Shown here: in pieces, positions 1 through 64,000 of the stretch
Numbering within the stretch: the first letter of the stretch is position 1
Layout of the letters: each line of letters starts with the position of its first letter
Source: Niveibacterium sp. SC-1
GTDB taxonomy: Bacteria > Pseudomonadota > Gammaproteobacteria > Burkholderiales > Rhodocyclaceae
DNA length: 64,000 nt
Assembly (NCBI RefSeq): GCF_038235435.1
Contig: NZ_CP151275.1
Location: 2,976,001 to 3,040,000, forward strand
Direction: 5' to 3'
Program-made: the position numbers and the translations under genes
The notes under the pieces: generated by a model
Database searches by the model: none
Told to the model about the DNA's origin: nothing
The model's input: the letters and a program-made list of their open reading frames with translations, nothing else

Positions 1-1
1 C

Positions 2-856
2 TCGGCCAGTGGCCAGACACAACTCTCTGGTACCGCCCAGCTCATCAGCCAGTTTGCCGCCAACAGCAGCGCCGACAACCGCGCTGCGGCGCCGCTGGCC
101 CGTGGCGAACCACTCCTGCCGCAGGCGCCCAACAACGGTACGGAGCTCGCCCCGCAGCTCGCGAAGGCCGTGAGCGAGAGTGGCGTATTTTATGAAGCCC
201 ATCAGGCGCGCTGGGTTGCCGGCGACCTCCCGCTTGACACCCTGCTGCGCGAGCCTCAGGCACAAGGGCCTGGCAGTCAGGCGGCGCAGGCGAACGCGAG
301 CGCACAGCAAGACGCCTCACGCGCGACGGTGCAACCACCCAGGGAAGGCGTCCCGGACCTTTCCTCAGGTACCGAACAGGCCCGCGGCACGCCCACCCAG
401 CCCGCAGATGCGCCCGACGCTGCCGCGCATGCGCGACCCGGCCTGGCACATACCGCCGAAGCGGCGCTGAATACCACCGCTCCGCTCGTGCCGCGCGAGT
501 TCGCGCCTCTCGTCCAGCAACAGCTCGACGCGCTCTTCACCCAGCAACTCGTCTGGCATGGACAAGCCTGGCCAGGTCAGCAGATGGAATGGCAGATCGA
601 CCTGCCCGAACGTCCGGCGCCCGGCATGGAGCCGTCCGAAGACTGGAACACGCGCTTGCGCCTGACGCTGCCTCGACTCGGCGAAGTCGACGCACGCCTG
701 CACCTGACTTCGCTGGGTCTCGCCCTCCATATTGACGCGACCGATCCCGCCACCGCCGCAGCGCTGCAGGAAAGCGTGGGTGGGTTGGCGGACGCACTGG
801 CAGCGGCGGGTGTCCCGCTCACCGGCCATGCCATCGTGACCCCGCGTGATGAGTGA
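2..856 (+). CDS. fliK: Flagellar hook-length control protein FliK-like, C-terminal part (5' end outside window)
   Basis: The reading frame is open from the first bases of the window, so the N-terminus is missing. About 284 residues are visible. A segment of the type SGVFYEAHQARW, a recognisable FliK feature in betaproteobacteria, is followed by an Ala/Gln/Pro-rich low-complexity linker and then a compact C-terminal region with the sequence around MEWQIDLPER. FliK measures hook length and switches the export gate from hook to filament substrates, with its C-terminus contacting FlhB. The next gene overlaps by 8 bases and encodes an FlhB-C-like protein, which supports the call. The family diverges fast, so the assignment rests on motif and neighbour. 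Confidence 0.75.
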   Translation, partial: SASGQTQLSGTAQLISQFAANSSADNRAAAPLARGEPLLPQAPNNGTELAPQLAKAVSESGVFYEAHQARWVAGDLPLDTLLREPQAQGPGSQAAQANASAQQDASRATVQPPREGVPDLSSGTEQARGTPTQPADAPDAAAHARPGLAHTAEAALNTTAPLVPREFAPLVQQQLDALFTQQLVWHGQAWPGQQMEWQIDLPERPAPGMEPSEDWNTRLRLTLPRLGEVDARLHLTSLGLALHIDATDPATAAALQESVGGLADALAAAGVPLTGHAIVTPRDE

Positions 857-1157
857 AACGACTTCGCCACGTCCAAGCCGTGCCCACGCGGTTGCGCTCG
901 CCTACGAGGCGGGTTCAACCGCGCCTAAGGTCGTGGCCAAAGGGCGCGGCGTTTCGGCGGAGGAAATCATCCGCCGCGCGCGCGATGCGGGCGTCTATGT
1001 GCACGAGTCCGCCGAGCTCGTCTCCCTGCTGATGCAGGTCGACCTCGACAGCCAGATTCCGCCGACGCTCTACGTCGCCGTCGCCGAGTTGCTGGCGTGG
1101 ATTTACCGCGTCGAGCGGGGCGAACAAGCACCGGCGCCAGAGCCGCCACAGGCTTGA
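849..1157 (+). CDS. Short FlhB C-terminal-like protein (EscU/YscU/HrcU-type export switch domain)
   Basis: A 102-residue protein. The stretch AVALAYEAGSTAPKVVAKG followed by AEEIIRRARDAGVYVHES and a leucine-rich tail reproduces the cytoplasmic domain of FlhB/YscU export-switch proteins. The membrane domain is absent, and so is the autocleavage NPTH motif. Such stand-alone FlhB-C paralogues (often called FhlB or FlhX-like) sit beside fliK in many betaproteobacteria. ATG at 849 was chosen; a GTG at 846 adds one residue. The start overlaps the fliK stop, implying translational coupling. The likely role is an accessory in export substrate switching, which is inference. Confidence 0.8.
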   Translation: MSETTSPRPSRAHAVALAYEAGSTAPKVVAKGRGVSAEEIIRRARDAGVYVHESAELVSLLMQVDLDSQIPPTLYVAVAELLAWIYRVERGEQAPAPEPPQA

Positions 1158-1256
1158 GCCTGCGGGCCGCGTGCTATAGTCGTCGCTGCTTTTCGATCGC
1201 CGGAAGCGCCCATTCCAAAGCGACTCGTTTCCAACAAAAAATAGCGCGCATTCGAG

Positions 1257-1997
1257 ATGTCCGACGAAGATGATCTGGCCCGGTTTGTTGTCCGCGGCCC
1301 CAAGGAAATCCGCTTCCTGATGCGCCAGTTGTCCGAGCGCACCAGCCTCGTCTCGGCCTATCCCGCGGACGCGGGTCATTTCGCGCTGCTTTCCATCCTG
1401 GATGTACCGGAATCTCCGGACGAGCACCTGATTCTCGACGTTTCGCAAGACGAGGCCCAGAACACGGCCTTGCTGCGCTCGGAGCGGATCATCTGCGTCT
1501 CGCAGCTCGATCGCGTGCGTATCCAGTTCGAGCTGCCGGGCATTCAAGCAGGTCGTCACCTCGACAAGCCGGCGCTCATCAGCCGGATGCCCGCCGCGGT
1601 GTTGCGCCTGCAACGCCGGGAGTTTTACCGCCTGCAGACGCCAGTCACCGACCCGGTGCGCTGCGTGGTCCCGATCGGCGAAGCCGGCAAGAGTCAGCCG
1701 CTGGACACGCGGGTGCTCGATATCTCCGGTGGCGGCGTGGCAGTCTGCCTACCTGACACCGGGCACGGTTTTCACGTCGATCGGGAATTCACCGGTTGCC
1801 AGCTCTTCCTGCAGGACACCCAGGCGCTGGTCATCAGGCTGCGCGTGCGCAATCTCTTCAAGGTGACTCTGCCCGGCGGCAACGAGATATTGCGCGCAGG
1901 ATGCGAATTCGTCGGGCTGACGCCGGCGCAGGAAAACCATATCCAGCGCTACATCCTGCGGATCGAGCGGGAACGCGCCGCGCGAGGCACCGAGTAG
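1257..1997 (+). CDS. ycgR: Flagellar brake protein YcgR-like, PilZ domain c-di-GMP receptor
   Basis: A 246-residue protein with an N-terminal YcgR-N beta domain (about 1-115) and a C-terminal PilZ domain (about 118-240). Both c-di-GMP binding signatures are visible: the arginine motif RREFYR at 120-125 and D-I-S-G-G-G at 155-160. In enterobacteria YcgR with c-di-GMP slows the flagellar motor, and its position immediately after fliK and the flhB-like gene suits that role. It starts 99 bases after the previous gene, so it may have its own promoter. The CDF gene begins 2 bases after its stop. Confidence 0.88.
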   Translation: MSDEDDLARFVVRGPKEIRFLMRQLSERTSLVSAYPADAGHFALLSILDVPESPDEHLILDVSQDEAQNTALLRSERIICVSQLDRVRIQFELPGIQAGRHLDKPALISRMPAAVLRLQRREFYRLQTPVTDPVRCVVPIGEAGKSQPLDTRVLDISGGGVAVCLPDTGHGFHVDREFTGCQLFLQDTQALVIRLRVRNLFKVTLPGGNEILRAGCEFVGLTPAQENHIQRYILRIERERAARGTE

Positions 1998-1999
1998 CC

Positions 2000-2884
2000 G
2001 TGCCGACGAGCCGGCTCAAGGCGCATCACTACGCCTGGATCTCCATCGGCGCTGCCCTGCTCACCATCACGCTCAAGGGCGCGGCCTGGTGGAGCACCGG
2101 TTCGGTCGGCCTGCTATCTGACGCGCTTGAGTCCCTGGTGAATCTGATCGGCGCAAGCTTCGCGCTGCTCATGCTGATCGTCGCAGCCGAACCCCCCGAC
2201 AAGAACCATCCCTGGGGCCACAGCAAGGCCGAGTACTTCTCCAGCGGTTTCGAAGGCACGCTGATCTTTGTTGCCGCGCTCGCCATCATCGGGACGGGAG
2301 TGCCACGCTTCTGGAGCCTGCGCCCGCTGCAGCAGATCGACCTCGGGTTAACACTCTCGGCCGCCAGCACCGTTATCAACTTCCTCACGGCCCGCCTGCT
2401 CGCGCGCGGCGCGCGCCAGCTGCATTCGGTCGCGCTGGATGCCGACGCACGCCACCTGATGACCGACGTGTGGACCACCGTCGGAGTCGTCGCGGGCGTC
2501 ATTCTGGTCAGCATCACGGGCTGGCTCTGGCTGGACCCCCTGCTCGCCTGTCTGGTCGCGCTCCACATCCTGCGTGAAGGCTGGAGCCTGATGCGGCGTG
2601 CTGTCGGCGGCCTGATGGACGAAGCGCTGGACCCGGAGGAGCTGCGCGCCGCCGAAACGATCCTCTCCGGCTTTGCGCCGCGCGGGGTTGCGTGGAAGGA
2701 CTTGCGCACGCGCCGCGCGGGCCAGCGTCGCTTCATCCATATGGATCTTCTGGTGCCGTCTACCTGGAGCGTACGCCAGGCCCACGACGTGGCCGACGAG
2801 GTCGAGGCCACGATCGCCGACGCCATTTCCGGCGCCGTGGTCAGCACCCACATCGAACCGATCGACGCGCCGGCGGAAGGCTGA
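2000..2884 (+). CDS. Cation diffusion facilitator family transporter
   Basis: A 294-residue inner-membrane metal/proton antiporter with about six membrane segments and a C-terminal cytoplasmic dimerisation domain. GTG at 2000, 2 bases after the ycgR stop, was chosen because the frame upstream of it merely shadows ycgR and the hydrophobic N-terminus starts just after. Membrane segment 5 carries the usual HxxxD metal site ([10 protein letters not shown]). In segment 2 the FieF-type DxxxD is replaced by ExxxN (ALESLVNL), so the metal site is not the zinc/iron FieF type. The motif [11 protein letters not shown] is typical of the family. Substrate metal unknown. Confidence 0.85.
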
Positions 2885-2909
2885 GCCGGGCACGGTACAA
2901 TCCGGCCCC

Positions 2910-3923
2910 ATGTACGCTTTCGCCCGCCCCCTGCTGTTCCGCCTCGATCCGGAAAAGGCGCACGACCTTGCGCTCTGGAGCCTGCATCATTTCGGCGGCT
3001 TCCTGCCCAATCATTGCGACCGCACACCCGAGTCGATCGACGTGATGGGCCTGCGTTTTCCCAATCGCATCGGACTGGCCGCCGGCCTGGACAAGAACGG
3101 CATCGCGATCGACGCCTTTTCGTCTTTCGGCTTCGGCCATATCGAAGTCGGCACCGTGACACCGCGCCCGCAACCGGGCAACCCGAAGCCGCGCATGTTC
3201 CGCCTGCCGGAGGCCCGCGCAATCATCAACCGCATGGGCTTCAACAACGACGGCGTCGACAACCTGATCGCCAATGTGCGTGCGGCCAAGTTTCGCGGCA
3301 TCCTCGGCATCAACATCGGCAAGAACTTCGATACGCCGATCGAGCGTGCCGCGGACGACTACCTCAAGGGTCTGGAAGCGGTGTATCCGCACGCCAGCTA
3401 CGTGACGGTCAACATCTCGTCGCCCAACACCAAGAACCTGCGCCAGCTCCAGGGCGCCTCTGAGCTCGACGCCCTGCTTGGCGCACTCAAGCGCAAGCAA
3501 CGCACCCTGGCCGACCAGCATGGCCGCTACGTGCCGGTCGCGCTGAAGATCGCGCCGGACATCGATGCGGAGCAACTGGGCGAGATCGCCGATGCGCTGC
3601 GCCGCCACCAGATCGACGCGGTGATCGCGACCAACACCACGCTGGCGCGCGACACGGTCAAGGGACTGGCCCACGCCGAAGAAACCGGCGGCCTCTCCGG
3701 TGGCCCGCTGACCCATCGCGCCACGCAGGTCGTGCGCGACCTGGCTACCGCGCTCGCCGGCGAGCTGCCGATCATCGCTGTGGGTGGTGTCCTGACCGGC
3801 GAAGACGCTCGCGCCAAGCTCGACGCGGGCGCCGCGCTCGTACAGATCTACTCGGGCTTCATCTACGCCGGCCCGCCCCTGGTGCGGGAAGCCATCGAGG
3901 CAACCCGCAAGCACACGTCCTGA
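2910..3923 (+). CDS. pyrD: Dihydroorotate dehydrogenase (quinone), class 2
   Basis: A 337-residue protein matching the usual class 2 length (E. coli 336). It oxidises dihydroorotate to orotate with FMN, passing electrons to quinone in the inner membrane, the fourth step of pyrimidine synthesis. The N-terminal membrane-associated helix region ([21 protein letters not shown]) is present, as are [10 protein letters not shown], the substrate and catalytic serine region NISSPNT, the FMN-binding AIGGV-type loop ([13 protein letters not shown]) and the QIYSGFIY end motif. ATG at 2910 gives the canonical start; the upstream open frame lies inside the CDF gene. No operon partner is obvious. Confidence 0.97.
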
Positions 3924-4014
3924 AACGCAACATGTCGGGCGCACGCAAGGCAGACTGAGCCCGCCGCGCACCACCATCCTTTCCCCTGCCACCGTGCAAT
4001 TCCCAGCCTGACCG

Positions 4015-4701
4015 ATGTCCGACGCCCCCCTTGTCATCCGGATCGATGCCCTGTTGCCGCAGACCCAGTGCGGCCAGTGCGGCTACGCTGGCTGCAAGCC
4101 CTACGCCACGGCGATTGCGGGCGGTGAAGCCGATATCAACCAGTGCCCACCCGGTGGCGAGCGCGGCATCCACAAGCTCGCCGAACTGCTTGATCGCGAG
4201 TTCAAGCCACTCAACCCGGCCAACGGCGTCGAGAAACCGAAGGCGCTGGCGCTGATCGACGAGGACACCTGCATCGGCTGCACGCTCTGCATCCAGGCCT
4301 GTCCGGTCGACGCAATCGTCGGGGCTGCCAAGCTGATGCACACGGTCATTGACGCGCGCTGCACCGGCTGCGAACTCTGCATCGCACCTTGTCCGGTCGA
4401 TTGCATCAGCATGGTTCCGCTGGCCGAGGCTGAAACGCCGGAAGTCTGGCAGCGCAACGCCGACACCGCGCGGGATCATTACGAGTTCCGCAACGCCCGG
4501 CTCGCGCGGGAGAAGGCCGAGAAGGCCGCACGCCTGGCTGCCAAGGTCGGCGCCACTACGGCGCCAGCAGCGCCCCCCGACGGTGAGCAGTCCGCCGAAG
4601 AGAAAAAACGCGCCCTCATTGCCGCCGCGCTCGCACGGGCCAAGGCCCAGCGCGATGCCCTGCAGAAGCGCGAGGAGCCGGGCGACGAGGGCCAGGCGTG
4701 A
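4015..4701 (+). CDS. rsxB: RsxB/RnfB-like electron transport ferredoxin
   Basis: A 228-residue protein. The N-terminus has the four-cysteine Fe-S cluster site of RnfB ([13 protein letters not shown], then C in NQCPPGG). It is followed by two 4Fe-4S ferredoxin motifs ([12 protein letters not shown] and [12 protein letters not shown]) and an Ala/Lys-rich charged tail of about 70 residues. The hydrophobic N-terminal anchor of classical RnfB is missing, as in the short betaproteobacterial version. In E. coli the rsx operon also ends in nth; here no other rnf/rsx gene is nearby. It probably donates electrons to iron-sulfur proteins; whether SoxR or nitrogenase-like partners are served cannot be told. 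The stop overlaps the nth start. Confidence 0.85.
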
Positions 4702-5330
4702 GTCCACAGAAAGTCCGCGAGATGTTCCGCCGCTTCGAAGCGGCGAATCCGCATCCGACCACCGAACTGGAGTACGGCAACGGCTTCCAGCTGCTCGTAG
4801 CCGTGGTGCTCTCCGCCCAAGCCACAGACAAAGGCGTCAATCTCGCCACCCGGCGCCTGTTCCCGGTGGCGCCGGACGCGGCAAGCATGGCTAGCCTGGG
4901 CGAAGCCGGCATCGCCGACTTCATCAAGACGATCGGCCTCTATCGCAACAAGGCAAAGAACGTCGCGCAGCTGTCACACATGCTGCTGGAAAAGCACGCC
5001 GGCGAAGTGCCGCGGGATCGCGCCGCACTGGAGGCACTGCCGGGCGTTGGGCGCAAGACGGCGAACGTCGTGCTCAACACTCTCTTCGGGGAACCGACCA
5101 TCGCGGTCGACACCCATATCTTTCGCGTCGCCAATCGCACCGGTCTCGCGCCCGGCAAGGACGTCGTGGTGGTCGAGGCGGCACTGGAGAAACGCGTGCC
5201 CAAGGAATTCCGGCTCAATGCCCACCACTGGCTCATCCTGCACGGCCGCTACGTCTGCAAGGCCAGGAAGCCCGAGTGTGGCGCGTGCATCGTCCGCGAC
5301 CTCTGCGCCTTTCGCGACAAGACAGACTAA
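4698..5330 (+). CDS. nth: Endonuclease III
   Basis: A 210-residue DNA glycosylase/AP lyase of base excision repair that removes oxidised pyrimidines. The helix-hairpin-helix [12 protein letters not shown] carries the catalytic lysine, [12 protein letters not shown] carries the catalytic aspartate, and the C-terminal 4Fe-4S site has spacing C-x6-C-x2-C-x5-C ([17 protein letters not shown]). GTG at 4698 overlaps the rsxB stop in a GTGA arrangement, so the two genes are translationally coupled. Confidence 0.97.
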
Positions 5331-5338
5331 GGAATCCA

Positions 5339-5779
5339 ATGTTTGCCCCCAGCCGTGACCAGGCCCGACTCTTCTTCATCGAGGCCTGGGAGAAGTACTG
5401 GAACAAGGCCGCCCTCACCCCGCTGGAGAGCCTCGCGGTCGATCTGATCCTGCTGCATCCGGAATATCACGCGATGCTGGAAGATCGCGATTCGGCCGGA
5501 CGCGAATGGTCGCCGGAGGACGGACAGGTCAATCCCTTCCTCCATCTGTCCCTGCATCTGGCGATCGAGGAGCAGCTCTCCATCAATCAGCCCCCGGGCA
5601 TCAAACCGGCCTTCGACGCCTTGCTCGGCCATCACGACGGCAACCGGCACGATGCCTTGCACGGCGTGCTCGAATCCCTCGGTGAGACGATCTGGCAGGC
5701 GCAGCGCGATGGCAGCCCCCTGGACGGTGCCGCATACGTGCAATCGGTGCGCAAGAAGGCCGGTCTCGGCGAGGACTGA
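5339..5779 (+). CDS. DUF1841 family protein
   Basis: A 146-residue soluble protein of unknown function. It is rich in His, Trp and acidic residues, with the family features FFIEAWEKYWN near the N-terminus and NPFLHLSLHLAIEEQLSINQPPG in the middle (conserved histidines spaced H-x3-H). DUF1841 follows nth in many betaproteobacteria. ATG at 5339 lies 8 bases after the nth stop and is preceded by AAGGAATCCA, a modest ribosome binding site. It is the last gene of the rsxB-nth-DUF1841 unit; a strong hairpin follows. Confidence 0.85.
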   Translation: MFAPSRDQARLFFIEAWEKYWNKAALTPLESLAVDLILLHPEYHAMLEDRDSAGREWSPEDGQVNPFLHLSLHLAIEEQLSINQPPGIKPAFDALLGHHDGNRHDALHGVLESLGETIWQAQRDGSPLDGAAYVQSVRKKAGLGED

Positions 5780-5810
5780 GGCCCGTACGCCTCGCGCGTG
5801 GTGTGCGAAA

Positions 5811-5845
5811 AACAGAAAGGCCCGTCATCGACGGGCCTTTCTGTT
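5811..5845. terminator. Bidirectional intrinsic terminator between DUF1841 and cytochrome c genes
   Basis: A perfect 16-bp inverted repeat (arms 5811-5826 and 5830-5845) with a 3-base loop. On the minus strand it is followed by a run of T residues (the A-run at 5808-5812), so it ends the cytochrome operon cleanly. On the plus strand the T residues are inside the stem. The two flanking transcription units converge here. Confidence 0.85.
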
Positions 5846-5880
5846 CTGGTGCAGGTGTTCTGAAGCCGGCCCAACGCAAC

Positions 5881-6213
5881 TTAACGATGCGCGGTAGCGA
5901 GCCCCTTCTGACTGGCGAAATAGGCAGCCAGATCCTCGAAGTCCTGTTTCTCCAGCTTGGCCACGTTAGGCGACATGATCGGGTCCTTGCGCTTGCCGCT
6001 CTTGTACTCGCCTAGCGCATGGGTGATGTAGTCCTCATGCTGGCCCGCGAGACGCGGGAACATCGGACTCGCACTATTGCCATCGGCTCCGTGGCAGGCC
6101 GCGCAGGCGGCCGCTTTTTCCTTGCCGCGGACAACATCCCCGGCATGGCTGGCGCCAGCGATCGTCACCAAAGCGAGCGCGAGGAGCGTCTTGGTCAGGG
6201 TCGAACGGCTCAT
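5881..6213 (-). CDS. Small periplasmic cytochrome c (c553/c4 type)
   Basis: A 110-residue precursor. The signal peptide MSRSTLTKTLLALALVTIAG ends in ASHA before GD, and a single haem site CAACH lies about residue 38. The methionine ligand is probably in the IMSPNVAKL segment. It is exported, attached to haem by the Ccm system, and would shuttle electrons in the periplasm to a terminal oxidase or reductase. ATG at 6213 overlaps the stop of the upstream cytochrome gene (ATGA), so the pair is translationally coupled. The longer open frame upstream is a shadow of that gene. Confidence 0.9.
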   Translation of the reverse strand: MSRSTLTKTLLALALVTIAGASHAGDVVRGKEKAAACAACHGADGNSASPMFPRLAGQHEDYITHALGEYKSGKRKDPIMSPNVAKLEKQDFEDLAAYFASQKGLATAHR

Positions 6214-6533
6214 TTCTGGGCTCCGAAGTAAGCCGCGATATCGGCCATGTCCTGGTCGCTGAGGGGTTGGGCGATGCCGGTCATCGACGGATGCGTGCGC
6301 TCCCCTTTCTTGTAGGCCTGCAGCGCCTTCACGATGTACTCCGGATGCTGACCGCCCAGCCGGGGAACGTGATAGACACTCGGAAAGCCCGTCTTGTAGT
6401 CCTCGATGCCGTGGCACCCCAGGCAAATCGCTACTTTTTTCTTGCCGGCCTTGGGATTGCCTTGGGCCGCGTAGCTAGCGGTGCTCATGAGCGCAGCCGC
6501 GAGCAGCAACAGCCCTGTGATTCTTATCCGCAT
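6210..6533 (-). CDS. Small periplasmic cytochrome c (class I)
   Basis: A 107-residue precursor with a signal peptide (MRIRITGLLLLAAALMSTAS, cleavage around SYA|A) and one haem site CLGCH. The tail motif MTGIAQPLSDQDMADIAAYF is typical of the c553/c4 group. The body resembles its downstream neighbour (PRLGGQHPEYIVKALQAYKKGERTHPSM against PRLAGQHEDYITHALGEYKSGKRKDPIM), so the pair looks like a tandem duplication, reminiscent of the two halves of dihaem cytochrome c4. The ribosome binding site AGAGGGGACC precedes ATG at 6533. Confidence 0.9.
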   Translation of the reverse strand: MRIRITGLLLLAAALMSTASYAAQGNPKAGKKKVAICLGCHGIEDYKTGFPSVYHVPRLGGQHPEYIVKALQAYKKGERTHPSMTGIAQPLSDQDMADIAAYFGAQK

Positions 6534-6838
6534 GGTCCCCTCTGTTTGGATTTGATGTGCGAGGCCGCCCGATTCTAGCTTGCACCCCAAGGGCATCAAA
6601 ACCGCGGGGCGGACGCGAGGCCGGACTCTAATGAATCGCGCCACATTGTTGCACGCTGCGACGCAGCAAGTCAGCGCCGTTCATGCGCCCTGCGGGCCGA
6701 TGGGCGGCGCTGCTGCACCGCGCGCAGAGGGGTTCGGCCCGCCCATCGCGTGACCTGTCTCAAGCGCGCCTGATATTGCTTGCCAATCGCGGCCTGTCGT
6801 CCCGGCATGCCGATCCGCGGCGGCTAGAATCCTTGCCT
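6534..6838. other. Intergenic region without a gene
   Basis: About 305 bases between the divergent cytochrome c pair and the SemiSWEET gene. Apart from the promoter for the cytochromes I see GC-rich sequence without a convincing ORF, RNA or repeat. A TAGAAT at 6826-6831 could be a minus-10 element for the SemiSWEET gene but lacks a clear minus-35 partner. Confidence 0.4.
6572..6599 (-). promoter_or_regulatory. Candidate sigma-70 promoter for the cytochrome c pair
   Basis: On the minus strand TTGATG (6594-6599) and TAGAAT (6572-6577) are separated by 16 bases, close to the TTGACA/TATAAT consensus. The predicted transcription start is about 6565, some 30 bases before ATG 6533. Seen by eye only. 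Confidence 0.5.
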
Positions 6839-7099
6839 ATGAACCCTCTCTACACCGACCTGCTTGGCTACCTCGCAGCGACCCTTACGACCGTCGCGCT
6901 GGTACCGCAAGCCATCCTGACCTGGAAGACGCGCTCGGCCCACGGCGTTTCGCTGGGGATGTACTGCATCTTCGTCAGTGGCGTTGCAGGCTGGCTTTTC
7001 TATGGCTTGCTGATCGCTGCCTGGCCGGTGGTGGCCGCCAACGCCGTCACCCTGTTCCTCGCGGGCTTCATCCTGGCCATGAAGGTCCGCTTCGGCTGA
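6839..7099 (+). CDS. SemiSWEET-type PQ-loop transporter
   Basis: An 86-residue protein with three hydrophobic segments (about 5-25, 38-58, 62-82) and the PQ motif at 23-24 (ALVPQAILTWKT). This is the architecture of a bacterial SemiSWEET, which forms a homodimer to give a six-helix sugar uniporter. ATG at 6839 opens the conserved N-terminus; the frame upstream shows no family similarity. It stands alone and is followed by a terminator. Substrate not predictable. Confidence 0.85.
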   Translation: MNPLYTDLLGYLAATLTTVALVPQAILTWKTRSAHGVSLGMYCIFVSGVAGWLFYGLLIAAWPVVAANAVTLFLAGFILAMKVRFG

Positions 7100-7117
7100 C
7101 CGCTCAGGCCCAATAAT

Positions 7118-7145
7118 AAAAAAGCCCCGCGAGCGGGGCTTTTTC
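7118..7145. terminator. Bidirectional intrinsic terminator
   Basis: The stem AGCCCCG/CGGGGCT with loop CGAG is flanked by an A-run on the left and TTTTT on the right, so it works for the SemiSWEET gene (plus) and htpG (minus), which converge here. Confidence 0.9.
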
Positions 7146-7164
7146 GTTCCTACGTGCGAAAGCC

Positions 7165-9081
7165 TCAGGCGGCAACCATGAGCAGGTTGATCCGCTTGAC
7201 GAAGCCCGCCGGATCTTCCAGTGAGCCCCCTTCGGCCAGCAAGGCCTGGTCCAGCAGCACCGCAGCCCAGTCGTCGAAGTGCTCGCTGCCGTACTTCAGG
7301 CGCAGCACCACCGGATGCCTGGGGTTGAGCTCCAGGATAGGCGCGGAGCTCGGCACATCCTGGCCGGCGGCCTTGAGCAGACGCGCCAGGTTGGTACCCA
7401 TCTCGTTGTCGTCGGCCACCACGCAGGCCGGGCTGTCGGTCAGGCGGTGCGTGATCCGCACTTCCTTCACGCGCTCGCCGAGCGAGGCCTTCACCTTCTC
7501 CAGCATGTCCTTGAACTCGCCGGCCTCGGCCTCCGCCGCCTTCTTCTCGGCCTCGTCTTCAAGCTTGCCCAGGTCCAGGTCGCCCCGGGCGACCGAGACG
7601 ACCTGCTTGCCCTCGAACTCGTTCAGGTGGCTCACCAACCATTCATCCACGCGCTCGGCCAACAGCAGCACCTCGATACCCTTCTTGCGGAAGATTTCCA
7701 GATGCGGGCTGTTCTTGGCGGCAGTGAAGGTGTCGGCGGTGACGTAGTAGATCTTGTCCTGGCCTTCCTTCATGCGCGCGACGTAGTCCGCCAGCGAAAC
7801 GCTTTGCTCCGGCGTGTCGGCTTGGGTGGTGGCGAAGCGCAGCAGCTTTGCGATGCGCTCGCGGTTGGCGAAGTCCTCGCCCACGCCTTCCTTGAGCGCC
7901 TTGCCGAACTCGCCCCAGAAGGTGGCGTACTTGTCCTTTTCGTTCTCGGCGAGGTCTTCCAGCAGGCCCAGCACCTTCTTCGCGCAACCGGCGCGGATGG
8001 TGTCGATGTCCTTGCCTTCCTGCAGGATTTCACGCGAGACATTGAGCGGCAGGTCGTTCGAATCCACCACCCCGCGCACGAAGCGCAGGTAGTAAGGCAG
8101 CAGCTTTTCCGCGTCGTCCATGATGAAGACGCGACGCACGTAGAGCTTCAACCCGTGCTTGGCATTGCGATCCCACAGATCGAAAGGTGCATGCGCGGGG
8201 ATGTAGAGGAGTTGCGTGTATTCGTGGCGCCCCTCGACCCGCGCGTGGCTCCAGGCCAGCGGGTCTTCATGGTCGTGCGCGACGTGCTTGTAGAACTCCT
8301 TGTACTGCTCGTCGGTGATGTCCGACTTGCTGCGCGCCCACAGCGCGGACGCCTGGTTGACGGTTTCCTCTTCGTCACGCAGGACCTGTTCGTTCTTCTC
8401 CGCGTCCCATTCTTCCTTCTGCATCCGGATCGGCTGGGCGATGTGGTCGGAATACTTGCGGATGATGGAGCGCAGGCGCCAGCCGGAAAGCAGATCGTCC
8501 TGGTCTTCGCGCAGATGCAGGATGATTTCCGTGCCGCGGAATTCCCGGGCCACCGGCTCGACGGTATATTCGCCGGCCGTCTCACCCGTCATGGCGCACT
8601 CCCACTTCACGCCCTGCTCGGCGTCCAGGCCCGCGCGGCGGGTCAGCACGGTCACCTTGTCGGCGACGATGAAGGCTGAGTAGAAGCCCACGCCGAACTG
8701 GCCGATGAGGTGCGCGTCGCGTTGCTGGTCGCCGGTCAGGCGGGAGAAGAATTCCTTGGTGCCGGACTTGGCGATGGTGCCCAGGTGGGCAATCACTTCT
8801 TCGCGGCTCATGCCGATGCCGTTGTCGGCGATCGTGACGGTGCGGGCCGCCTTGTCAAAGCCGATCCGGATCGCGAGTTCGCCACCACCGCCTTCGAGCA
8901 GCTCGGGCCGATCCAGCGACTCGAAACGCAGCTTGTCGCAGGCATCGGAGGCATTGGAAATCAGCTCACGCAGGAAGATCTCGCGGTTCGAATACAGCGA
9001 GTGGATCATCAGGTGCAGCAGCTGTTTCACCTCGGCCTGGAAGCTCAAGGTTTCAGTGGCTGCGCGCTGGGCTTCGGTCAT
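7165..9081 (-). CDS. htpG: Chaperone HtpG (Hsp90)
   Basis: A 638-residue cytosolic ATP-dependent chaperone. The GHKL ATPase domain (about 1-230) shows the N-box [23 protein letters not shown] and [11 protein letters not shown]. The middle domain (about 240-500) carries [29 protein letters not shown], and a dimerisation domain follows. ATG at 9081 is preceded by AAGGAG eight bases upstream; the frame is open far beyond but that part shadows the histidine kinase gene. A sigma-32-like promoter lies just upstream, as expected for a heat-shock gene. It is divergent from the histidine kinase. Confidence 0.98.
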
Positions 9082-9113
9082 GGACAACTCCTTGTTCTCG
9101 ATTAACATGCGCC

Positions 9114-9142
9114 ATATGCGTCCGACCCCCCGCTTTTTCAAG
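9114..9142 (-). promoter_or_regulatory. Candidate heat-shock (sigma-32) promoter of htpG
   Basis: On the minus strand a perfect CTTGAAA minus-35 (9136-9142) is followed after 14 bases by ACGCATAT (9114-9121), which fits the CCCCATNT minus-10 at the conserved positions except two. Spacing lies within the sigma-32 range. The predicted start of transcription is about 9105, giving a 25-base leader to htpG. Confidence 0.7.
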
Positions 9143-9156
9143 CGCTGTCGCATCCG

Positions 9157-10959
9157 ATGAGCGATCCGGCCAAGGTGAGTGTCCCCCACGACGCCGACGC
9201 AGACCTTCCCCAGCACTCCCGCCCGCTCGGCTTGAAGCGTTTCGGGCTGGCGCTGCTGGTCGCTTATCTGGCCCTGGTCGGCGCCATTGCCATCGGCACC
9301 GTCACCCTGCTCGCCCGCGACCGCAAGCAAGAGCTCGACCGCAACAATGCCGAGCTCTTGAGCCTTGTCCGGGCCCTGGACGAACACGTCGCGCGCAGCT
9401 TCGAACAGGTGGACACCGTCCTGCAATCCATGGCTTCGCAGCTCGCCGACGGCGAGGATCCGCGGCATCGCGGCAAGCGCCCCGACGAGCTCGCCTACGA
9501 GTGGTTGCGGGGCACGCCCCCCGCCGCCCGCCTGCAGGTCTTCGGCACGGATGGGCGGCTGTTGGCCAGCACCGATTCCACCCGCATCGCCAGCCACGAC
9601 CGGGTACCGGCGACCGATGTCCTTTCACGGACCCGCATGGGAGAACTCCAGATCGGTCGCCCGACTCGTGACCGGACGGGCGGCCCATGGCTGATCACAC
9701 TCCAGCGGCCCTTTTACGGCGCCGACGGCAAACAGGCCGGCCGCGTCGTCGGTGCAGTTGCCGCAGACTACTTCCAGCGCTTCTACAGCGAAGTGCGGAT
9801 CACGCCGGATGACGCGATCACCGTCCTTAGCCGCGACGGACGTCTGCTGGTCCGAGTGCCCAGCATCGACACGCAGATGGGGAACGATTTCTCCCGCAAT
9901 CCGCTTTTCGCGGTCCCGGCGCCGCACGCCACGGAGACCCGCACCGGCCTCAGCCCGTTGGATGGACGTCGGCGCATCGTGGTCACCCGCGCCCTGCTCA
10001 ACTATCCGCTGGTGGTACAGGTGAGTCGGCCGGAGAGCACTGCGCTGCGAGGATTCCGCGCCAGTTCCGAGCGCATCGTCTGGGCCACCTGTGTGCTCGC
10101 GGCCCTGCTGGGCATCCTGGCCTGGCTCGCCTTCGAGGACGTCCGGCGCCGCGAATTCGCGCGCCGCACCCTGCATCGCCTGGCACGTAGCCTGGAGCTA
10201 CGGGTACGCCAACGGACCGCCGAACTGGAAACCTCCAACCAGGAGCTGATGGCCTTCAGCTACTCGGTCTCGCACGACCTGCGTGCGCCGCTGCGCGCGA
10301 TCAACGGTTTCTCCCATGCCCTGCGGGAGGACTACGCCGAGATCCTGGACGATACCGGGCGCGACTACCTCAACCGCATCAGCCGCGCCAGCATCCGCAT
10401 GGGCGTACTGATCGACGAACTACTCAAGCTCGCCAGCGTCGCGCGCCAGCCGCTCGGACTGAAGCAGATCGATCTCACGGCCATGGCGGAGGACATCAGT
10501 CGCGACCTGCGCGGCGCGCAATCCGAGCGCGAAGTTCATGTCAGCATCCAGCCCGGCATGACGGCCGATGGCGACGAAACACTGATTCGCGACGTCCTGG
10601 GCAATCTGCTCGACAACGCCTGGAAGTTCACCCGAGAGAAAGCGCAGGCACTAATCGAGGTCGGCATGCGGCCCAGCGGCGACTACCAGCTCTTCTGGGT
10701 GCGCGATAACGGCGTCGGCTTCGACATGAACTATGCGTCAAGGCTGTTCCAGCCCTTCCAGCAACTGCACGTCGGCCAAGGCTATTCCGGCGCCGGGATC
10801 GGGCTCGCGTCGGCGCGGCGCATCATCGAACGCCACGGCGGCAAGATCTGGGCGGAGTCCGGGGTCGGCGCTGGCACAACCATGTTCTTCACACTGCCGC
10901 CAGCGGCCGCGGTGATCCGCAAGCGTCGTGAGGCCGGCGCCGAAGACTCACAGCATTGA
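9157..10959 (+). CDS. Membrane-bound sensor histidine kinase
   Basis: A 600-residue protein: TM1 about 30-52, a large periplasmic sensor (about 55-305) of the PDC/dCache type as found in double-Cache kinases, TM2 about 306-326, a short coiled segment, then HisKA with the phosphoacceptor His373 ([19 protein letters not shown]) and a HATPase_c domain with the N-box [14 protein letters not shown] and [18 protein letters not shown]. The phytochrome-like HisKA type often has a separate response regulator; none is adjacent, so it is an orphan kinase. The ribosome binding site is poor. It is divergent from htpG with only 75 bases between start codons. Signal unknown. Confidence 0.92.
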
Positions 10960-11005
10960 GTTAGTTCCCGCGGGGCGCACGGCCGGCCGGGATTACTGCC
11001 GGCGC

Positions 11006-11040
11006 TCAGGCCGGGGGTTCAGGCCGGGGGTTCAGGCCGG
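11006..11040. repeat. 13-bp tandem repeat
   Basis: Nearly three perfect copies of a 13-base unit beginning TCAGGCCGGGGG lie in the gap between the histidine kinase and greB, both of which end here (convergent). It may be a slippage-derived expansion of a terminator-like GC stretch. Confidence 0.75.
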
Positions 11041-11064
11041 CGACTCGTGCCAGGATTGGCCCAC

Positions 11065-11619
11065 TCAATCCTCGTAGTGAATTTCGAGGACTTCGACTTC
11101 GCGCCAGCCAGCCGGACTCATGAAGCGCACGCTCTCGCCTTCCCGGGCCTTGAGCAGCGCACGGGCAATAGGCGCGATCCAGGAGACGCGGCCCGCAGAG
11201 GCGTTGGCCTCGTCGACGCCCACGATCTGGAAGCGCTGCTCCTCGCCACTCTCGACGTCGGCAATCAGGACCCGCGCACCGAAGAACACCCGATCGGTCT
11301 GCTCCTGCTGCCCAGGATCGACGACCGTCGCGCTTTCAAGGCGCTTGATAAGGAAACGGATGCGCCTGTCGATCTCGCGCAGACGCTTCTTGCCATAGAT
11401 GTAGTCACCGTTCTCCGAACGGTCACCATTGGAGGCGGCCCAGGACACGATCTGGACCACACTGGGGCGCTCGGTGCGCACCAGCGCATCGAGTTCTTCG
11501 CGCAGGGCGTTGGCCCCGCGACGGGTCATGTAGTTCGGGGAGCCCGCAGGCAACGCTGGCGCACCGCCGGCGGGTTCCTCGTCGTCTTGCTCTGATTCCT
11601 TGACGAAAGCCTTATTCAT
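11065..11619 (-). CDS. greB: Transcription elongation factor GreB
   Basis: A 184-residue protein. The acidic N-terminal extension of about 28 residues is typical of betaproteobacterial GreB. The coiled-coil domain contains the acidic tip (SNGDRSENGDYIYGKKRLREIDRRIRFL), with the two carboxylates that reach the RNA polymerase active site and stimulate cleavage of backtracked RNA. The C-terminal FKBP-like domain (about 110-184) ends in VLEIHYED. It follows the DUF3567 gene after 44 bases on the same strand; the gap holds a perfect 14-bp palindrome (11649-11662). Confidence 0.95.
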   Translation of the reverse strand: MNKAFVKESEQDDEEPAGGAPALPAGSPNYMTRRGANALREELDALVRTERPSVVQIVSWAASNGDRSENGDYIYGKKRLREIDRRIRFLIKRLESATVVDPGQQEQTDRVFFGARVLIADVESGEEQRFQIVGVDEANASAGRVSWIAPIARALLKAREGESVRFMSPAGWREVEVLEIHYED

Positions 11620-11663
11620 GCCGCGCTCCAGAGGGAGGCGGATTGTAACAAGCGGCCGCTTGC

Positions 11664-11897
11664 TCAGTGATAGACGGCCGGGTGCAGCATCAGGGCATCG
11701 AAGTGCTCGATCATGTCGCCGAGCTCTTCGGTTTCGTCGTCACCGCTGTCGATGACGTCCTGCAGTTCGCGCGTGAAGCGTTCCGCCGTTTCGTCACGCA
11801 TGAACACGCCGCGTCCGCTTCGCTTGTCGATGACTTCAATACCAAGCGAGGGATACGAGACCACGTACAACATGGGATTGTTGAACATCACTTTCAT
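11664..11897 (-). CDS. DUF3567 family protein
   Basis: A 77-residue acidic protein of a family found almost only in betaproteobacteria. Features: MLYVVSYPSLGIEVIDKRSGRGVFMRDETAERF, then an acidic C-terminal half. ATG at 11897 is preceded by AGGAGGCGAATC, an excellent ribosome binding site, so the upstream extension of the frame is not used. Function unknown; greB lies downstream on the same strand and may be co-transcribed. Confidence 0.85.
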   Translation of the reverse strand: MKVMFNNPMLYVVSYPSLGIEVIDKRSGRGVFMRDETAERFTRELQDVIDSGDDETEELGDMIEHFDALMLHPAVYH

Positions 11898-12151
11898 GAT
11901 TCGCCTCCTGTCGGGTCTCTGATGCACAGCAGCATTACCTAGATGGAGCGAACGAGCCGGATATTCAAGCCCAGTCGGTTGTCAATGAAACATACGCCGT
12001 CTAGCATGCTTGTAGGGACAACAACGGCACGCTCTGGTTCTCGCCTGAGGGTGCGAAGCGCGGCAAAACCCGTTTTTGACTGCATTTGACATTCGCGCCG
12101 CCTGCGACTGGAAAATGTGTCCGCTGACCCGATCACAAAGGATGCGCGCAC

Positions 12152-12364
12152 ATGAACGACACCTTTGAAAGCGTCACCAGCTTGCGGACGCGGCTGGATG
12201 TGCTTGTTGCCGAACATCAGGACATCGATGAGGCCATCTCGCGCCTCGACGACCACCCCTCCGCCGATGAACTCCTCGTTCGTCGCCTCAAGAAGCGCAA
12301 GCTCTTCGTCAAGGATCGCATCTCCCTGATCGAACGGATGATGTCTCCTGACGTCCTTGCCTGA
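12152..12364 (+). CDS. DUF465/YdcH family small coiled-coil protein
   Basis: A 70-residue, highly charged helical protein. The order LDVLVAEHQDIDEAISRLD then DELLVRRLKKRKLFVKDRISLIERMM follows the YdcH/DUF465 pattern (HxxLDxxI ... LKKxKLxLKDxI). Function unknown; such proteins are short coiled coils. ATG at 12152 fits the family start. A terminator follows, so it is monocistronic. Confidence 0.88.
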   Translation: MNDTFESVTSLRTRLDVLVAEHQDIDEAISRLDDHPSADELLVRRLKKRKLFVKDRISLIERMMSPDVLA

Positions 12365-12417
12365 GCGGCATTCCGGGGCGTCAAGCGCCCGGGCAACACC
12401 GCCCCACTGTCACGCCG

Positions 12418-12442
12418 GCGCCCGCAAGGGCGCTTTTCTTTT
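12418..12442 (+). terminator. Intrinsic terminator after the DUF465 gene
   Basis: Stem GCGCCC/GGGCGC with loop GCAA followed by TTTTCTTTT. Confidence 0.85.
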
Positions 12443-12554
12443 GCCTTCGCGCAACGCGTAGCCAGTTCGACTGTGATCGACGTATGCTCACAAGGTCCAT
12501 GGCGGTGGCTGCCCCGCAAGCCCCGCCCGATCGACATAAAAAAACGGGGGAGAC

Positions 12555-13364
12555 ATGCCAGAGCTCGACGAGCGACCCAGCAACGAGATCCGCGTCGAAG
12601 AAACGCGCAACGTGCTGCCGCCGATCAATCGCGTACCGGCCCACAGCGCCATCGTCTGGTTGGCGCGCGGGACCCGCGATATGCGGGCGGCGCCGCTCGC
12701 GAGCCTCTTCTATGGCTTCTGCTTCGGCGCCATGGGCATCACCGTCAGCATGGTGTTCGAGCATGCCTACCAGTACACCTCGGCGCTGACCTCGGGTTTC
12801 CTGTTGCTGGGTCCCTTCCTCGCGATGGGCCTCTATGAGTTGTCGCGCCAGCACGAGCGCGGAGAGCCGATGAGCCTGGGCCGTTCGCTTGTCGTCTGGC
12901 GCCGCAACGCCGCCAACATCGGTATCTTCGCCCTGGTCCTCATCGTCATATTCCTCGTGTGGGCGCGCGCCTCGCTGATCATGTTCGCGCTGTTCTACAC
13001 CAACGAAATGCCCAATCTCTCGGGCTTTCTTTCGCAGGTCATGAGCCTGGAGAACCTGGACTTTCTGGCCGTGTATTCCGCGGTCGGCGCGTTCTTCGCG
13101 GTGCTTGTCTTCGCGCTCAGCGCGGTGTCCATCCCGATGATGCTCGACCGCGGCCAGGACGCGATCACGGCGATGCTCACGAGCTTCGCGGCGGTGACCC
13201 GCAATCTGCTGCCGCTGCTGATATGGGGCATCCTGATCGCCGCGCTTGCCACGCTGGGTTTTCTCACCTTCCACATCGGCCTCGTGTTTTTCATGCCCCT
13301 GATCGGGCATGGAACCTGGCATGCCTATCGCGCGGTCGTTGGACCCACAACGCCGGCCGCATGA
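12555..13364 (+). CDS. DUF2189 family integral membrane protein
   Basis: A 269-residue membrane protein with about six membrane segments and a soluble N-terminal 40 residues. The pattern VPAHSAIVWLARGTRDMRAAPLASLFYG near the start and PLIGHGTWHAYRAVV at the end matches DUF2189, whose members are often near cytochrome oxidase genes. No function is established. The start is taken at ATG 12555 after the purine-rich AAAACGGGGGAGAC. It appears monocistronic. Confidence 0.85.
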   Translation: MPELDERPSNEIRVEETRNVLPPINRVPAHSAIVWLARGTRDMRAAPLASLFYGFCFGAMGITVSMVFEHAYQYTSALTSGFLLLGPFLAMGLYELSRQHERGEPMSLGRSLVVWRRNAANIGIFALVLIVIFLVWARASLIMFALFYTNEMPNLSGFLSQVMSLENLDFLAVYSAVGAFFAVLVFALSAVSIPMMLDRGQDAITAMLTSFAAVTRNLLPLLIWGILIAALATLGFLTFHIGLVFFMPLIGHGTWHAYRAVVGPTTPAA

Positions 13365-13536
13365 GCCACGCCGAGCCGCAGACCGGATTTTTCCGGACGG
13401 CACGCGCTGCCGCCCGAGGCCGGAAAATGCAAGGGACTGGATCGCAAGCCATACACTTTGCATAATCCGCGCTTGGCCTTCTGTGCCGGCAGTCTCTGCC
13501 TCGAAGGGTTTCGCCTGTTTTAGTAGCTGACTCACC

Positions 13537-15159
13537 ATGTCCACCATGACGCTTGGCCGATTGCTTCAGAGAATTCCCGCCTTTCCTTCGGCCCGTCGTG
13601 GTCGTCGCCGCGAGCTGGGAGGACCGGAGGTCACCGCGCAGGTAGCCGCCTTCCTCGCGGAACTGGGGGCCGATCGCCCGCTGAGCTGCTGCGAAATGCT
13701 CGCCGCGCGCCTGCCTGCGCTGATGTCCCAACTGCCTTCTGCGCACGCCCGTTTCGATGCGCTCGAACAGATCTGCGAGCAGGCAGCTGAAGCGCTCGCG
13801 CGCCTGGAGAACGTCCCTGAAGGGCGCGGGGCCATGTCTGGCAGCCAGCTCGAAGCCGTGGCGACGGCGGATCGCGCTTTGGCGCGGCTCTTTTCCGCCT
13901 ATGTTTCGGTGGTGGACGACGCCACTGCAGTGCGCGCGCGCCGCCCCGTCGGCGTGTCGCGCCAGACCAAGCTGGCGGCCCTGCGCGCCAGCCAGTTTGC
14001 TTACCGGCGCGCCCTGCTCGCCTGCCGCAGCTACACCGACTTCGGCCCCGAGCACTGGCGTCCCATGGTCGAACTCTATCGACTGGCCGAACGACGGGAT
14101 TTCCACGACGGAGCCCTCACTGCCGACAGCGGCGAGAGCATCGCGCGGCACCTGGGCCGCATCCTGCTGCTCGCGCTGGCCGACTCCCAGGGCATGACGC
14201 GCAAGGCGCTGGAGGCCACGCGCTTCTACGTGGAACGCTACGGGCACCTCGCCCGCATCTGCGACCCCAAGCAGTGGAAGGAGTCGCGCGAAGGCTGGTT
14301 CGTCGCCTGGCCGGCCAACGCGGGTGTGCGCCCCTTGCTGCACAAGGAAGACCTCAATCGCCTGCGCGAGCCGGACATGCTCCTGCTCGACGCACACCCC
14401 CTGTTGCTGAAGCTGGACAGCCATCGCGAAGGACTGGCGGCCGGCACCTCGCCCACACGCCTGGGCCTGCCGCTCAATGCGCGCGACCAGGACTACATCG
14501 ATCTACTGGCACGCCTGCGCACCCACTGGAGCGCGCCGCAGTTGCGTCGCCAGGTCCGCCGTCGTGCCCTGCCGCGGGTGGAGCTGGTCACCGGCTTCGA
14601 ACAGATCCGGCAGTTCATGAAGTACCTGGCCGTGCTGCGCAACCGGCCGGACGCGCAAGACCTGCCGCCTTTTCCCTGCAGCGAGTGGGAGGTGCTGGAC
14701 CGCAGTGCCGAAGGACTCGGCCTGCAGCACATCGCCGAGGAACCCGTCGCAATCGAGGTTGGCGAGATCGTCGCGATCCAGCAGATCGAGATGGCCGAAG
14801 TCCAGCTCGCGATCGCTCGGCGCACCCGCTATCGCAACAACCATGAGACCGATCTGGGCCTGGAGTTGCTGTGCGGCCCGGGTATCGCCGCTCGCTTCCG
14901 GCCGCCCGGAAAGATGACCGAAAAAGGGAAGACAGAACCCGAACCGGTCCCCATCCTCTTCCTGCCCTCGGTGCCGCGCCTGGGCGACGCGCCCGGACTG
15001 CTGGCGCCCCGCGGCATGGTCGAAGCCGGCACCCCGATCGCGCTTCCCCACCGGCGCGGCGTCACCCGCTTCACTGCGGTGGAATGCGTGGAACGCTTCG
15101 CGTCTTGCGAACTGATCCGTCTGCAGCAGGCCCAGACGCCCGAGCCCGCCACTTTCTGA
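13537..15159 (+). CDS. Uncharacterised 540-residue protein, possible divergent PilZ-like C-terminus
   Basis: Not recognised by name. No signal peptide or membrane segment is visible. The N-terminal 350 residues are alpha-helical looking and Arg/Leu-rich. Around residues 382-397 the sequence SEWEVLDRSAEGLGL resembles the D/NxSxxG core of a PilZ domain, and the C-terminal 150 residues read as beta-rich, but no RxxxR motif precedes it, so c-di-GMP binding is doubtful. The N-terminus has an RRGRRRE cluster. It stands alone between DUF2189 and a CDF transporter. I infer a cytoplasmic, possibly signalling-related protein. Confidence 0.6.
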   Translation: MSTMTLGRLLQRIPAFPSARRGRRRELGGPEVTAQVAAFLAELGADRPLSCCEMLAARLPALMSQLPSAHARFDALEQICEQAAEALARLENVPEGRGAMSGSQLEAVATADRALARLFSAYVSVVDDATAVRARRPVGVSRQTKLAALRASQFAYRRALLACRSYTDFGPEHWRPMVELYRLAERRDFHDGALTADSGESIARHLGRILLLALADSQGMTRKALEATRFYVERYGHLARICDPKQWKESREGWFVAWPANAGVRPLLHKEDLNRLREPDMLLLDAHPLLLKLDSHREGLAAGTSPTRLGLPLNARDQDYIDLLARLRTHWSAPQLRRQVRRRALPRVELVTGFEQIRQFMKYLAVLRNRPDAQDLPPFPCSEWEVLDRSAEGLGLQHIAEEPVAIEVGEIVAIQQIEMAEVQLAIARRTRYRNNHETDLGLELLCGPGIAARFRPPGKMTEKGKTEPEPVPILFLPSVPRLGDAPGLLAPRGMVEAGTPIALPHRRGVTRFTAVECVERFASCELIRLQQAQTPEPATF

Positions 15160-15278
15160 CCGCCTACGGGGACCACGCCCCGCGGCGCTCGCGCCATCAA
15201 GGCGCGAGGGGAATCGGAGCGCCCTTCGTTTCCCTGAGATCCGTGCGGGTGGCTGCCCGCAGCGGCGGACCGGGGTAA

Positions 15279-15298
15279 GATCGAAGCCGGTTTCGATC
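15279..15298. promoter_or_regulatory. Inverted repeat upstream of the His-rich CDF gene, possible operator
   Basis: A perfect 7-bp inverted repeat GATCGAA/TTCGATC with a 6-base spacer, 10 bases before the ATG. The position would suit a repressor or metal-sensor site; no regulator gene is adjacent. Confidence 0.3.
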
Positions 15299-15308
15299 GC
15301 ACACGAAC

Positions 15309-16364
15309 ATGCCTCCGCACACGCATTCCGCCGGTCACGCGCATGACCATGACCATGACCATGACCAGCAGCATGATCACGGCCACGGTGCGGCGAACGC
15401 ACACGCGCACCCCCAGCGCGCCCATGCGGACCACGACCACCATCACCATCACGGCCTGCACGCCCACGGCCATGGATCCAGCACTCGCACCCTGCTGCTC
15501 GCGCTTTGCCTGACCCTGGGCTTCGCCCTGGTTGAAAGCCTGGGCGGCTGGCTCACCGGTTCCCTTTCGCTATTGGGCGACGCGGGCCACATGCTCTCCG
15601 ACAGCCTCGCCCTTGGCCTCGCGGCCGCGGCGGCGCGGCTCGCCCAACGCCCGCCCTCCAGCCGCCACAGCTACGGCCTGGGTCGGGTGGAAACCCTCGC
15701 GGCGCTCGGGAACGCCGTACTCATGCTGGTCATCGTGATATGGATCGGCTGGGAGGCGGCGCAGCGCCTACGCAATCCGCTACCTATCAAGGCGGATTCC
15801 GCCGCGGTGATCGCGCTCATCGGCTTCTTTGTGAATGTGGCCGCCGCGTGGCTGCTCTCACGCGGCGAGAAGAACCTCAATGTGCGGGCTGCCTTGCTCC
15901 ATGTCATCGGCGATCTGCTGGGGTCGGTCGCCGCGCTGGTCGCCTTGCTGATCGTGCATTTCACCGGCTGGAATGCGGCCGACCCGCTGCTCTCGCTCCT
16001 GATCGGCGGCATCATCCTTTCCTCGACCATCGGCCTGCTCAAGGAGAGCGTGCGCCAGCTCCTGGATGCGGTGCCGGACGGCCTGTCGCTGCCGGAGATC
16101 GGCCGCCGCATCGCTGCGCTGGAGGGCGTGGGCTCGGTGCATGACCTGCATGTGTGGGCTATCGCCCCGGGCCGCGCGGCGCTTTCCGCACACCTGGTGC
16201 TCACGGATGCGGCGCGCTGGCCGACGATCCTGGTTGCCGCGCGCCATCTCATCCAGACCGAATACGACATCCAGCACACCACGCTGCAGCCGGAGCTGCC
16301 GGGCGAACAACGGGTACCGCTGGAACGCATCACCCATCGACATTTCTCCCGGACCATTCCTTGA
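15309..16364 (+). CDS. CzcD/ZitB-like cation diffusion facilitator with His-rich N-terminus
   Basis: A 351-residue inner-membrane Zn/Co/Cd exporter. Residues 1-56 carry 22 histidines alternating with Asp, Gly and Ala, a cytosolic metal-buffering tail. Six membrane segments follow, with the HxxxD metal site in segment 2 (H94-x3-D98, GDAGHMLSDS) and again in segment 5 (LLHVIGDLLGS), the zinc-type configuration. A C-terminal cytosolic domain (VGSVHDLHVWAIAPG) completes the fold. ATG 15309 opens the His tail. The HDOD gene follows after 14 bases but is probably unrelated in function. Confidence 0.93.
   Translation: MPPHTHSAGHAHDHDHDHDQQHDHGHGAANAHAHPQRAHADHDHHHHHGLHAHGHGSSTRTLLLALCLTLGFALVESLGGWLTGSLSLLGDAGHMLSDSLALGLAAAAARLAQRPPSSRHSYGLGRVETLAALGNAVLMLVIVIWIGWEAAQRLRNPLPIKADSAAVIALIGFFVNVAAAWLLSRGEKNLNVRAALLHVIGDLLGSVAALVALLIVHFTGWNAADPLLSLLIGGIILSSTIGLLKESVRQLLDAVPDGLSLPEIGRRIAALEGVGSVHDLHVWAIAPGRAALSAHLVLTDAARWPTILVAARHLIQTEYDIQHTTLQPELPGEQRVPLERITHRHFSRTIP
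15342..15365. repeat. Four tandem CATGAC hexamers inside the His tail
   Basis: Four perfect copies of CATGAC encode alternating His-Asp. The array keeps the reading frame when it changes by whole units, so it could vary the length of the metal-binding tail. Confidence 0.8.
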
Positions 16365-16378
16365 TTACGGAGATTCGC

Positions 16379-17218
16379 ATGCATCTCGCCCAGGAACTCG
16401 TGGCGCACGTCGAACGACTCGCCACGCTGCCCGACGTGTATCTGAAGATCCGCGCCGCTCTGGACGACCCGGACGTTTCCATTCCCGAAGTCGCGGACGT
16501 GATCGCGGCCGATCCCTCGCTCACGGCAGCACTTCTGCGCCTGGCCAACAGCGCCTTCTACGGCTACGCCCGCAAGATCGAGAGCATCAGCCGTGCGGTA
16601 AGCCTGATCGGGCTCGAACAGGTCCACGACCTGGTGCTGGCCACCTCGGTGACCTCGCTCTTCGCCGGCATCCGTCCGCAGCGGATGGACATGGCCCGCT
16701 TCTGGCGCGATTCCGTGCGGCGCGGCCTGCTCGCACGTGAAGTGGCGCGCGGCCAGCGTGAGCTGAATCCGGAACGGATGTTCGTCGCCGGCCTGCTGGC
16801 CGACGCGGGCCACTTGGTGATGTACGTGGCGGTGCCGGACCTCATGTCGCAGATCCTCGACACCCCGCTGGACGATTACGACAGCCTGCCCGAGCTGGAG
16901 CGGCGCATCATCGGTTGCGACTTCGCTGAGGTCGGCGCCGCCCTGGCTTCGAGCTGGCATCTGCCGCTGAGCTTCGGTGTCTTGATCGGCTCGCAACTCA
17001 AGCCCGAATGCGCGGGCGAGTACGCCCCGGCGGCAGCCCTGCTGAACATTGTCAGCGCAGTGGCCGCCACGGCCGGCGGTGGCAAGGAGTCGGACTACGA
17101 ACTCAGCGCGGAGGCGGAACACCTGGCCGGAATCGAAGTCAGTGCCGTAGAGGAGGCGCTCGCAGGCGTCGAGGCACAGCTGGAGATGATGCTCGCCATC
17201 TTCGGCGCCCAAGCCTGA
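16379..17218 (+). CDS. HDOD domain protein
   Basis: A 279-residue protein in which the HDOD domain (about 10-205) is almost the whole protein. Family marks are [42 protein letters not shown] and [26 protein letters not shown] proteins are metal-free relatives of HD phosphohydrolases that act as scaffolds in signalling (for example GsmR/GsmB-type regulators of motility). ATG 16379 lies 14 bases after the CDF stop; the upstream open frame is a shadow. Partner unknown. A terminator follows. Confidence 0.88.
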
Positions 17219-17269
17219 AATCCGTCGGCAGGAGAACCCGCTTCGCGCAGCAATTGATATCGCTCAAGC

Positions 17270-17293
17270 CGCCCCGACACGTCGGGGCGTTTT
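17270..17293 (+). terminator. Intrinsic terminator after the HDOD gene
   Basis: An 8-bp perfect stem CGCCCCGA/TCGGGGCG with loop CACG followed by TTTT. It separates the CDF-HDOD unit from nrdJ. Confidence 0.85.
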
Positions 17294-17342
17294 CATTGTC
17301 TGCCCGCTAAGCTCGTCGGCTTGGCCACGCAGGGAGGATGGG

Positions 17343-20204
17343 ATGGGAAATCAGGGAACCGCAGTCGAACTCGCCGATCTGGCGGCACAGGAGATCTCGG
17401 GCGAGGTCTTGCTCGAGAAATACGCCAAGGGCAATGAACAGACGGTGCACGAAGTGCGCCGCCGCATCGCCCACGCCCTCGCGGCCGTCGAGCCCGAGGA
17501 CAAGCGAGGCGCCTGGGAGACCCGCTTCCTTGATGCACTCGAACGCGGCTTCGTGCCCGCGGGCCGGATCAATTCGGCCGCCGGCACCAAGCTCGCCGCC
17601 ACCCTGATCAACTGCTTCGTGCAGCCGGTGGGCGATTCGATCACCGAAGTGGTCGATGGCCGCCCGGGCATCTACACCGCGCTGGCGGAAGCGGCGGAAA
17701 CGATGCGCCGTGGCGGCGGCGTGGGCTACGACTTTTCCTCCATCCGCCCGGTCGGCGCCTTGGTGCGTGGCACGCAGAGCCGCGCCAGCGGGCCGGTCTC
17801 CTACATGCGCGTGTTCGACCGCTCCTGCGAGACCGTCGAATCGGCCGGCGCGCGCCGTGGCGCGCAGATGGGCGTGCTGCGCTGCGACCATCCGGACATT
17901 GAAGCCTTCATCCACGCCAAGGACCAGGGCGACCTCTCCAACTTCAACATCTCGGTCGGCGTCACCGACGAATTCATGCAGGCCGTCGAGAGCGACGGCG
18001 AAGTGGAACTCGCGCACAAGGCCGAGCCCGGCGCGGAGATCCGCGCTTCTGGTGGCTACCAGCGCGAGGACGGCAGCTGGGTCTACCGCAAGCTGCGGGC
18101 GCGCGAGCTGTGGGACCAGATCATGCGTTCCACCTACGACCACGCCGAACCCGGCATCCTCTTCCTCGACCGCATCAACCGGGACAACAACCTCTATTAC
18201 TGCGAGAGCATCGCCGCGACCAACCCCTGCGCGGAACAACCGCTGCCGCCCTATGGCTGCTGCTGCCTCGGCTCGATCAACCTGACGCCCTTCGTGCGCA
18301 AGCCCTTCGGCGAAGGCGCGAGTTTTGACTTCACGGCCTTCGGCGAGGTCGTCGAGGTCGCGATGCGCATGCTCGACAATGTGCTCGACGCGACCCACTG
18401 GCCGCTCGAAAAGCAGCAGCAAGAGGCCGCCAACAAGCGCCGCGTGGGCCTGGGCTTCACCGGCCTGGGTGACGCGCTGATCATGCTCGGCCTGCGCTAC
18501 GACACGGCCGAAGCCCGCGCCATGGGTTCGCGCATCTCGGAAGCCATGCGCGACCGCGCCTACCTCGCCTCGGTGAATCTTGCGGTGGAACGCGGCGCCT
18601 TCCCGCTCTTCAACGCCGACCTCTACCTCTCGGGCGGCAACTTCGCCTCGCGTCTGCCCGCCGAGATCAAGGACAAGATCCGTCGCCACGGCATCCGCAA
18701 CTCGCACCTGCTGTCGATCGCGCCGACCGGCACGATCTCGCTCGCCTTCGCCGACAACGCCTCGAACGGTATCGAACCCCCGTTCTCCTGGACCTACACC
18801 CGCAAGAAGCGCATGCCCGACGGCACCTTCAAGGAGTACCAGGTCGAGGACTACGCCTGGCGCGCCTATCGTCACCTGGGTGGCGACGTCAATGCGCTGC
18901 CGCCGGCCTTTGTCACTGCGCTTGCGATCTCCGCGCAGGCCCACAAGGACATGGTCGCGGCCGTCGCGCCCTACATCGACACCTCGATTTCCAAGACGGT
19001 GAACGTGCCGGCCGACTACCCCTACGCGGACTTCGAGGATCTCTACCTCGACGCCTGGAAGGCCGGCCTCAAGGGGCTTGCCACCTATCGACCCAACAGC
19101 GTGCTCGGCTCAGTGCTGTCGGTGGACGCGCCCTCGGAAAAGAAGCTGCCGCAGGACATCGAACTCGCCGATCCGAACCGGCGCCTCTCGATCAAGTCCC
19201 TGCCCGCACCGGTGCTTGCCAGCCTGCGCTGGCCCGGGCGCCCGGAACTGCCGGACGGCAACGCCGCCTGGACCTACATGCTGCCCACCCCCCAGGGCGA
19301 GTTCGCGATCTTTGTCGGGCACCTGAACAACAGCGAAGACGAACGCCGCGGAGCCTTTCCCTTCGAGGTCTGGGTCAACGGTGCTGACCAGCCGCGCGGC
19401 CTCGGCGCCGTTGCCAAGACACTCTCCATGGACATGCGTGCCAACGACCGCGCCTGGCTCAAGCTCAAGCTGGACACCCTCGCCAAGACCGTGGGCGAAC
19501 GCGCTTTTGAATTCCCCACGCCGCCCAATGGCGAACGCAAGCTCGTACCCGGCATCGTTGCAGCCTTTGCCCAGGTCGTACGCTACCGCTGCGAGAAGCT
19601 TGGTGCCTTCGAGATCGACCTGCCGACGCCGGTGCTCGACGCCGTCTTCAGCCTGCAGGAACCACGCACCGGCACCGACGGCACGCTCTCCTGGACGGTG
19701 GACATCAGCAACCCGGCCTCGGGTGAAGAGTTCGTGCTGGGCCTCAAGGAAATCACCCTGCCGGATGGCGTGACGCGCCCCTATTCCATGTGGCTCTCGG
19801 GCAACTACCCGCGCGCACTCGACGGCCTCTCGCAGATCCTCTCGCTCGACATGCGGGTCATGGACCCCGCCTGGATCGGCATGAAGCTGCGGAAACTGCT
19901 CAACTACCCCGAGCCGCTCGGCGACTTCATGGCCTTCGTGCCCGGCACGCGCCGCCAGCAGAACTGGCCCTCCACGGTCGCCTACCTCGCGCGCCTCATC
20001 ATCCACCGCTACGCGATGCTCGGCGTGCTGGACGAGAACGGCTACCCGACCCGTGAAATGGGCATCCTCGAAGCCCCGCGCACCGAGCAGGAGCCCGAAC
20101 TGATGCAAGGCGGGCTGTGCACCGAATGCGGCAACTACGCCGTCATCCGCAAGGACGGCTGCGACTTCTGCACTGCCTGCGGAGCTGTTGGCACCTGCGG
20201 GTGA
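17343..20204 (+). CDS. nrdJ: Adenosylcobalamin-dependent (class II) ribonucleotide reductase
   Basis: A 953-residue single-chain enzyme that reduces ribonucleotides to deoxyribonucleotides using an adenosylcobalamin radical. Active-site motif N-P-C-A-E at 294-298 (thiyl Cys296, Glu298); [19 protein letters not shown] and [10 protein letters not shown] are class II/I barrel marks. Residues about 650-900 contain two tandem TSCPD-like units (compare [18 protein letters not shown] with [18 protein letters not shown]). The C-terminus has two CxxC pairs (926/929 and 943/946), probably zinc or redox-active, plus C952. ATG 17343 follows GGGAGGATGG. No cobalamin riboswitch was seen in the 50-base leader. 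It gives oxygen-independent dNTP synthesis. Confidence 0.95.
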
Positions 20205-20247
20205 AGGCGACGCCTCTGCGGCCGATATGCCGCAGGTTTGGCGGTGC

Positions 20248-20312
20248 ACCATGGAGTGTAAGTTTTCGCCCATAAGGTGAAAACTCACGCACCATGAAGT
20301 GAAAGTCCGCGC
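20248..20312. repeat. Three degenerate tandem units of about 21-22 bp downstream of nrdJ
   Basis: Units beginning at about 20248, 20270 and 20291 share the pattern CCAT-(G)RAGTGWAARYT. Units 1 and 3 match at 16 of the first 19 bases; unit 2 is more diverged. Unit 1 with unit 2 also forms an imperfect inverted repeat around AGTTTTCGCC/GGTGAAAACT. No ORF explains it. Confidence 0.55.
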
Positions 20313-20351
20313 CGGCATTGGGTTTCCGCGGGAAATACCTTTGCATGCCTC

Positions 20352-20382
20352 AAAAGCCCCCAAATTGTTGGGGGCTTTTTTT
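20352..20382. terminator. Intrinsic terminator between nrdJ and the NRPS operon
   Basis: A 12-bp perfect stem (20352-20363 with 20368-20379), loop ATTG, then a T-run to 20382 on the plus strand and TTTT within the minus-strand arm. It serves nrdJ and possibly the convergent operon ending at 20467. Confidence 0.9.
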
Positions 20383-20466
20383 GACTGGCGCGGGCTCTCG
20401 CCGCCAGAACTTTCAAAAAGTTGATGCGCGGGGCCACCTCTCCACCCAACGAAAACCCGTAGAACT

Positions 20467-21060
20467 TCACCGACTCAGCCAACGCTGCAGCTGGTCAACC
20501 GAAAACGCAATCAGCACTGTTCCTGGAAGCATTCCCAGAATGGAGCCGAGAACAAAATCCTTGAAGCGTAGATGTGACGCGCCGGCAATCATGTTGACGA
20601 CGGCGAACGGCGCAATGGGCAACATCCGGATAATGATGACCGCCAGCAAACCACGTTCGGCGAGACGACGACTAACCTGATTGATCCGCTCCCCACCGAA
20701 GTGACGCAGACCCTCGTGCCCCAGGTAGTTGCCAATCGAGTAGCTGCAGATGGCGCCCAGTGTCGTACCCAGCAAGGTATGGATGATTCCCAGCCACGGA
20801 CCGAGCAACAGGGAGCTTGCAACGATGATGGCGCCGAGCGGTACCGACAGCACACTCGCAAGGAATACGCAGGCGAGGACACACCATGCAGAAAGCTCAC
20901 GTACAGAGATGCGCGTCCTTGCGACGAGTTCTTTAAACCCTGCGACGTCGCCAGGGCCGTACGCTTTCCAGAGGACGGCCAGCCCGACCAGGCAAAGCAC
21001 CAGCAACACGAGGAGCGACGCACGAACCGCCAGAGCGCGATTCGATGGCATTGGCGTCAC
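20467..21060 (-). CDS. TVP38/TMEM64 (DedA-like, SNARE-associated) membrane protein
   Basis: A 197-residue inner-membrane protein. TM at about 12-32, then the VTT/SNARE-associated domain with LSVPLGAIIVASSLLLGPWLGIIHTLLGTTLGAICSYSIGNYLG, the charged turn [30 protein letters not shown] and KDFVLGSILGMLPGTVLIAF. The family is linked to membrane lipid handling and scrambling (eukaryotic VMP1/TMEM41B, bacterial DedA). GTG at 21060 overlaps the NRPS stop (GTGA), so it is translationally coupled; ATG at 21051 is the alternative start. It is the last gene of the patatin-NRPS operon, suggesting movement of the lipid product or substrate (inference). Confidence 0.88.
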   Translation of the reverse strand: MTPMPSNRALAVRASLLVLLVLCLVGLAVLWKAYGPGDVAGFKELVARTRISVRELSAWCVLACVFLASVLSVPLGAIIVASSLLLGPWLGIIHTLLGTTLGAICSYSIGNYLGHEGLRHFGGERINQVSRRLAERGLLAVIIIRMLPIAPFAVVNMIAGASHLRFKDFVLGSILGMLPGTVLIAFSVDQLQRWLSR

Positions 21061-24000
21061 AAGACCGCACCGGTCAGACCCGTCGTCGCCTTGTCGAGAC
21101 AGGATCTGAGCGCCCCTGCCAGCTCATTTACGTTGAGCTTTTCGAACATCGATCCATGCAGGCCGCGCACAACCAGTTCAGGTGAGTCCGCAGCGAGGAT
21201 TCGGCGCCAGGCTTTGAACAACAGAGGATCCCAGCGCACGAGCCCGCTGGAGCGGATAAAAACTGTTTTCCCCGCATAGGGTTTGACGTGATAGTCGGCC
21301 ATCGCGTTGATCTGCCCAAGCAAGCCGGGATCACTGAACAAGGCGCCCAGGTGCCGGCCGTTCATGCTGAATTCCTGGGCGTTCAAATGGCAAGCCAGCC
21401 ACTTCATGGAACGCCAGAAGATTGCACTACGCAGCATTCGCCCGGGATAGGCAGCGTCGACGAGGCATAGCTGGGTCACAGGGAATTGCTTTGCCTGAAG
21501 CAAGCGCGCCGTTTCAAGCGCGGCAATGCCACCCACCGAGAAGCCAGCAAGCGCACCAGGCAGGCCGCGGACCATTATCTGTTCAGCGTAACAACGAGCA
21601 ATTTCCTGGAAACTGCTCGCCACCTTGGTCTCCGTCCCGGTCACTGGCGGCTGCAGCATGTAAAAGTCGCAGGCATCGCCCAAAGCTTCCGCCAGCGCCT
21701 TGAAACGAATGAGATCGCCCTGCCCCGAAGCCGCGAAATACAATGGCATGCCGCGCTCCTTCCGGCTGAGGTGCAGCATGACGCCCTCAACAGGCGTCTT
21801 GTTGGCCCCTCCATCGAACCGCACCGCCAGCTGCTCGATTGTCGGGTACTCGATCAACGTGAAAAGCGGCACAGCGTGGCCGAGCAAGGTTTCCATGCCC
21901 GCGAGGATGTCGACTGCAGCCAGCGAATCTCCGCCAACGTCGAAGAAATTGTCCGTCACATGCAGGTCGTTCCGCTTCAGGACTGACTGCCACAATGCCA
22001 GCGAAGCGTGCTCCAGCACACTCACTGGCTGCCGAGATGCGGTTGGCATTGACTGCAAACCAGGATCCGGCAGCAGATCGTAGGCAATCTTGCCGCTGCT
22101 GTTCAAGGGCAATTCAGGCAGGCAGGATATGCCCGCCGGCAGCATGTAATCAGGCAGGCGGCTCGCCAGATAGCGGCGAATGTGGCCCGCCTGAAGCGGC
22201 TGAGACCCGGCCACCCAGGCGTAGATTTTTCCGTTGCCGTGACAATCTAACAACTTCACGGCGACCTGCTTCACAGCATCGAACGACAACAGCGCGGCCT
22301 CTATCTCACCCAACTCTATGCGGTAACCCCGCAGCTTGATCTGGCGATCGGTTCTCCCGACAAAATGCAGATTGCCATCGGTCGCCAGCCAGCCCCGGTC
22401 ACCGCTGCGATACATGCGCTCGCCGGGCAGGAACGGATCGTCAAGGAAAGCCTCACTGTCGAGGGCTCTTTGCTTGAGATAACCGCGAGCGATTGCCGGG
22501 CCAGCGATATAAACCTCTCCCACTGCTCCGAACGGCAGCATCTGGTGGCGACCATCGAGGATATAGATGCGCGTGTCATCTATGGCCCGCCCTACCGGCA
22601 GGACCATACTGGCCGGCTGCGTGCTGCACTCCCAGGCCGTTGCAAAGATGGCCGTCTCGGTGGGTCCGTAAACGTTGAACAGCCGACCTCCGATCTCGGC
22701 AATGAAGCGGTTGGCCAATTCGGCGGGCAGGACTTCGCCGCCGCAGCAGGCAATCCGCAGTTTGAGCGTGGAGTGCTCCACCGACGTGCCAGGAATGGAA
22801 TCGAGCAGGCCGCGCAAAGTCGACGGCACCAGGGCCAAGATCGTCACCTGATGGCGGACGACGAAATCGCCGAGCGTGCCCGGTGATAGCCGTCCGGGCC
22901 GCGGCAATGCGACGCTGGCGCCATTGATCAAGGGCACCAGCAACTCGATCAATGAGGGATCAAAAGTCGCCTGCGTGCATTGCCCGGTGCGATCCGAAGG
23001 TTCCACCTTGTAAGTCCGGGAAATCCAGGTGAGACGACGGGCCAGCGCAGCGTGCTCGAGCATGACCCCCTTGGGCCGTCCGGTCGATCCCGAGGTAAAC
23101 AACACGTACGCCAGATCGCCATGTTGCGGCTGTCTGGTTTGCGCCACCGAGTCTCCGGTCAGCGGGGTCGCATCGACAACCTGCAGCTTCGCGTGCATGT
23201 CCGCAAAGCGCTCGAACTGCGGCGCTTGCAGCAATAGCGCGATAGCCTCGCTGTCATCGAGGATGAGCTGCAAGCGCGCCAGCGGCATGTCTGGATCGAG
23301 CGGCAGGAATGCGGCCCCGGCTTTGCTGATCGCCAGCATGGCTGCAACCATTTCCGGCGAACGTTCGATGACGGTCGCCACCACCCGATCCGGCCCAGCC
23401 CCAAGAGTCAACAGGCGCTGCGCCAGCTGGTCCGCCCAGCGATTCAGGCTGCCATAGTCCAGCTCACCCTCTTCCCAGACCAGAGCCACAGCATCCGGTG
23501 CAAGTGCAGCCTGGCGTTCGAACTGCAAGATATAGGGATCAGCCGATGGCTCAGGCCGGACATCCGGCAACAGAGTCCGCAGCTCCGTTGAAGGGACCAA
23601 CGGAAGTGTTTCGACCTTCCGCTCGGGTTCATCTGCCATCAGCCGCATCAGAAAAGCGAGGCGTTGGCCAAGATAAGCGACTTCATCCGCTGAAAAACAG
23701 GAGGGGCTCGCTTCGAGCGCCAGCTCGGCATCCTGGTTCGCCTGAAATTCACACAAGGTGATGCCAAGTGGATAACGGGCCAGCCCGGAAAAAATCTGCC
23801 GTGCTCCGCAGCAACGCCCGGCACCGAAATTCAGGTCATAATCCTGCCGTTCGTAAGAAAAAATCACATCGAAAATACTGTCGCGATGCTGGCGAATGGC
23901 CATCAGATGCCGCGCCAATTCGCTGACCGGATATCTGTGGTGGCGAACTGCAGTCTTCAGCGAAACATTTACCGATTCGATCAATTCGCGCACGGTCATG

Positions 24001-24923
24001 CCTGGCCTCAGCCTGACCACCAGCGGAAATACGCTGACGAACATGCCGGGTGTCTCACGATATCGCTTGCCCGCACGATTCAGGCTCGGCAAACCGATCA
24101 CGATCTCGTCCCGGTCGTAGATCCGCGCGAGATAGGTAGCAATGACGGCGACCATGAAACCAAAGAGAGTCGTCCCCAGCGCGCTTGCAACGTATCCCAG
24201 GCGGTCGCACTCTGCGCGAGACAGGGTCTGTGTCACGACATGGGCCGGCTGCAGACCTTCGCTAACGACATGCGGATATCGCCGTTCGAAAAGAGGTGCT
24301 GGCAAAACCGGCATTTCATGCTGCCAGAACGTGGCATCCCGCTCGCAGGCCGGTGAGCCCCGGTACTCCAGTGACTCCATGACAAACGCCCGGTAGCCCG
24401 AATCACTTGTCGCAGGCGACGGCTTGCCGGCAGCCAGCGCGTTGTAGATGCTCGCCCAGCGCTGCATCACCAGCGAGGTACCCCAACCATCCATGATCAA
24501 ATGGTGAAACTGGATGGTCAGGCCGTGCAGGGTGTCGCTATGGCGTAGCAACGCGAAACGCCAGGGCGGCGTGCCATCGAACGCGAACGGCTCCTTCATC
24601 CAGGCCTGCCACCAAGCCCGCATCGCGGCCAGAGGCTCGTCAGTCGCCGGAATATTGACCAGTTTCAGCGGCGCGTCATAAGTCGCGAGAAGCCGCTGCC
24701 CGCCCTCAGGCAGTGGGACCAGGCGCAGCGCCTCGGTTTCGGCCACCATGCAGGCCAATGCCTGCTGAAGGAGCGCAAGATCGAAAGGGCCGTCGAAATA
24801 CCCGGCACCACCGATGTTGAGATGCGTACTGCCCGGCCAGGCCCGCTGGTCAAGCCAGACCTCTTGCTGACTTAATGACAAAGGGATGATCTCGACAGCT
24901 AGCGTATCGCCGCACGATCCCAT
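21057..24923 (-). CDS. Single-module non-ribosomal peptide synthetase, C-A-PCP-TE
   Basis: A 1288-residue protein. Condensation domain about 10-440 with intact HHxxxDG at 140-146 (H141, D145). Adenylation domain about 460-950: A3 LFTSGSTGRPKG (608-619), A4 TFDPS with Asp655 that anchors an alpha-amino group, A5 NVYGPTE (750-756), A7 YRSGDR, A8 GRTDRQIKLRGYRIELGEIE, catalytic Lys945. Carrier domain with phosphopantetheine Ser1000 (FFDVGGDS). Thioesterase about 1055-1280 with triad Ser1129 (GFSVG), Asp1156, His1256. A leading C domain with no upstream module suggests acyl transfer onto the amino acid, i.e. a lipo-amino acid product. ATG 24923 follows GGAGGAG and overlaps the patatin gene by 25 bases. 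Substrate unresolved; no PPTase or MbtH here. Confidence 0.93.
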   Translation of the reverse strand: MGSCGDTLAVEIIPLSLSQQEVWLDQRAWPGSTHLNIGGAGYFDGPFDLALLQQALACMVAETEALRLVPLPEGGQRLLATYDAPLKLVNIPATDEPLAAMRAWWQAWMKEPFAFDGTPPWRFALLRHSDTLHGLTIQFHHLIMDGWGTSLVMQRWASIYNALAAGKPSPATSDSGYRAFVMESLEYRGSPACERDATFWQHEMPVLPAPLFERRYPHVVSEGLQPAHVVTQTLSRAECDRLGYVASALGTTLFGFMVAVIATYLARIYDRDEIVIGLPSLNRAGKRYRETPGMFVSVFPLVVRLRPGMTVRELIESVNVSLKTAVRHHRYPVSELARHLMAIRQHRDSIFDVIFSYERQDYDLNFGAGRCCGARQIFSGLARYPLGITLCEFQANQDAELALEASPSCFSADEVAYLGQRLAFLMRLMADEPERKVETLPLVPSTELRTLLPDVRPEPSADPYILQFERQAALAPDAVALVWEEGELDYGSLNRWADQLAQRLLTLGAGPDRVVATVIERSPEMVAAMLAISKAGAAFLPLDPDMPLARLQLILDDSEAIALLLQAPQFERFADMHAKLQVVDATPLTGDSVAQTRQPQHGDLAYVLFTSGSTGRPKGVMLEHAALARRLTWISRTYKVEPSDRTGQCTQATFDPSLIELLVPLINGASVALPRPGRLSPGTLGDFVVRHQVTILALVPSTLRGLLDSIPGTSVEHSTLKLRIACCGGEVLPAELANRFIAEIGGRLFNVYGPTETAIFATAWECSTQPASMVLPVGRAIDDTRIYILDGRHQMLPFGAVGEVYIAGPAIARGYLKQRALDSEAFLDDPFLPGERMYRSGDRGWLATDGNLHFVGRTDRQIKLRGYRIELGEIEAALLSFDAVKQVAVKLLDCHGNGKIYAWVAGSQPLQAGHIRRYLASRLPDYMLPAGISCLPELPLNSSGKIAYDLLPDPGLQSMPTASRQPVSVLEHASLALWQSVLKRNDLHVTDNFFDVGGDSLAAVDILAGMETLLGHAVPLFTLIEYPTIEQLAVRFDGGANKTPVEGVMLHLSRKERGMPLYFAASGQGDLIRFKALAEALGDACDFYMLQPPVTGTETKVASSFQEIARCYAEQIMVRGLPGALAGFSVGGIAALETARLLQAKQFPVTQLCLVDAAYPGRMLRSAIFWRSMKWLACHLNAQEFSMNGRHLGALFSDPGLLGQINAMADYHVKPYAGKTVFIRSSGLVRWDPLLFKAWRRILAADSPELVVRGLHGSMFEKLNVNELAGALRSCLDKATTGLTGAVL

Positions 24924-26680
24924 CTGGAAATCTCCTCCATGGCGTAGCGATAACCCGCATCGGCAATTTTGTCGGCTTGTCGATAGGCCATCAGCGGATA
25001 TCCAGCGACTGGCGGCTCAAGGCAAAAGTCTGCCTGAGCCATGGTTCGCGCCCGCTGGTGGATGCCACCGATATGACCCGCCCGATAGAGGATCGAGCCA
25101 ATCGAAGGTGTCCTGTCGCCGGTCTCCCGCAAGTAGCCCTTGAGGGTCCGCAAAACAGAAAGACGCTGCAGAGCGGGATCGACGCTCAGGATTTCGCGCA
25201 CGTCGACATCCACGGCAATGATGCTGCCATTGCCGCGGCGGCGTTCGAGCGGCGTTCCGAGCCGGCCGCGCATGGAACTGACCGGGACGTTGTCGAGAAT
25301 CGCGCCATCGACCAGCAGCTCACCGTCGTACAACACCGGAGGCAACAAACCCGCTGGCGAATTGCTGGCCAGCACCGCACGCCAGAGCAGGCCGCTGTCC
25401 TGCACCGTCGTACAGGCCCGACTGAGGTTACAGGCCGCAGTAAAGAACGGACGCCACAATTGCTCGATGCGTATATCGCCGAACATGCGCCGCAGATCAC
25501 GCTCCATACGCTTGCCGGAGAGCAGCGAAATCAACGGTAGCGTCGGTCGTTCGCCGCCCAAAGCAAACCGCTGAGTCCTATCGCGAATTTCATCGATCGG
25601 CAGTCCGCAGGCGTATTGCGCACCGATCAGCGCGCCCATGCTGTTACCGCCGAGCACGTCGATGGGAATACCGCTTTCTTCGAGCGCCCGCAAAACGCCG
25701 AGATGCGAAAAGCCTCGCGCCCCACCACCGCCTAGGACGACACCCACCGCCCGACTCGTCAGATAGCGCGCCAGTCGCGCGTAGTCGCCCTGATGCTCGG
25801 CCCGCAATGGATAGACCCGTTCAAAGTCGCGCGCGGCCCAAGCGAGCACGTCGCCCGGCCGCTCGGCCTGGGCCCTGTGAAGCAGCGCCAGATGCTTGCG
25901 CTTCATGACGAAACCGGGCTCTGTCGTTAGCGTATTCTCCACCGCCGACACATCGCTCGATTCGTCCTCGGCCGCAACGAAGACAACCTGATCAGCCTGC
26001 CGAAATGCCATGTGCATTCTTCTCGAATCACTGGCATCGGTTTCCAGCACGATGAAATCGAACTGCTGCTCCAGTTCGTCCAGTTGCACGGTATCGAGCG
26101 TCTCGTCGCGAAATCGTCCGGTTCGCCCCATATTCGCCAAAGCCTTGGCCAGGCCTTCACAAACGTCTGCCGCCAGGCGGGCATCGCGCAGCGGTATGAC
26201 AACAATGGTGTGGGCTCTCTTTTGCTCGGCCAGTTGCACGGAATAGCGCAACTGTCGGTAGACCGCCTGGGCGAACATCCTGTTCAAAGGCACGGGATGA
26301 CGCTTGAGAAGCGCTTCGAAACTTTCGCGGCCGAGCAACGCAATAGTCGAATCCCGCAACGCCGTGACATCGGCAAAGCGTGTCTGCTGCAGGATCATGC
26401 TGGTTTCGCCAACCGCCTCGCCCGGACATATTTCATTGTAGAGGCTTAGCTTACCGTCCGGATCGCGCCGCGATACCCTCAGGCGACCACTAACGACGAT
26501 CAGCATGCTTTCCGAGGGGTCACCCTCACGCAGAACGAGGTGCCCGCCCTTGACCGTCTGTAATTCCAGTTCGCCGGCGACATCTCGCAACACCTGTTCA
26601 TCCAGGCGGCCAAAGAGCCGGCTGGCAAGCAGCACTCCGACCAGCTTATCCAAGGAAAGCGGCGCCGTCAGTCTACTCAC
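24899..26680 (-). CDS. cNMP-binding patatin-like phospholipase (NTE family)
   Basis: A 593-residue protein. The cyclic-nucleotide-binding-like domain (about 15-140) has EGDPSESMLIVVSGRLRVSRRD and PGEAVGETSMI. A linker (about 155-300) resembles the Rossmann-like segment of NTE proteins. The patatin domain (about 310-500) has the oxyanion loop GGGGARGFSHLGVL, nucleophile Ser347 in GNSMG and Asp458 in LVDGAILDNVP, the complete Ser-Asp dyad. It is expected to hydrolyse (lyso)phospholipids at the membrane under a ligand-sensing domain. First clear gene of the operon with the NRPS and the TVP38 protein, so it may release acyl chains or act on the product (inference). Confidence 0.93.
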   Translation of the reverse strand: MSRLTAPLSLDKLVGVLLASRLFGRLDEQVLRDVAGELELQTVKGGHLVLREGDPSESMLIVVSGRLRVSRRDPDGKLSLYNEICPGEAVGETSMILQQTRFADVTALRDSTIALLGRESFEALLKRHPVPLNRMFAQAVYRQLRYSVQLAEQKRAHTIVVIPLRDARLAADVCEGLAKALANMGRTGRFRDETLDTVQLDELEQQFDFIVLETDASDSRRMHMAFRQADQVVFVAAEDESSDVSAVENTLTTEPGFVMKRKHLALLHRAQAERPGDVLAWAARDFERVYPLRAEHQGDYARLARYLTSRAVGVVLGGGGARGFSHLGVLRALEESGIPIDVLGGNSMGALIGAQYACGLPIDEIRDRTQRFALGGERPTLPLISLLSGKRMERDLRRMFGDIRIEQLWRPFFTAACNLSRACTTVQDSGLLWRAVLASNSPAGLLPPVLYDGELLVDGAILDNVPVSSMRGRLGTPLERRRGNGSIIAVDVDVREILSVDPALQRLSVLRTLKGYLRETGDRTPSIGSILYRAGHIGGIHQRARTMAQADFCLEPPVAGYPLMAYRQADKIADAGYRYAMEEISRWDRAAIR

Positions 26681-26895
26681 GTTCGCACCCCGCGATCAGC
26701 CTTCAAACCGGGCTGATTGGGCAACTGACGGTGCCGGACGTCCGCACACGTTGCCGTCCCGATGTCACGCTCCGCCCACCCGTTCAAGACTCGTCTTGCC
26801 AGCGCGCGAAAATCACCGCCAAGAACGCAACCCCCGTCGCCAGTTTTCAGGATCATCTCCTCCAGCCCTTCCGCACCATCTGGTTGAAAATCCAT
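26677..26895 (-). CDS. Possible small or truncated ORF upstream of the patatin gene
   Basis: A 72-residue frame from ATG 26895 whose stop overlaps the patatin ATG (ATGA). The frame is open further upstream until it enters the insertion-sequence end at 27018, so it could be the 3' remnant of a gene broken by the insertion. The readable part is LEEMILKTGDGGCVLGGDFRALARRVLNG; I do not recognise it. The overlap with the next gene supports it; lack of a clear ribosome binding site argues against. The rest of the 26896-27017 interval shows nothing else. Confidence 0.3.
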   Translation of the reverse strand: MDFQPDGAEGLEEMILKTGDGGCVLGGDFRALARRVLNGWAERDIGTATCADVRHRQLPNQPGLKADRGVRT

Positions 26896-27017
26896 ATGCC
26901 ATAGGGGGATTCCTGCGTACGGCTTTCCATTTAAGGCCGATCGACTCCTGCACTCAAAGAAATATTCCCGTGCAGTTGGGCAGAATTCCTGTTTCTTAAG
27001 TGGTTTCTCCGCCGGGT

Positions 27018-27574
27018 TTAACAGGTTGATGCAAAACCCCGTGAACGCCACCGGGATTGGAAGGTCATGGCCGGGATTCCCAAGAACGAGGAGTGGCGTG
27101 ATGCGCGGTCAGGTCGATCCCCTGGCGGGCAGGTTCCGCTACTTCTCGGCCGATTCGCGGGTGCCGGCCGATCATCCGCTGCGTGCGATCAAGCAGTTGG
27201 CCGATGCGGCGTTGCGGGAGATCTCGGCCGAACTCGATGGACTGTATGTGGCGATCGGGCGTCCGTCGATTGCGCCTGAGCGTCTGCTCAATGGGCAATT
27301 GCTCATGGCGCTGTATTCGGTGCGCTCGGACCGACAACTGTGCGAACAGCTCGACTACAACATCCTCTTCCGTTGGTTTCTGGACATGAACCTGGAAGAG
27401 GCGATGCTGGATCAATCGAACTTCAGTCGCCTGCGTGCGCGCCTGGTGGCGACCGACACCGCCAGGCGCTTCTTCGATGAGATGGCGCGCTTGGCGCGTG
27501 CGCGGCAGTTACTCAGTGCTGACCGCTTCATGGTCGATGGCACACCCATTGACGCGTGGGCCTCGTTCAGGAGT
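27018..27574 (+). mobile_element. Truncated IS5/IS1182-type insertion sequence (left end only)
   Basis: Begins with the same terminal sequence (TTAACAGGTTGATGCAAAA) as the intact element at 43292 and is closely similar until about 27574, where similarity stops abruptly inside the transposase gene. The right end is missing. It marks the outer edge of the NRPS operon. Confidence 0.88.
27101..27574 (+). pseudogene. Transposase N-terminal fragment
   Basis: About 158 residues of the transposase, beginning MRGQVDPLAGRF, are intact and nearly identical in layout to the full 365-residue copy at 43375. The first catalytic Asp (MVDGTPIDAW) is retained, but the second Asp and the Glu are gone. The frame runs on into unrelated sequence to a stop at 27601. 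It cannot be an active transposase. Confidence 0.9.
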
Positions 27575-27912
27575 GCGCCCCGGGTTTCACGGCGGCTCTG
27601 ACCTGCCCAGCTTCTTCGGGCAGGCGTTGATTCTTGGCATCTTCGCCACGCTCTGGGCCTGCCTCTTCGTCGAGCAGAACGTGAATCGCTCGGCCTTCGC
27701 TTTCGCGGCCCAACTGGTGACGATGTGGCCTGAGCTCGAGGAAGCCCCGCAAACCCAGCGGGTCGAGGCCCCGGCGCTCAGGCGTGACTGGCGCAGACGC
27801 TACTGAGCCTGCAAGGCTCTGCCACTTTGCGGCGTTCCGCGGGAAGGGACGCGGCAGAGGACCGGGCCCCCAACTTCCTTGCCCGCAACGGACGCGTAGC
27901 GCGTCCGCCCGT
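27575..27912. other. Interval after the IS break with a possible gene remnant
   Basis: The plus-strand frame up to the stop at 27806 reads as a plausible protein C-terminus with one hydrophobic stretch (FFGQALILGIFATLWACLFVEQ) followed by a charged tail ending RRDWRRRY. It has no start of its own and follows the transposase fragment in another frame, so it looks like the 3' end of a membrane-protein gene left by the deletion that removed the IS right end. 27807-27912 holds nothing recognisable; dmeF ends convergently at 27913. Confidence 0.35.
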
Positions 27913-28884
27913 TCAGCCCGCGACCAGTGCGTCCTGGCCCGTCAGCGCCTGCCCGCGGCGGTTGATCTCCACCGAGACGTGCACCAGCTCTTCGTGGATC
28001 GAGAGCCAAGTCCGCACGGTATCGGCGTCAAGTGATGTCTCGGTCACCAGACAGAGGATGCAGGCGTACTTGCCGGTGCCCACGCGCCAGACGTGCAGGT
28101 CCGCGATGTCGATCGCGATAGGCGCCGCCTCGATGACTTCGCGCACCTCCGCCACCACCGGCGCGTCCATCTCCGCATCGAGCAGCACGCGTCCGGAATC
28201 GCGCAGCAGGCGATAAGCCCACACACCGACCACGACGGCGCCCACGATACCCATCAGCGGATCGAGCCAGGCGGCCCCCCAGAGCATGCCGCCAGTCAGG
28301 GCGAGGATCGCGAGGACCGACGTCGCCGCGTCGGCGAGCACGTGCACATAGGCAGACTGCAGGTTCAGGTCGCCATGCCCATGATGCGCGTGATCGTGCC
28401 CATGATGGTGGGCGTGTCCGTGGTGTGCGCCCTTGAGGAGCCAGGCGCAGATGAGGTTCACCGCGAGTCCGATTGCAGCGACCACGATGGCCTGCCCGTA
28501 GCGGATCGGTGCGGGTGAAGCGAGGCGCAGCGCGGATTCGTACAGCATGAAGAGCGCGATCAGTCCGAGGAGCAAGGCGCTGGTGTAGCTGCCAAGAATC
28601 TCGATCTTCCAGGTGCCGAAGGCGAAACGCGTGTCGCTCGCGAGCTTGCGCGCCGAAGCGTAGGCGAAGGCCGCAAGACCCAGCGCCAGCACGTGCGAAC
28701 TCATGTGCCAGCCGTCGGCGAGCAAGGCCATCGAATTGAAGACCCAGCCGCCGAAGATCTCGGCCACCATCATGAAGGCCGTGAGCGCGATGGCCAGCCG
28801 TGTGTTGCGTTCGGCCAGCGGATTGCCTTCGTCGAAGGCATGCGAATGGCGCCAGCGTTCGGCGCCTGGGGAACTCGACGGCAT
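27913..28884 (-). CDS. dmeF: DmeF-like Co/Ni efflux transporter (CDF family)
   Basis: A 323-residue inner-membrane exporter. The N-terminal signature HSHAFDEGNPLAERNTR is characteristic of DmeF. Segment 2 carries the DGWHMSSH metal site and segment 5 HVLAD (HxxxD). A His-rich cytosolic loop (HHGHAHHHGHDHAHHGHG) joins segments 4 and 5. The C-terminal domain contains DIADLHVWRVGTGKYACI. ATG 28884 was chosen (GGAGA upstream); ATG 28908 is an alternative. It is divergent from an RcnR-type regulator across a palindromic operator, so nickel or cobalt induction is expected. Confidence 0.92.
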   Translation of the reverse strand: MPSSSPGAERWRHSHAFDEGNPLAERNTRLAIALTAFMMVAEIFGGWVFNSMALLADGWHMSSHVLALGLAAFAYASARKLASDTRFAFGTWKIEILGSYTSALLLGLIALFMLYESALRLASPAPIRYGQAIVVAAIGLAVNLICAWLLKGAHHGHAHHHGHDHAHHGHGDLNLQSAYVHVLADAATSVLAILALTGGMLWGAAWLDPLMGIVGAVVVGVWAYRLLRDSGRVLLDAEMDAPVVAEVREVIEAAPIAIDIADLHVWRVGTGKYACILCLVTETSLDADTVRTWLSIHEELVHVSVEINRRGQALTGQDALVAG

Positions 28885-28911
28885 CGGAATCACATCTCCA
28901 CGGAACATTCC

Positions 28912-28932
28912 ATATACTATACCCCAGTATAT
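28912..28932. promoter_or_regulatory. Palindromic operator between dmeF and its regulator
   Basis: ATATACT (28912-28918) and AGTATAT (28926-28932) are perfect inverted arms around a 7-base centre containing a C4 tract (ATACCCC). This is the RcnR/DmeR type of site: TACT and AGTA half sites flanking a G/C tract. It overlaps the likely promoters in both directions, which suggests repression of dmeF and autoregulation. Confidence 0.82.
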
Positions 28933-28948
28933 ATCCCGAGCCTTGGCC

Positions 28949-29224
28949 ATGCCCCATACCGTCAAGAACAAGAAGGCCCTTCTGACCCGCGTGCGGCGCA
29001 TCAAAGGTCAGGCCGAAGCACTGGAAACCGCGCTCAACGAGGAGCGCGACTGCTCGGCCGTGCTGCAGCAGATCGCGGCCATCCGCGGCGCGGTTTCCGG
29101 GCTCATGCTGGAGGTACTGGAAGGTCATGTGCGCGAACACCTGATGGACCCGGCAGCCAGTGCGACCGAGCGCGCGGAGGACATGGACCAGCTGCTCTCG
29201 GTCCTGCGCTCCTACATGAAGTAG
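28949..29224 (+). CDS. dmeR: RcnR/FrmR (CsoR-family) nickel/cobalt-responsive repressor, DmeR-like
   Basis: A 91-residue all-helical repressor. The four metal ligands of RcnR are all present at the expected positions: His3, Cys35, His60 and His64. The helix motif RVRRIKGQAEALE and VLQQIAAIRGAV are family marks. ATG 28949 sets His3, which decides the start: any earlier start would bury this ligand. Ligand set and divergent dmeF indicate Ni(II)/Co(II) sensing rather than Cu (CsoR) or formaldehyde (FrmR, which lacks His64). Confidence 0.92.
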   Translation: MPHTVKNKKALLTRVRRIKGQAEALETALNEERDCSAVLQQIAAIRGAVSGLMLEVLEGHVREHLMDPAASATERAEDMDQLLSVLRSYMK

Positions 29225-29321
29225 GCGCCCCAACCTTCTCACGTCCTCCCCTCGCAATCCCTGTCAGGCACGCGGGAATGGGCGGGCGCACAATGCGCGC
29301 CTCCTCTCCCGGACGCACATC

Positions 29322-30209
29322 ATGAACATTCCTCGCAGACCCTTCGGCAACAGCGGCCTTACGGTCTCCGCGCTCGGCTTCGGTGCCGGCCAGATCGGCG
29401 ACGAGGCGCTGCCGGAAGACCAGGTCGGGCAGCTGCTCAACCGCGCGCTCGACCTGGGCATCAACCTCTTGGACACGGCGCGCGGCTACGGCGTCTCCGA
29501 GGCGCGCATCGGCCGCCACCTCGCACACCGCCGCGGCGAGTTCGTGCTCTCCACCAAGGTGGGCTACGGCATCCCGGGCTACGCGGACTGGACCTACGAG
29601 TGCATTCTGGCCGGCATCGACACCGCACTCGGCCTGATGCGCACCGATGTCATCGACATCGTGCACCTGCACTCCTGCCCCCTGCAGGTATTGCAACAGG
29701 GCGCTGTCATCGACGCACTCGATCGCGCACGCGAGGCGGGCAAGATCCGTGTCGCCGCCTACTCGGGCGAGAACGCCGAACTCGAATGGGCAGCCACAAG
29801 TGGCCGCTTCGGCAGCCTGCAGTGCTCGATGAACCTGTGTGACCAGCGCGCCTTGCGCGGGCCGATCGCCCAGGCTTCGGCACGCGACATCGGCGTGATC
29901 GCCAAACGCGCCGTGGCCAACGCACCCTGGCGCTTTGACGAACGCCCTCACGGCCACTACTGCGAGGAGTACTGGCATCGCTGGAAGACCCTGGCGATCG
30001 ATCCGCAGGGCCTGGACTGGCAGGAGCTGGCGATCCGCTACAGCGCCTTCGCGCCGGGGGTGGGCAGCGCCATCATCGGCACCACGTCGGCGACGCACCT
30101 TGAGCGCAACATCGGCTACGTGGCGCGCGGCCCGTTGGACGATGCCCTGCGCGACGAGATCGACGCGGCCTTCCAGCGCCACGACCAGAACTGGACCGGC
30201 CAACTCTGA
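29322..30209 (+). CDS. Aldo/keto reductase
   Basis: A 295-residue TIM-barrel NADPH oxidoreductase. The catalytic tetrad is visible as Asp51, Tyr56, Lys79 and His117 (LLDTARGYG, STKVG, VHLHSC). The C-terminal part carries GSAIIGTTSATHLERNI, the cofactor phosphate-binding loop. Length is near the usual 300. Its neighbours (metal regulator, diguanylate cyclase) do not tell the substrate. Confidence 0.92.
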   Translation: MNIPRRPFGNSGLTVSALGFGAGQIGDEALPEDQVGQLLNRALDLGINLLDTARGYGVSEARIGRHLAHRRGEFVLSTKVGYGIPGYADWTYECILAGIDTALGLMRTDVIDIVHLHSCPLQVLQQGAVIDALDRAREAGKIRVAAYSGENAELEWAATSGRFGSLQCSMNLCDQRALRGPIAQASARDIGVIAKRAVANAPWRFDERPHGHYCEEYWHRWKTLAIDPQGLDWQELAIRYSAFAPGVGSAIIGTTSATHLERNIGYVARGPLDDALRDEIDAAFQRHDQNWTGQL

Positions 30210-30338
30210 ACCCGATCCTGGACCCGCCGGGCGCGGCACGAGGGCAACGCGGCGCGTTCTTGAAATCAGGTTACAGCGCGCGGGTTAAGTGGCCGCCGGA
30301 CTATATTGAGTCTGGATCATCGTTCTGGGCGGCCCTCG

Positions 30339-32066
30339 ATGACGGCGGAGCAAGGCGATCCAGCCAAGAAGAATGAGAACGGACCCCGCCGCCGATCGCT
30401 GCGGGAACTGGCCTTCCGCTGGCCGCGCACGACGGCCGCGATCTGCTTCGCGACACTCGCGCTCATCTTCGTTGTCCTGACCGCCCGCGAGGCCTTCCAG
30501 CTTCACGATCTGGCGGTGGACCGGCGACACCGTGAGCTTGAATACCGGGCGCTGGTCATCCAGGACAACCTGACGGCCGGCCTGCGGACGCTCTCGTTCA
30601 TGCGGGCTACCGCCGAGCACTTCCTGGAACGGCGCCCCTCGGATGCGGAATTTGCCGCCCAGCCCGCCCTGCAGGACGCCTCGCGGCTGCGCGAACAACG
30701 GACCTGGTCGATCGAGGTCGAGCGGAACAGCCCGCCGATACAGGGCGTGCAGTCCGAAGTACTCGCCGGCCTACCCGGATTCCAGCGCAGGGAGGACAGT
30801 TTTCCTGCCGACCTGCTGCTCGGTGCGCTGATGAGCCGCGCGCTCGGGCAGAGCGTGGCGGAGCATCCCTTTGCCGCGCGCATGGTCTTCGTTTCCAGCA
30901 ACGGCTTCTTCGTCTCCTACCCGATGGTGCCGGACGAGCGGATCGAAGAACTCCTGAAGATCGCCGCCTTCCGCCCCTACTTCCAGGGCGCGCTCCGGCG
31001 GGTCGCGGGGGCAAACCCCTATGTGCTCCCGAGCAGCCCCATGCGCGAAGCGCAAGTCGGACGACAGGTCCTGGCCTTCTCCACGCCGGTGCGCGTGCAT
31101 GGCACCTTCCGCGGCGCCATGGTCCTGATCGCCCACAAGGTCTATCTGGATCGCCTGCTGCAGTCCGCCTCGGTGTCCAGCCGCGGCGCCCTGCTGCTGA
31201 ACAAGCGCGGCGAAGTGATCGCAGCGCGCGACAGCGACTCGCCCGTAGATGCAGGCACCTTTTCGATCCTCTACCCGATCGCCCGCTCCGGCCCCTCGCA
31301 ACCCCAGTACGGGGCGCTCACCTGGCCGGACCACGGCAAGATCCTCTACCGCTGGGTCAACGAGGACTGGCTGCTCGCACAACCCGTCTCCTACTGGGAG
31401 CTCTACGGTCCGACCCTGCTGCGCCTCACGCCGCTGGCCATCACCCTTCTGGTGGTCGGCGCCGTCCTGTTCCTCACCACCTTCCGCCTAGCCATGCTGC
31501 TCATGCGCCACCAGATCGAGGCGCAGGCCCAATCGCGCGAGCTCGCGTTCAGGGATCCGCTGACCGGGCTGGGCAATCGCCGCTTCCTGCATGAGCACTT
31601 CAGCCAGCTCGCCGAGGATTGCCAGCGCAGGAATCTCCCGCTAGCGCTCGCGGTATTCGACGTCGACCACTTCAAGCGCATCAACGACGCCTGGGGCCAC
31701 GCCAGCGGCGACGCCGTGCTCAAGACGCTGGCGAACACCGCGCTGCGTGTGGTGCGTACCTCCGACGCTGTGGTGCGCCTCGGTGGTGAGGAGTTCGCCC
31801 TGCTCCTGCCCGGCGCGACCGCCGAACAGGCCCTGGCAAGTGCCGAGCGCCTGCGGATCGCGCTCGCGGCGGCACGGTGTGCACCCGTTGGCAAGGACGG
31901 TTCGCGATTGACCCAGGCCGAACCCCTCCGCTTCACCGCCTCCTTCGGCGTCGCCGAGGCACAGGCGGACCGGAGCTTCGACCTGGACGCGCTCATGGCG
32001 ATCGCCGATGAACGCCTCTACCGCGCCAAGCAGCGCGGACGTAACTGCGTGGTGGATCACACCTGA
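30339..32066 (+). CDS. Membrane-anchored diguanylate cyclase (GGDEF)
   Basis: A 575-residue protein from ATG 30339 (TTG 30306 is a longer alternative). TM1 about 30-50, periplasmic CHASE/Cache-like sensor about 55-345, TM2 about 355-378, GGDEF domain from about 400 to the end. Active site GGEEF at 482-486; an inhibitory I-site R-T-S-D at 473-476 lies exactly five residues before it, so product feedback inhibition is expected. It makes c-di-GMP and, with the YcgR-like receptor at the start of the window, supports a c-di-GMP motility pathway in the organism. Signal unknown. Confidence 0.94.
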   Translation: MTAEQGDPAKKNENGPRRRSLRELAFRWPRTTAAICFATLALIFVVLTAREAFQLHDLAVDRRHRELEYRALVIQDNLTAGLRTLSFMRATAEHFLERRPSDAEFAAQPALQDASRLREQRTWSIEVERNSPPIQGVQSEVLAGLPGFQRREDSFPADLLLGALMSRALGQSVAEHPFAARMVFVSSNGFFVSYPMVPDERIEELLKIAAFRPYFQGALRRVAGANPYVLPSSPMREAQVGRQVLAFSTPVRVHGTFRGAMVLIAHKVYLDRLLQSASVSSRGALLLNKRGEVIAARDSDSPVDAGTFSILYPIARSGPSQPQYGALTWPDHGKILYRWVNEDWLLAQPVSYWELYGPTLLRLTPLAITLLVVGAVLFLTTFRLAMLLMRHQIEAQAQSRELAFRDPLTGLGNRRFLHEHFSQLAEDCQRRNLPLALAVFDVDHFKRINDAWGHASGDAVLKTLANTALRVVRTSDAVVRLGGEEFALLLPGATAEQALASAERLRIALAAARCAPVGKDGSRLTQAEPLRFTASFGVAEAQADRSFDLDALMAIADERLYRAKQRGRNCVVDHT

Positions 32067-32254
32067 ACGATCACGCCCGGGCAGGCGCGGCGCACCTGCC
32101 GCCCGCCATCTCGCTGCGCCAGCGTGACGCGCTTGTCGGCACACACCATGCGCGCTTGCGCCACGCTCCGGCGGCAACCTAAGCTGCCTGCGCGCCAGCC
32201 GGCCCCATTCCCCGCCAAGCCCGGACCGCGCCCCACCCCACCAGGAGCGAACTC

Positions 32255-32746
32255 ATGACGTGGAAAGTGAAGAACCCTTCGTCCTCAATGATCGAGATGG
32301 CCTGCGACCTGTTCAACAGGACCAAGGCGTCCGATCTCCCCGCGCCCAGCGGCATGTGGGGCCTGGACGCCGCGGTCTGGAAGGCCCTGATCGATCTCAC
32401 CTACACCAACTGCAAGGCGCTGGGCATCCCGACCACAAACGGAGGCCTCAAGGGAATGTGCATCTGGGGCTCGGTCGTCACCGCCAAGTTCTATGTGCAC
32501 AAGTTCGCCTACATCAACTCGCGCGTCATCCGCGTCGAGGGCGTCGGCGATCACTACTTCGTGTCGGTCAAGGGCGCGACGCAGGCAGGCATCTGCGACG
32601 TCACCTGCAACCAGTTTGGGGCGCCGGATTTCATTGCCGGCTCCCTCACAGATGTGAAGGGTCAGGCCCAGAAAGTACAGGCCGGCGGCGGGAGCCTGTA
32701 CGGGGCCTACGCGCTGGGCGCGGGCTCGGATGTCTTCGTGCTCTGA
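32255..32746 (+). CDS. Uncharacterised 163-residue protein
   Basis: Not recognised. ATG 32255 follows a good ribosome binding site (CAGGAGCGAACTC), so the gene is probably real. It has no signal peptide and no strong membrane segment. Three cysteines (NCKALG, MCIWG, ICDVTC region) and the patterned middle KFYVHKFAYINSRVIRVEGVGDHYFVSVKG suggest a small beta-rich enzyme-like or capsule-type fold. The C-terminus is Gly-rich (QAGGGSLYGAYALGAGS). It stands alone between the diguanylate cyclase and the sugar operon. Confidence 0.65.
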   Translation: MTWKVKNPSSSMIEMACDLFNRTKASDLPAPSGMWGLDAAVWKALIDLTYTNCKALGIPTTNGGLKGMCIWGSVVTAKFYVHKFAYINSRVIRVEGVGDHYFVSVKGATQAGICDVTCNQFGAPDFIAGSLTDVKGQAQKVQAGGGSLYGAYALGAGSDVFVL

Positions 32747-33111
32747 GGACGGGGCCCCCTTGCGGCAGCCCACCTCGGTCGGGGCGCAAAAAAACCCGGG
32801 CTGCCCTGCGCCTCTTCGAGCATCCGCCAGCAAGCACTGCGGATCGCTCCGACCCCGGCATGTTGCTCCAGTGAGTGCCGGCTCGCCCGCACCTGGCCGA
32901 TGTCCCGCTGCATCGCGGCTCCCGCTCGTGCCGGAGTGCGCCTAGTCCTGAACAAACCCTGCGCGTCCAGGCGGCCGGCTTCGTCCGGCCGCATCACCCC
33001 AATCCAGCGCCTTCCGACCGCCCTGCGGGCAAACCTCTCCAGCCAATCGATTACTTTCACCTGATTTTGGTCTAAGTTAGGCCTTGCCCAACCAAAGTTG
33101 GCACGCCTAGG
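32747..33111. other. Intergenic region upstream of the sugar operon
   Basis: About 365 bases. No convincing ORF. The last 50 bases, before the ROK gene, are AT-richer and hold a small inverted repeat CCAAC-CAAA-GTTGG (33088-33101), close to the ATG at 33112, which could be a repressor site for the ROK regulator. This is a weak call. Confidence 0.3.
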
Positions 33112-34365
33112 ATGATCGAAGAACCTGCTGCAAAGACGGCGGGCACTGGAGGAGACGAAACCGTGGTTCGCTGGGACGATCTGTCGCCGGCCGAGCTGAC
33201 TGTGCTCGAGACCATTTTCTGGTCCGCGGGCGTGTCACGCGCGGAGCTGGCGCAACTGACCGATTTTTCGCGCAGCAAGGCCAATGCGGCCGTCGCTGCG
33301 CTGATCGAGCGCGGCATGCTCGACGAGACGGGACCGCAGGTTTCGTCTGGCGGGCGCCGGCCCGAAACCCTGCTGCTCTCACGCAACCTCGGGGTGCTGG
33401 CGGCCATCGATCTGGGCGCGACGAGCCTGGACGTGGCGCTGATGACGCCCGACCTCACGGTGCTCGCCCATCATTCCGAGCCGGCGGACGTCGGCTCGGG
33501 GCCGGGCGTCATCCTCTCGCGGGTCCGCGAGGTGCTGCGCGAGTTGCGCGCCCGCTGCAACATCCGCCGCGAAGAGATCTTCGCGATCGGGATGGGCGCG
33601 CCCGGCCCGGTGGAATTCGGCAGCGCCCTCCTGGTGGCGCCGCCGATCATGCCTGGCTGGGAAGGTTTCTCGATCCGCGAGTACCTGCGCGAGGAGTACG
33701 CCGCGCCCGCCTACATCGACAACGATGTGAACGTCATGGCGATGGGCGAACTCTGGCGCACCCATCGGCAGGTACCCAACTTCATTGTCGTGAAGATCGG
33801 CACCGGGATCGGTTGCGGCATCGTCTGCAACGGGATGATCTATCGCGGCGCCGACGGTTCGGCCGGCGACGTCGGCCATATCTGCGTGGATCCCAACGGC
33901 CAGCGCTGCCACTGCGGCAACCAGGGCTGCGTGGAAGTCATGGCCGCGGGCCCTGCCATCGCCCGCATGGGCACCGAGGCCGCGCAGGCGGGCCAGAGCC
34001 AGATGCTCGCCGACGTGCTCGCCGACAAGGGCGTGATCACCCCGGAGGAAGTCGGCCAGGCGAGCCGCTCGGGCGACAACGCGGCCAACGCGATCATCAA
34101 GCTCGCCGGCACCCTGATCGGCCAGATGCTCGCCTCGGCGGTCAACTTCTTCAATCCCTCGCAGGTGTTCATCTGCGGCGGCATCTCGCGGATCGGCCCG
34201 CTCTTCCTCGCGGCGATCCGCCAGAGCGTCTATCACCGCTCGCTCGCACTCTCCACGCGGCATCTGGAGATCCAGTACGCACCGCTGGGTGAACGCGCCG
34301 GCATCATCGGCGCGGGCGCGCTGGCCCTGCACGAAACCCTGCGCAACCGCGGGAGGCTTCCATGA
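33112..34365 (+). CDS. ROK family transcriptional regulator of the sugar operon
   Basis: A 417-residue protein. Winged helix-turn-helix about 20-85 (LSPAELTVLETIFWSAGVSRAELAQLTDFSRSKANAAV region), then a ROK sugar-binding/kinase-like domain with AAIDLGATSLDVALM, the catalytic-type DND (YIDNDVN), GTGIGCGIV and the zinc motif CHCGNQGCVEV. It is expected to repress the operon until the sugar or sugar-phosphate binds. It is the first gene of the operon and its stop overlaps the ABC ATPase start (ATGA), so it is co-expressed and probably autoregulated. Confidence 0.92.
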   Translation: MIEEPAAKTAGTGGDETVVRWDDLSPAELTVLETIFWSAGVSRAELAQLTDFSRSKANAAVAALIERGMLDETGPQVSSGGRRPETLLLSRNLGVLAAIDLGATSLDVALMTPDLTVLAHHSEPADVGSGPGVILSRVREVLRELRARCNIRREEIFAIGMGAPGPVEFGSALLVAPPIMPGWEGFSIREYLREEYAAPAYIDNDVNVMAMGELWRTHRQVPNFIVVKIGTGIGCGIVCNGMIYRGADGSAGDVGHICVDPNGQRCHCGNQGCVEVMAAGPAIARMGTEAAQAGQSQMLADVLADKGVITPEEVGQASRSGDNAANAIIKLAGTLIGQMLASAVNFFNPSQVFICGGISRIGPLFLAAIRQSVYHRSLALSTRHLEIQYAPLGERAGIIGAGALALHETLRNRGRLP

Positions 34366-35849
34366 GTCTGGCCGTCGAATTCCGCGGTATCAGCAAGAAC
34401 TTCGGCCCGGTGCGCGTGCTGCACGACGTGAGCTTCGAGCTGCGTCCCGGCCTGGTGGTCGGCCTGCTGGGCGAGAACGGCGCGGGCAAATCCACGCTGA
34501 TGAAGATCCTCTCCGGCTACGAGCAGGCCACCGAGGGCGGCATCACGATCAACGGTGCGGCGCAGAACTTCGGCAACTCGCGTGATGCCGAGCGCGAAGG
34601 CGTGGTCCTGATCCACCAGGAATTCAACCTCGCCGAAGACCTGACCATCGCGCAGAACATCTTCCTCGGCCATGAACGCTCACGCGGCCTGCTGCTCGAC
34701 GACCGGACGATGAACGCGGCCGCGCAGGACGTGCTCGGCAAGGTGGGGCTGCAAGTACTGGCTACGACCAAGGTGCGCCAGCTCATCGTGGCCGAGAAGC
34801 AATTGGTCGAAATCGCCAAGGCGCTCTCGCGCAAAGCGCGCCTCCTGGTGATGGACGAACCCACTGCCACGCTCACACCCAGCGAGACTGAGCGGCTTTT
34901 CTCGCTCATCGCCCAGCTCAAGGCGCAGGGCGTGACCGTAGTCTACATCTCGCACAAGCTCGACGAGGTCGAGCAGATCACCGACGAAGTGATCGTGATG
35001 CGCGACGGCCGCTTCATCACGCGCGCCGCCACCGCGAGCCTGAGCCGCCAGCAGATGGCCAACCTCATGGTGGGCCGCGACATCTCCGACATGTTCCCCG
35101 ACAAGGAGCCACCGACCGAGAACGTCGCGCCCCTGCTCGAAGTACGCCATGCGAGCGTGCCGGGCTGGGCGGAGGATGTGAGCTTCACCGTGCGGCCGGG
35201 CGAGATCCTCGGTTTCGCGGGCCTGGTCGGCGCGGGTCGCACCGAGCTCTTCGAAGGCCTGCTCGGGCTACGCCCCCGCACGGCCGGCGAGATCCTGCTC
35301 GAAGGCCGCGCGATCCAGATCCGCAAGCCGCGGCAGGCAGTGGAGCAAGGCATCGCCTACCTCTCGGAAGACCGCAAGGGCAAGGGCCTGCACACCCAGC
35401 TCGGCCTGCGCGAGAACCTCACCCTGGTGGCGCTGGAGCGCTATGCGCATCCCCTGCTCGACCCACGTGCAGAGCGTGCCGCCTTGAAGGAGAAGGTCAC
35501 CGAGTTCGGCATCCGCACCGGCAGTCTTGCCAACCGCGCCTCTTCGCTGTCGGGTGGCAACCAGCAGAAGCTCGCGCTCGCCAAGTTCCTGCATCCCGCG
35601 CCGAAGGTCGTGGTGCTGGACGAGCCGACGCGCGGCGTGGATGTCGGCGCCAAACGCGACATCTATTTCCTGATCCAGCGCCTGGCCCGCGAGGGCCACG
35701 GCGTGATCGTCATCTCCTCGGAACTGATCGAACTGATCGGGCTGTGCCACCGCGTGGTGGTGATGCGCGCTGGCCGCATCCAGGGGACCTTGAACGCAGA
35801 CCAATTGACTGAAGAGGAGCTGATCGCTCATGCAACCGGCACTCATTGA
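34362..35849 (+). CDS. Sugar ABC transporter ATP-binding protein (RbsA/XylG type, two ATPase domains)
   Basis: A 495-residue tandem ATPase. Domain 1: Walker [10 protein letters not shown], Walker [10 protein letters not shown], with a degenerate signature (VAEKQ). Domain 2: degenerate Walker A region ([10 protein letters not shown]), a normal signature LSGGNQQK and Walker [13 protein letters not shown]. This asymmetry is usual for CUT2 importers of ribose, xylose, galactose or inositol. ATG 34362 overlaps the regulator stop; the permease start overlaps its end by 20 bases. Confidence 0.95.
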
Positions 35850-36867
35850 GGCGGACACCAAGATGAACACCGAGGCGGGCAACACGGTCACCACGCAGGA
35901 AAGCACGCGCGACTGGGTGCGCCGCCTGCACGGCATCGGCCCCATCGCCGGACTGGTGTTGCTGTGCATCGGCGGCACGCTGCTCAACGGCGACTTCGCC
36001 ACGGTCGACAACATCCTCAACGTGCTCACCCGCACCGCCTTCATCGGGATCATCGCGGTGGGCATGAGCTTCGTGATCATCTCGGGCGGCATCGACCTTT
36101 CGGTGGGCTCCATGGCCGCGCTGATCGCCGGCGCAATGATCCTGATGATGAACGCCATCGCCGAAAGCGTGACTTCGCCCGTGCTCGTGGTGCTGCTGGG
36201 CATCGGCTTCGCACTGCTGCTCGGCGCGCTCTTCGGCCTCGCCCACGGGCTCCTGATCACCAAGGGGCGGATCGAGCCCTTCATCGTCACCCTGGGCACG
36301 CTGGGCATCTTCCGCGCCTACCTCACCTACTTCGCCAACGGCGGCGCCATCACGCTGGATGGCACGCTCTCCGAGATCTACAGCCCGGTGTACTACGCCA
36401 GCATCCTCGGCGTGCCGATCCCGATCTGGGTCTTCCTGGTCGTGGCACTTCTGGGTGGGCTGATCCTCAATCGCACCCGCTACGGCCGCTATGTGCAGGC
36501 GATCGGCTCGAACGAACAGGTGGCGCGCTACGCCGCGGTGGACGTGGATCGCATCAAGATCCTCACCTACATGCTGCTGGGCATCTGCGTGGGCATCGCC
36601 ACCGTGCTCTATGTGCCACGCCTGGGCTCGGCCTCGCCTACCACGGGCCTCCTCTGGGAGCTGGAAGCCATCGCCGCGGTGATCGTCGGTGGCACCGCGC
36701 TCAAGGGTGGCGAAGGGCGCATCGCGGGCACGGTGATCGGCGCCATCCTGCTCTCGGTGATCGGCAACATCCTCAACCTCACCAGCATCATCAGCGTGTA
36801 TCTGAATGCTGCCGTGCAGGGCATCGTCATCATCATCGTCGCCTTCCTGCAGCGCAGCCGGCGATGA
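35830..36867 (+). CDS. Sugar ABC transporter permease (RbsC-like)
   Basis: A 345-residue inner-membrane permease with about nine to ten segments of the BPD_transp_2 family; marks are [40 protein letters not shown] and the EAA-like loop [20 protein letters not shown] 35830 overlaps the ATPase gene by 20 bases and has GAGGAG upstream. An ATG at 35863 would give a shorter N-terminus. It forms a homodimer pore with the tandem ATPase. Confidence 0.95.
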
Positions 36868-36991
36868 GTACCGACACGGCAGCGGACACGCCTCACGGCA
36901 TGCCTGCTGCCATGGACCCGGCCTCACGAGGCCGCAAGCTCGACAGAAGCAACCCACAACAGACAGCAGCAAGCCAAAGGAGACACAGCTC

Positions 36992-37939
36992 ATGAAGTCC
37001 GTTCTTCGTACCCTGGTCGCGTCCTGCGCGATCCTCGGCGCAGCCGCAAGCTTCGCCGCCGACCCCGTCGTCATGGGTGTCTCGATCCCCGCCGCGACCC
37101 ACGGCTGGACCGGTGGCGTGGTGTATTGGGCCAACCGCACCAAGGGCGAGCTGGAGAAGAAGTATCCCGGCATGAAGGTGATCGTGAAGACTGCTGGCTC
37201 CGCCGCTGAACAGGCCAACCAGGTTCAGGATCTGCAGACGGTCAACAAGATCAACACCCTGGTGATCCTGCCCTTCGAATCCGCACCGCTCACGCAACCC
37301 GTCGCCCAGGTGAAGAACAAGGGCGTGTTCGTCACCGTGGTGGACCGCGGCCTCACCGACACCAACGCGCAAAGCGCCTACGTCGCTGGCGACAACCCCG
37401 GCTTCGGCAAGGTGGCGGGCGAGTACGTCGTCAAGACGCTGGGCGGCAAGGGTGATGTCGTGATCCTGCGCGGCATCCCGACCGTGATCGACAACCAGCG
37501 CGTCGATGGCTTCAACGAAGCGCTCAAGGGCAGCGAAGTCAAGGTGCTGGATGCCAAGCACGGCAACTGGAACCGCGACGACGCCTTCAAGGTGATGCAG
37601 GATTTCCTAACCCGCTTCAAGCACATCGACGCGGTGTGGGCGTCCGACGACGACATGGCTGTCGGCGTGCAGAAGGCCATCGCCCAGGCCAAGCGCACGG
37701 ACATCAAGCTCGTGCTCGGCGGCGCCGGTTCCAAGGACTACATCAAGAAGGTCATGGACGGCGACAAGATCGTCAGCGCCGACGTCACCTACTCGCCCAG
37801 CATGATCGCCGACGCGATGAACCTCACCGCCGAAGCGCGCGCCGCAGGCAAGGACATGCCGGCCACCACCATCATCCCCTCGGTGCTGATCACCAAGGAC
37901 AACGCCGCCAAGTACTACCACAAGGATTCGCCGTTCTGA
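36992..37939 (+). CDS. Periplasmic sugar-binding protein of the ABC transporter
   Basis: A 315-residue precursor with a signal peptide (cleavage after ASFA). It is a type I periplasmic binding protein of the ribose/galactose group: [75 protein letters not shown] 36992 follows AAAGGAGACACAGCTC, the strongest ribosome binding site of the operon, as expected for the most abundant component. The 124-base gap before it holds no gene. Aromatic/His at THGWTGG is the likely sugar contact; ligand not predictable. Confidence 0.93.
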
Positions 37940-37958
37940 TCCTGCCGGCATGAAGACT

Positions 37959-37983
37959 GGCCCCGGTCATTCGCACCGGGGCC
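37959..37983 (+). terminator. Stem-loop after the binding-protein gene (attenuator or mRNA stabiliser)
   Basis: A 9-bp perfect stem GGCCCCGGT/ACCGGGGCC with a 7-base loop followed by only GTTT. Placed within the operon, it may give partial termination or protect the 3' end so that the binding protein is made in excess, as in other binding-protein operons. Confidence 0.6.
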
Positions 37984-38085
37984 GTTTCCAGATCGCGCCC
38001 GCCGCGCCCACGGGGCCGGCGCGATCCGGCAACGGACGCTCAGAACCCGACTGTTCGCAACGGACACGCACGCATCGAGGACACC

Positions 38086-39087
<1,002 letters not shown>

Positions 39088-39105
39088 GCGAGAAAGGAAC
39101 CCATC

Positions 39106-40257
39106 GTGCGAAGACTGCGATACGCCATGGTCGGCGGCGGCCGCGACGCCTTCATCGGCGCGGTGCACCGGCGTGCCATGGCCCTGGATGGCCAGATGGA
39201 ACTCGTCGCCGGTGCCCTCTCCTCCGACCCGGAGAAGGCGCGCGCCTCCGGCCGCGACCTGGGCCTCGCCGACGCCCGTAACCACGGTCGCTGGCAGGAC
39301 CTGCTCGACGACGAACTCAAGCGCTCCGCTGACGAGCGCATCGACTTCATCAGCATCGTCACGCCCAACCACATGCACTACCCGGTGGCGCTGGCTTTCG
39401 CGCAGGCCGGCATCAACGTCGTGTGCGACAAGCCGCTGGTGCACACCAGCACGCAAGCCGAAGACCTCGCCCATGCCGTGCAGCGGACCGGCGCGGTGTT
39501 CGCCGTTACCTACAACTACACCGGCTACCCGATGGTGCGGCAAGCGCGCCACATGGTGCAGAGCGGCCAGCTCGGCGAGATCCGCAAGGTCATCGTCGAA
39601 TACAACCAGGGCTGGCTCGCCACCAAGCTGGAAGGCGGCGACAACAAGCAGGCCGACTGGCGCACCGACCCCAGCCGCAGCGGCATTGCCGGTGCCATCG
39701 GGGACATCGGCTCCCACGCCGAGAACCTGGTCGCGACCATCACGGGGCTGGAGATCGAAGCGATCTGCGCCGACCTCACCACCTTCGTGCCGGGTCGCAA
39801 GCTGGATGACGACGGCAACCTGCTGCTGCGCTACACCAATGGTGCCCGCGGCGTGTTGATCGCCAGCCAGATCGAGATCGGCGGCGAGAACGATCTGCGC
39901 ATCCGCATCTTCGGCACGCAGGGCTCGCTCGCCTGGCACCAGGAGGACCCGAACCGCCTGCTGCATGCCTCGCTCACCGATTCACCACGCATCCTCACCC
40001 GCGGATCGGGCGGTCTGTGCCCCGCTGCCGTGAAGGCGACGCGCCTGCCTGCCGGTCACCCCGAGGCTTTCCACGAGGCCTTTGCCAACGTCTATCTCGG
40101 GGCCGGCGAGGCGATGCGCGCGCGCAGCGAAGACCGCGCCCTCGGTGCGCTCGAAGGTGACTACCCGACGCTCGCCGACGGTGCACGCGGCGTGCGCTTC
40201 ATCGAACTGACGGTGGAGTCGGCGAAGAGCGAAGCGAAGTGGACGCCCTGGTCCTGA
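39106..40257 (+). CDS. Gfo/Idh/MocA family oxidoreductase
   Basis: A 383-residue NAD(P)-dependent dehydrogenase. The Rossmann loop near the start reads [32 protein letters not shown] follows, then the catalytic lysine region VCDKPL and the [10 protein letters not shown] site with the general-base His. GTG 39106 starts it, 18 bases after the isomerase gene. The pair would oxidise a sugar or polyol to a keto form and then isomerise it. Last gene of the operon; no kinase or aldolase follows. Confidence 0.93.
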
Positions 40258-40271
40258 CCCGCAGCGTCCAC

Positions 40272-40304
40272 CATGAGGGGACGGCTCCACGCCCTCCCCT
40301 CATG
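40272..40304 (+). terminator. Inverted repeat after the sugar operon
   Basis: A 10-bp perfect inverted repeat CATGAGGGGA/TCCCCTCATG with a 13-base loop, 15 bases after the last stop codon. No T-run follows, so it is a possible rho-dependent end or mRNA-stabilising hairpin. Confidence 0.45.
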
Positions 40305-40566
40305 CGTACCCAACCATTCATAACTTGGCCCCGGACCGGCGGTTCAGGCATGCACCCGGCGGAAGTACACGAGTAGACATTGCGGATTCCGGTCCGTTTG
40401 ACCGTCGGTGCCGGTCACCGTTGCCCCTGTGCTTGTCGTGACGGAGCCTCCGGTCCCGGCCAAGAGCGGCCGCTTGGGTTTGCATAAGAACCTTAGCGGC
40501 GCACCCCGAAGCGGTCATAGCCATCGCCAGACTGCGGGAGGCCCGGCTCGGCGTAGCTAGCGTTTC
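40305..40566. other. Gene-free sequence at the left edge of the accessory island
   Basis: No plausible ORF. The texture changes here from the operon's GC-rich coding sequence to mixed, remnant-like DNA. The stretch CCAAGAGCGGCC at 40463-40474 resembles TCAAGAGCGGCC near copy A of the long repeat (41899-41910). Confidence 0.3.
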
Positions 40567-40896
40567 TCAATGCCATGCCCGGGAGAACAATTCATCCAAG
40601 GCCTGAACGATTCGATCCCCATCTGCAGCTAGCGAGGCGACCTTTTCGCCCAGACTATCCAGGGCCACGGATGAAATCTCTAGCGGGTTTAAGGCGACTG
40701 CCACCCCCTCGACCTCAAAGATGCCATTGAGCACAGAGCGAGGCGGCTTGCCCGCGGAGCCTGTCGCTTGAAGCGCGACAAGCGGGATCACGACGCGCCG
40801 GCGAGAGCGATCGAAGCGAGCCGACTGAACGATCACCACGTACGGAATCGCCGCTCTTTGCTTACCTAGATTCCGATGGACATCGAACTGACTCAT
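40567..40896 (-). CDS. ccdB: CcdB-type toxin (gyrase poison)
   Basis: A 109-residue protein. MSQFDVHRNLG at the start, PYVVIVQSARFD in the middle, then VVIPLVAL and the C-terminal end DRIVQALDELFSRAWH agree with CcdB, whose C-terminal residues poison DNA gyrase. It overlaps the antitoxin gene by 4 bases (ATGA). It is encoded chromosomally in an accessory island, where it would stabilise the region. Confidence 0.9.
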   Translation of the reverse strand: MSQFDVHRNLGKQRAAIPYVVIVQSARFDRSRRRVVIPLVALQATGSAGKPPRSVLNGIFEVEGVAVALNPLEISSVALDSLGEKVASLAADGDRIVQALDELFSRAWH

Positions 40897-41141
40897 AAAA
40901 TCTGGTGCTCGTCTGCGAACGAGCCGTGAACGTCCTCAAACCGATTCCAGTACTCCGCAACGGCATCGTCTGCCTGTCGTCGGGCTACCTGATCGTCTCG
41001 ACGCTGCGCGATGAAGTCCGCGAGCAATTGGTCGACCGTGGCGGACAGGTTGTCGGTCAGTTGCCGTGCCTGCCTGACGGTTTCGTCGGACAGGAGGAGA
41101 TTGACTGGCCGCTTCGAAGATTGGCTGGTGCTGGTCTTCAT
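40893..41141 (-). CDS. ccdA: CcdA-type antitoxin
   Basis: An 82-residue protein. The N-terminal ribbon-helix-helix DNA-binding part is KRPVNLLLSDETVRQARQLTDNLSATVDQLL. The C-terminal half (WNRFEDVHGSFADEHQIL) binds and neutralises CcdB, with FxDEH typical of the family. It is first in the operon and ends overlapping ccdB. A perfect palindrome stands directly upstream, matching autoregulation by the CcdA-CcdB complex. Confidence 0.92.
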   Translation of the reverse strand: MKTSTSQSSKRPVNLLLSDETVRQARQLTDNLSATVDQLLADFIAQRRDDQVARRQADDAVAEYWNRFEDVHGSFADEHQIL

Positions 41142-41156
41142 GGAAGGCTCCTTCGA

Positions 41157-41185
41157 GGTTCATGCGCATTGTATGCGCATGAACC
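41157..41185 (-). promoter_or_regulatory. ccdAB operator with embedded minus-10 element
   Basis: A perfect 12-bp inverted repeat GGTTCATGCGCA/TGCGCATGAACC with a 5-base spacer, 15 bases before the ccdA start. On the minus strand TACAAT (41168-41173) at its centre is a good minus-10. The half site ATGCGCAT is itself palindromic, so two ribbon-helix-helix dimers could bind. Confidence 0.75.
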
Positions 41186-41342
41186 CGCGAGGGCCACAGG
41201 TCCGCTCTATTCATAGGGCAGATGACTCAGGGCGGCCAGAATGGGGCCTTCCATCAAGGGCCGCTTCCTGGGTCAGAAGTTCGGACCGAGTTGAAGTCTC
41301 AGCGTTAAGGGGCTTCAACCTCTCTTCCTGGGTCGTCTTTCT

Positions 41343-41720
41343 CTATCGAGATGGCTTCTTGAGATGGCCCCACACGACCGAACAACCCCCGACAACTATG
41401 CTGGACAGAAGGATTAACGCGCCAACGGGACGTGAGAAATAGATCGCCAGAATGGTGCCGCCGAACGCGCCGCAGAAAGCATAGAAGCTAACTGCAAGGG
41501 CTTTACGCGGTTGAGAATATTTTCCGCCGACAGCCTGAACGCAGAAAGAGATCAAGCGCGTCACACCTACTGCAGCGAGCGCCAACAACGCCCCTGCCGT
41601 GAAGAAGGCGGACTGCCCCAGCCACCCCATGCCTTCCCCGCGCGCGATGCCCATCGCCAGCAACGAAAACATGGTGACGACCACGGCCGTCTGAATTGAG
41701 GACACGATCTTCTGGTTCAT
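41343..41720 (-). CDS. Small integral membrane protein, unknown
   Basis: A 125-residue protein with four predicted membrane segments (about 8-25, 35-58, 70-92, 96-115) and a basic C-terminus (GHLKKPSR). Not assigned to a family. Base composition is lower in GC than in the flanking core genes, in line with the island. The 350-base stretch upstream (41721-42071) holds no other convincing gene. Confidence 0.5.
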   Translation of the reverse strand: MNQKIVSSIQTAVVVTMFSLLAMGIARGEGMGWLGQSAFFTAGALLALAAVGVTRLISFCVQAVGGKYSQPRKALAVSFYAFCGAFGGTILAIYFSRPVGALILLSSIVVGGCSVVWGHLKKPSR

Positions 41721-41933
41721 GACTTCGTTCTGGCGGTCTCAACTAAAACGCGTAAGCATACCCATGGAGTCGCCGCGCGCAGAAAGCCCTCAGAAACCCC
41801 CTGCAGACTTCGTTAGCTCAAGATCACTCCGTCTACGGCTCGTCGCTACCATGCCGAACCACATCGAAGGCGCGCGGATCTGACCGACAGGCCTACGGTC
41901 AAGAGCGGCCAGAAGCGGGCTTTCGCCCAGGGA

Positions 41934-42042
41934 AGATTCCATGTCGCGTCATTGCGAACCCGCTCAAGATGCCGGATATACGACTGCAGGCAGTTCCCGG
42001 CGAAAACCAGACCCTCGATCAGCCTTGATTTTGTGGGGGAGT
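41934..42042. repeat. Long imperfect repeat, copy A
   Basis: 109 bases from AGATTCCATGTCG through ATGCCGGATATACGAC and TCGATCAGCCTTGATTT to GTGGGGGAGT. Copy B at 42874 runs parallel with small indels and about 80-85 percent identity by eye. Both lie downstream of small minus-strand genes. Confidence 0.7.
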
Positions 42043-42071
42043 CCGCATCGGACGGGTCGGGCGTTTGTCGC

Positions 42072-42467
42072 TTAGCGCTCATCCTGCAGTCTCTTCATTG
42101 CCTGACTCCCTTCAACTAGCCGCTGAACCACTAGAGACGAGTCCATTGAATTGATGCCGCGGTCGAAGATTGGGATTGCCCAAGCACAATTGCTTTGAAT
42201 CAGCCACTCATCGTAAGTAGCACGGTCTTGCGCCACTTCTTCCAGGCTGACCACAGATACGCCGCTTTCCCAGTGATTGTTTCCCTGCTGATACTGAAAG
42301 CGGAACGGCCGATCGGTAGGCGCAAGGTAGATCGCGAAGCTCCAGCGCGCAGCAAAGCTCCCTGCGGCCCCTAGTTCGACACATGATCCGTAGTGGTTCG
42401 GTGCGTGCATGCGGAGAATAAAACGCCTAACAAATGAAAGGGCGACCCTATCCGGCACCAGCCGCAT
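42072..42467 (-). CDS. Hypothetical island protein
   Basis: A 131-residue frame from ATG 42467; the longer frame to 42539 starts in a repeat (see 42491). No family recognised. The sequence around ARWSFAIYLAPTDRPFRFQYQQGNNHWESGVSVVSLEEV has regular beta-strand-like alternation. No membrane segment or signal. Copy A of the long repeat lies just downstream. Confidence 0.5.
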   Translation of the reverse strand: MRLVPDRVALSFVRRFILRMHAPNHYGSCVELGAAGSFAARWSFAIYLAPTDRPFRFQYQQGNNHWESGVSVVSLEEVAQDRATYDEWLIQSNCAWAIPIFDRGINSMDSSLVVQRLVEGSQAMKRLQDER

Positions 42468-42490
42468 GGCGTGGATGAGCACGGCAAGAC

Positions 42491-42532
42491 CGTATTGATA
42501 CAGCCCGCGGCGCGCCGCGACAAGGCTTGGTG
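42491..42532. repeat. 42-bp repeat, left copy
   Basis: CGTATTGATAC followed by a GC-rich core (GCGCGCCGCGACAAG). It matches the stretch at 47083-47124 at 37 of 42 positions and in the same orientation. Confidence 0.7.
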
Positions 42533-42539
42533 TGGCCAA

Positions 42540-43024
42540 CCGGGCTCTTGGGCGTCAGCAAGCGCTCAAGCTACGCCATGACCGTCCGCTCTGTTGGGAC
42601 GGACACTAGGCGGCCCTGGGCGCCGCGCGACTGAAGTCAGGTTTTCGGCCTGGCCTTCTGGTCCCGCAGTCGGCCAATTGCGGCCGTTCGAGATTGGAAA
42701 AGCCTCCAACTCCCGCCCGGAATGCGACCAGTCGTAGGCGCTCGCAGCGGGGCAACCGTTTGACATAAGCGGCGGCGCCATAGTGGCAGCCGCCTTGGTG
42801 ACGTCCGCTCGATTGACGCCGATCACCCTTCCGGCTCTCCAGAGCCGTTTGTATCGATTGGCGCTTCGCGGGCAGATTCCATGTCGGCACGGGCCACTGC
42901 GTGCCCACTTCAGATGCCGGATATACGACAGCAGGTGAATTCCCCGGAACAACCAGAACTTCGATCAGCCTTGATTTGTGGGGGAGTACGAGGTGTTGGG
43001 CGCGGAAATGGTACCGCTTTAGCC
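42540..43024. other. 485-base region without a clear gene
   Basis: Contains copy B of the long repeat and remnant-like sequence (for example TGACCGTCCGCTCTGTTGGGACGG). No ORF with plausible start and family was found; the frames here overlap the repeat. Confidence 0.5.
42874..42987. repeat. Long imperfect repeat, copy B
   Basis: 114 bases, partner of copy A at 41934. Identical blocks include ATGCCGGATATACGAC, GATCAGCCTTGATTT and GTGGGGGAGT. Confidence 0.7.
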
Positions 43025-43273
43025 CTACCTAACACGTCCAAGGGCCATCAATATGGAAACAATGATTAAGAGTACTGCCACTAAAACGTGACAAGAAAAC
43101 CAGAACCAATATTTAGAAGGGTCATCTTCTCGATATATATCATTGGGCCTGATCAAGCGCCCCATTCTGAATGGAGTAACCCAGCCAAGAAAGAGTGCCT
43201 TAATTGCCCAGTAAGCCACAAAGCCAGCCATGGTCAGTGTGACGATTGCATCGAATCGCAGAGTCATTTTCAA
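43025..43273 (-). CDS. Hypothetical small membrane protein
   Basis: An 82-residue protein with two hydrophobic segments (about 8-30 and 58-76) and a polar middle (MGRLIRPNDIYREDDPSKYWFW). No family recognised. The IS element begins 18 bases upstream of its start codon, so its promoter may have been displaced by the insertion. Confidence 0.5.
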   Translation of the reverse strand: MKMTLRFDAIVTLTMAGFVAYWAIKALFLGWVTPFRMGRLIRPNDIYREDDPSKYWFWFSCHVLVAVLLIIVSILMALGRVR

Positions 43274-43291
43274 TTGGGGTCGAGGTAGCGC

Positions 43292-44589
43292 TTAACAGGT
43301 TGATGCAAAACCCAGTGAACGCCACTGGATTTGGGTAGTCATGGTCGCATTGCTTGAAACCGAGGAGTCGTGCGATGCGCGGTCAGGTCGATCCCCAGGC
43401 AGGCATGTTTCACTACTTCTCGGCCGAGTCCCGTGTGCCGACCGATCATCCGCTGCGCGCAATCAAGCAACTGGCCGATGCGGCGCTGCGTGAGATCTCG
43501 GCCGAACTCGAAGGACTGTACTCGGCGATCGGGCGTCCGTCGATTGCGCCGGAGCGTCTGCTCAAGGGGCAATTGCTCATGGCGCTGTGTTCGGTGCGCT
43601 CGGACCGGCAACTGTGCGAGCAGCTCGACTACAACATCCTCTTTCGCCGGTTCCTGGACATGAGTCTGGAGGAAGCGACGCTGGATCAATCGAACTTCAG
43701 CCGCTTGCGTACGCGTCTGGTGGACACCGATATCGCCCGGCGCTTCTTCGATGAAGTGGTGCGCCCGGCGCGCGCCAGACACCTGCTCAGTGCCGATCAC
43801 TTCACTGTCGATGGCACGCTCATCGACGCGTGGGCTTCGTTCAAGAGTTTCCGGCGCACGGATCCGCAGGAGCCGCCAAAGCCCGGCGGCGATGGCACGG
43901 GCATGGTGGATTTCAAGGGTGAGACGCGTAGCAACGCTACGCACCAGCGCACAACCGACCCCGAGGCGCGTCTTATGAGGAAAGGCAACGGTCAGCCCGC
44001 CAAACTGAGCTACGGCGCTCACGTGCTCATGGAAAACCGCAGCGGCCTGTGTGTCGATGTGCTGGTGACTGCCTCGACCCGTGCCAAGCATCTGGCGGCC
44101 TCGGATCTGCTCACGCGGGCGCGGCGGCGCCGGATTCATCCCAAGACCCTGAGCGCCGACAAGGGCTATCACAACAAGCCCTTCGTTCAGCACCTTCGCG
44201 ACCACAAGATCCGCGCCCACATCGCCCGCACCCAAGGGCGAACGACGCCGGGCCTGGATGCGCGCACCGCACGCACTGCGGGCTATCAGGCGAGCCAGCG
44301 CAAACGCAAACGGGTGGAAGAAATCTTCGGCTGGATGAAGACGGTGGGCGGCCTGAGAAAGACCCATTTCATCGGCGAAGCGAAGACGCAGATGGCGGCC
44401 TTTATTTCGGCTACGACTTACAACCTGTTGCGGATCGCAAATTTGACAAAGCGGAGACCGGTGGGCGGATAAACGAATCGGGCGATGCCACCAATTCTCG
44501 GAAATATCCAGAGCGCGAAGTCACCCCCGAAACTCTCAATAAGGGAAACACTACAGCCCGGCCACAGAACTTTTGCATCGACCAGCTAA
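43292..44589 (+). mobile_element. Intact IS5/IS1182-type insertion sequence
   Basis: About 1.3 kb with one transposase gene. Terminal inverted repeats: TTAACAGGTTGATGCAAAA at the left (43292-43310) and its complement with three mismatches at the right (44571-44589, TTTTGCATCGACCAGCTAA), 16 of 19 matching. The flanks do not show a clear identical target duplication (TTAA against CTAA at the edges). A deleted relative lies at 27018. Confidence 0.88.
43375..44472 (+). CDS. IS5/IS1182-type transposase
   Basis: A 365-residue DDE transposase from ATG 43375 (in the GTGCGATGCGC context shared with the copy at 27101). N-terminal DUF772-type domain MRGQVDPQAGMFHYFSAESR. Catalytic residues: Asp in FTVDGTLIDAW, Asp in LSADKGYHNK, Glu in KRVEEIFGWMKT. 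The frame is uninterrupted, so it may be active. About 117 bases of non-coding sequence separate its stop from the right inverted repeat. Confidence 0.93.
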   Translation: MRGQVDPQAGMFHYFSAESRVPTDHPLRAIKQLADAALREISAELEGLYSAIGRPSIAPERLLKGQLLMALCSVRSDRQLCEQLDYNILFRRFLDMSLEEATLDQSNFSRLRTRLVDTDIARRFFDEVVRPARARHLLSADHFTVDGTLIDAWASFKSFRRTDPQEPPKPGGDGTGMVDFKGETRSNATHQRTTDPEARLMRKGNGQPAKLSYGAHVLMENRSGLCVDVLVTASTRAKHLAASDLLTRARRRRIHPKTLSADKGYHNKPFVQHLRDHKIRAHIARTQGRTTPGLDARTARTAGYQASQRKRKRVEEIFGWMKTVGGLRKTHFIGEAKTQMAAFISATTYNLLRIANLTKRRPVGG

Positions 44590-44684
44590 CGAAGCCGCAG
44601 AAAAATCTGATTCATCGGCGGATGTTGTCGTGAACCGAATCGAAGAGCAAAGCTCCAAGCAGCAGAATGATCAAGGGGCTTCGC

Positions 44685-45292
44685 ATGGCACGCCACAAGC
44701 CGATCGACACCAGCCCACGCTTTCTCGCGATCGATCTTGAGCGCGAGCTGTTGCCCGGCAACTTTGCGCACGCGGTCAATCACCTGCTCGACAAGGATTT
44801 TGATCTCACGGGGTTTGACGCGCGGTACCAGAACGATCTCGCCGGCCCTGCCACCTATCCCCCAGCATGTTGCTCAAAGTCATTCTGAGCGCCTACGCCG
44901 AAGGTGTCGTCAGCAGTCGGGGCATCGAACGGCTGTGCCGTGAGCACGTCACCTTCATCGCCCTGCGCGGCGATACGGCCCCGCATTTCACCACGCTCGC
45001 CGCGCCTTCGTGGCCGGGCTCAGTCAAGACGCCGCCGCACTCTTTGCCCAAGTGCTCTGGCTGTGCGACCGGTAAGGCCTGATCGGGCGTCAGATGTTCG
45101 CCATAGGCGGCGTCAAACTGGCTTCGAACGCCTCCAATGCCAGAGAGGGACGCCCGCCGACTTCCAGAAACAAGCCGACAGGCTTGAAGCGGCCGCGCGC
45201 ACGATGCTACCGGTCCTTGGATGGTCTGAACGGCGACTGACGGATGTGGATCGCGATGCGACGGTCACGACCAGCGACGAAGGTCAGCCATG
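44685..45292 (+). pseudogene. Decayed IS1182 family transposase fragment
   Basis: The N-terminal part MARHKPIDTSPRFLAIDLER is clear. A one-base loss near 44865 shifts the frame, after which MLLKVILSAYAEGVVSSRG continues in the next frame. A further shift leads to FVAGLSQDAAALFAQVLWLCDR with an in-frame stop, then GLIGRQMFAIGGVKLASNASNA. The last similarity is RGTPADFQKQADRLEAAART in yet another frame. The expected first catalytic Asp (FAIDG) is Gly (FAIGG). At least three frameshifts, a stop and a missing C-terminus make it non-functional. Confidence 0.85.
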
Positions 45293-45477
45293 ACCTGCAA
45301 AGTGGTCAGCGGCGCCAGCGCACGGCGCTGGGAAAGGTCGTCGCTGCACGCGCCGCGCGTCGTGAGCATCGGGGCTCCGAAGAAAAGCGCGCAGTGCTCG
45401 CAGAGCGGGATTCCACCGAGCAGGATCTCCTTCCGCAAATCCTGCGTCGAGAGGACCGCAAGAAATCGCAGCGACGC

Positions 45478-45975
45478 TCAGGCCGCGCCGTAGGTCCGTG
45501 CGTACGCCCGTTCGAGCTCTGCATAAATACGTGGCCAAGACTCATTGAGCCGCGCGATCTTCGCGTTTGCCGCGGGAATCGAGTAATCGACGCCCGACGA
45601 CAGGAAGTAGCCGCAGAGGTCTTCCATCGCGCCGCGCAGCTTCGCGATCTCTTCGGCCAGCGGCCGCGAGCCGGAGAGCACCGCCAGCGAGCGTGCCTCG
45701 CCCAGCTTGTTGAGCGCCTCCACCAGTTGGCGCGTGTTGGTACTGCTCCCGTCCGGTACATGCGCCAGGCCGAAGGTGGCCAGGTTCGTTGCGCCGGTCG
45801 CCTGTTCGAGCAGCGCCGCGGCAGCCCTTAGCAGCTCACGCCGGTCCTGCCCGGCGAGCTTGGCAAGCTCGTGCCGACGACCTCGCCCCGCCGCCCAATG
45901 TGTCGCCAGGGCCGTGATGAGCGCGCCGAGGCCGATCTTCACCGCAGAGTCGATCACTTCCAGCGCAGTGGTCAT
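45478..45975 (-). CDS. Hypothetical protein with one N-terminal membrane segment
   Basis: A 165-residue protein. The N-terminus VIDSAVKIGLGALITALATHWAA is a likely membrane anchor, followed by a long Leu/Ala/Arg-rich helical region (HELAKLAGQDRRELLRAAAALLEQ) that may form a coiled coil. No family recognised. ATG 45975 gives the anchor. It lies between the decayed IS1182 and a PNPOx-like gene. The gap 45293-45477 holds nothing. Confidence 0.5.
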   Translation of the reverse strand: MTTALEVIDSAVKIGLGALITALATHWAAGRGRRHELAKLAGQDRRELLRAAAALLEQATGATNLATFGLAHVPDGSSTNTRQLVEALNKLGEARSLAVLSGSRPLAEEIAKLRGAMEDLCGYFLSSGVDYSIPAANAKIARLNESWPRIYAELERAYARTYGAA

Positions 45976-46029
45976 GGCATTCCTCCGCTCGGATACTGCT
46001 TTGGCGCAACCGGTGGCCCGCCGCGCCCC

Positions 46030-46518
46030 TCACGCGTCCGCAGCAGCGTCGTCGGACATGAGCTCGGCGAGTTGCCCGGCTGTCAGCGTCATCGCCCGCC
46101 CGAAGCCCGCAACGAATCGCACCGTTCGCGGCGCGATCACGAACAACGAGAAATCCCGGAAGCTGAACAGCTCCTCAGCATCAGGCAGCTTCGCAAGGTA
46201 AGCCGCGCGGGCCGCCTGATACTCCGCGGAGTCGGCGTCGCAGCGACGCGCCTCGCCCTGGACGCTGGCGCGCGGCAAGGCGAGTGGCGTGTCGGCCGCA
46301 TCCGCAGGAGCCGTCATCAGCAAAGCCACTGCCGGACGGTCCAGCATGTCCCGCGTATGAGAGGCGAGACCGCTGACATGGATGACGAAGCCTGTGCTGC
46401 CAGGCAGCAGCGCGAACGGAACCATCGATATCGCCGGCTCGCCTCCATGCAGCGTGGCCAGGGAGGCTACCGGTTGCAGGAATAGCGACTTGAGGATCGC
46501 CCGTTCGTTCGCCTTCAT
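46030..46518 (-). CDS. Pyridoxamine 5'-phosphate oxidase-like protein (HugZ-type split barrel)
   Basis: A 162-residue flavin/haem split-barrel protein. Marks: SLFLQPVASLATLHGGEPAISMVPFALL near the start, VIHVSGLASHTRDMLDRPAVALLMTAP in the middle and FRDFSLFVIAPRTVRFVAGFGRAMTL. It resembles the N-terminal domain of HugZ/HutZ haem-utilisation proteins but lacks their C-terminal DUF2470 part; an FMN- or haem-binding role is possible. ATG 46518 fits the family start; the longer frame (to 46569) is less likely. Confidence 0.85.
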   Translation of the reverse strand: MKANERAILKSLFLQPVASLATLHGGEPAISMVPFALLPGSTGFVIHVSGLASHTRDMLDRPAVALLMTAPADAADTPLALPRASVQGEARRCDADSAEYQAARAAYLAKLPDAEELFSFRDFSLFVIAPRTVRFVAGFGRAMTLTAGQLAELMSDDAAADA

Positions 46519-46695
46519 CGCACTGTCTCTCCAGACGCTCCATTTTGTGGGGCGAAGCCCACGCCCCAAAGGTGCCGGTCCTATCCCCCATCCGCCTCTA
46601 CACCCGGAGACTCTTCTGACTCGGAAAGCGGCGACCGACGCCTCACCGCAAGAAGAGAACCCGCGACTCGCGAAGTTCCCGGATGCACGGCCCGG

Positions 46696-46968
46696 TCACC
46701 GCCGCCCGGCCGGAGATATCCACAGGGCCAGCGCAATGCCTGTCACCATCGCAAACACAAATACCCGCCGAAACGCATTGGGCGAGAGAAGCCCGAAGAA
46801 ACGGAAGGTGCGTGCGGGGAAGATGTGCCAACAGCCAGGGCACCGGACTTTCATCAAGACGTCCGGGTAGGTGAACAGACTGAAACCGAGGGGAAAGCCT
46901 CCGGAGAGCAAGGCCTTGCGCGCGTCAAAGCAGGTCGAACACTTGGGACAGATCTCTGGTTCGTTCAT
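46696..46968 (-). CDS. Small zinc-ribbon membrane protein, unknown
   Basis: A 90-residue protein. Two CxxC pairs (CPKC near the N-terminus and CPGC at about 43-46) suggest a zinc ribbon, followed by one hydrophobic segment (FRRVFVFAMVTGIALALWIS) and a basic end. ATG 46968 chosen. No family name given. Confidence 0.5.
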   Translation of the reverse strand: MNEPEICPKCSTCFDARKALLSGGFPLGFSLFTYPDVLMKVRCPGCWHIFPARTFRFFGLLSPNAFRRVFVFAMVTGIALALWISPAGRR

Positions 46969-47082
46969 GGATGCCTGACGCATGAAGGGTATGGGCTCCC
47001 GCGGCCCAGACATCTACGCTGCCGGGAGTCACTCGCCACCCCCGGGAGTCCAGTATCCCGTGATACGGAGGGCTGGACATCC

Positions 47083-47124
47083 CGTATTGATACCGCCCAC
47101 CGCGCGCCGCGACAAGCCTTCGTG
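47083..47124. repeat. 42-bp repeat, right copy
   Basis: Partner of 42491-42532, 37 of 42 bases identical and in the same orientation. It lies in the 200-base gap between the last island gene and the deacetylase gene. Confidence 0.7.
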
Positions 47125-47178
47125 CTCGCATCGGCGCGCGGCGTCGCGCGGCGAGGAACGCTGCACCGAAACGTAGCG

Positions 47179-48081
47179 TTATCGCGTGTAGCGGCTTGCC
47201 TCGATCACGGTGGCGGCATGGATGTCCACGATGTCGTCGATCTCGTCCGCGTAGCCGCCTGCCATTGCAATGGCGATGACGGCGCCTCGCGCGGCGCAGC
47301 GCTCCAGCACGGCGCGGTCGCGGGCGAGCAGTCCCTCTTTGCTGAGGGCGAGGCGTCCGAGCCGGTCGCCTGCGAAGGGGTCGGCGCCTGCGAGGTAGAT
47401 CACCAGCTCCGGTCGCACGCGGGAGAAGACCTCGTCCAGACCACGCGACAAGGCGGCAAGGTAGTCGGCGTCCCCTGTGTCGTCCGCGAGTTCGATATCC
47501 AGATCGCTCTGTTGCTTGTGCGCGGGGAAGTTCTTCGCGCCGTGGATGCTGAAGGTGAAGATGCTCGGGTCGTCCGCAAGAATGGCGGCGGTGCCGTCGC
47601 CCTGGTGCACGTCGCAATCGATGATCGCGACCTGACCCACGCCCTCTTCCGCCTGCATCGCACGCGCAGCGACCGCAGCGTCGTTGAAGACGCAGAAGCC
47701 GCTGCCGAAATCGCGGTGCGCGTGATGCGTGCCGCCGGCGAGATTCGCGGCGCAGCGCGCGCCGCGCAGGGCCGCGCGGGCCGCTTCCATCGTTGCGCCG
47801 GAGGAGCGGCGCGAGCGCTCCACCATCTGTGGTGACCAGGGGAAGCCGATGCGACGGATCTCCGCGGCGTCCAGCTCACCGCACGCCACGCGACCGATGT
47901 AGCCCGGGTCATGGGCACGCGTGAGTTGCACGTCCGTCGCGGGCGGCGGTTCGCGGAAGGACTCCGGCGGGAAGTGGCCGCTGGCGAGCAGGCGTTCGCG
48001 CAGGCGTCGGTACTTGTCCATCGGGAAACGATGTCCCGGCGGGAGGGGAAGCACGAAGTGGTCGGCGTAGAAGAGCTGCAT
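47179..48081 (-). CDS. Histone deacetylase-like amidohydrolase
   Basis: A 300-residue zinc amidohydrolase of the arginase-deacetylase fold. The motifs are complete: GGTHHAHRDFGSGFCVFNDAA (His pair), DCDVHQGDGT (zinc Asp and His), and AGADPFAGDRLG (third zinc Asp). The bacterial members deacetylate acetoin-like, polyamine or acetyl-lysine substrates. ATG 48081 (MQLFYADHF) was chosen; ATG 48090 adds three residues. It is downstream of the HAD and aldehyde dehydrogenase genes on the same strand, probably one operon. Confidence 0.92.
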   Translation of the reverse strand: MQLFYADHFVLPLPPGHRFPMDKYRRLRERLLASGHFPPESFREPPPATDVQLTRAHDPGYIGRVACGELDAAEIRRIGFPWSPQMVERSRRSSGATMEAARAALRGARCAANLAGGTHHAHRDFGSGFCVFNDAAVAARAMQAEEGVGQVAIIDCDVHQGDGTAAILADDPSIFTFSIHGAKNFPAHKQQSDLDIELADDTGDADYLAALSRGLDEVFSRVRPELVIYLAGADPFAGDRLGRLALSKEGLLARDRAVLERCAARGAVIAIAMAGGYADEIDDIVDIHAATVIEASRYTR

Positions 48082-48118
48082 CGCGGGCATGAACCGGGGC
48101 GGGGTCGGGTCTGCTGGT

Positions 48119-48769
48119 TCAAGCAATGCGCAGCGCAACGCCCAGATCGGCGGGGTCACCCAGCATCAGGTCTGGCGCATGCTGGGTGAGGCGCTCCTCG
48201 CGGGTAAAGCCCCAGGAGACTGCTGCCGATCGGGCGCCCACAGCCTTTGCGGCTTCGATGTCGCGGGGTTCGTCACCCACCATGAGCACATGCTCGGCGG
48301 GCGGTCTTCCCGCGGCTGCCATGAGGCGCTTGAGCCGGGCTTCCTTGCCGAAGAGCGAAGCCCCGCACTGCCAGTAGTCCACGCGTGCGCTGAGCGCCTC
48401 TCCAAGAACGGTCTCGACGTTTTTGCGCGAATTGGAACTGAGCACTGCAATCGCGATGCCCGCTCGCGCGAGCCGCTCGAACATCTCGGCAACGCCCCCA
48501 AAGAGGGGCACCCGATGGGTGTTGCGTGCCATCTCCGCGCGGAAGTCGACCGCCACGCGAGGAAGCTTCCAGAGCGGCAGCTCGGAACGCTTGGCCATCT
48601 GGCGCAAGTCGAGTCCGCGCAAGGTGTCGAGCTGTTCGCGCTCCAGGCGACGGAACCCGTGGCGGTCGGCCAGCGTGTCGAAGACCTCGACAAAGAAAGG
48701 AAAAGAGTCGGCGAGCGTGCCGTCGAAGTCGAAGACGACGAGCCGCACGCCGCGCAGATCTGTACCCAT
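48119..48769 (-). CDS. HAD family hydrolase (phosphoglycolate phosphatase-like)
   Basis: A 216-residue phosphatase. Motif I FDFDGTLADS with the nucleophile Asp, motif II LSSNS, motif III Lys in GKEARLKRL, motif IV VGDEPRDIEAAK. The small helical cap places it with Gph/PGP-like proteins. ATG 48769 overlaps the stop of the upstream aldehyde dehydrogenase by one base (TGATG), indicating coupling. Natural substrate unknown. Confidence 0.9.
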   Translation of the reverse strand: MGTDLRGVRLVVFDFDGTLADSFPFFVEVFDTLADRHGFRRLEREQLDTLRGLDLRQMAKRSELPLWKLPRVAVDFRAEMARNTHRVPLFGGVAEMFERLARAGIAIAVLSSNSRKNVETVLGEALSARVDYWQCGASLFGKEARLKRLMAAAGRPPAEHVLMVGDEPRDIEAAKAVGARSAAVSWGFTREERLTQHAPDLMLGDPADLGVALRIA

Positions 48770-50220
48770 CACAGGCCCAGGCACAGGTATTTGAGTTCGG
48801 CGTATTCCTCGATGCCGTGGCGCGAGCCTTCGCGCCCCAGACCGGATTGCTTGACGCCACCGAAGGGCGCGACCTCGGTGGAGATGAGCCCGGTGTTGAT
48901 GCCCACCATGCCGTACTCCAGGCCCTCGGCTACGCGCCAGATGCGTGAGACATCCCGCGCATAGAAGTAGGCGGCCAGTCCGAACTCGGTGTCGTTGGCC
49001 ATGCGGATCGCGTCTTCCTCGGTCGCGAACGGGAAGATCGGCGCCACGGGTCCGAACACTTCTTCGCGGGCGATGCGCATCGAGGGCCTTGCGCCCGTGA
49101 GCACGGTGGGCTCGAAGAAGGTGTGTCCCAGGGCATGCGGCTTGCCGCCGACAAGCAGGCGAGCCCCCTTCTCGGTGGCGTCCTGCAGCAGCGCCTGCAC
49201 TTTCCCGACCGCGGCGGTATCGATCAGCGGCCCTTGCGTCACGCCCTCTTCCAATCCGTTGCCGGGCTTGAGTTTGGCCACGGCATCGAGCAGTTTCTGC
49301 GTGAAGGCTTCGAGCACGCCCTCCTGCACCAGCAGGCGATTGGCGCAGACGCAGGTCTGGCCGCTGTTGCGGTACTTGGAGGTGATGGCCCCCGATACCG
49401 CGGCATCCAGATCGGCGTCGTCGAACACGATGAAGGGCGCGTTGCCGCCGAGTTCCAGCGAGAGCTTCTTGATCGAAGGCGCGCTTTGCGCCATCAGCTT
49501 GCGTCCGGTCTCGGTGGAGCCGGTGAAAGAGAGCTTGCGCACGATCGGGTTGGCGGTGAGCTCGCCACCGATCGCGCCAGAGTCGCCGGTGATGATGTTG
49601 AGCACGCCGGGCGGCAAGCCTGCGCGCTGCGCGAGTTCAGCCATCGCGAGCGCGGACAGCGGCGTCTGGGAGGCGGGTTTGACGACGATGGTGCAGCCCG
49701 CCGCCAGCGCGGGCCCCACCTTGCGCGTGATCATCGCGTTGGGGAAGTTCCAGGGCGTGATCGCCGCACACACTCCGACAGGTTCGCGCGTGACCAGGAT
49801 GCGTTTGTCCGCCGCGTGGCCGGGGACGGTCTCACCGTAGAGTCGCTTGCCCTCTTCCGCGAACCATTCGATGAAGGACGCGCCGTAGGCGATCTCGCCG
49901 CGCGCCTCGGCCAGCGGTTTGCCCTGCTCCAGGGTCAGCAGACGCGCGAGGTCTTCCTGGCTGGCCATCATGAGATCGAACCATTTGCGCAGGATGCGCG
50001 CACGCTCGCCTGCCGTCTTTGCGCGCCACGCGTGCCAGGCCGCGGCCGCCGCCTCGATGGCACGGCGTGCCTCGGCGGCGCCCATGCGCGGCACCTTCGC
50101 GATGCGCTCTCCGGTCGCCGGATTGCGGACCTCGATGGTTTCGCCGGTGTCTGCGGCGAGCCATTCGCCATTGACGAAACAACGCTCGCGGATGAGTTCC
50201 GGATCATTCAATGCTGGCAT
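48769..50220 (-). CDS. gabD: Succinate-semialdehyde dehydrogenase (NAD(P)+)
   Basis: A 483-residue aldehyde dehydrogenase, the usual length for GabD (E. coli 482). Catalytic Glu in LELGGNAPF and Cys in GQTCVCANR are visible, with the nucleotide loop FTGSTETGRKL and ending EVAPFGGVKQSGLGREGSRHG. It is expected to oxidise succinate semialdehyde to succinate in GABA or related catabolism. ATG 50220 follows GGAGGCACG. It is the first gene of the gabD-HAD-deacetylase unit, divergent from the GNAT gene. Confidence 0.93.
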   Translation of the reverse strand: MPALNDPELIRERCFVNGEWLAADTGETIEVRNPATGERIAKVPRMGAAEARRAIEAAAAAWHAWRAKTAGERARILRKWFDLMMASQEDLARLLTLEQGKPLAEARGEIAYGASFIEWFAEEGKRLYGETVPGHAADKRILVTREPVGVCAAITPWNFPNAMITRKVGPALAAGCTIVVKPASQTPLSALAMAELAQRAGLPPGVLNIITGDSGAIGGELTANPIVRKLSFTGSTETGRKLMAQSAPSIKKLSLELGGNAPFIVFDDADLDAAVSGAITSKYRNSGQTCVCANRLLVQEGVLEAFTQKLLDAVAKLKPGNGLEEGVTQGPLIDTAAVGKVQALLQDATEKGARLLVGGKPHALGHTFFEPTVLTGARPSMRIAREEVFGPVAPIFPFATEEDAIRMANDTEFGLAAYFYARDVSRIWRVAEGLEYGMVGINTGLISTEVAPFGGVKQSGLGREGSRHGIEEYAELKYLCLGL

Positions 50221-50290
50221 AGCGTGCCTCCTGGGCTTTCGCCTGTGGTTCAATCCGGCGCTTCCCCTGCCACCACCCGAATCTGCACCG

Positions 50291-50782
50291 ATGAGTACCG
50301 CGACGAGTAAAGACATCCGCGACGTGACGCCCGACGACCTTCCCGAACTCCTGCGCCTAGTCCGGGGTCTGGCGCAGTACGAGAAGCTCGAACACCTGCT
50401 GCAGGCGAGCGTGGAAGATTATCGCGATGCCCTGTTCGGACCACGCCCTGTTGCCGAAGCCGTGATGGCCTTCGTCGACGAACGTGCCGTGGGCTTCGCG
50501 CTGTTCTTCCAGAATTACTCGACCTTCCTGGGCAAGCGCGGACTCTATCTGGAAGACCTTTTCGTCGAGCCGGAGTTTCGCGGACGTGGCCTCGGACAGG
50601 CGCTGATCCGGCGCGTCGCGGCCTTGGCGGTGGAACGCCAGTGCGGCCGCTTCGAGTGGTCGGTGCTGGACTGGAATGCGCCGGCAATCGCCTTCTACGA
50701 GAAGCTGGGCGCCACCGTACTGCCGGATTGGCGCATCGTGCGCGCCACGGGCGACTCGCTGAGCGCGCTCGCCGCAGGCTGA
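50291..50782 (+). CDS. GNAT family N-acetyltransferase
   Basis: A 163-residue enzyme using acetyl-CoA. The CoA-binding A motif reads LFVEPEFRGRGLGQALIRRVAALAVE, followed by DWNAPAIAFYEKLGA. It resembles the diamine/thialysine acetyltransferase subgroup (SSAT-like: IRDVTPDDLPELLRLVRGLAQYEKLE). ATG 50291 lies 70 bases from the divergent gabD start; it is convergent with the Nudix gene. A polyamine substrate would fit the neighbouring deacetylase, but this is inference. Confidence 0.88.
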   Translation: MSTATSKDIRDVTPDDLPELLRLVRGLAQYEKLEHLLQASVEDYRDALFGPRPVAEAVMAFVDERAVGFALFFQNYSTFLGKRGLYLEDLFVEPEFRGRGLGQALIRRVAALAVERQCGRFEWSVLDWNAPAIAFYEKLGATVLPDWRIVRATGDSLSALAAG

Positions 50783-50812
50783 TCCTTCTGCCGCTCGCGG
50801 GCGGCGCGGGCC

Positions 50813-51370
50813 TCAGCCCTGCAGGACCTTGCGGGCCCAGAAGATCGCGGAGATGGTCTTGCCGTCGGTGATCTCGCCGCCGAGCACGGCGGCCTCTGCC
50901 TCGTCGAGCGTCATCTCGACCACTTCCAGATACTCACCGGCGTCCAGGTCCTGGCCGATGTATTCGAGGCCCTGCGCAAGGAACAGGTGGATACCTTCGT
51001 CCGAGTAACCCACGGCCGGGTGCACCGTACCCAGGCGTCGCCATTCGCGCGCCTGGAAGCCGGTTTCTTCCTGCAACTCGCGGCGCGCACAGACTTCGGG
51101 ATCCTCGCCCGGATCGATCTTGCCGGCGGGCACTTCGAGCAGCAGCAGATCCAGCGGATAGCGGTACTGGCGTTCGAGGATGATCTTGCCCGCGTCGGTG
51201 ATCGCGATGACCATGCACGCGCCCTGGTGGCGAACGTATTCGCGGATGAAGTGCTGGCCGGGCGAATCCTCTCGGCTCACCTCGTCGCGCCAGACCTTGA
51301 GCAACTTTCCATCGAAGACCAGTTCACCGGAAACGTACTTTTCGAGATGACGATCGATGGAGTCGCTCAT
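50813..51370 (-). CDS. Nudix hydrolase, ADP-ribose pyrophosphatase type
   Basis: A 185-residue protein. The Nudix box is canonical: G-x5-E-x7-R-E-L-x-E-E-x-G (GKIDPGEDPEVCARRELQEETGF). The tail GLEYIGQDLDAGEYLEVVEMTLDEA matches the ADP-ribose pyrophosphatase group. It is the last gene of the nuo transcript, 4 bases after DUF2818, which suggests a link to NAD turnover. Confidence 0.92.
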   Translation of the reverse strand: MSDSIDRHLEKYVSGELVFDGKLLKVWRDEVSREDSPGQHFIREYVRHQGACMVIAITDAGKIILERQYRYPLDLLLLEVPAGKIDPGEDPEVCARRELQEETGFQAREWRRLGTVHPAVGYSDEGIHLFLAQGLEYIGQDLDAGEYLEVVEMTLDEAEAAVLGGEITDGKTISAIFWARKVLQG

Positions 51371-51374
51371 GATT

Positions 51375-51683
51375 TCAGGCCTGCCGGTTGCGCCAGAGGG
51401 TGTGCCTGACGAATCCCGGATAGGCGAACACCAGGAAGAGGCACGCGGTGACGGCGTAGAACTCCCAGCCTTGCGGAAAGACGGACCCGAAGCGCTGGGT
51501 TTCGATGAGGAGGGAGATGCCGCCTACGAGGAAATAGGCGAGGACAACTTCAAGCAGACGGAGCGCCAGGCCTTTTTTCCGCGCAAGGCGCAGCAGGCCG
51601 AAGAGGCGCTCCGAGAGGAAAGGCAGATTGGCGAGCAGCAGCGAGATCGCGAGCAGGACGAAAGTGCCAAGGCCGGCATTCAT
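51375..51683 (-). CDS. DUF2818 family membrane protein
   Basis: A 102-residue protein with three membrane segments (about 5-22, 41-60, 73-92). LPFLSERLFGLL and GVRYE-like ending QGWEFYAVTACLFLVFAYPGFVRHTLWR are family marks. DUF2818 follows nuoN in many betaproteobacteria, so a role linked to complex I is inferred. 16 bases separate it from nuoN. Confidence 0.85.
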   Translation of the reverse strand: MNAGLGTFVLLAISLLLANLPFLSERLFGLLRLARKKGLALRLLEVVLAYFLVGGISLLIETQRFGSVFPQGWEFYAVTACLFLVFAYPGFVRHTLWRNRQA

Positions 51684-51699
51684 CGCCCTGCCCTCACGA

Positions 51700-53271
51700 T
51701 CAGTTCTGCAGCGCGAACCAGCACAGCTTCATCAGGCCGTCGGGGCGCACGCCGAAGTAGGCGATGGCCAGGGCGTTGATGGACAGCAGGGTGCGCAGGC
51801 CGGTGGACGCAGCGATCGGTGCCGTATCCACGGCGTCGTCGAAGTACATGACCTTCACGACGCGCAGGTAGTAGAACGCGCCGATCAACGACATGATCAC
51901 TGCCAGCACGGCAAGCCAGTAGTAGCCCGCCATGACGACGGCCTGGAGCACCGAGAACTTGGCGAAGAAGCCGACGAAGAACGGGATGCCGGCCATCGAG
52001 AACATGACGATCAGCATCATGCCGGCGAACCAGGGGCTGCGCTGGTTCAGGCCCTTGAAGTCGTCGATCGAATCGGCCTCGAAGCCGCCACGCGAGAGCA
52101 GGATCACCATGCCGAAGGCGGCCAGGGTCATCAGCACATAGGCCACGGCGTAGAACATCGACGAGCTGTACGCATTGAGCGCATAGCCGGTGTTGCCGCC
52201 CTTGGCCACGCCCGAGAGCAGGCCCAGCAGCAGGAAGCCCATGTGCGAAATGCCCGAGTAGGCCAGCATGCGCTTGATGCTGGTCTGCGCGATCGCCGCC
52301 AGGTTGCCCAGCACGATGGAGCCGACTGCCATGAGCATGAGCATCATCTGCCACTGCTCGGCCAGATCGAACAGGCCATAGATCAGCACGCGGAAGGCCA
52401 TCGCGAAGGCCGCAAGCTTGGGCGCGCTCGACACCAGCAGGGTGACCGAAGTCGGCGAGCCCTGATAGACGTCGGGCACCCACATGTGGAACGGCACCAC
52501 ACCCAGCTTGAAGCCAATACCGACCAGCATGAACACCAGGCCGAAGACGACCACCAAGTCGTTGGCATTGTGTTCGGACATGCGGCGGGCAATCTCCAGG
52601 ATCTGTAGCGTGCCGGTCGCACCGTAGAGCATGGACATGCCGTAGAGCAGCAGGCCGCTGGCCAGCGCGCCAAGCACGAAGTACTTCATGCCGGCTTCGG
52701 TCGAGCGCGGGTTGTCACGATCGATCGCCACCAGGCCATACAGCGCCAGCGACATCAGTTCGAGACCCAGATACAGGGTGACGAAGTGACTGGCGGAGAT
52801 CAGCACCATCATGCCCAGCGCGGCGCTGACGATCAGCATGATGTATTCGGGACTGTCGATCTTGCGCAGGGCGGCGTAGGCACGGCCGTACTGGAGCGCA
52901 ACCGCGACCGCCAGGCAGACCACGGCCTTGAGGAAACCGCCCATCAGATCGGACATATACATGCCGCTGAAGGTGAGCGCGCGCTGGAACGAGGCCGCGT
53001 AGAACGGCGGCGACCACTGCAGGACGCTCATCAGGCCACGGCCCGAAACAGACAGGAAGCGCGTCTCGCTGTTGGCCCAGCTGAGCGCAAGCACGGTCAG
53101 CGCGGTTACGGCGAGCGGTGCGAGCAGGGTGAACTGGGCCAGCCAGTAAGCGGTCGTGCGGGCACGCTGCTGCTTCTGGAAGGTCGTCACCAAGAGGATG
53201 ACCACCACCATGGCCGCAGTGAACAACTCTAGCGAGGCGGGCCGGAAATCCGGTGTCTGGAATTCCATCAT
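51700..53271 (-). CDS. nuoN: NADH-quinone oxidoreductase subunit N
   Basis: A 523-residue antiporter-like subunit with about 14 membrane segments, one of the three proton-pumping channels. Conserved lysine and glutamate positions are recognisable in GVVPFHMWVPDVYQGSP and SIKRMLAYSGISHMGF. It is slightly longer than the E. coli protein (485). 27 bases downstream of nuoM. ATG 53271 or 53268 as start. Confidence 0.96.
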   Translation of the reverse strand: MMEFQTPDFRPASLELFTAAMVVVILLVTTFQKQQRARTTAYWLAQFTLLAPLAVTALTVLALSWANSETRFLSVSGRGLMSVLQWSPPFYAASFQRALTFSGMYMSDLMGGFLKAVVCLAVAVALQYGRAYAALRKIDSPEYIMLIVSAALGMMVLISASHFVTLYLGLELMSLALYGLVAIDRDNPRSTEAGMKYFVLGALASGLLLYGMSMLYGATGTLQILEIARRMSEHNANDLVVVFGLVFMLVGIGFKLGVVPFHMWVPDVYQGSPTSVTLLVSSAPKLAAFAMAFRVLIYGLFDLAEQWQMMLMLMAVGSIVLGNLAAIAQTSIKRMLAYSGISHMGFLLLGLLSGVAKGGNTGYALNAYSSSMFYAVAYVLMTLAAFGMVILLSRGGFEADSIDDFKGLNQRSPWFAGMMLIVMFSMAGIPFFVGFFAKFSVLQAVVMAGYYWLAVLAVIMSLIGAFYYLRVVKVMYFDDAVDTAPIAASTGLRTLLSINALAIAYFGVRPDGLMKLCWFALQN

Positions 53272-53298
53272 CGGGTCCTGGATGCTTTCCTGAATTTT

Positions 53299-54780
53299 TT
53301 AGAGCTTGCCTGCGGCGACATGCTTCAGCAGTTCGGCCACAGAGGTGTGCATGACGTCGGTAACGAGCCGCGGGTACAGGCCCATGGCGAGCACGGCGAA
53401 CGCCAGCACGGCAAGGAAGAAGAACTCGCGGCCATTGATGTCGGTGAGTTCGCGCACATGGTCGTTGGCGACCTCGCCGAACACCACGCGCTTGTACATC
53501 CACAGCGTGTAGGCCGCACCAACGATCAGGGTTGTCGCGGCGACAAAGGCGGTCCAGAAGTTGAATTGCACCGCGCCCATGATGACCATGAACTCGCCGA
53601 CGAAACCGCTGGTTGCCGGCAGGCCTGCATTCGCCATGGCGAACAGCATGAAGAAGGCTGCGAACTTCGGCATGGTGTTCACCACGCCACCGTAGTCGGC
53701 GATCTCACGGCTGTGCATGCGGTCGTAGAGGACGCCGATGCAAAGGAACATCGCGCCCGACACGAAGCCGTGGGAAATCATCTGCACCAACGCGCCTTCC
53801 ACACCGGCCGCGTTGAACATGAAGAAGCCCAGGGTGACGAAACCCATGTGGGAGATCGACGAATAGGCGACCAGCTTCTTCATGTCGCTCTGCACCAGCG
53901 CGACGAAACCGATGTAGACCACCGCAATCAGGGACAGTCCGATTATCAGCGGTGCGTAATGCTGAGCCGCATCCGGAACGATGGGCAGTGCGAACCGCAG
54001 GAAGCCGTAGGCCCCCAGCTTCAGGGCGATCGCCGCCAGCACCACGGAACCGCCGGTGGGTGCCTGCACGTGGGCGTCCGGCAACCAGGTATGCACCGGC
54101 CACATCGGCACCTTCACCGCGAAGGACGCGAGGAAGGCGAAGAACACCAGGCTTTGCGCCGTCATGCCGATCGGCATCTTCTGCCAGGCAAGGATGTCGA
54201 AACTGCCGCCAGCCTGCAGGAAGAGCCACAGGAACGCGACGAGCATCAACAGCGAGCCGGCCAGCGTGTAGAGGAAGAACTTCAGTGCCGCATACACACG
54301 GTTGTTGCCGCCCCAGATACCGATGACGAGATACAGCGGGATCAGCGAGGCCTCGAAGAACACGTAGAACAGCACGCCGTCGAGGGCAGAGAAGATGCCG
54401 TTGAGCAGGCCCGACATGATCAGGAAGGCGGCGTTGTACTGCGCCACTTTCTTGTCGACAACCTGCCAGCCGGCGATCACCACGATCACGGTGATGAAGC
54501 TGTTGAGGATCACGAACGGCATCGAGATGCCATCCACGCCCAGGTAGTACTCGATCGAGAAGCGCTCGATCCATGGGCTGCGCTCGACAAACTGCATCGC
54601 GGCAGTGCCGGCATCGAAGCCGCAGTACAGGGGGATACTCACCAGCAACCCGGCGAGGGCTGCGACGAGGGCAAGCAGCCGCGCGCTGGCGGCGTTCCGG
54701 TCCGAGCCGGTCGCGAGCGTCAGCAGGCCGCCGAGTATCGGCACCCAGATCGCGAGACTGAGGTAGGGCACTCCGGTCAT
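53299..54780 (-). CDS. nuoM: NADH-quinone oxidoreductase subunit M
   Basis: A 493-residue antiporter-like subunit with about 14 membrane segments. Marks: EASLIPLYLVIGIWGG (essential Glu), KVPMWPVHTWLPDAHVQAPTGGSV, DMKKLVAYSSISHMGFV. A second proton channel of the membrane arm. It starts 74 bases after nuoL, the widest gap in the operon. Confidence 0.97.
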   Translation of the reverse strand: MTGVPYLSLAIWVPILGGLLTLATGSDRNAASARLLALVAALAGLLVSIPLYCGFDAGTAAMQFVERSPWIERFSIEYYLGVDGISMPFVILNSFITVIVVIAGWQVVDKKVAQYNAAFLIMSGLLNGIFSALDGVLFYVFFEASLIPLYLVIGIWGGNNRVYAALKFFLYTLAGSLLMLVAFLWLFLQAGGSFDILAWQKMPIGMTAQSLVFFAFLASFAVKVPMWPVHTWLPDAHVQAPTGGSVVLAAIALKLGAYGFLRFALPIVPDAAQHYAPLIIGLSLIAVVYIGFVALVQSDMKKLVAYSSISHMGFVTLGFFMFNAAGVEGALVQMISHGFVSGAMFLCIGVLYDRMHSREIADYGGVVNTMPKFAAFFMLFAMANAGLPATSGFVGEFMVIMGAVQFNFWTAFVAATTLIVGAAYTLWMYKRVVFGEVANDHVRELTDINGREFFFLAVLAFAVLAMGLYPRLVTDVMHTSVAELLKHVAAGKL

Positions 54781-54854
54781 CTCTTGTTTCCGCTTGTTCC
54801 TGTAGTGCGCCCGGAAAGGGCGCCGTTCAATTCTTCAAACTGCGTCGCCGAAGC

Positions 54855-56876
54855 TCAGACGCGTTGGCCCCAGAACCAGAGCATTACGACCACGCCAATG
54901 ATGATGGCGAAGGCGTACTGATAGATGTGTCCCGTCTGGAAGAGCCGCGACAGTCGCGCGATCCCGCCGACAAAGCGCGCCGTACCGTTGACCAGGACGC
55001 CGTCGATGACAGCCTCGTCGCCGGCCTTCCATAGCCCGCGGCCCAGCAGACGGGCGCCGCCCGCAAACACGATTTCGTTGACGCGGTCGAAGTAGTACTT
55101 GTTCTCGAGCACTTTGTAGATGAACGAGAAGCGCTTCTGGATCGCCGCCGGAATCGCGGGGTTCACCAGATAGAAGTACCAGGCGACCAGCACGCCGGCC
55201 ATCGCGAGCGCGAAGGGCAAGGACGTGAAACCGTGGATCGCCATCGCGGCAGAGCTGTGGAATTCCTCACCCAGTTCGGCCAGGACGTTGTTCGGCTCGG
55301 CGATGAAGACGGCCTGCCCGAACCAGCCCTTGAAGAGCATCGGGTCGATGGTCATGTAGCCGATGATCACGGACGGAATCGCCAGCAGGACCAGAGGCAG
55401 CCAGACCACCCAGGGTGACTCATGCGGCTCGTGGTGAGCATGGCCGTGATGATCGTCGTGGCCCTCTGCATGCGCATCGTGTGCATGGTCGTCATGGGCG
55501 TGCGCGTTGTGGAAGCGCTCCTTGCCATGGAAGACCAGGAAGTACATGCGGAAGGAGTAGAAGGCCGTCACGAACACGCCGGCGATCACGCAGAAGTACG
55601 CGTAACCCGCGCCAGGCGTGTGGGAGAGCTGCACGGCCTCGATGATCGCGTCCTTCGAATAGAAACCCGAGAGGAAGGGGAAACCGATCAGCGCCAGCGA
55701 ACCGAGCAGCGAGGTGATCCAGGTGATCGGCATCCGGCGCCACAGGCCACCCATGTTGCGGATGTCCTGATCGTGGTGCATGCCGATGATGACCGAGCCG
55801 GCCGCAAGGAAGAGCAGCGCCTTGAAGAAGGCGTGCGTCATCAGGTGGAACACCGCCGCGGAGTAGGCCGAGACGCCGAGCGCCACCGTCATGTAGCCGA
55901 GCTGCGAAAGCGTCGAATAGGCCACCACGCGCTTGATGTCGTTCTGGATGATGCCGAGGAAACCCATGAACAGCGCCGTCGTCGCACCGATCACCAGCAC
56001 GAAGGAGCGCGCGGTCTCGGACACCTCGAACAACGGCGACATGCGGGTGACCATGAAGATGCCGGCGGTCACCATCGTCGCCGCGTGGATCAGCGCAGAG
56101 ATGGGGGTCGGGCCTTCCATCGAATCCGGCAGCCAGACATGCAACGGCACTTGGGCCGACTTGCCCATCGCACCGATGAACAGACAGATGCAGACCACCG
56201 TCATCAGCAGCCAGCCGTGATCGCCAATCAGATGGATCGTCTGTGTGGACAGCTCCGGCAGCTTGGCAAAGACTTCGTAGTAGTTGAGCGAGCCGGTATG
56301 CGCCGCGATCAGGCCAATGCCGAGCAGGAAGCCGAAGTCACCAACACGGTTCACCAGGAAGGCTTTGAGGTTGGCGTAGATCGCCGTCGGGCGGGTGTAC
56401 CAGAAACCGATCAGCAGATAGGAAACCAGGCCCACCGCCTCCCAGCCGAAGAAGAGCTGGAGGAAGTTGTTGCTCATCACCAGCATCAGCATCGAGAAGG
56501 TGAAGAGCGAGATGTAGCTGAAGAAGCGCTGGTAGCCCGGGTCCTCGTGCATGTAGCCAATGGTGTAGAGGTGCACCATCAAGGACACGAAGGTCACGAC
56601 CAGCATCATCATCACGGTCAGCTTGTCGATCAGGAAGCCGACCTCGAAGCGAAGCGTGCCGGCGTCACCCCAGTGATAAAGCGCGCCTTCGAAGGTATTG
56701 CCGGCCGACACGTCCTGCCAGATATACAGCGAGGCCAGGAAGGCAATCGCCACCCCGAGAATCGTCACGACGTGCGCGGCCGTGCGGCCGATCGCCTTGC
56801 CGAACAGGCCGGCAAGGATCGCGCCGACCAGCGGCGCCATGGGCACGAGGAGATAGAGCTTCTGCATGTCCGTCAT
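54855..56876 (-). CDS. nuoL: NADH-quinone oxidoreductase subunit L with His-rich loop
   Basis: A 673-residue distal antiporter subunit; the E. coli protein has 613. The core motifs are AQVPLHVWLPDSMEGPTPISALIHAATMV and NDIKRVVAYSTLSQLGYM. The C-terminal lateral helix and TM16 (about 590-670) are present. Residues about 459-489 form a loop with more than a dozen histidines (HAHDDHAHDAHAEGHDDHHG), which accounts for part of the extra length. 11 bases after nuoK. Confidence 0.97.
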   Translation of the reverse strand: MTDMQKLYLLVPMAPLVGAILAGLFGKAIGRTAAHVVTILGVAIAFLASLYIWQDVSAGNTFEGALYHWGDAGTLRFEVGFLIDKLTVMMMLVVTFVSLMVHLYTIGYMHEDPGYQRFFSYISLFTFSMLMLVMSNNFLQLFFGWEAVGLVSYLLIGFWYTRPTAIYANLKAFLVNRVGDFGFLLGIGLIAAHTGSLNYYEVFAKLPELSTQTIHLIGDHGWLLMTVVCICLFIGAMGKSAQVPLHVWLPDSMEGPTPISALIHAATMVTAGIFMVTRMSPLFEVSETARSFVLVIGATTALFMGFLGIIQNDIKRVVAYSTLSQLGYMTVALGVSAYSAAVFHLMTHAFFKALLFLAAGSVIIGMHHDQDIRNMGGLWRRMPITWITSLLGSLALIGFPFLSGFYSKDAIIEAVQLSHTPGAGYAYFCVIAGVFVTAFYSFRMYFLVFHGKERFHNAHAHDDHAHDAHAEGHDDHHGHAHHEPHESPWVVWLPLVLLAIPSVIIGYMTIDPMLFKGWFGQAVFIAEPNNVLAELGEEFHSSAAMAIHGFTSLPFALAMAGVLVAWYFYLVNPAIPAAIQKRFSFIYKVLENKYYFDRVNEIVFAGGARLLGRGLWKAGDEAVIDGVLVNGTARFVGGIARLSRLFQTGHIYQYAFAIIIGVVVMLWFWGQRV

Positions 56877-56887
56877 TCTTGTGTGCC

Positions 56888-57193
56888 TCAGCCCTTCAGT
56901 TGGTCGAGGTCATCGACGTGGATCGAGCGCGTGTTGCGGAACAGCGCAACCAGGATCGCCAGGCCGATAGCGGCTTCCGCCGCGGCAACGGTGAGGATGA
57001 AGAACACGAACAACTGGCCGTTCCGGTCGCCCAGGAAGTGCGAGAAGGCCACGAAATTCATGTTCACCGAGAGCAGCATCAGTTCGATCGCCATCAGCAG
57101 GACGATCAGGTTCTTCCGGTTCAGGAAGATGCCGATCACGCTGATCACGAACAGGATCGCGCTCAAGGTCAGTACGTGTGAAAGCGAGAGCAA
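56888..57193 (-). CDS. nuoK: NADH-quinone oxidoreductase subunit K
   Basis: A 101-residue subunit with three membrane segments. The intramembrane glutamates are visible in [17 protein letters not shown] and [17 protein letters not shown]. Length matches the family (100). It is preceded by a 51-base gap from nuoJ. Confidence 0.97.
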
Positions 57194-57244
57194 GTGTGCC
57201 TCCCCTATTCCTATTCTTTGCAGTCGCGGACGATGCCGAGACGG

Positions 57245-57853
57245 TTATGCGTCGTTCTTTTCCGACGCCATCTTCACGATGCGCAGACGGTCCTGCGCCT
57301 TCACCGCGACTTGGTCGGCCGGATTGATTGCCTTGTTGCCCTTGCGCTCACGCAGCGTCAGTGCCACTGCAGCCAGCATCGCCACGAGCAGCACGAAGGA
57401 AGCCACTTCGAACGGGAATGCGTAGTCAGTGAACAGCAGCCAAGCCAGGGACTTGGTGTGGCTGAAGCCGGGGCCAGGATCGGCCGGGGTCGGCATCGCG
57501 GCGAGCGAGAAATGCCTGCCGCCCACGACCAGAGCCATCTCGACCACCAGCACGGCCGCCACGACGAGTCCCAGCGGGAGGTAACTCCAGAAGCCCTGAC
57601 GCAGTCGCTCGACGTTGACGTCCAGCATCATCACCACGAAGAGGAACAACACCATGACCGCGCCCACGTAGACGAGCACCAACGCGATCGCGAGGAACTC
57701 GGACTTGAGCAGCATCCAGATACCGGCCGCATTGAAGAAAGCGAGTACCAGGAACAGGGCCGCCTGTACGGTGTTGCGCGCGGTGACGGTGAGCACGGCG
57801 GCGACAGTCATGATCGCCGCGAACATCAGGAAGAGAAGGAAGGTAATGTCCAT
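57245..57853 (-). CDS. nuoJ: NADH-quinone oxidoreductase subunit J
   Basis: A 202-residue membrane subunit with five segments. The segment ALVLVYVGAVMVLFLFVVMML (the pi-bulge TM3 that gates the proton path) is intact. It has a short hydrophilic C-terminal tail rich in Lys and Asp. 20 bases after nuoI. Confidence 0.96.
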   Translation of the reverse strand: MDITFLLFLMFAAIMTVAAVLTVTARNTVQAALFLVLAFFNAAGIWMLLKSEFLAIALVLVYVGAVMVLFLFVVMMLDVNVERLRQGFWSYLPLGLVVAAVLVVEMALVVGGRHFSLAAMPTPADPGPGFSHTKSLAWLLFTDYAFPFEVASFVLLVAMLAAVALTLRERKGNKAINPADQVAVKAQDRLRIVKMASEKNDA

Positions 57854-57873
57854 TGCCTGTTTTCCGGTCGGCC

Positions 57874-58362
57874 TCAGCGGTACTGCGCATCCTCGGCGCG
57901 GTCCTTGGCGATCTGCGCCTCGTAGCGGTCGCCGACGGCCAGCAGCATCTGCTTGGTGTAATACAGGTCGCCCCGCTTCTCACCGTGATAGTCCAGCGTG
58001 CGCGTTTCGACGATCGCGTCCACGGGACAGGCTTCCTCGCAGAAGCCGCAGAAGATGCACTTGGTCAGATCGATGTCGTAGCGCGTCGTCCGGCGCGTGT
58101 TGTCTTCGCGCTGTTCCGACTCGATGGTGATCGCCATCGCCGGGCATACCGCCTCGCACAGCTTGCAGGCGATGCAGCGCTCTTCGCCGTTGGGGTAGCG
58201 ACGCAGGGCATGCAGGCCACGGAAGCGAGGGCTCTGCGGCGTGTTCTCTTCGGGGTACTGCACCGTAATCTTGCGCATGAAGAAGTGGCGCCAGGTCACA
58301 CCCAGGCCGCGACCCAGCTCGCGCAGGAAATACGTATTGAAAAGGTCGTTCATGGCGCCCAT
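57874..58362 (-). CDS. nuoI: NADH-quinone oxidoreductase subunit I
   Basis: A 162-residue ferredoxin-like subunit holding clusters N6a and N6b. The two 4Fe-4S motifs are [16 protein letters not shown] and [16 protein letters not shown]. The N-terminal amphipathic helix ([18 protein letters not shown]) attaches it to the membrane arm. 7 bases after nuoH. Confidence 0.98.
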
Positions 58363-58369
58363 GGCGGCC

Positions 58370-59419
58370 TTACCTCCAGATCGACAGCGGCGACATCATC
58401 CAGATGCCGACGACCAGGACCCAAACCAGGGTCACCGGGATGAACACTTTCCAGCCCAGACGCATGATCTGGTCGTAGCGGAAACGCGGGAAGGTGGCGC
58501 GGATCCACAGGAAGATGAAGAGCATGACGGCCATCTTCGCGGCCAGCCAGAAGAAACCGTGCGGCAGGAAGGACACGGGCGAGAGCCAGCCGCCGAGGAA
58601 GAAGATCGCGGTGAGCGCAGACACCAGGATCATGTTCGCGTACTCGGCGAGGAAGAACATCGCGAACGCGGTACCCGAGTACTCGACCATGTGGCCGGCC
58701 ACGATTTCCGATTCGCCTTCCACGACGTCGAAAGGCGCACGGTTGGTTTCAGCCACGCCAGAAACGAAGTAGACGACGAACAGCGGCAGCAGCGGCAGCC
58801 AGTTCCAGGAGAGGAAGGTCGCACCGTGATTGGCAAACCAGCCCTCCCCTTGGCGGAGCACGATGTCCGAGAGGTTCAGCGAGCCGCTGACCATCAGGAC
58901 CCCGACCAGCGAGAAGCCCATCGCCAGTTCGTAGGACACCATCTGCGCAGTGGCACGCATGCCGCCGAGAAAAGCGTACTTAGAGTTGGAAGCCCAGCCG
59001 GCGATGATCACGCCGTAGACACCGACCGAGGTGATCGACATCAGGTACAGCATGCCGGCGTCGACGTTGGCGAGTACCCAGTCCTTGGCGAAAGGCACGA
59101 CTGCCCACGCTGCAAGTGCTGGCGCCAACACCATCATCGGACCGATGATGAACAAGGCTTTGTTCGCGCCCGAGGGCACGATGATCTCTTTGAAGATCAG
59201 CTTGAGCACGTCGGCAAAAGGCTGCAGCAAACCCAGGGGTCCCACCCGGTTCGGGCCGATGCGCACCTGCATGTAGCCGATGATCTTGCGTTCGAAATAG
59301 GTCATGTAGGCCACGCACAAGATCAGCGGCACCAGGATGCCGACGATCTTCAGCAGGGTCCAGACCAGCGGCCAGACGGGGCCGAGAAGATTCTGGAAAA
59401 CTTCCAGCAGGTTCGTCAT
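58370..59419 (-). CDS. nuoH: NADH-quinone oxidoreductase subunit H
   Basis: A 349-residue subunit with about eight to nine membrane segments, forming part of the quinone cavity. Marks: [65 protein letters not shown] 59419 overlaps the nuoG stop by one base (TGATG). Confidence 0.98.
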
Positions 59420-61746
59420 CAGATGCGCTCCACGGCGATCTCGCCGAACATCGCACCGAGCGGCGCCGTCAGGGGATGAGCACCGGCAATGCGTACGGTA
59501 CCGCCCGCCAGGGTTTCATCCAGTTCGGCGACCAGCTCGACGGCCACCCCGTTCGTGCGCGCGCGCAGCTTGTCGCCCGCCCCGAGACCAAGTCCGGCCA
59601 GGGTGGATGCCGCGGCGCGCAGACTCGGCGCACGCGCGTCACGCGTGCGCTGCAGCGAGGGCGCGCGACGCACCAGCGGATCGGCCGCGTAGATCGGCAC
59701 ATCGGCAACCCGCTCGACGCCATTCACCGCGTTGGCGCTTTCCAGGGAGACGGCACCGAGACGGTTCGTCAGGCCCTGGACGCCCTGGGCGAGGACTTCG
59801 TCGCGTACGGCTTCCGAGGAGTTCTGTTCGAAACCATCCAGACCCAGCAGATTGCCGAGCACACGCAGCACCTTCCAGGCCGGCCGGGTTTCACCCAGGG
59901 GCTTGGTCACCGCGTGGAAGCTCTGTGCGCGACCTTCGGCATTGACGAAGGTGCCGGAGGTCTCGGCGAAGGGCGCGATCGGCAGCATCACATCGGCCAC
60001 ATCGGCAACCGCAGAGCGGAAGGCCGTCAGCGCGATGACGGTGTCGGCCTGCGACAGCGCCTTCACGGTCGCGGCACCGTCAGCCGTGTCGAGCGCGGGC
60101 TCGACACCCAGCAGCAGCACCGCTCTGCGCGGCGCGCCCACCATGCCAGCAGCATCGAGACCCGTGTTCGGATGGGCCTTGGCGACGTAGCCACCGACGC
60201 TGTTGGCGGCCTCGCCGATGAAACCAAGCGTCGCACCGCAAAGCTCGGCCGCAGTTTGGGCCAGCGACCACAGGGTCGCGAAGGCCGGGCTCTGGACCAC
60301 GCTGTTGCCCAGGAAGATCGCCTTTTGCGCGCCGCTCGAAAGACTAAGCGCCAAGGCTTGGGCCACAGCAAAGTCCGCGCCGCTGGCCAGACCGGCAATC
60401 GCCGTATCGAGCTCCCTGCCCTGCTGTTTGGCGAGCGCCAGCACCACGGCGGCCAGCGCAGCGACGAACTGCGAGGGCGAGACCGCGACGTTGTTCTTCA
60501 CGGGCATCAGCACGTCTTCGGCCGCAAAACCGAGCAGGCTCACTTCCGTACCGCGCTTGGCGGCCTGCCGCAGACGCTGGGCGAAGAGCGGGTGATCCTT
60601 GCGCAGGAAACTGCCCAGCACCAGCACGCGGTCGAGTTCACCGATCTTCGCGATCGGCATGCCGAGCCAAGGGGTGCCCTGGCGTACAGCGTCGGCGCTG
60701 AAATCACGCTGGCGCAAGCGGAAATCAATGTTGTCCGAACCCAAGGCACGGACCAGCTTCTGGGCCAGGTGCAGCTCTTCAAGCGTGGCATGCGGCGACA
60801 GCAAGGCGCCAATGGCATCCGCGCCGTGGTCTGCGGAGACGCCCTGGAAGCCTTCGACCGCGTATTGGAGCGCGGTCTGCCAGTCGGTTTCGATCCACTT
60901 GCCGTCCTGCTTGATCATCGGACGGGTCAAGCGGTCCTCGGAACGCAGGGCTTCGTAGGAGAAACGGTCCTTGTCCGAGATCCAGCACTCGTTGATCTCT
61001 TCGTTTTCCAGCGGCAGCACGCGCTTCACTTCGTCGTGCTTGACCTGGACGATGAGGTTCGAACCCAGCGAGTCGTGCGGGCTGACCGAACGGCGACGCG
61101 ACATCTCCCAGGTCCGCGCCGAGAAACGGAAAGGCTTCGAGGTCAGCGCGCCCACCGGGCACAGGTCGATCATGTTGCCGGAGAGTTCGGAATCCACCGT
61201 CTTGCCGACGAAGGCCATGATCTCGGAATGCTCGCCACGGTTGCCCATGCCAAGTTCCATCACACCGGCGATCTCCTGGCCGAATCGGACACAACGCGTG
61301 CAGTGGATGCAGCGCGTCATGTCGGTCGAGACCAGCGGGCCGAGGTTCTTGTTGAAGACGACGCGCTTTTCTTCCTGATAGCGCGACGCCGAACCGCCGT
61401 AGCCCACCGCCAGATCCTGCAACTGGCACTCGCCGCCCTGGTCACAGATCGGACAGTCCAGCGGGTGATTGATCAACAGGAATTCCATCACCGACTTCTG
61501 CGCCTTGACGGCCTTGTCGGAGTGCGTGGTCACCTTCATGCCGTTGGTGACCGGCGTGGCACACGCGGGCAGCGCCTTCGGCGCCTTTTCCACTTCCACC
61601 AGGCACATGCGGCAGTTGGCCGCGATGGAAAGCTTCTTGTGATAGCAGAAGTGAGGAATGTAGGTGCCCGTCTTGTGGGCCGCATCCATCACGGTGCTGC
61701 CGTCGGGTACCTCGACCTTTTTGCCGTCGATTTCGATCTCAAGCAT
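59419..61746 (-). CDS. nuoG: NADH-quinone oxidoreductase subunit G
   Basis: A 775-residue subunit. N-terminal 2Fe-2S domain ([16 protein letters not shown]) and the cluster N5/N4 region ([32 protein letters not shown]), then a molybdopterin oxidoreductase-like domain (about 220-700) without molybdenum cofactor. Length is below E. coli (908) and typical for betaproteobacteria. It starts 2 bases after nuoF. Confidence 0.97.
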
Positions 61747-61748
61747 GT

Positions 61749-63059
61749 TCAGCCCACGTAGATCTTGCTGCCTTCACGTTGAACGTCGCGCGGCACGAGG
61801 CAGCTCTTGTGATCAACGTGATACTGGAATTCGTCGCGGAAGTGCTTGACGAAGCTGCGGACCGGCATCGCGGCGGCATCACCCAGCGCGCAGATGGTGC
61901 GGCCCATGATGTTCTCGGCCACGTTGTCGAGCAGGTCCAGGTCGTCGGGGCGGCCCTGCCCGTGCTCGAGGCGATGCATCATGCGGTACAGCCAGCCCGT
62001 ACCTTCGCGGCAGGGCGTGCATTGGCCGCAGGATTCCTCGAAATAGAAGTACGAGAGGCGTTCGAGCGCCTTGACCATGCAGGTAGACTCGTCCATCACG
62101 ATCACCGCGCCCGAGCCCAGCATCGAGCCGGCCTTGGAGATGCTGTCGTAATCCATCGTGCAGTCCATCATGATGGACGCAGGCAACACCGGTGCCGACG
62201 AACCGCCCGGAATCACCGCCTTGAGCTTGCGGCCGCCACGCATGCCGCCGGCCAGCTCGAGCAATTCCGGGAAGGGCATGCCCAGCGGCACTTCGTAGTT
62301 GCCCGGACGATTGACGTGTCCGGACACCGAGAACAGCTTGGTGCCGCCGTTGTTCGGCTTGCCAAGGTTCAGGAAGTCTTCGCCGCCGTTCACGATGATG
62401 TACGGCACCGACGCAAAGGTCTCGGTGTTGTTGATCGTCGTCGGCTTGCCGTAGAGGCCGAAGCTCGCCGGGAAGGGCGGCTTAAAACGGGGTTGGCCCT
62501 TTTTGCCTTCCAGCGATTCGAGCAGCGCGGTTTCCTCGCCACAGATGTAGGCGCCGTAGCCGTGGTGCGCGAAGAGTTCGAAGGAGAATTCCGAGCCTAG
62601 GATTTTCTGGCCGAGCAGGCCGGCGGCGCGGGCCTCAGCCAGAGCCTCTTCAAAGCGCTCGTACTCGGCAAAAATCTCGCCGTGAATGTAGTTGTAGCCC
62701 CGCTCGCAGCCCATCGCGTAGCCCGCGATGATCATGCCCTCGATCACCATGTGCGGGTTGTAGCGCAGCAGGTCGCGATCCTTGAACGTGCCCGGCTCGC
62801 CTTCGTCGGAATTGCAGCAGACATACTTCGCGCCCGGGAACTGACGCGGCATGAAGCTCCACTTCAGGCCGGTCGGAAAGCCCGCACCACCACGGCCGCG
62901 CAGCGCCGACTTCTTCAATTCGGCAATGATCGCGTCCGGTGTGATGCTCTCGCGGATGATCTTCTTCAGCGCTTCGTAGCCGCCGCGCTGGACGTAGTGC
63001 TCCAGACCCCAGGTACGGTCGCCATCAAGACCCGCGAGCAGATATGCCTTGTCGCTCAT
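61749..63059 (-). CDS. nuoF: NADH-quinone oxidoreductase subunit F
   Basis: A 436-residue subunit. NADH/FMN binding is seen in [15 protein letters not shown] and [15 protein letters not shown], the 4Fe-4S N3 site in [12 protein letters not shown]. It accepts electrons from NADH. ATG 63059 overlaps the nuoE stop by 4 bases (ATGA); the frame open further upstream is a shadow of nuoE. Confidence 0.98.
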
Positions 63060-63532
63060 TGGCCCAGCTCCGCAATCAATTGGTCGATCTGGGCTTCGGT
63101 CATCTTGCAGCACATGCGGTGGTTGTTCACCAGCATGACGGGCGCATCGCCACAGGCGCCCATGCATTCACCCTCTTTGAGCGTGAACTTGCCGTCGGGC
63201 GTTGTCTCATTGAAGTCAATGCCGAGCTTCTTCTTCAGGTATTCGCCGGCGTGTTCGCCGCCTGAGAGCGCGCAGGGCAGATTGGTACAGATGGTCAGCT
63301 TGTGACGACCCGGCTGCTTGAGGTCGTACATGTTGTAGAAACTGGCGACTTCATATGCCGCGATCGGCGGCATGCCCAGATAGTTGGCGACGAATTCGAT
63401 CGTCTCGTTGGCGAGCCAGCCCTTCTCGGTTTGCGCGATGCGCAACGCTGACATGATCGCCGATTGCTTCTGATCGGCCGGATACTTGGCAACTTCCCGA
63501 TCGATCTTCTGAAGCGATTCCGTGCTCAGCAT
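63056..63532 (-). CDS. nuoE: NADH-quinone oxidoreductase subunit E
   Basis: A 158-residue thioredoxin-like 2Fe-2S subunit (cluster N1a). The four cysteines are in [12 protein letters not shown] and [11 protein letters not shown]-terminal helical part [22 protein letters not shown]. 27 bases after nuoD. Confidence 0.98.
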
Positions 63533-63559
63533 GATGAATGAATTTCCTCGACGATCCGT

Positions 63560-64000
63560 TCAGCGGTCGACTTCGCCGAAAACAATGTCCATGGTCCCGA
63601 TGATCGCGACGACGTCAGCGATCATGTGGCCGCGTGCCATCTCATCCATGGCGGCTAGGTGTGCGAACCCCGGCGCACGCAGCTTCAGGCGGTACGGCTT
63701 GTTGGCGCCGTCGGAAATCGCGTACACGCCGAACTCACCCTTCGGATGCTCGACAGCCGCATAGGCCTCGCCCGGCGGAACGTGAATGCCTTCGGTAAAG
63801 AGCTTGAAGTGGTGGATCAGCTCTTCCATGTTTTCCTTCATCGCGGCGCGAGAAGGCGGGGCAACCTTGTGGTTGTCCGAGATCACCGGGCCCGGGTTGG
63901 CCTTCAGCCACTCGATGCACTGACGCATGATCCGGTTGCTCTGGCGCATTTCTTCCATGCGCACCAGGTAGCGGTCGTAGCAATCGCCGTTCACGCCGAC
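63560..64000 (-). CDS. nuoD: NADH-quinone oxidoreductase subunit D, C-terminal part (cut by window end)
   Basis: About 146 residues of the C-terminus of the 49-kDa-type subunit. The frame continues past 63994 as [21 protein letters not shown], the conserved NuoD sequence, so the gene extends beyond the window. The end [22 protein letters not shown] is the conserved terminus. It lines the quinone site in the full protein. nuoA-C are expected outside the window. Confidence 0.97.

Follow-up and report, generated by a model that had tools for sequence, protein, structure and literature searches.

What does a non-ribosomal peptide synthetase (NRPS) of one module make when its gene overlaps those of a patatin-type acylhydrolase and a membrane protein of the DedA/TVP38 type? 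This question is raised by three minus-strand genes, referred to below as the trio, in the 64,000-nucleotide stretch of Niveibacterium sp. SC-1 DNA analyzed here (the window). An earlier note on this DNA had described them as overlapping and the NRPS as a complete C-A-PCP-TE module with intact catalytic residues. The open-reading frames, strand, and sizes were confirmed, as were the overlaps of 25 bases between the patatin and NRPS genes and 4 bases between the NRPS and VTT genes, and the features of the locus are as follows.

24899..26680, minus strand: gene 1, PAT, cyclic-nucleotide-domain patatin (NTE/lysophospholipase-type acylhydrolase), 593 aa, GTG start; Pfam PF00027, PF24179, PF01734
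26297..26560, minus strand: cNMP-binding domain of PAT, residues 41-128; Pfam; motif GETSMILQQTRFAD
25274..25741, minus strand: patatin catalytic domain of PAT, residues 314-469; Pfam; GGGARG, GGNSMG, DGA
21057..24923, minus strand: gene 2, one-module NRPS, C-A-PCP-TE, 1288 aa, ATG start; Pfam
23571..24890, minus strand: NRPS condensation (C) domain, predicted starter type, residues 12-451; solved relatives RzmA-Cs, ObiF1, CDA-C1; tree support 100/99
22074..23522, minus strand: NRPS adenylation (A) domain, residues 468-950, code DPIAACVIFK; Pfam, GrsA-numbered code
21825..21998, minus strand: NRPS peptidyl carrier (PCP) domain, residues 976-1033; Pfam; Ser1000
21099..21791, minus strand: NRPS thioesterase (TE) domain, residues 1045-1275
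20467..21060, minus strand: gene 3, VTT (DedA/TVP38/TMEM41B-type) membrane protein, 197 aa, GTG start; PF09335, 94.5 bits
27026..27601, plus strand: short, probably truncated transposase upstream of the trio, not a cassette member; 191-aa ORF, PF05598 (DUF772) its sole match, 75.3 bits
30306-32066: CHASE7/dCache sensor with GGDEF domain, ~3.6 kb upstream of the cassette

The three gene products

Pfam assigned to PAT the order cNMP_binding, NTE_Ploop, Patatin, to the NRPS the order Condensation, AMP-binding, AMP-binding_C, PP-binding, Thioesterase, and to the third protein a VTT_dom (94.5 bits against a cut-off of 33.9). The catalytic motifs of the NRPS are intact (HHLIMDG in C, GGDSL in PCP, and GFSVG plus Asp and His in TE), bearing out the complete module of the earlier note, and so are those of the patatin (GGGARG/GNSMG/DGA). 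PAT has the composition of an NTE-type cyclic-nucleotide patatin, namely a cNMP domain, an NTE P-loop-like domain, and a patatin domain with a Ser-Asp dyad. None of the 25 aligned copies lacks the patatin motifs, and each of the 24 that extend across the phosphate-binding cassette of the cNMP domain retains its Arg. This domain set is common to NTE-type patatins and RssA, whose model PAT matched at 91.5 bits, under the cut-off of 272, and PAT differs from RssA in its adjoining NRPS. The protein search with PAT returned at least 593 clusters at E ≤ 1e-100, 120 of them listed. Identification as a CBASS/Pycsar-type defense effector was rejected, the best PADLOC match, which covers the cNMP and P-loop part (residues 7-216), scoring 41.6 bits, and the conserved trio holds no cyclase partner.

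At E ≤ 1e-110, the patatin was detected in 4 of 399 genomes of the order sample, three with the trio plus one further genome, G346, indicating that the link between patatin and NRPS is not absolute and that the patatin can work outside the pathway. The solo copy (L060, G346:C193, 2555-4375, minus strand) is 59% identical to the cassette patatin and sits between two genes that read, by eye, as hybrid histidine kinases; its 5.25-kb contig gave no NRPS or VTT match.

The RxxPxxP...N...G motif is present in the aligned copies of the third protein, which belongs to PF09335, of which we take "SNARE-associated" to be an older name. It has the VTT domain (94.5 bits) in common with the lipid transporters UptA, PetA, and TMEM41B. 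Identity with the undecaprenyl phosphate transporter UptA itself was rejected, with 19.5 bits against an NCBIfam equivalog cut-off of 250. PMC12893004 describes relatives of VTT that flip C55-P and one that transports phosphatidylethanolamine.

Conservation and spread of the trio

Outside the window, 29 loci were assembled: 22 with the NRPS from a contig scan, four from the same genus, and three from family members. The scanned loci, with NRPS identities of 49-54% (best segment), belong to Comamonadaceae, Oxalobacteraceae, Chitinimonas, and unclassified betaproteobacteria, and genome searches recovered the trio also in the same-genus genomes G001, G002, G003, and G006 and in the family members G858, G895, and G901. 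L010/G056 and L016/G147 are apparently the same contigs and were counted once. In all 27 loci whose contig extends far enough, the NRPS gene is immediately preceded by PAT on the same strand (L011 and L012, which start within the NRPS, were left out, and L008 has a partial patatin only), while VTT was the next gene downstream in 27 of the 28 with a continuing contig, L004 ending within the NRPS. The sole exception is L015 from Noviherbaspirillum denitrificans, where the NRPS runs into an assembly gap.

In that locus, the NRPS frame stops near position 12850, where its A domain is followed by unread bases, and the remainder of the locus gave no TE or VTT match; PMC10681181 places the T domain of this species in a separate gene.

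Other genera keep the gene order and strand of the trio at NRPS identities of about 46-60%. In 23 of the 24 other loci holding both genes, the predicted NRPS frame begins 4-31 bases before the patatin gene ends, the exception being L004, where a 71-base gap separates them. A start codon for VTT was present no more than 40 bases from the end of the NRPS gene in 22 of the 24 (all but L014 and L022). These starts are predictions picked by script, the NRPS start being the one nearest to the expected residue 1, and L096-L098 were left out of the count. Pairwise protein distances agreed over 22 loci, with Spearman coefficients of 0.84 for PAT-NRPS, 0.89 for NRPS-VTT, and 0.78 for PAT-VTT, values reached by 0 of 999 permutations; L004, L008, L011, L012, and L015 were dropped from this comparison as incomplete. 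Of the three proteins, VTT has diverged furthest, its copies being 32-46% identical to that of the window.

A comparison of the flanks of 27 loci by ORF similarity found no fourth gene conserved with the trio, the commonest further neighbor family occurring in 10 of the 27 (window locus included) and most flanking families being confined to groups of relatives. Since the flanks vary beyond groups of relatives, the three genes constitute the unit that is conserved across genera, and, by the same ORF similarity, this unit has no constant acyl ligase, ACP, or exporter. Because ORFs were picked automatically for this clustering, a number of patatin and VTT frames were joined together or lost, and their families (2 and 1) appear in 18 and 21 loci; the figures for presence of the trio given above rest on direct locus-by-locus counts over the 29 loci. 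The CHASE7/dCache-GGDEF sensor (30306-32066) had no match near the trio in L044-L047 or L096-L098. Judged by conserved order, overlaps, and co-inheritance, the trio is a real unit with one shared history, and the earlier note's proposal of a single unit withstood the neighborhood search in other genomes.

This unit is patchily distributed. With the window's genome counted each time, carriers number 8 among the 297 family genomes and 3 among the 399 genomes of the order sample, and the class sample of 369 genomes has a single carrier, the window's own. Four of six other same-genus genomes carry it, with neighbors that differ from those in the window. The ribonucleotide reductase adjoining the window's trio is 85-87% identical in all six, and no trio gene was found around it in the fetched stretches (a 9.7-kb contig in the case of G004). 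Between the window NRPS and the four same-genus copies, identity is 49%; the latter are nearer two Chitinimonas copies (57-60%), and in the tree, two of the same-genus copies and one Chitinimonas copy grouped at 100/99 with the window copy outside. The DUF772 transposase remnant, ~350 bases upstream of the patatin gene, is in line with horizontal arrival. The G+C content of 20-28 kb is 0.595-0.621, compared to 0.642-0.682 in the preceding 6 kb and following 12 kb; other parts of the window are equally G+C-poor (0.585 at 42-44 kb), so the dip adds little to the case for a foreign origin. On these comparisons, horizontal transfer of the cassette is the likeliest reading, and the cassette is probably mobile.

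The NRPS module and its predicted starter domain

The protein search with the NRPS returned at least 457 clusters at E ≤ 1e-200, query included, of which 120 were listed. The 119 relatives among these are 1262-1319 aa long, each with C, A, PCP, and TE domains, and carry names including Rhodocyclaceae, Dechloromonas, Azonexus, Rhodocyclus, Rhodoferax (among them Rhodoferax koreense), Variovorax, and Pseudorhodoferax. The closest among the matches listed, from a Rhodocyclaceae MAG, is 86% identical. A single Condensation match was found in the whole 5.17-Mb single-contig genome that contains the window (G000), which means that the absence of an upstream module, claimed in the earlier note, holds genome-wide. 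One full-length C domain each, besides partial weak matches, was found in G001, G002, G003, G006, and G147.

Among PDB sequences, the C domain matched RzmA-Cs (E = 1.1e-39; structure identified via the PDB codes in PMC7804268), ObiF1 (5.3e-30), and CDA-C1 (3.4e-27), with other chains scoring lower. Reference C domains for a tree were taken from NRPS regions of relatives and labeled by place alone, as lying in the first 200 residues of their frame or internally, and the final tree held 57 rows, including 13 of the 25 available trio C domains. A starter clade of 21 rows with support of 100/99 comprised the 13 trio domains, three starter-type PDB domains, and five N-terminal domains, while the remaining 36 rows were all 25 internal C domains and 11 N-terminal ones. 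The tree was built twice, with and without four long branches, and this support was the same in both. Outside the trio family, the nearest rows came from G043, where two long NRPS frames each contribute their first C domain (98/95). An elongating (LCL, DCL, or dual) identity was rejected, the trio C domains grouping with 0 of the 25 internal domains. This placement argues that the NRPS C domain belongs among starter domains, apart from the internal domains tested, as the earlier note had suggested.

RzmA-Cs and CDA-C1, together with ObiF1 the closest solved relatives, lie in the same clade, and the HHxxxDG motif is intact in the trio C domain. Both initiate multi-module lipopeptide lines, whereas the entire line of the trio NRPS is one module closed by a TE. 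In its architecture it resembles the pyreudione synthetase, reportedly a monomodular NRPS in which one module joins a fatty acyl group to a single amino acid, and for which we know of no patatin or VTT partner.

The starter domain of RzmA joins an acyl-CoA to the first amino acid, with residue 148 setting the chain length (PMC7804268); by analogy, acyl transfer would be the function of the trio C domain as well. At the acyl-length gate, RzmA has R148 and HolA A149, smaller residues there accompanying longer acyl chains (PMC7804268). Among the 120 listed members of the trio family (query included), this position is occupied by Thr 111 times, by Ala five times, and by Ser four times; by the same analogy, Thr, itself absent from the RzmA/HolA series, may hint at medium acyl chains.

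The A-domain code, DPIAACVIFK, is identical in 108 of the 120 listed family members, query included, and its residues D235, P236, V322, I330, F331, and K517 are found in all 120. We take these positions to follow GrsA numbering, with the register set on motifs. In the 27-row locus alignment, L044 and L047 carry Ser at 278, and L015 is unreadable at 517. A code so nearly fixed indicates one conserved substrate. An uncharged pocket, in which positions 278, 299, and 301 are taken by small residues, could by our guess leave room for a bulky hydrophobic side chain. No mention of this code, in three spellings, was found in the literature searched. The PCP Ser1000 is likewise present in 120 of 120 listed members. 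The TE has an intact triad and the ordinary fold of NRPS/PKS thioesterases, near hydrolyzing or cyclizing TEs and near esterases too; in the locus alignment, L008 has Glu at the Asp position.

With regard to PCP activation, the sole PF01648 match in G000 is a 131-aa AcpS-type PPTase (L049, 1492-1887), and 4PPT_N (PF17837) had no match in that genome. Among other trio genomes, one PF01648 match was found in each of G002, G147, and G056 and two in each of G001, G003, and G006, while G004 and G005 have two each, yet no C domain. G056 combines 12 C-domain matches with a single PF01648 match, a pattern indicating that the PF01648 count neither proves nor excludes an Sfp-type PPTase; the search may miss Sfp types.

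Earlier description and possible function of the cassette

The earlier note knew of no described cluster with this trio, a claim that does not stand: PMC10681181 (2023) shows an NRPS with an adjacent patatin-domain gene and a "SNARE-associated" gene, the genes found in the window. This paper draws them in Rhodoferax bin 43, Rhodocyclaceae bin 137, P. ginsengisoli, N. denitrificans, and R. koreense, with NRPSs that share 51-58% identity with the bin 43 enzyme, and two of these species are among our loci (N. denitrificans, L015; P. ginsengisoli, L020). In the sections consulted, the paper labels C, A, and T domains only and calls the C domain syringomycin-like; it does not type that domain as a starter, read out a specificity code, name a product, or describe a mutant. 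To that extent, the starter typing, near-invariant A code, wider conservation, and mobility are new here.

Given these results, we favor, with moderate confidence, a horizontally mobile cassette of three translationally coupled genes whose product is a single N-acylated amino acid, or else a lipid derived from that compound. The A domain would load one uncharged, probably bulky hydrophobic amino acid onto the PCP, the C domain would join it there to a medium-chain fatty acyl group from CoA or ACP, and the TE would release the acyl-amino acid by hydrolysis, cyclization, or transfer. Under the control of a cyclic nucleotide, the patatin might free a membrane fatty acid or lysolipid to feed or balance this synthesis, and the VTT protein might move the lipid product, or a lysolipid, between membrane leaflets; such roles of PAT and VTT in lipid hydrolysis and lipid transport are plausible. 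The proposed product is supported by the lone starter-clade C domain, the near-fixed A code, the intact TE, and the conserved, coupled trio, and the mobility from the patchy spread, the differing sites in same-genus genomes, and the transposase remnant. Speaking against this cassette are the AcpS-type enzyme as the only PPTase found in G000, where the PF01648/PF17837 search is not proof, the lack of a fourth conserved gene, the solo patatin of G346, and the divergence of VTT.

A less likely alternative is a secreted antifungal or anti-predator molecule, either an acyl-amino acid or a TE-closed tetramic acid resembling the pyreudiones, which reportedly come from a "minimalistic" NRPS, with the patatin and VTT protein serving self-protection or membrane repair. 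Three strains of trio-bearing species inhibited Botrytis cinerea by 43-47%, compared to 11.6% for a strain without any C domain; Colletotrichum plurivorum, however, was inhibited by no strain of the three and Verticillium dahliae by only one (PMC10681181). The same paper regards the NRPS as an unclear cause of the antifungal activity and notes that one strain has other clusters, while it reports no other antimicrobial gene cluster for R. koreense; no exporter was conserved with the trio by ORF similarity in 27 loci.

We consider doubtful a second alternative, in which the TE hands the N-acyl-aminoacyl group to a lysophospholipid made by the patatin rather than to water and the VTT protein spreads the aminoacylated phospholipid over the leaflets. 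That the NRPS has a lipid hydrolase of the patatin type and a VTT protein as its only fixed partners is consistent with such a product, as are the movement of phospholipids or C55-P by VTT/DedA relatives (PMC12893004, PMC8072408) and the lack of a conserved fourth gene, hence of an exporter (27 loci, ORF similarity). The TE fold, near ordinary hydrolyzing or cyclizing TEs and esterases, does not point to lipid transfer, however, and no precedent was found in the literature searched. That the cassette defines a new class of bacterial membrane lipid, made by a cyclic-nucleotide-controlled patatin, TE transfer, and VTT, with an NRPS serving membrane remodeling and not secondary metabolism, is in our view unlikely.

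It is very unlikely that the patatin and VTT protein are co-transcribed general lipid housekeeping outside the NRPS pathway. The 59%-identical solo patatin between putative hybrid histidine kinases in G346 would fit such a role, but flanking neighbors change between groups while patatin and VTT stay, and the overlapping frames and shared history of the three proteins argue against it. Finally, an ordinary elongating C domain with its upstream module elsewhere in the genome is refuted for the genomes tested, by the single Condensation match in G000, the one full-length C domain (partial weak matches aside) in G001, G002, G003, G006, and G147, and the absence of all 25 internal C domains from the trio's clade.

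The favored N-acyl-amino-acid cassette would thus lend itself well to study, being compact and pairing a minimal acyl-NRPS, whose pocket is near-invariant, with a lipid hydrolase and a VTT protein at almost all of the 29 loci. If its product proves to be a membrane lipid, the trio would link NRPS chemistry to membrane remodeling.
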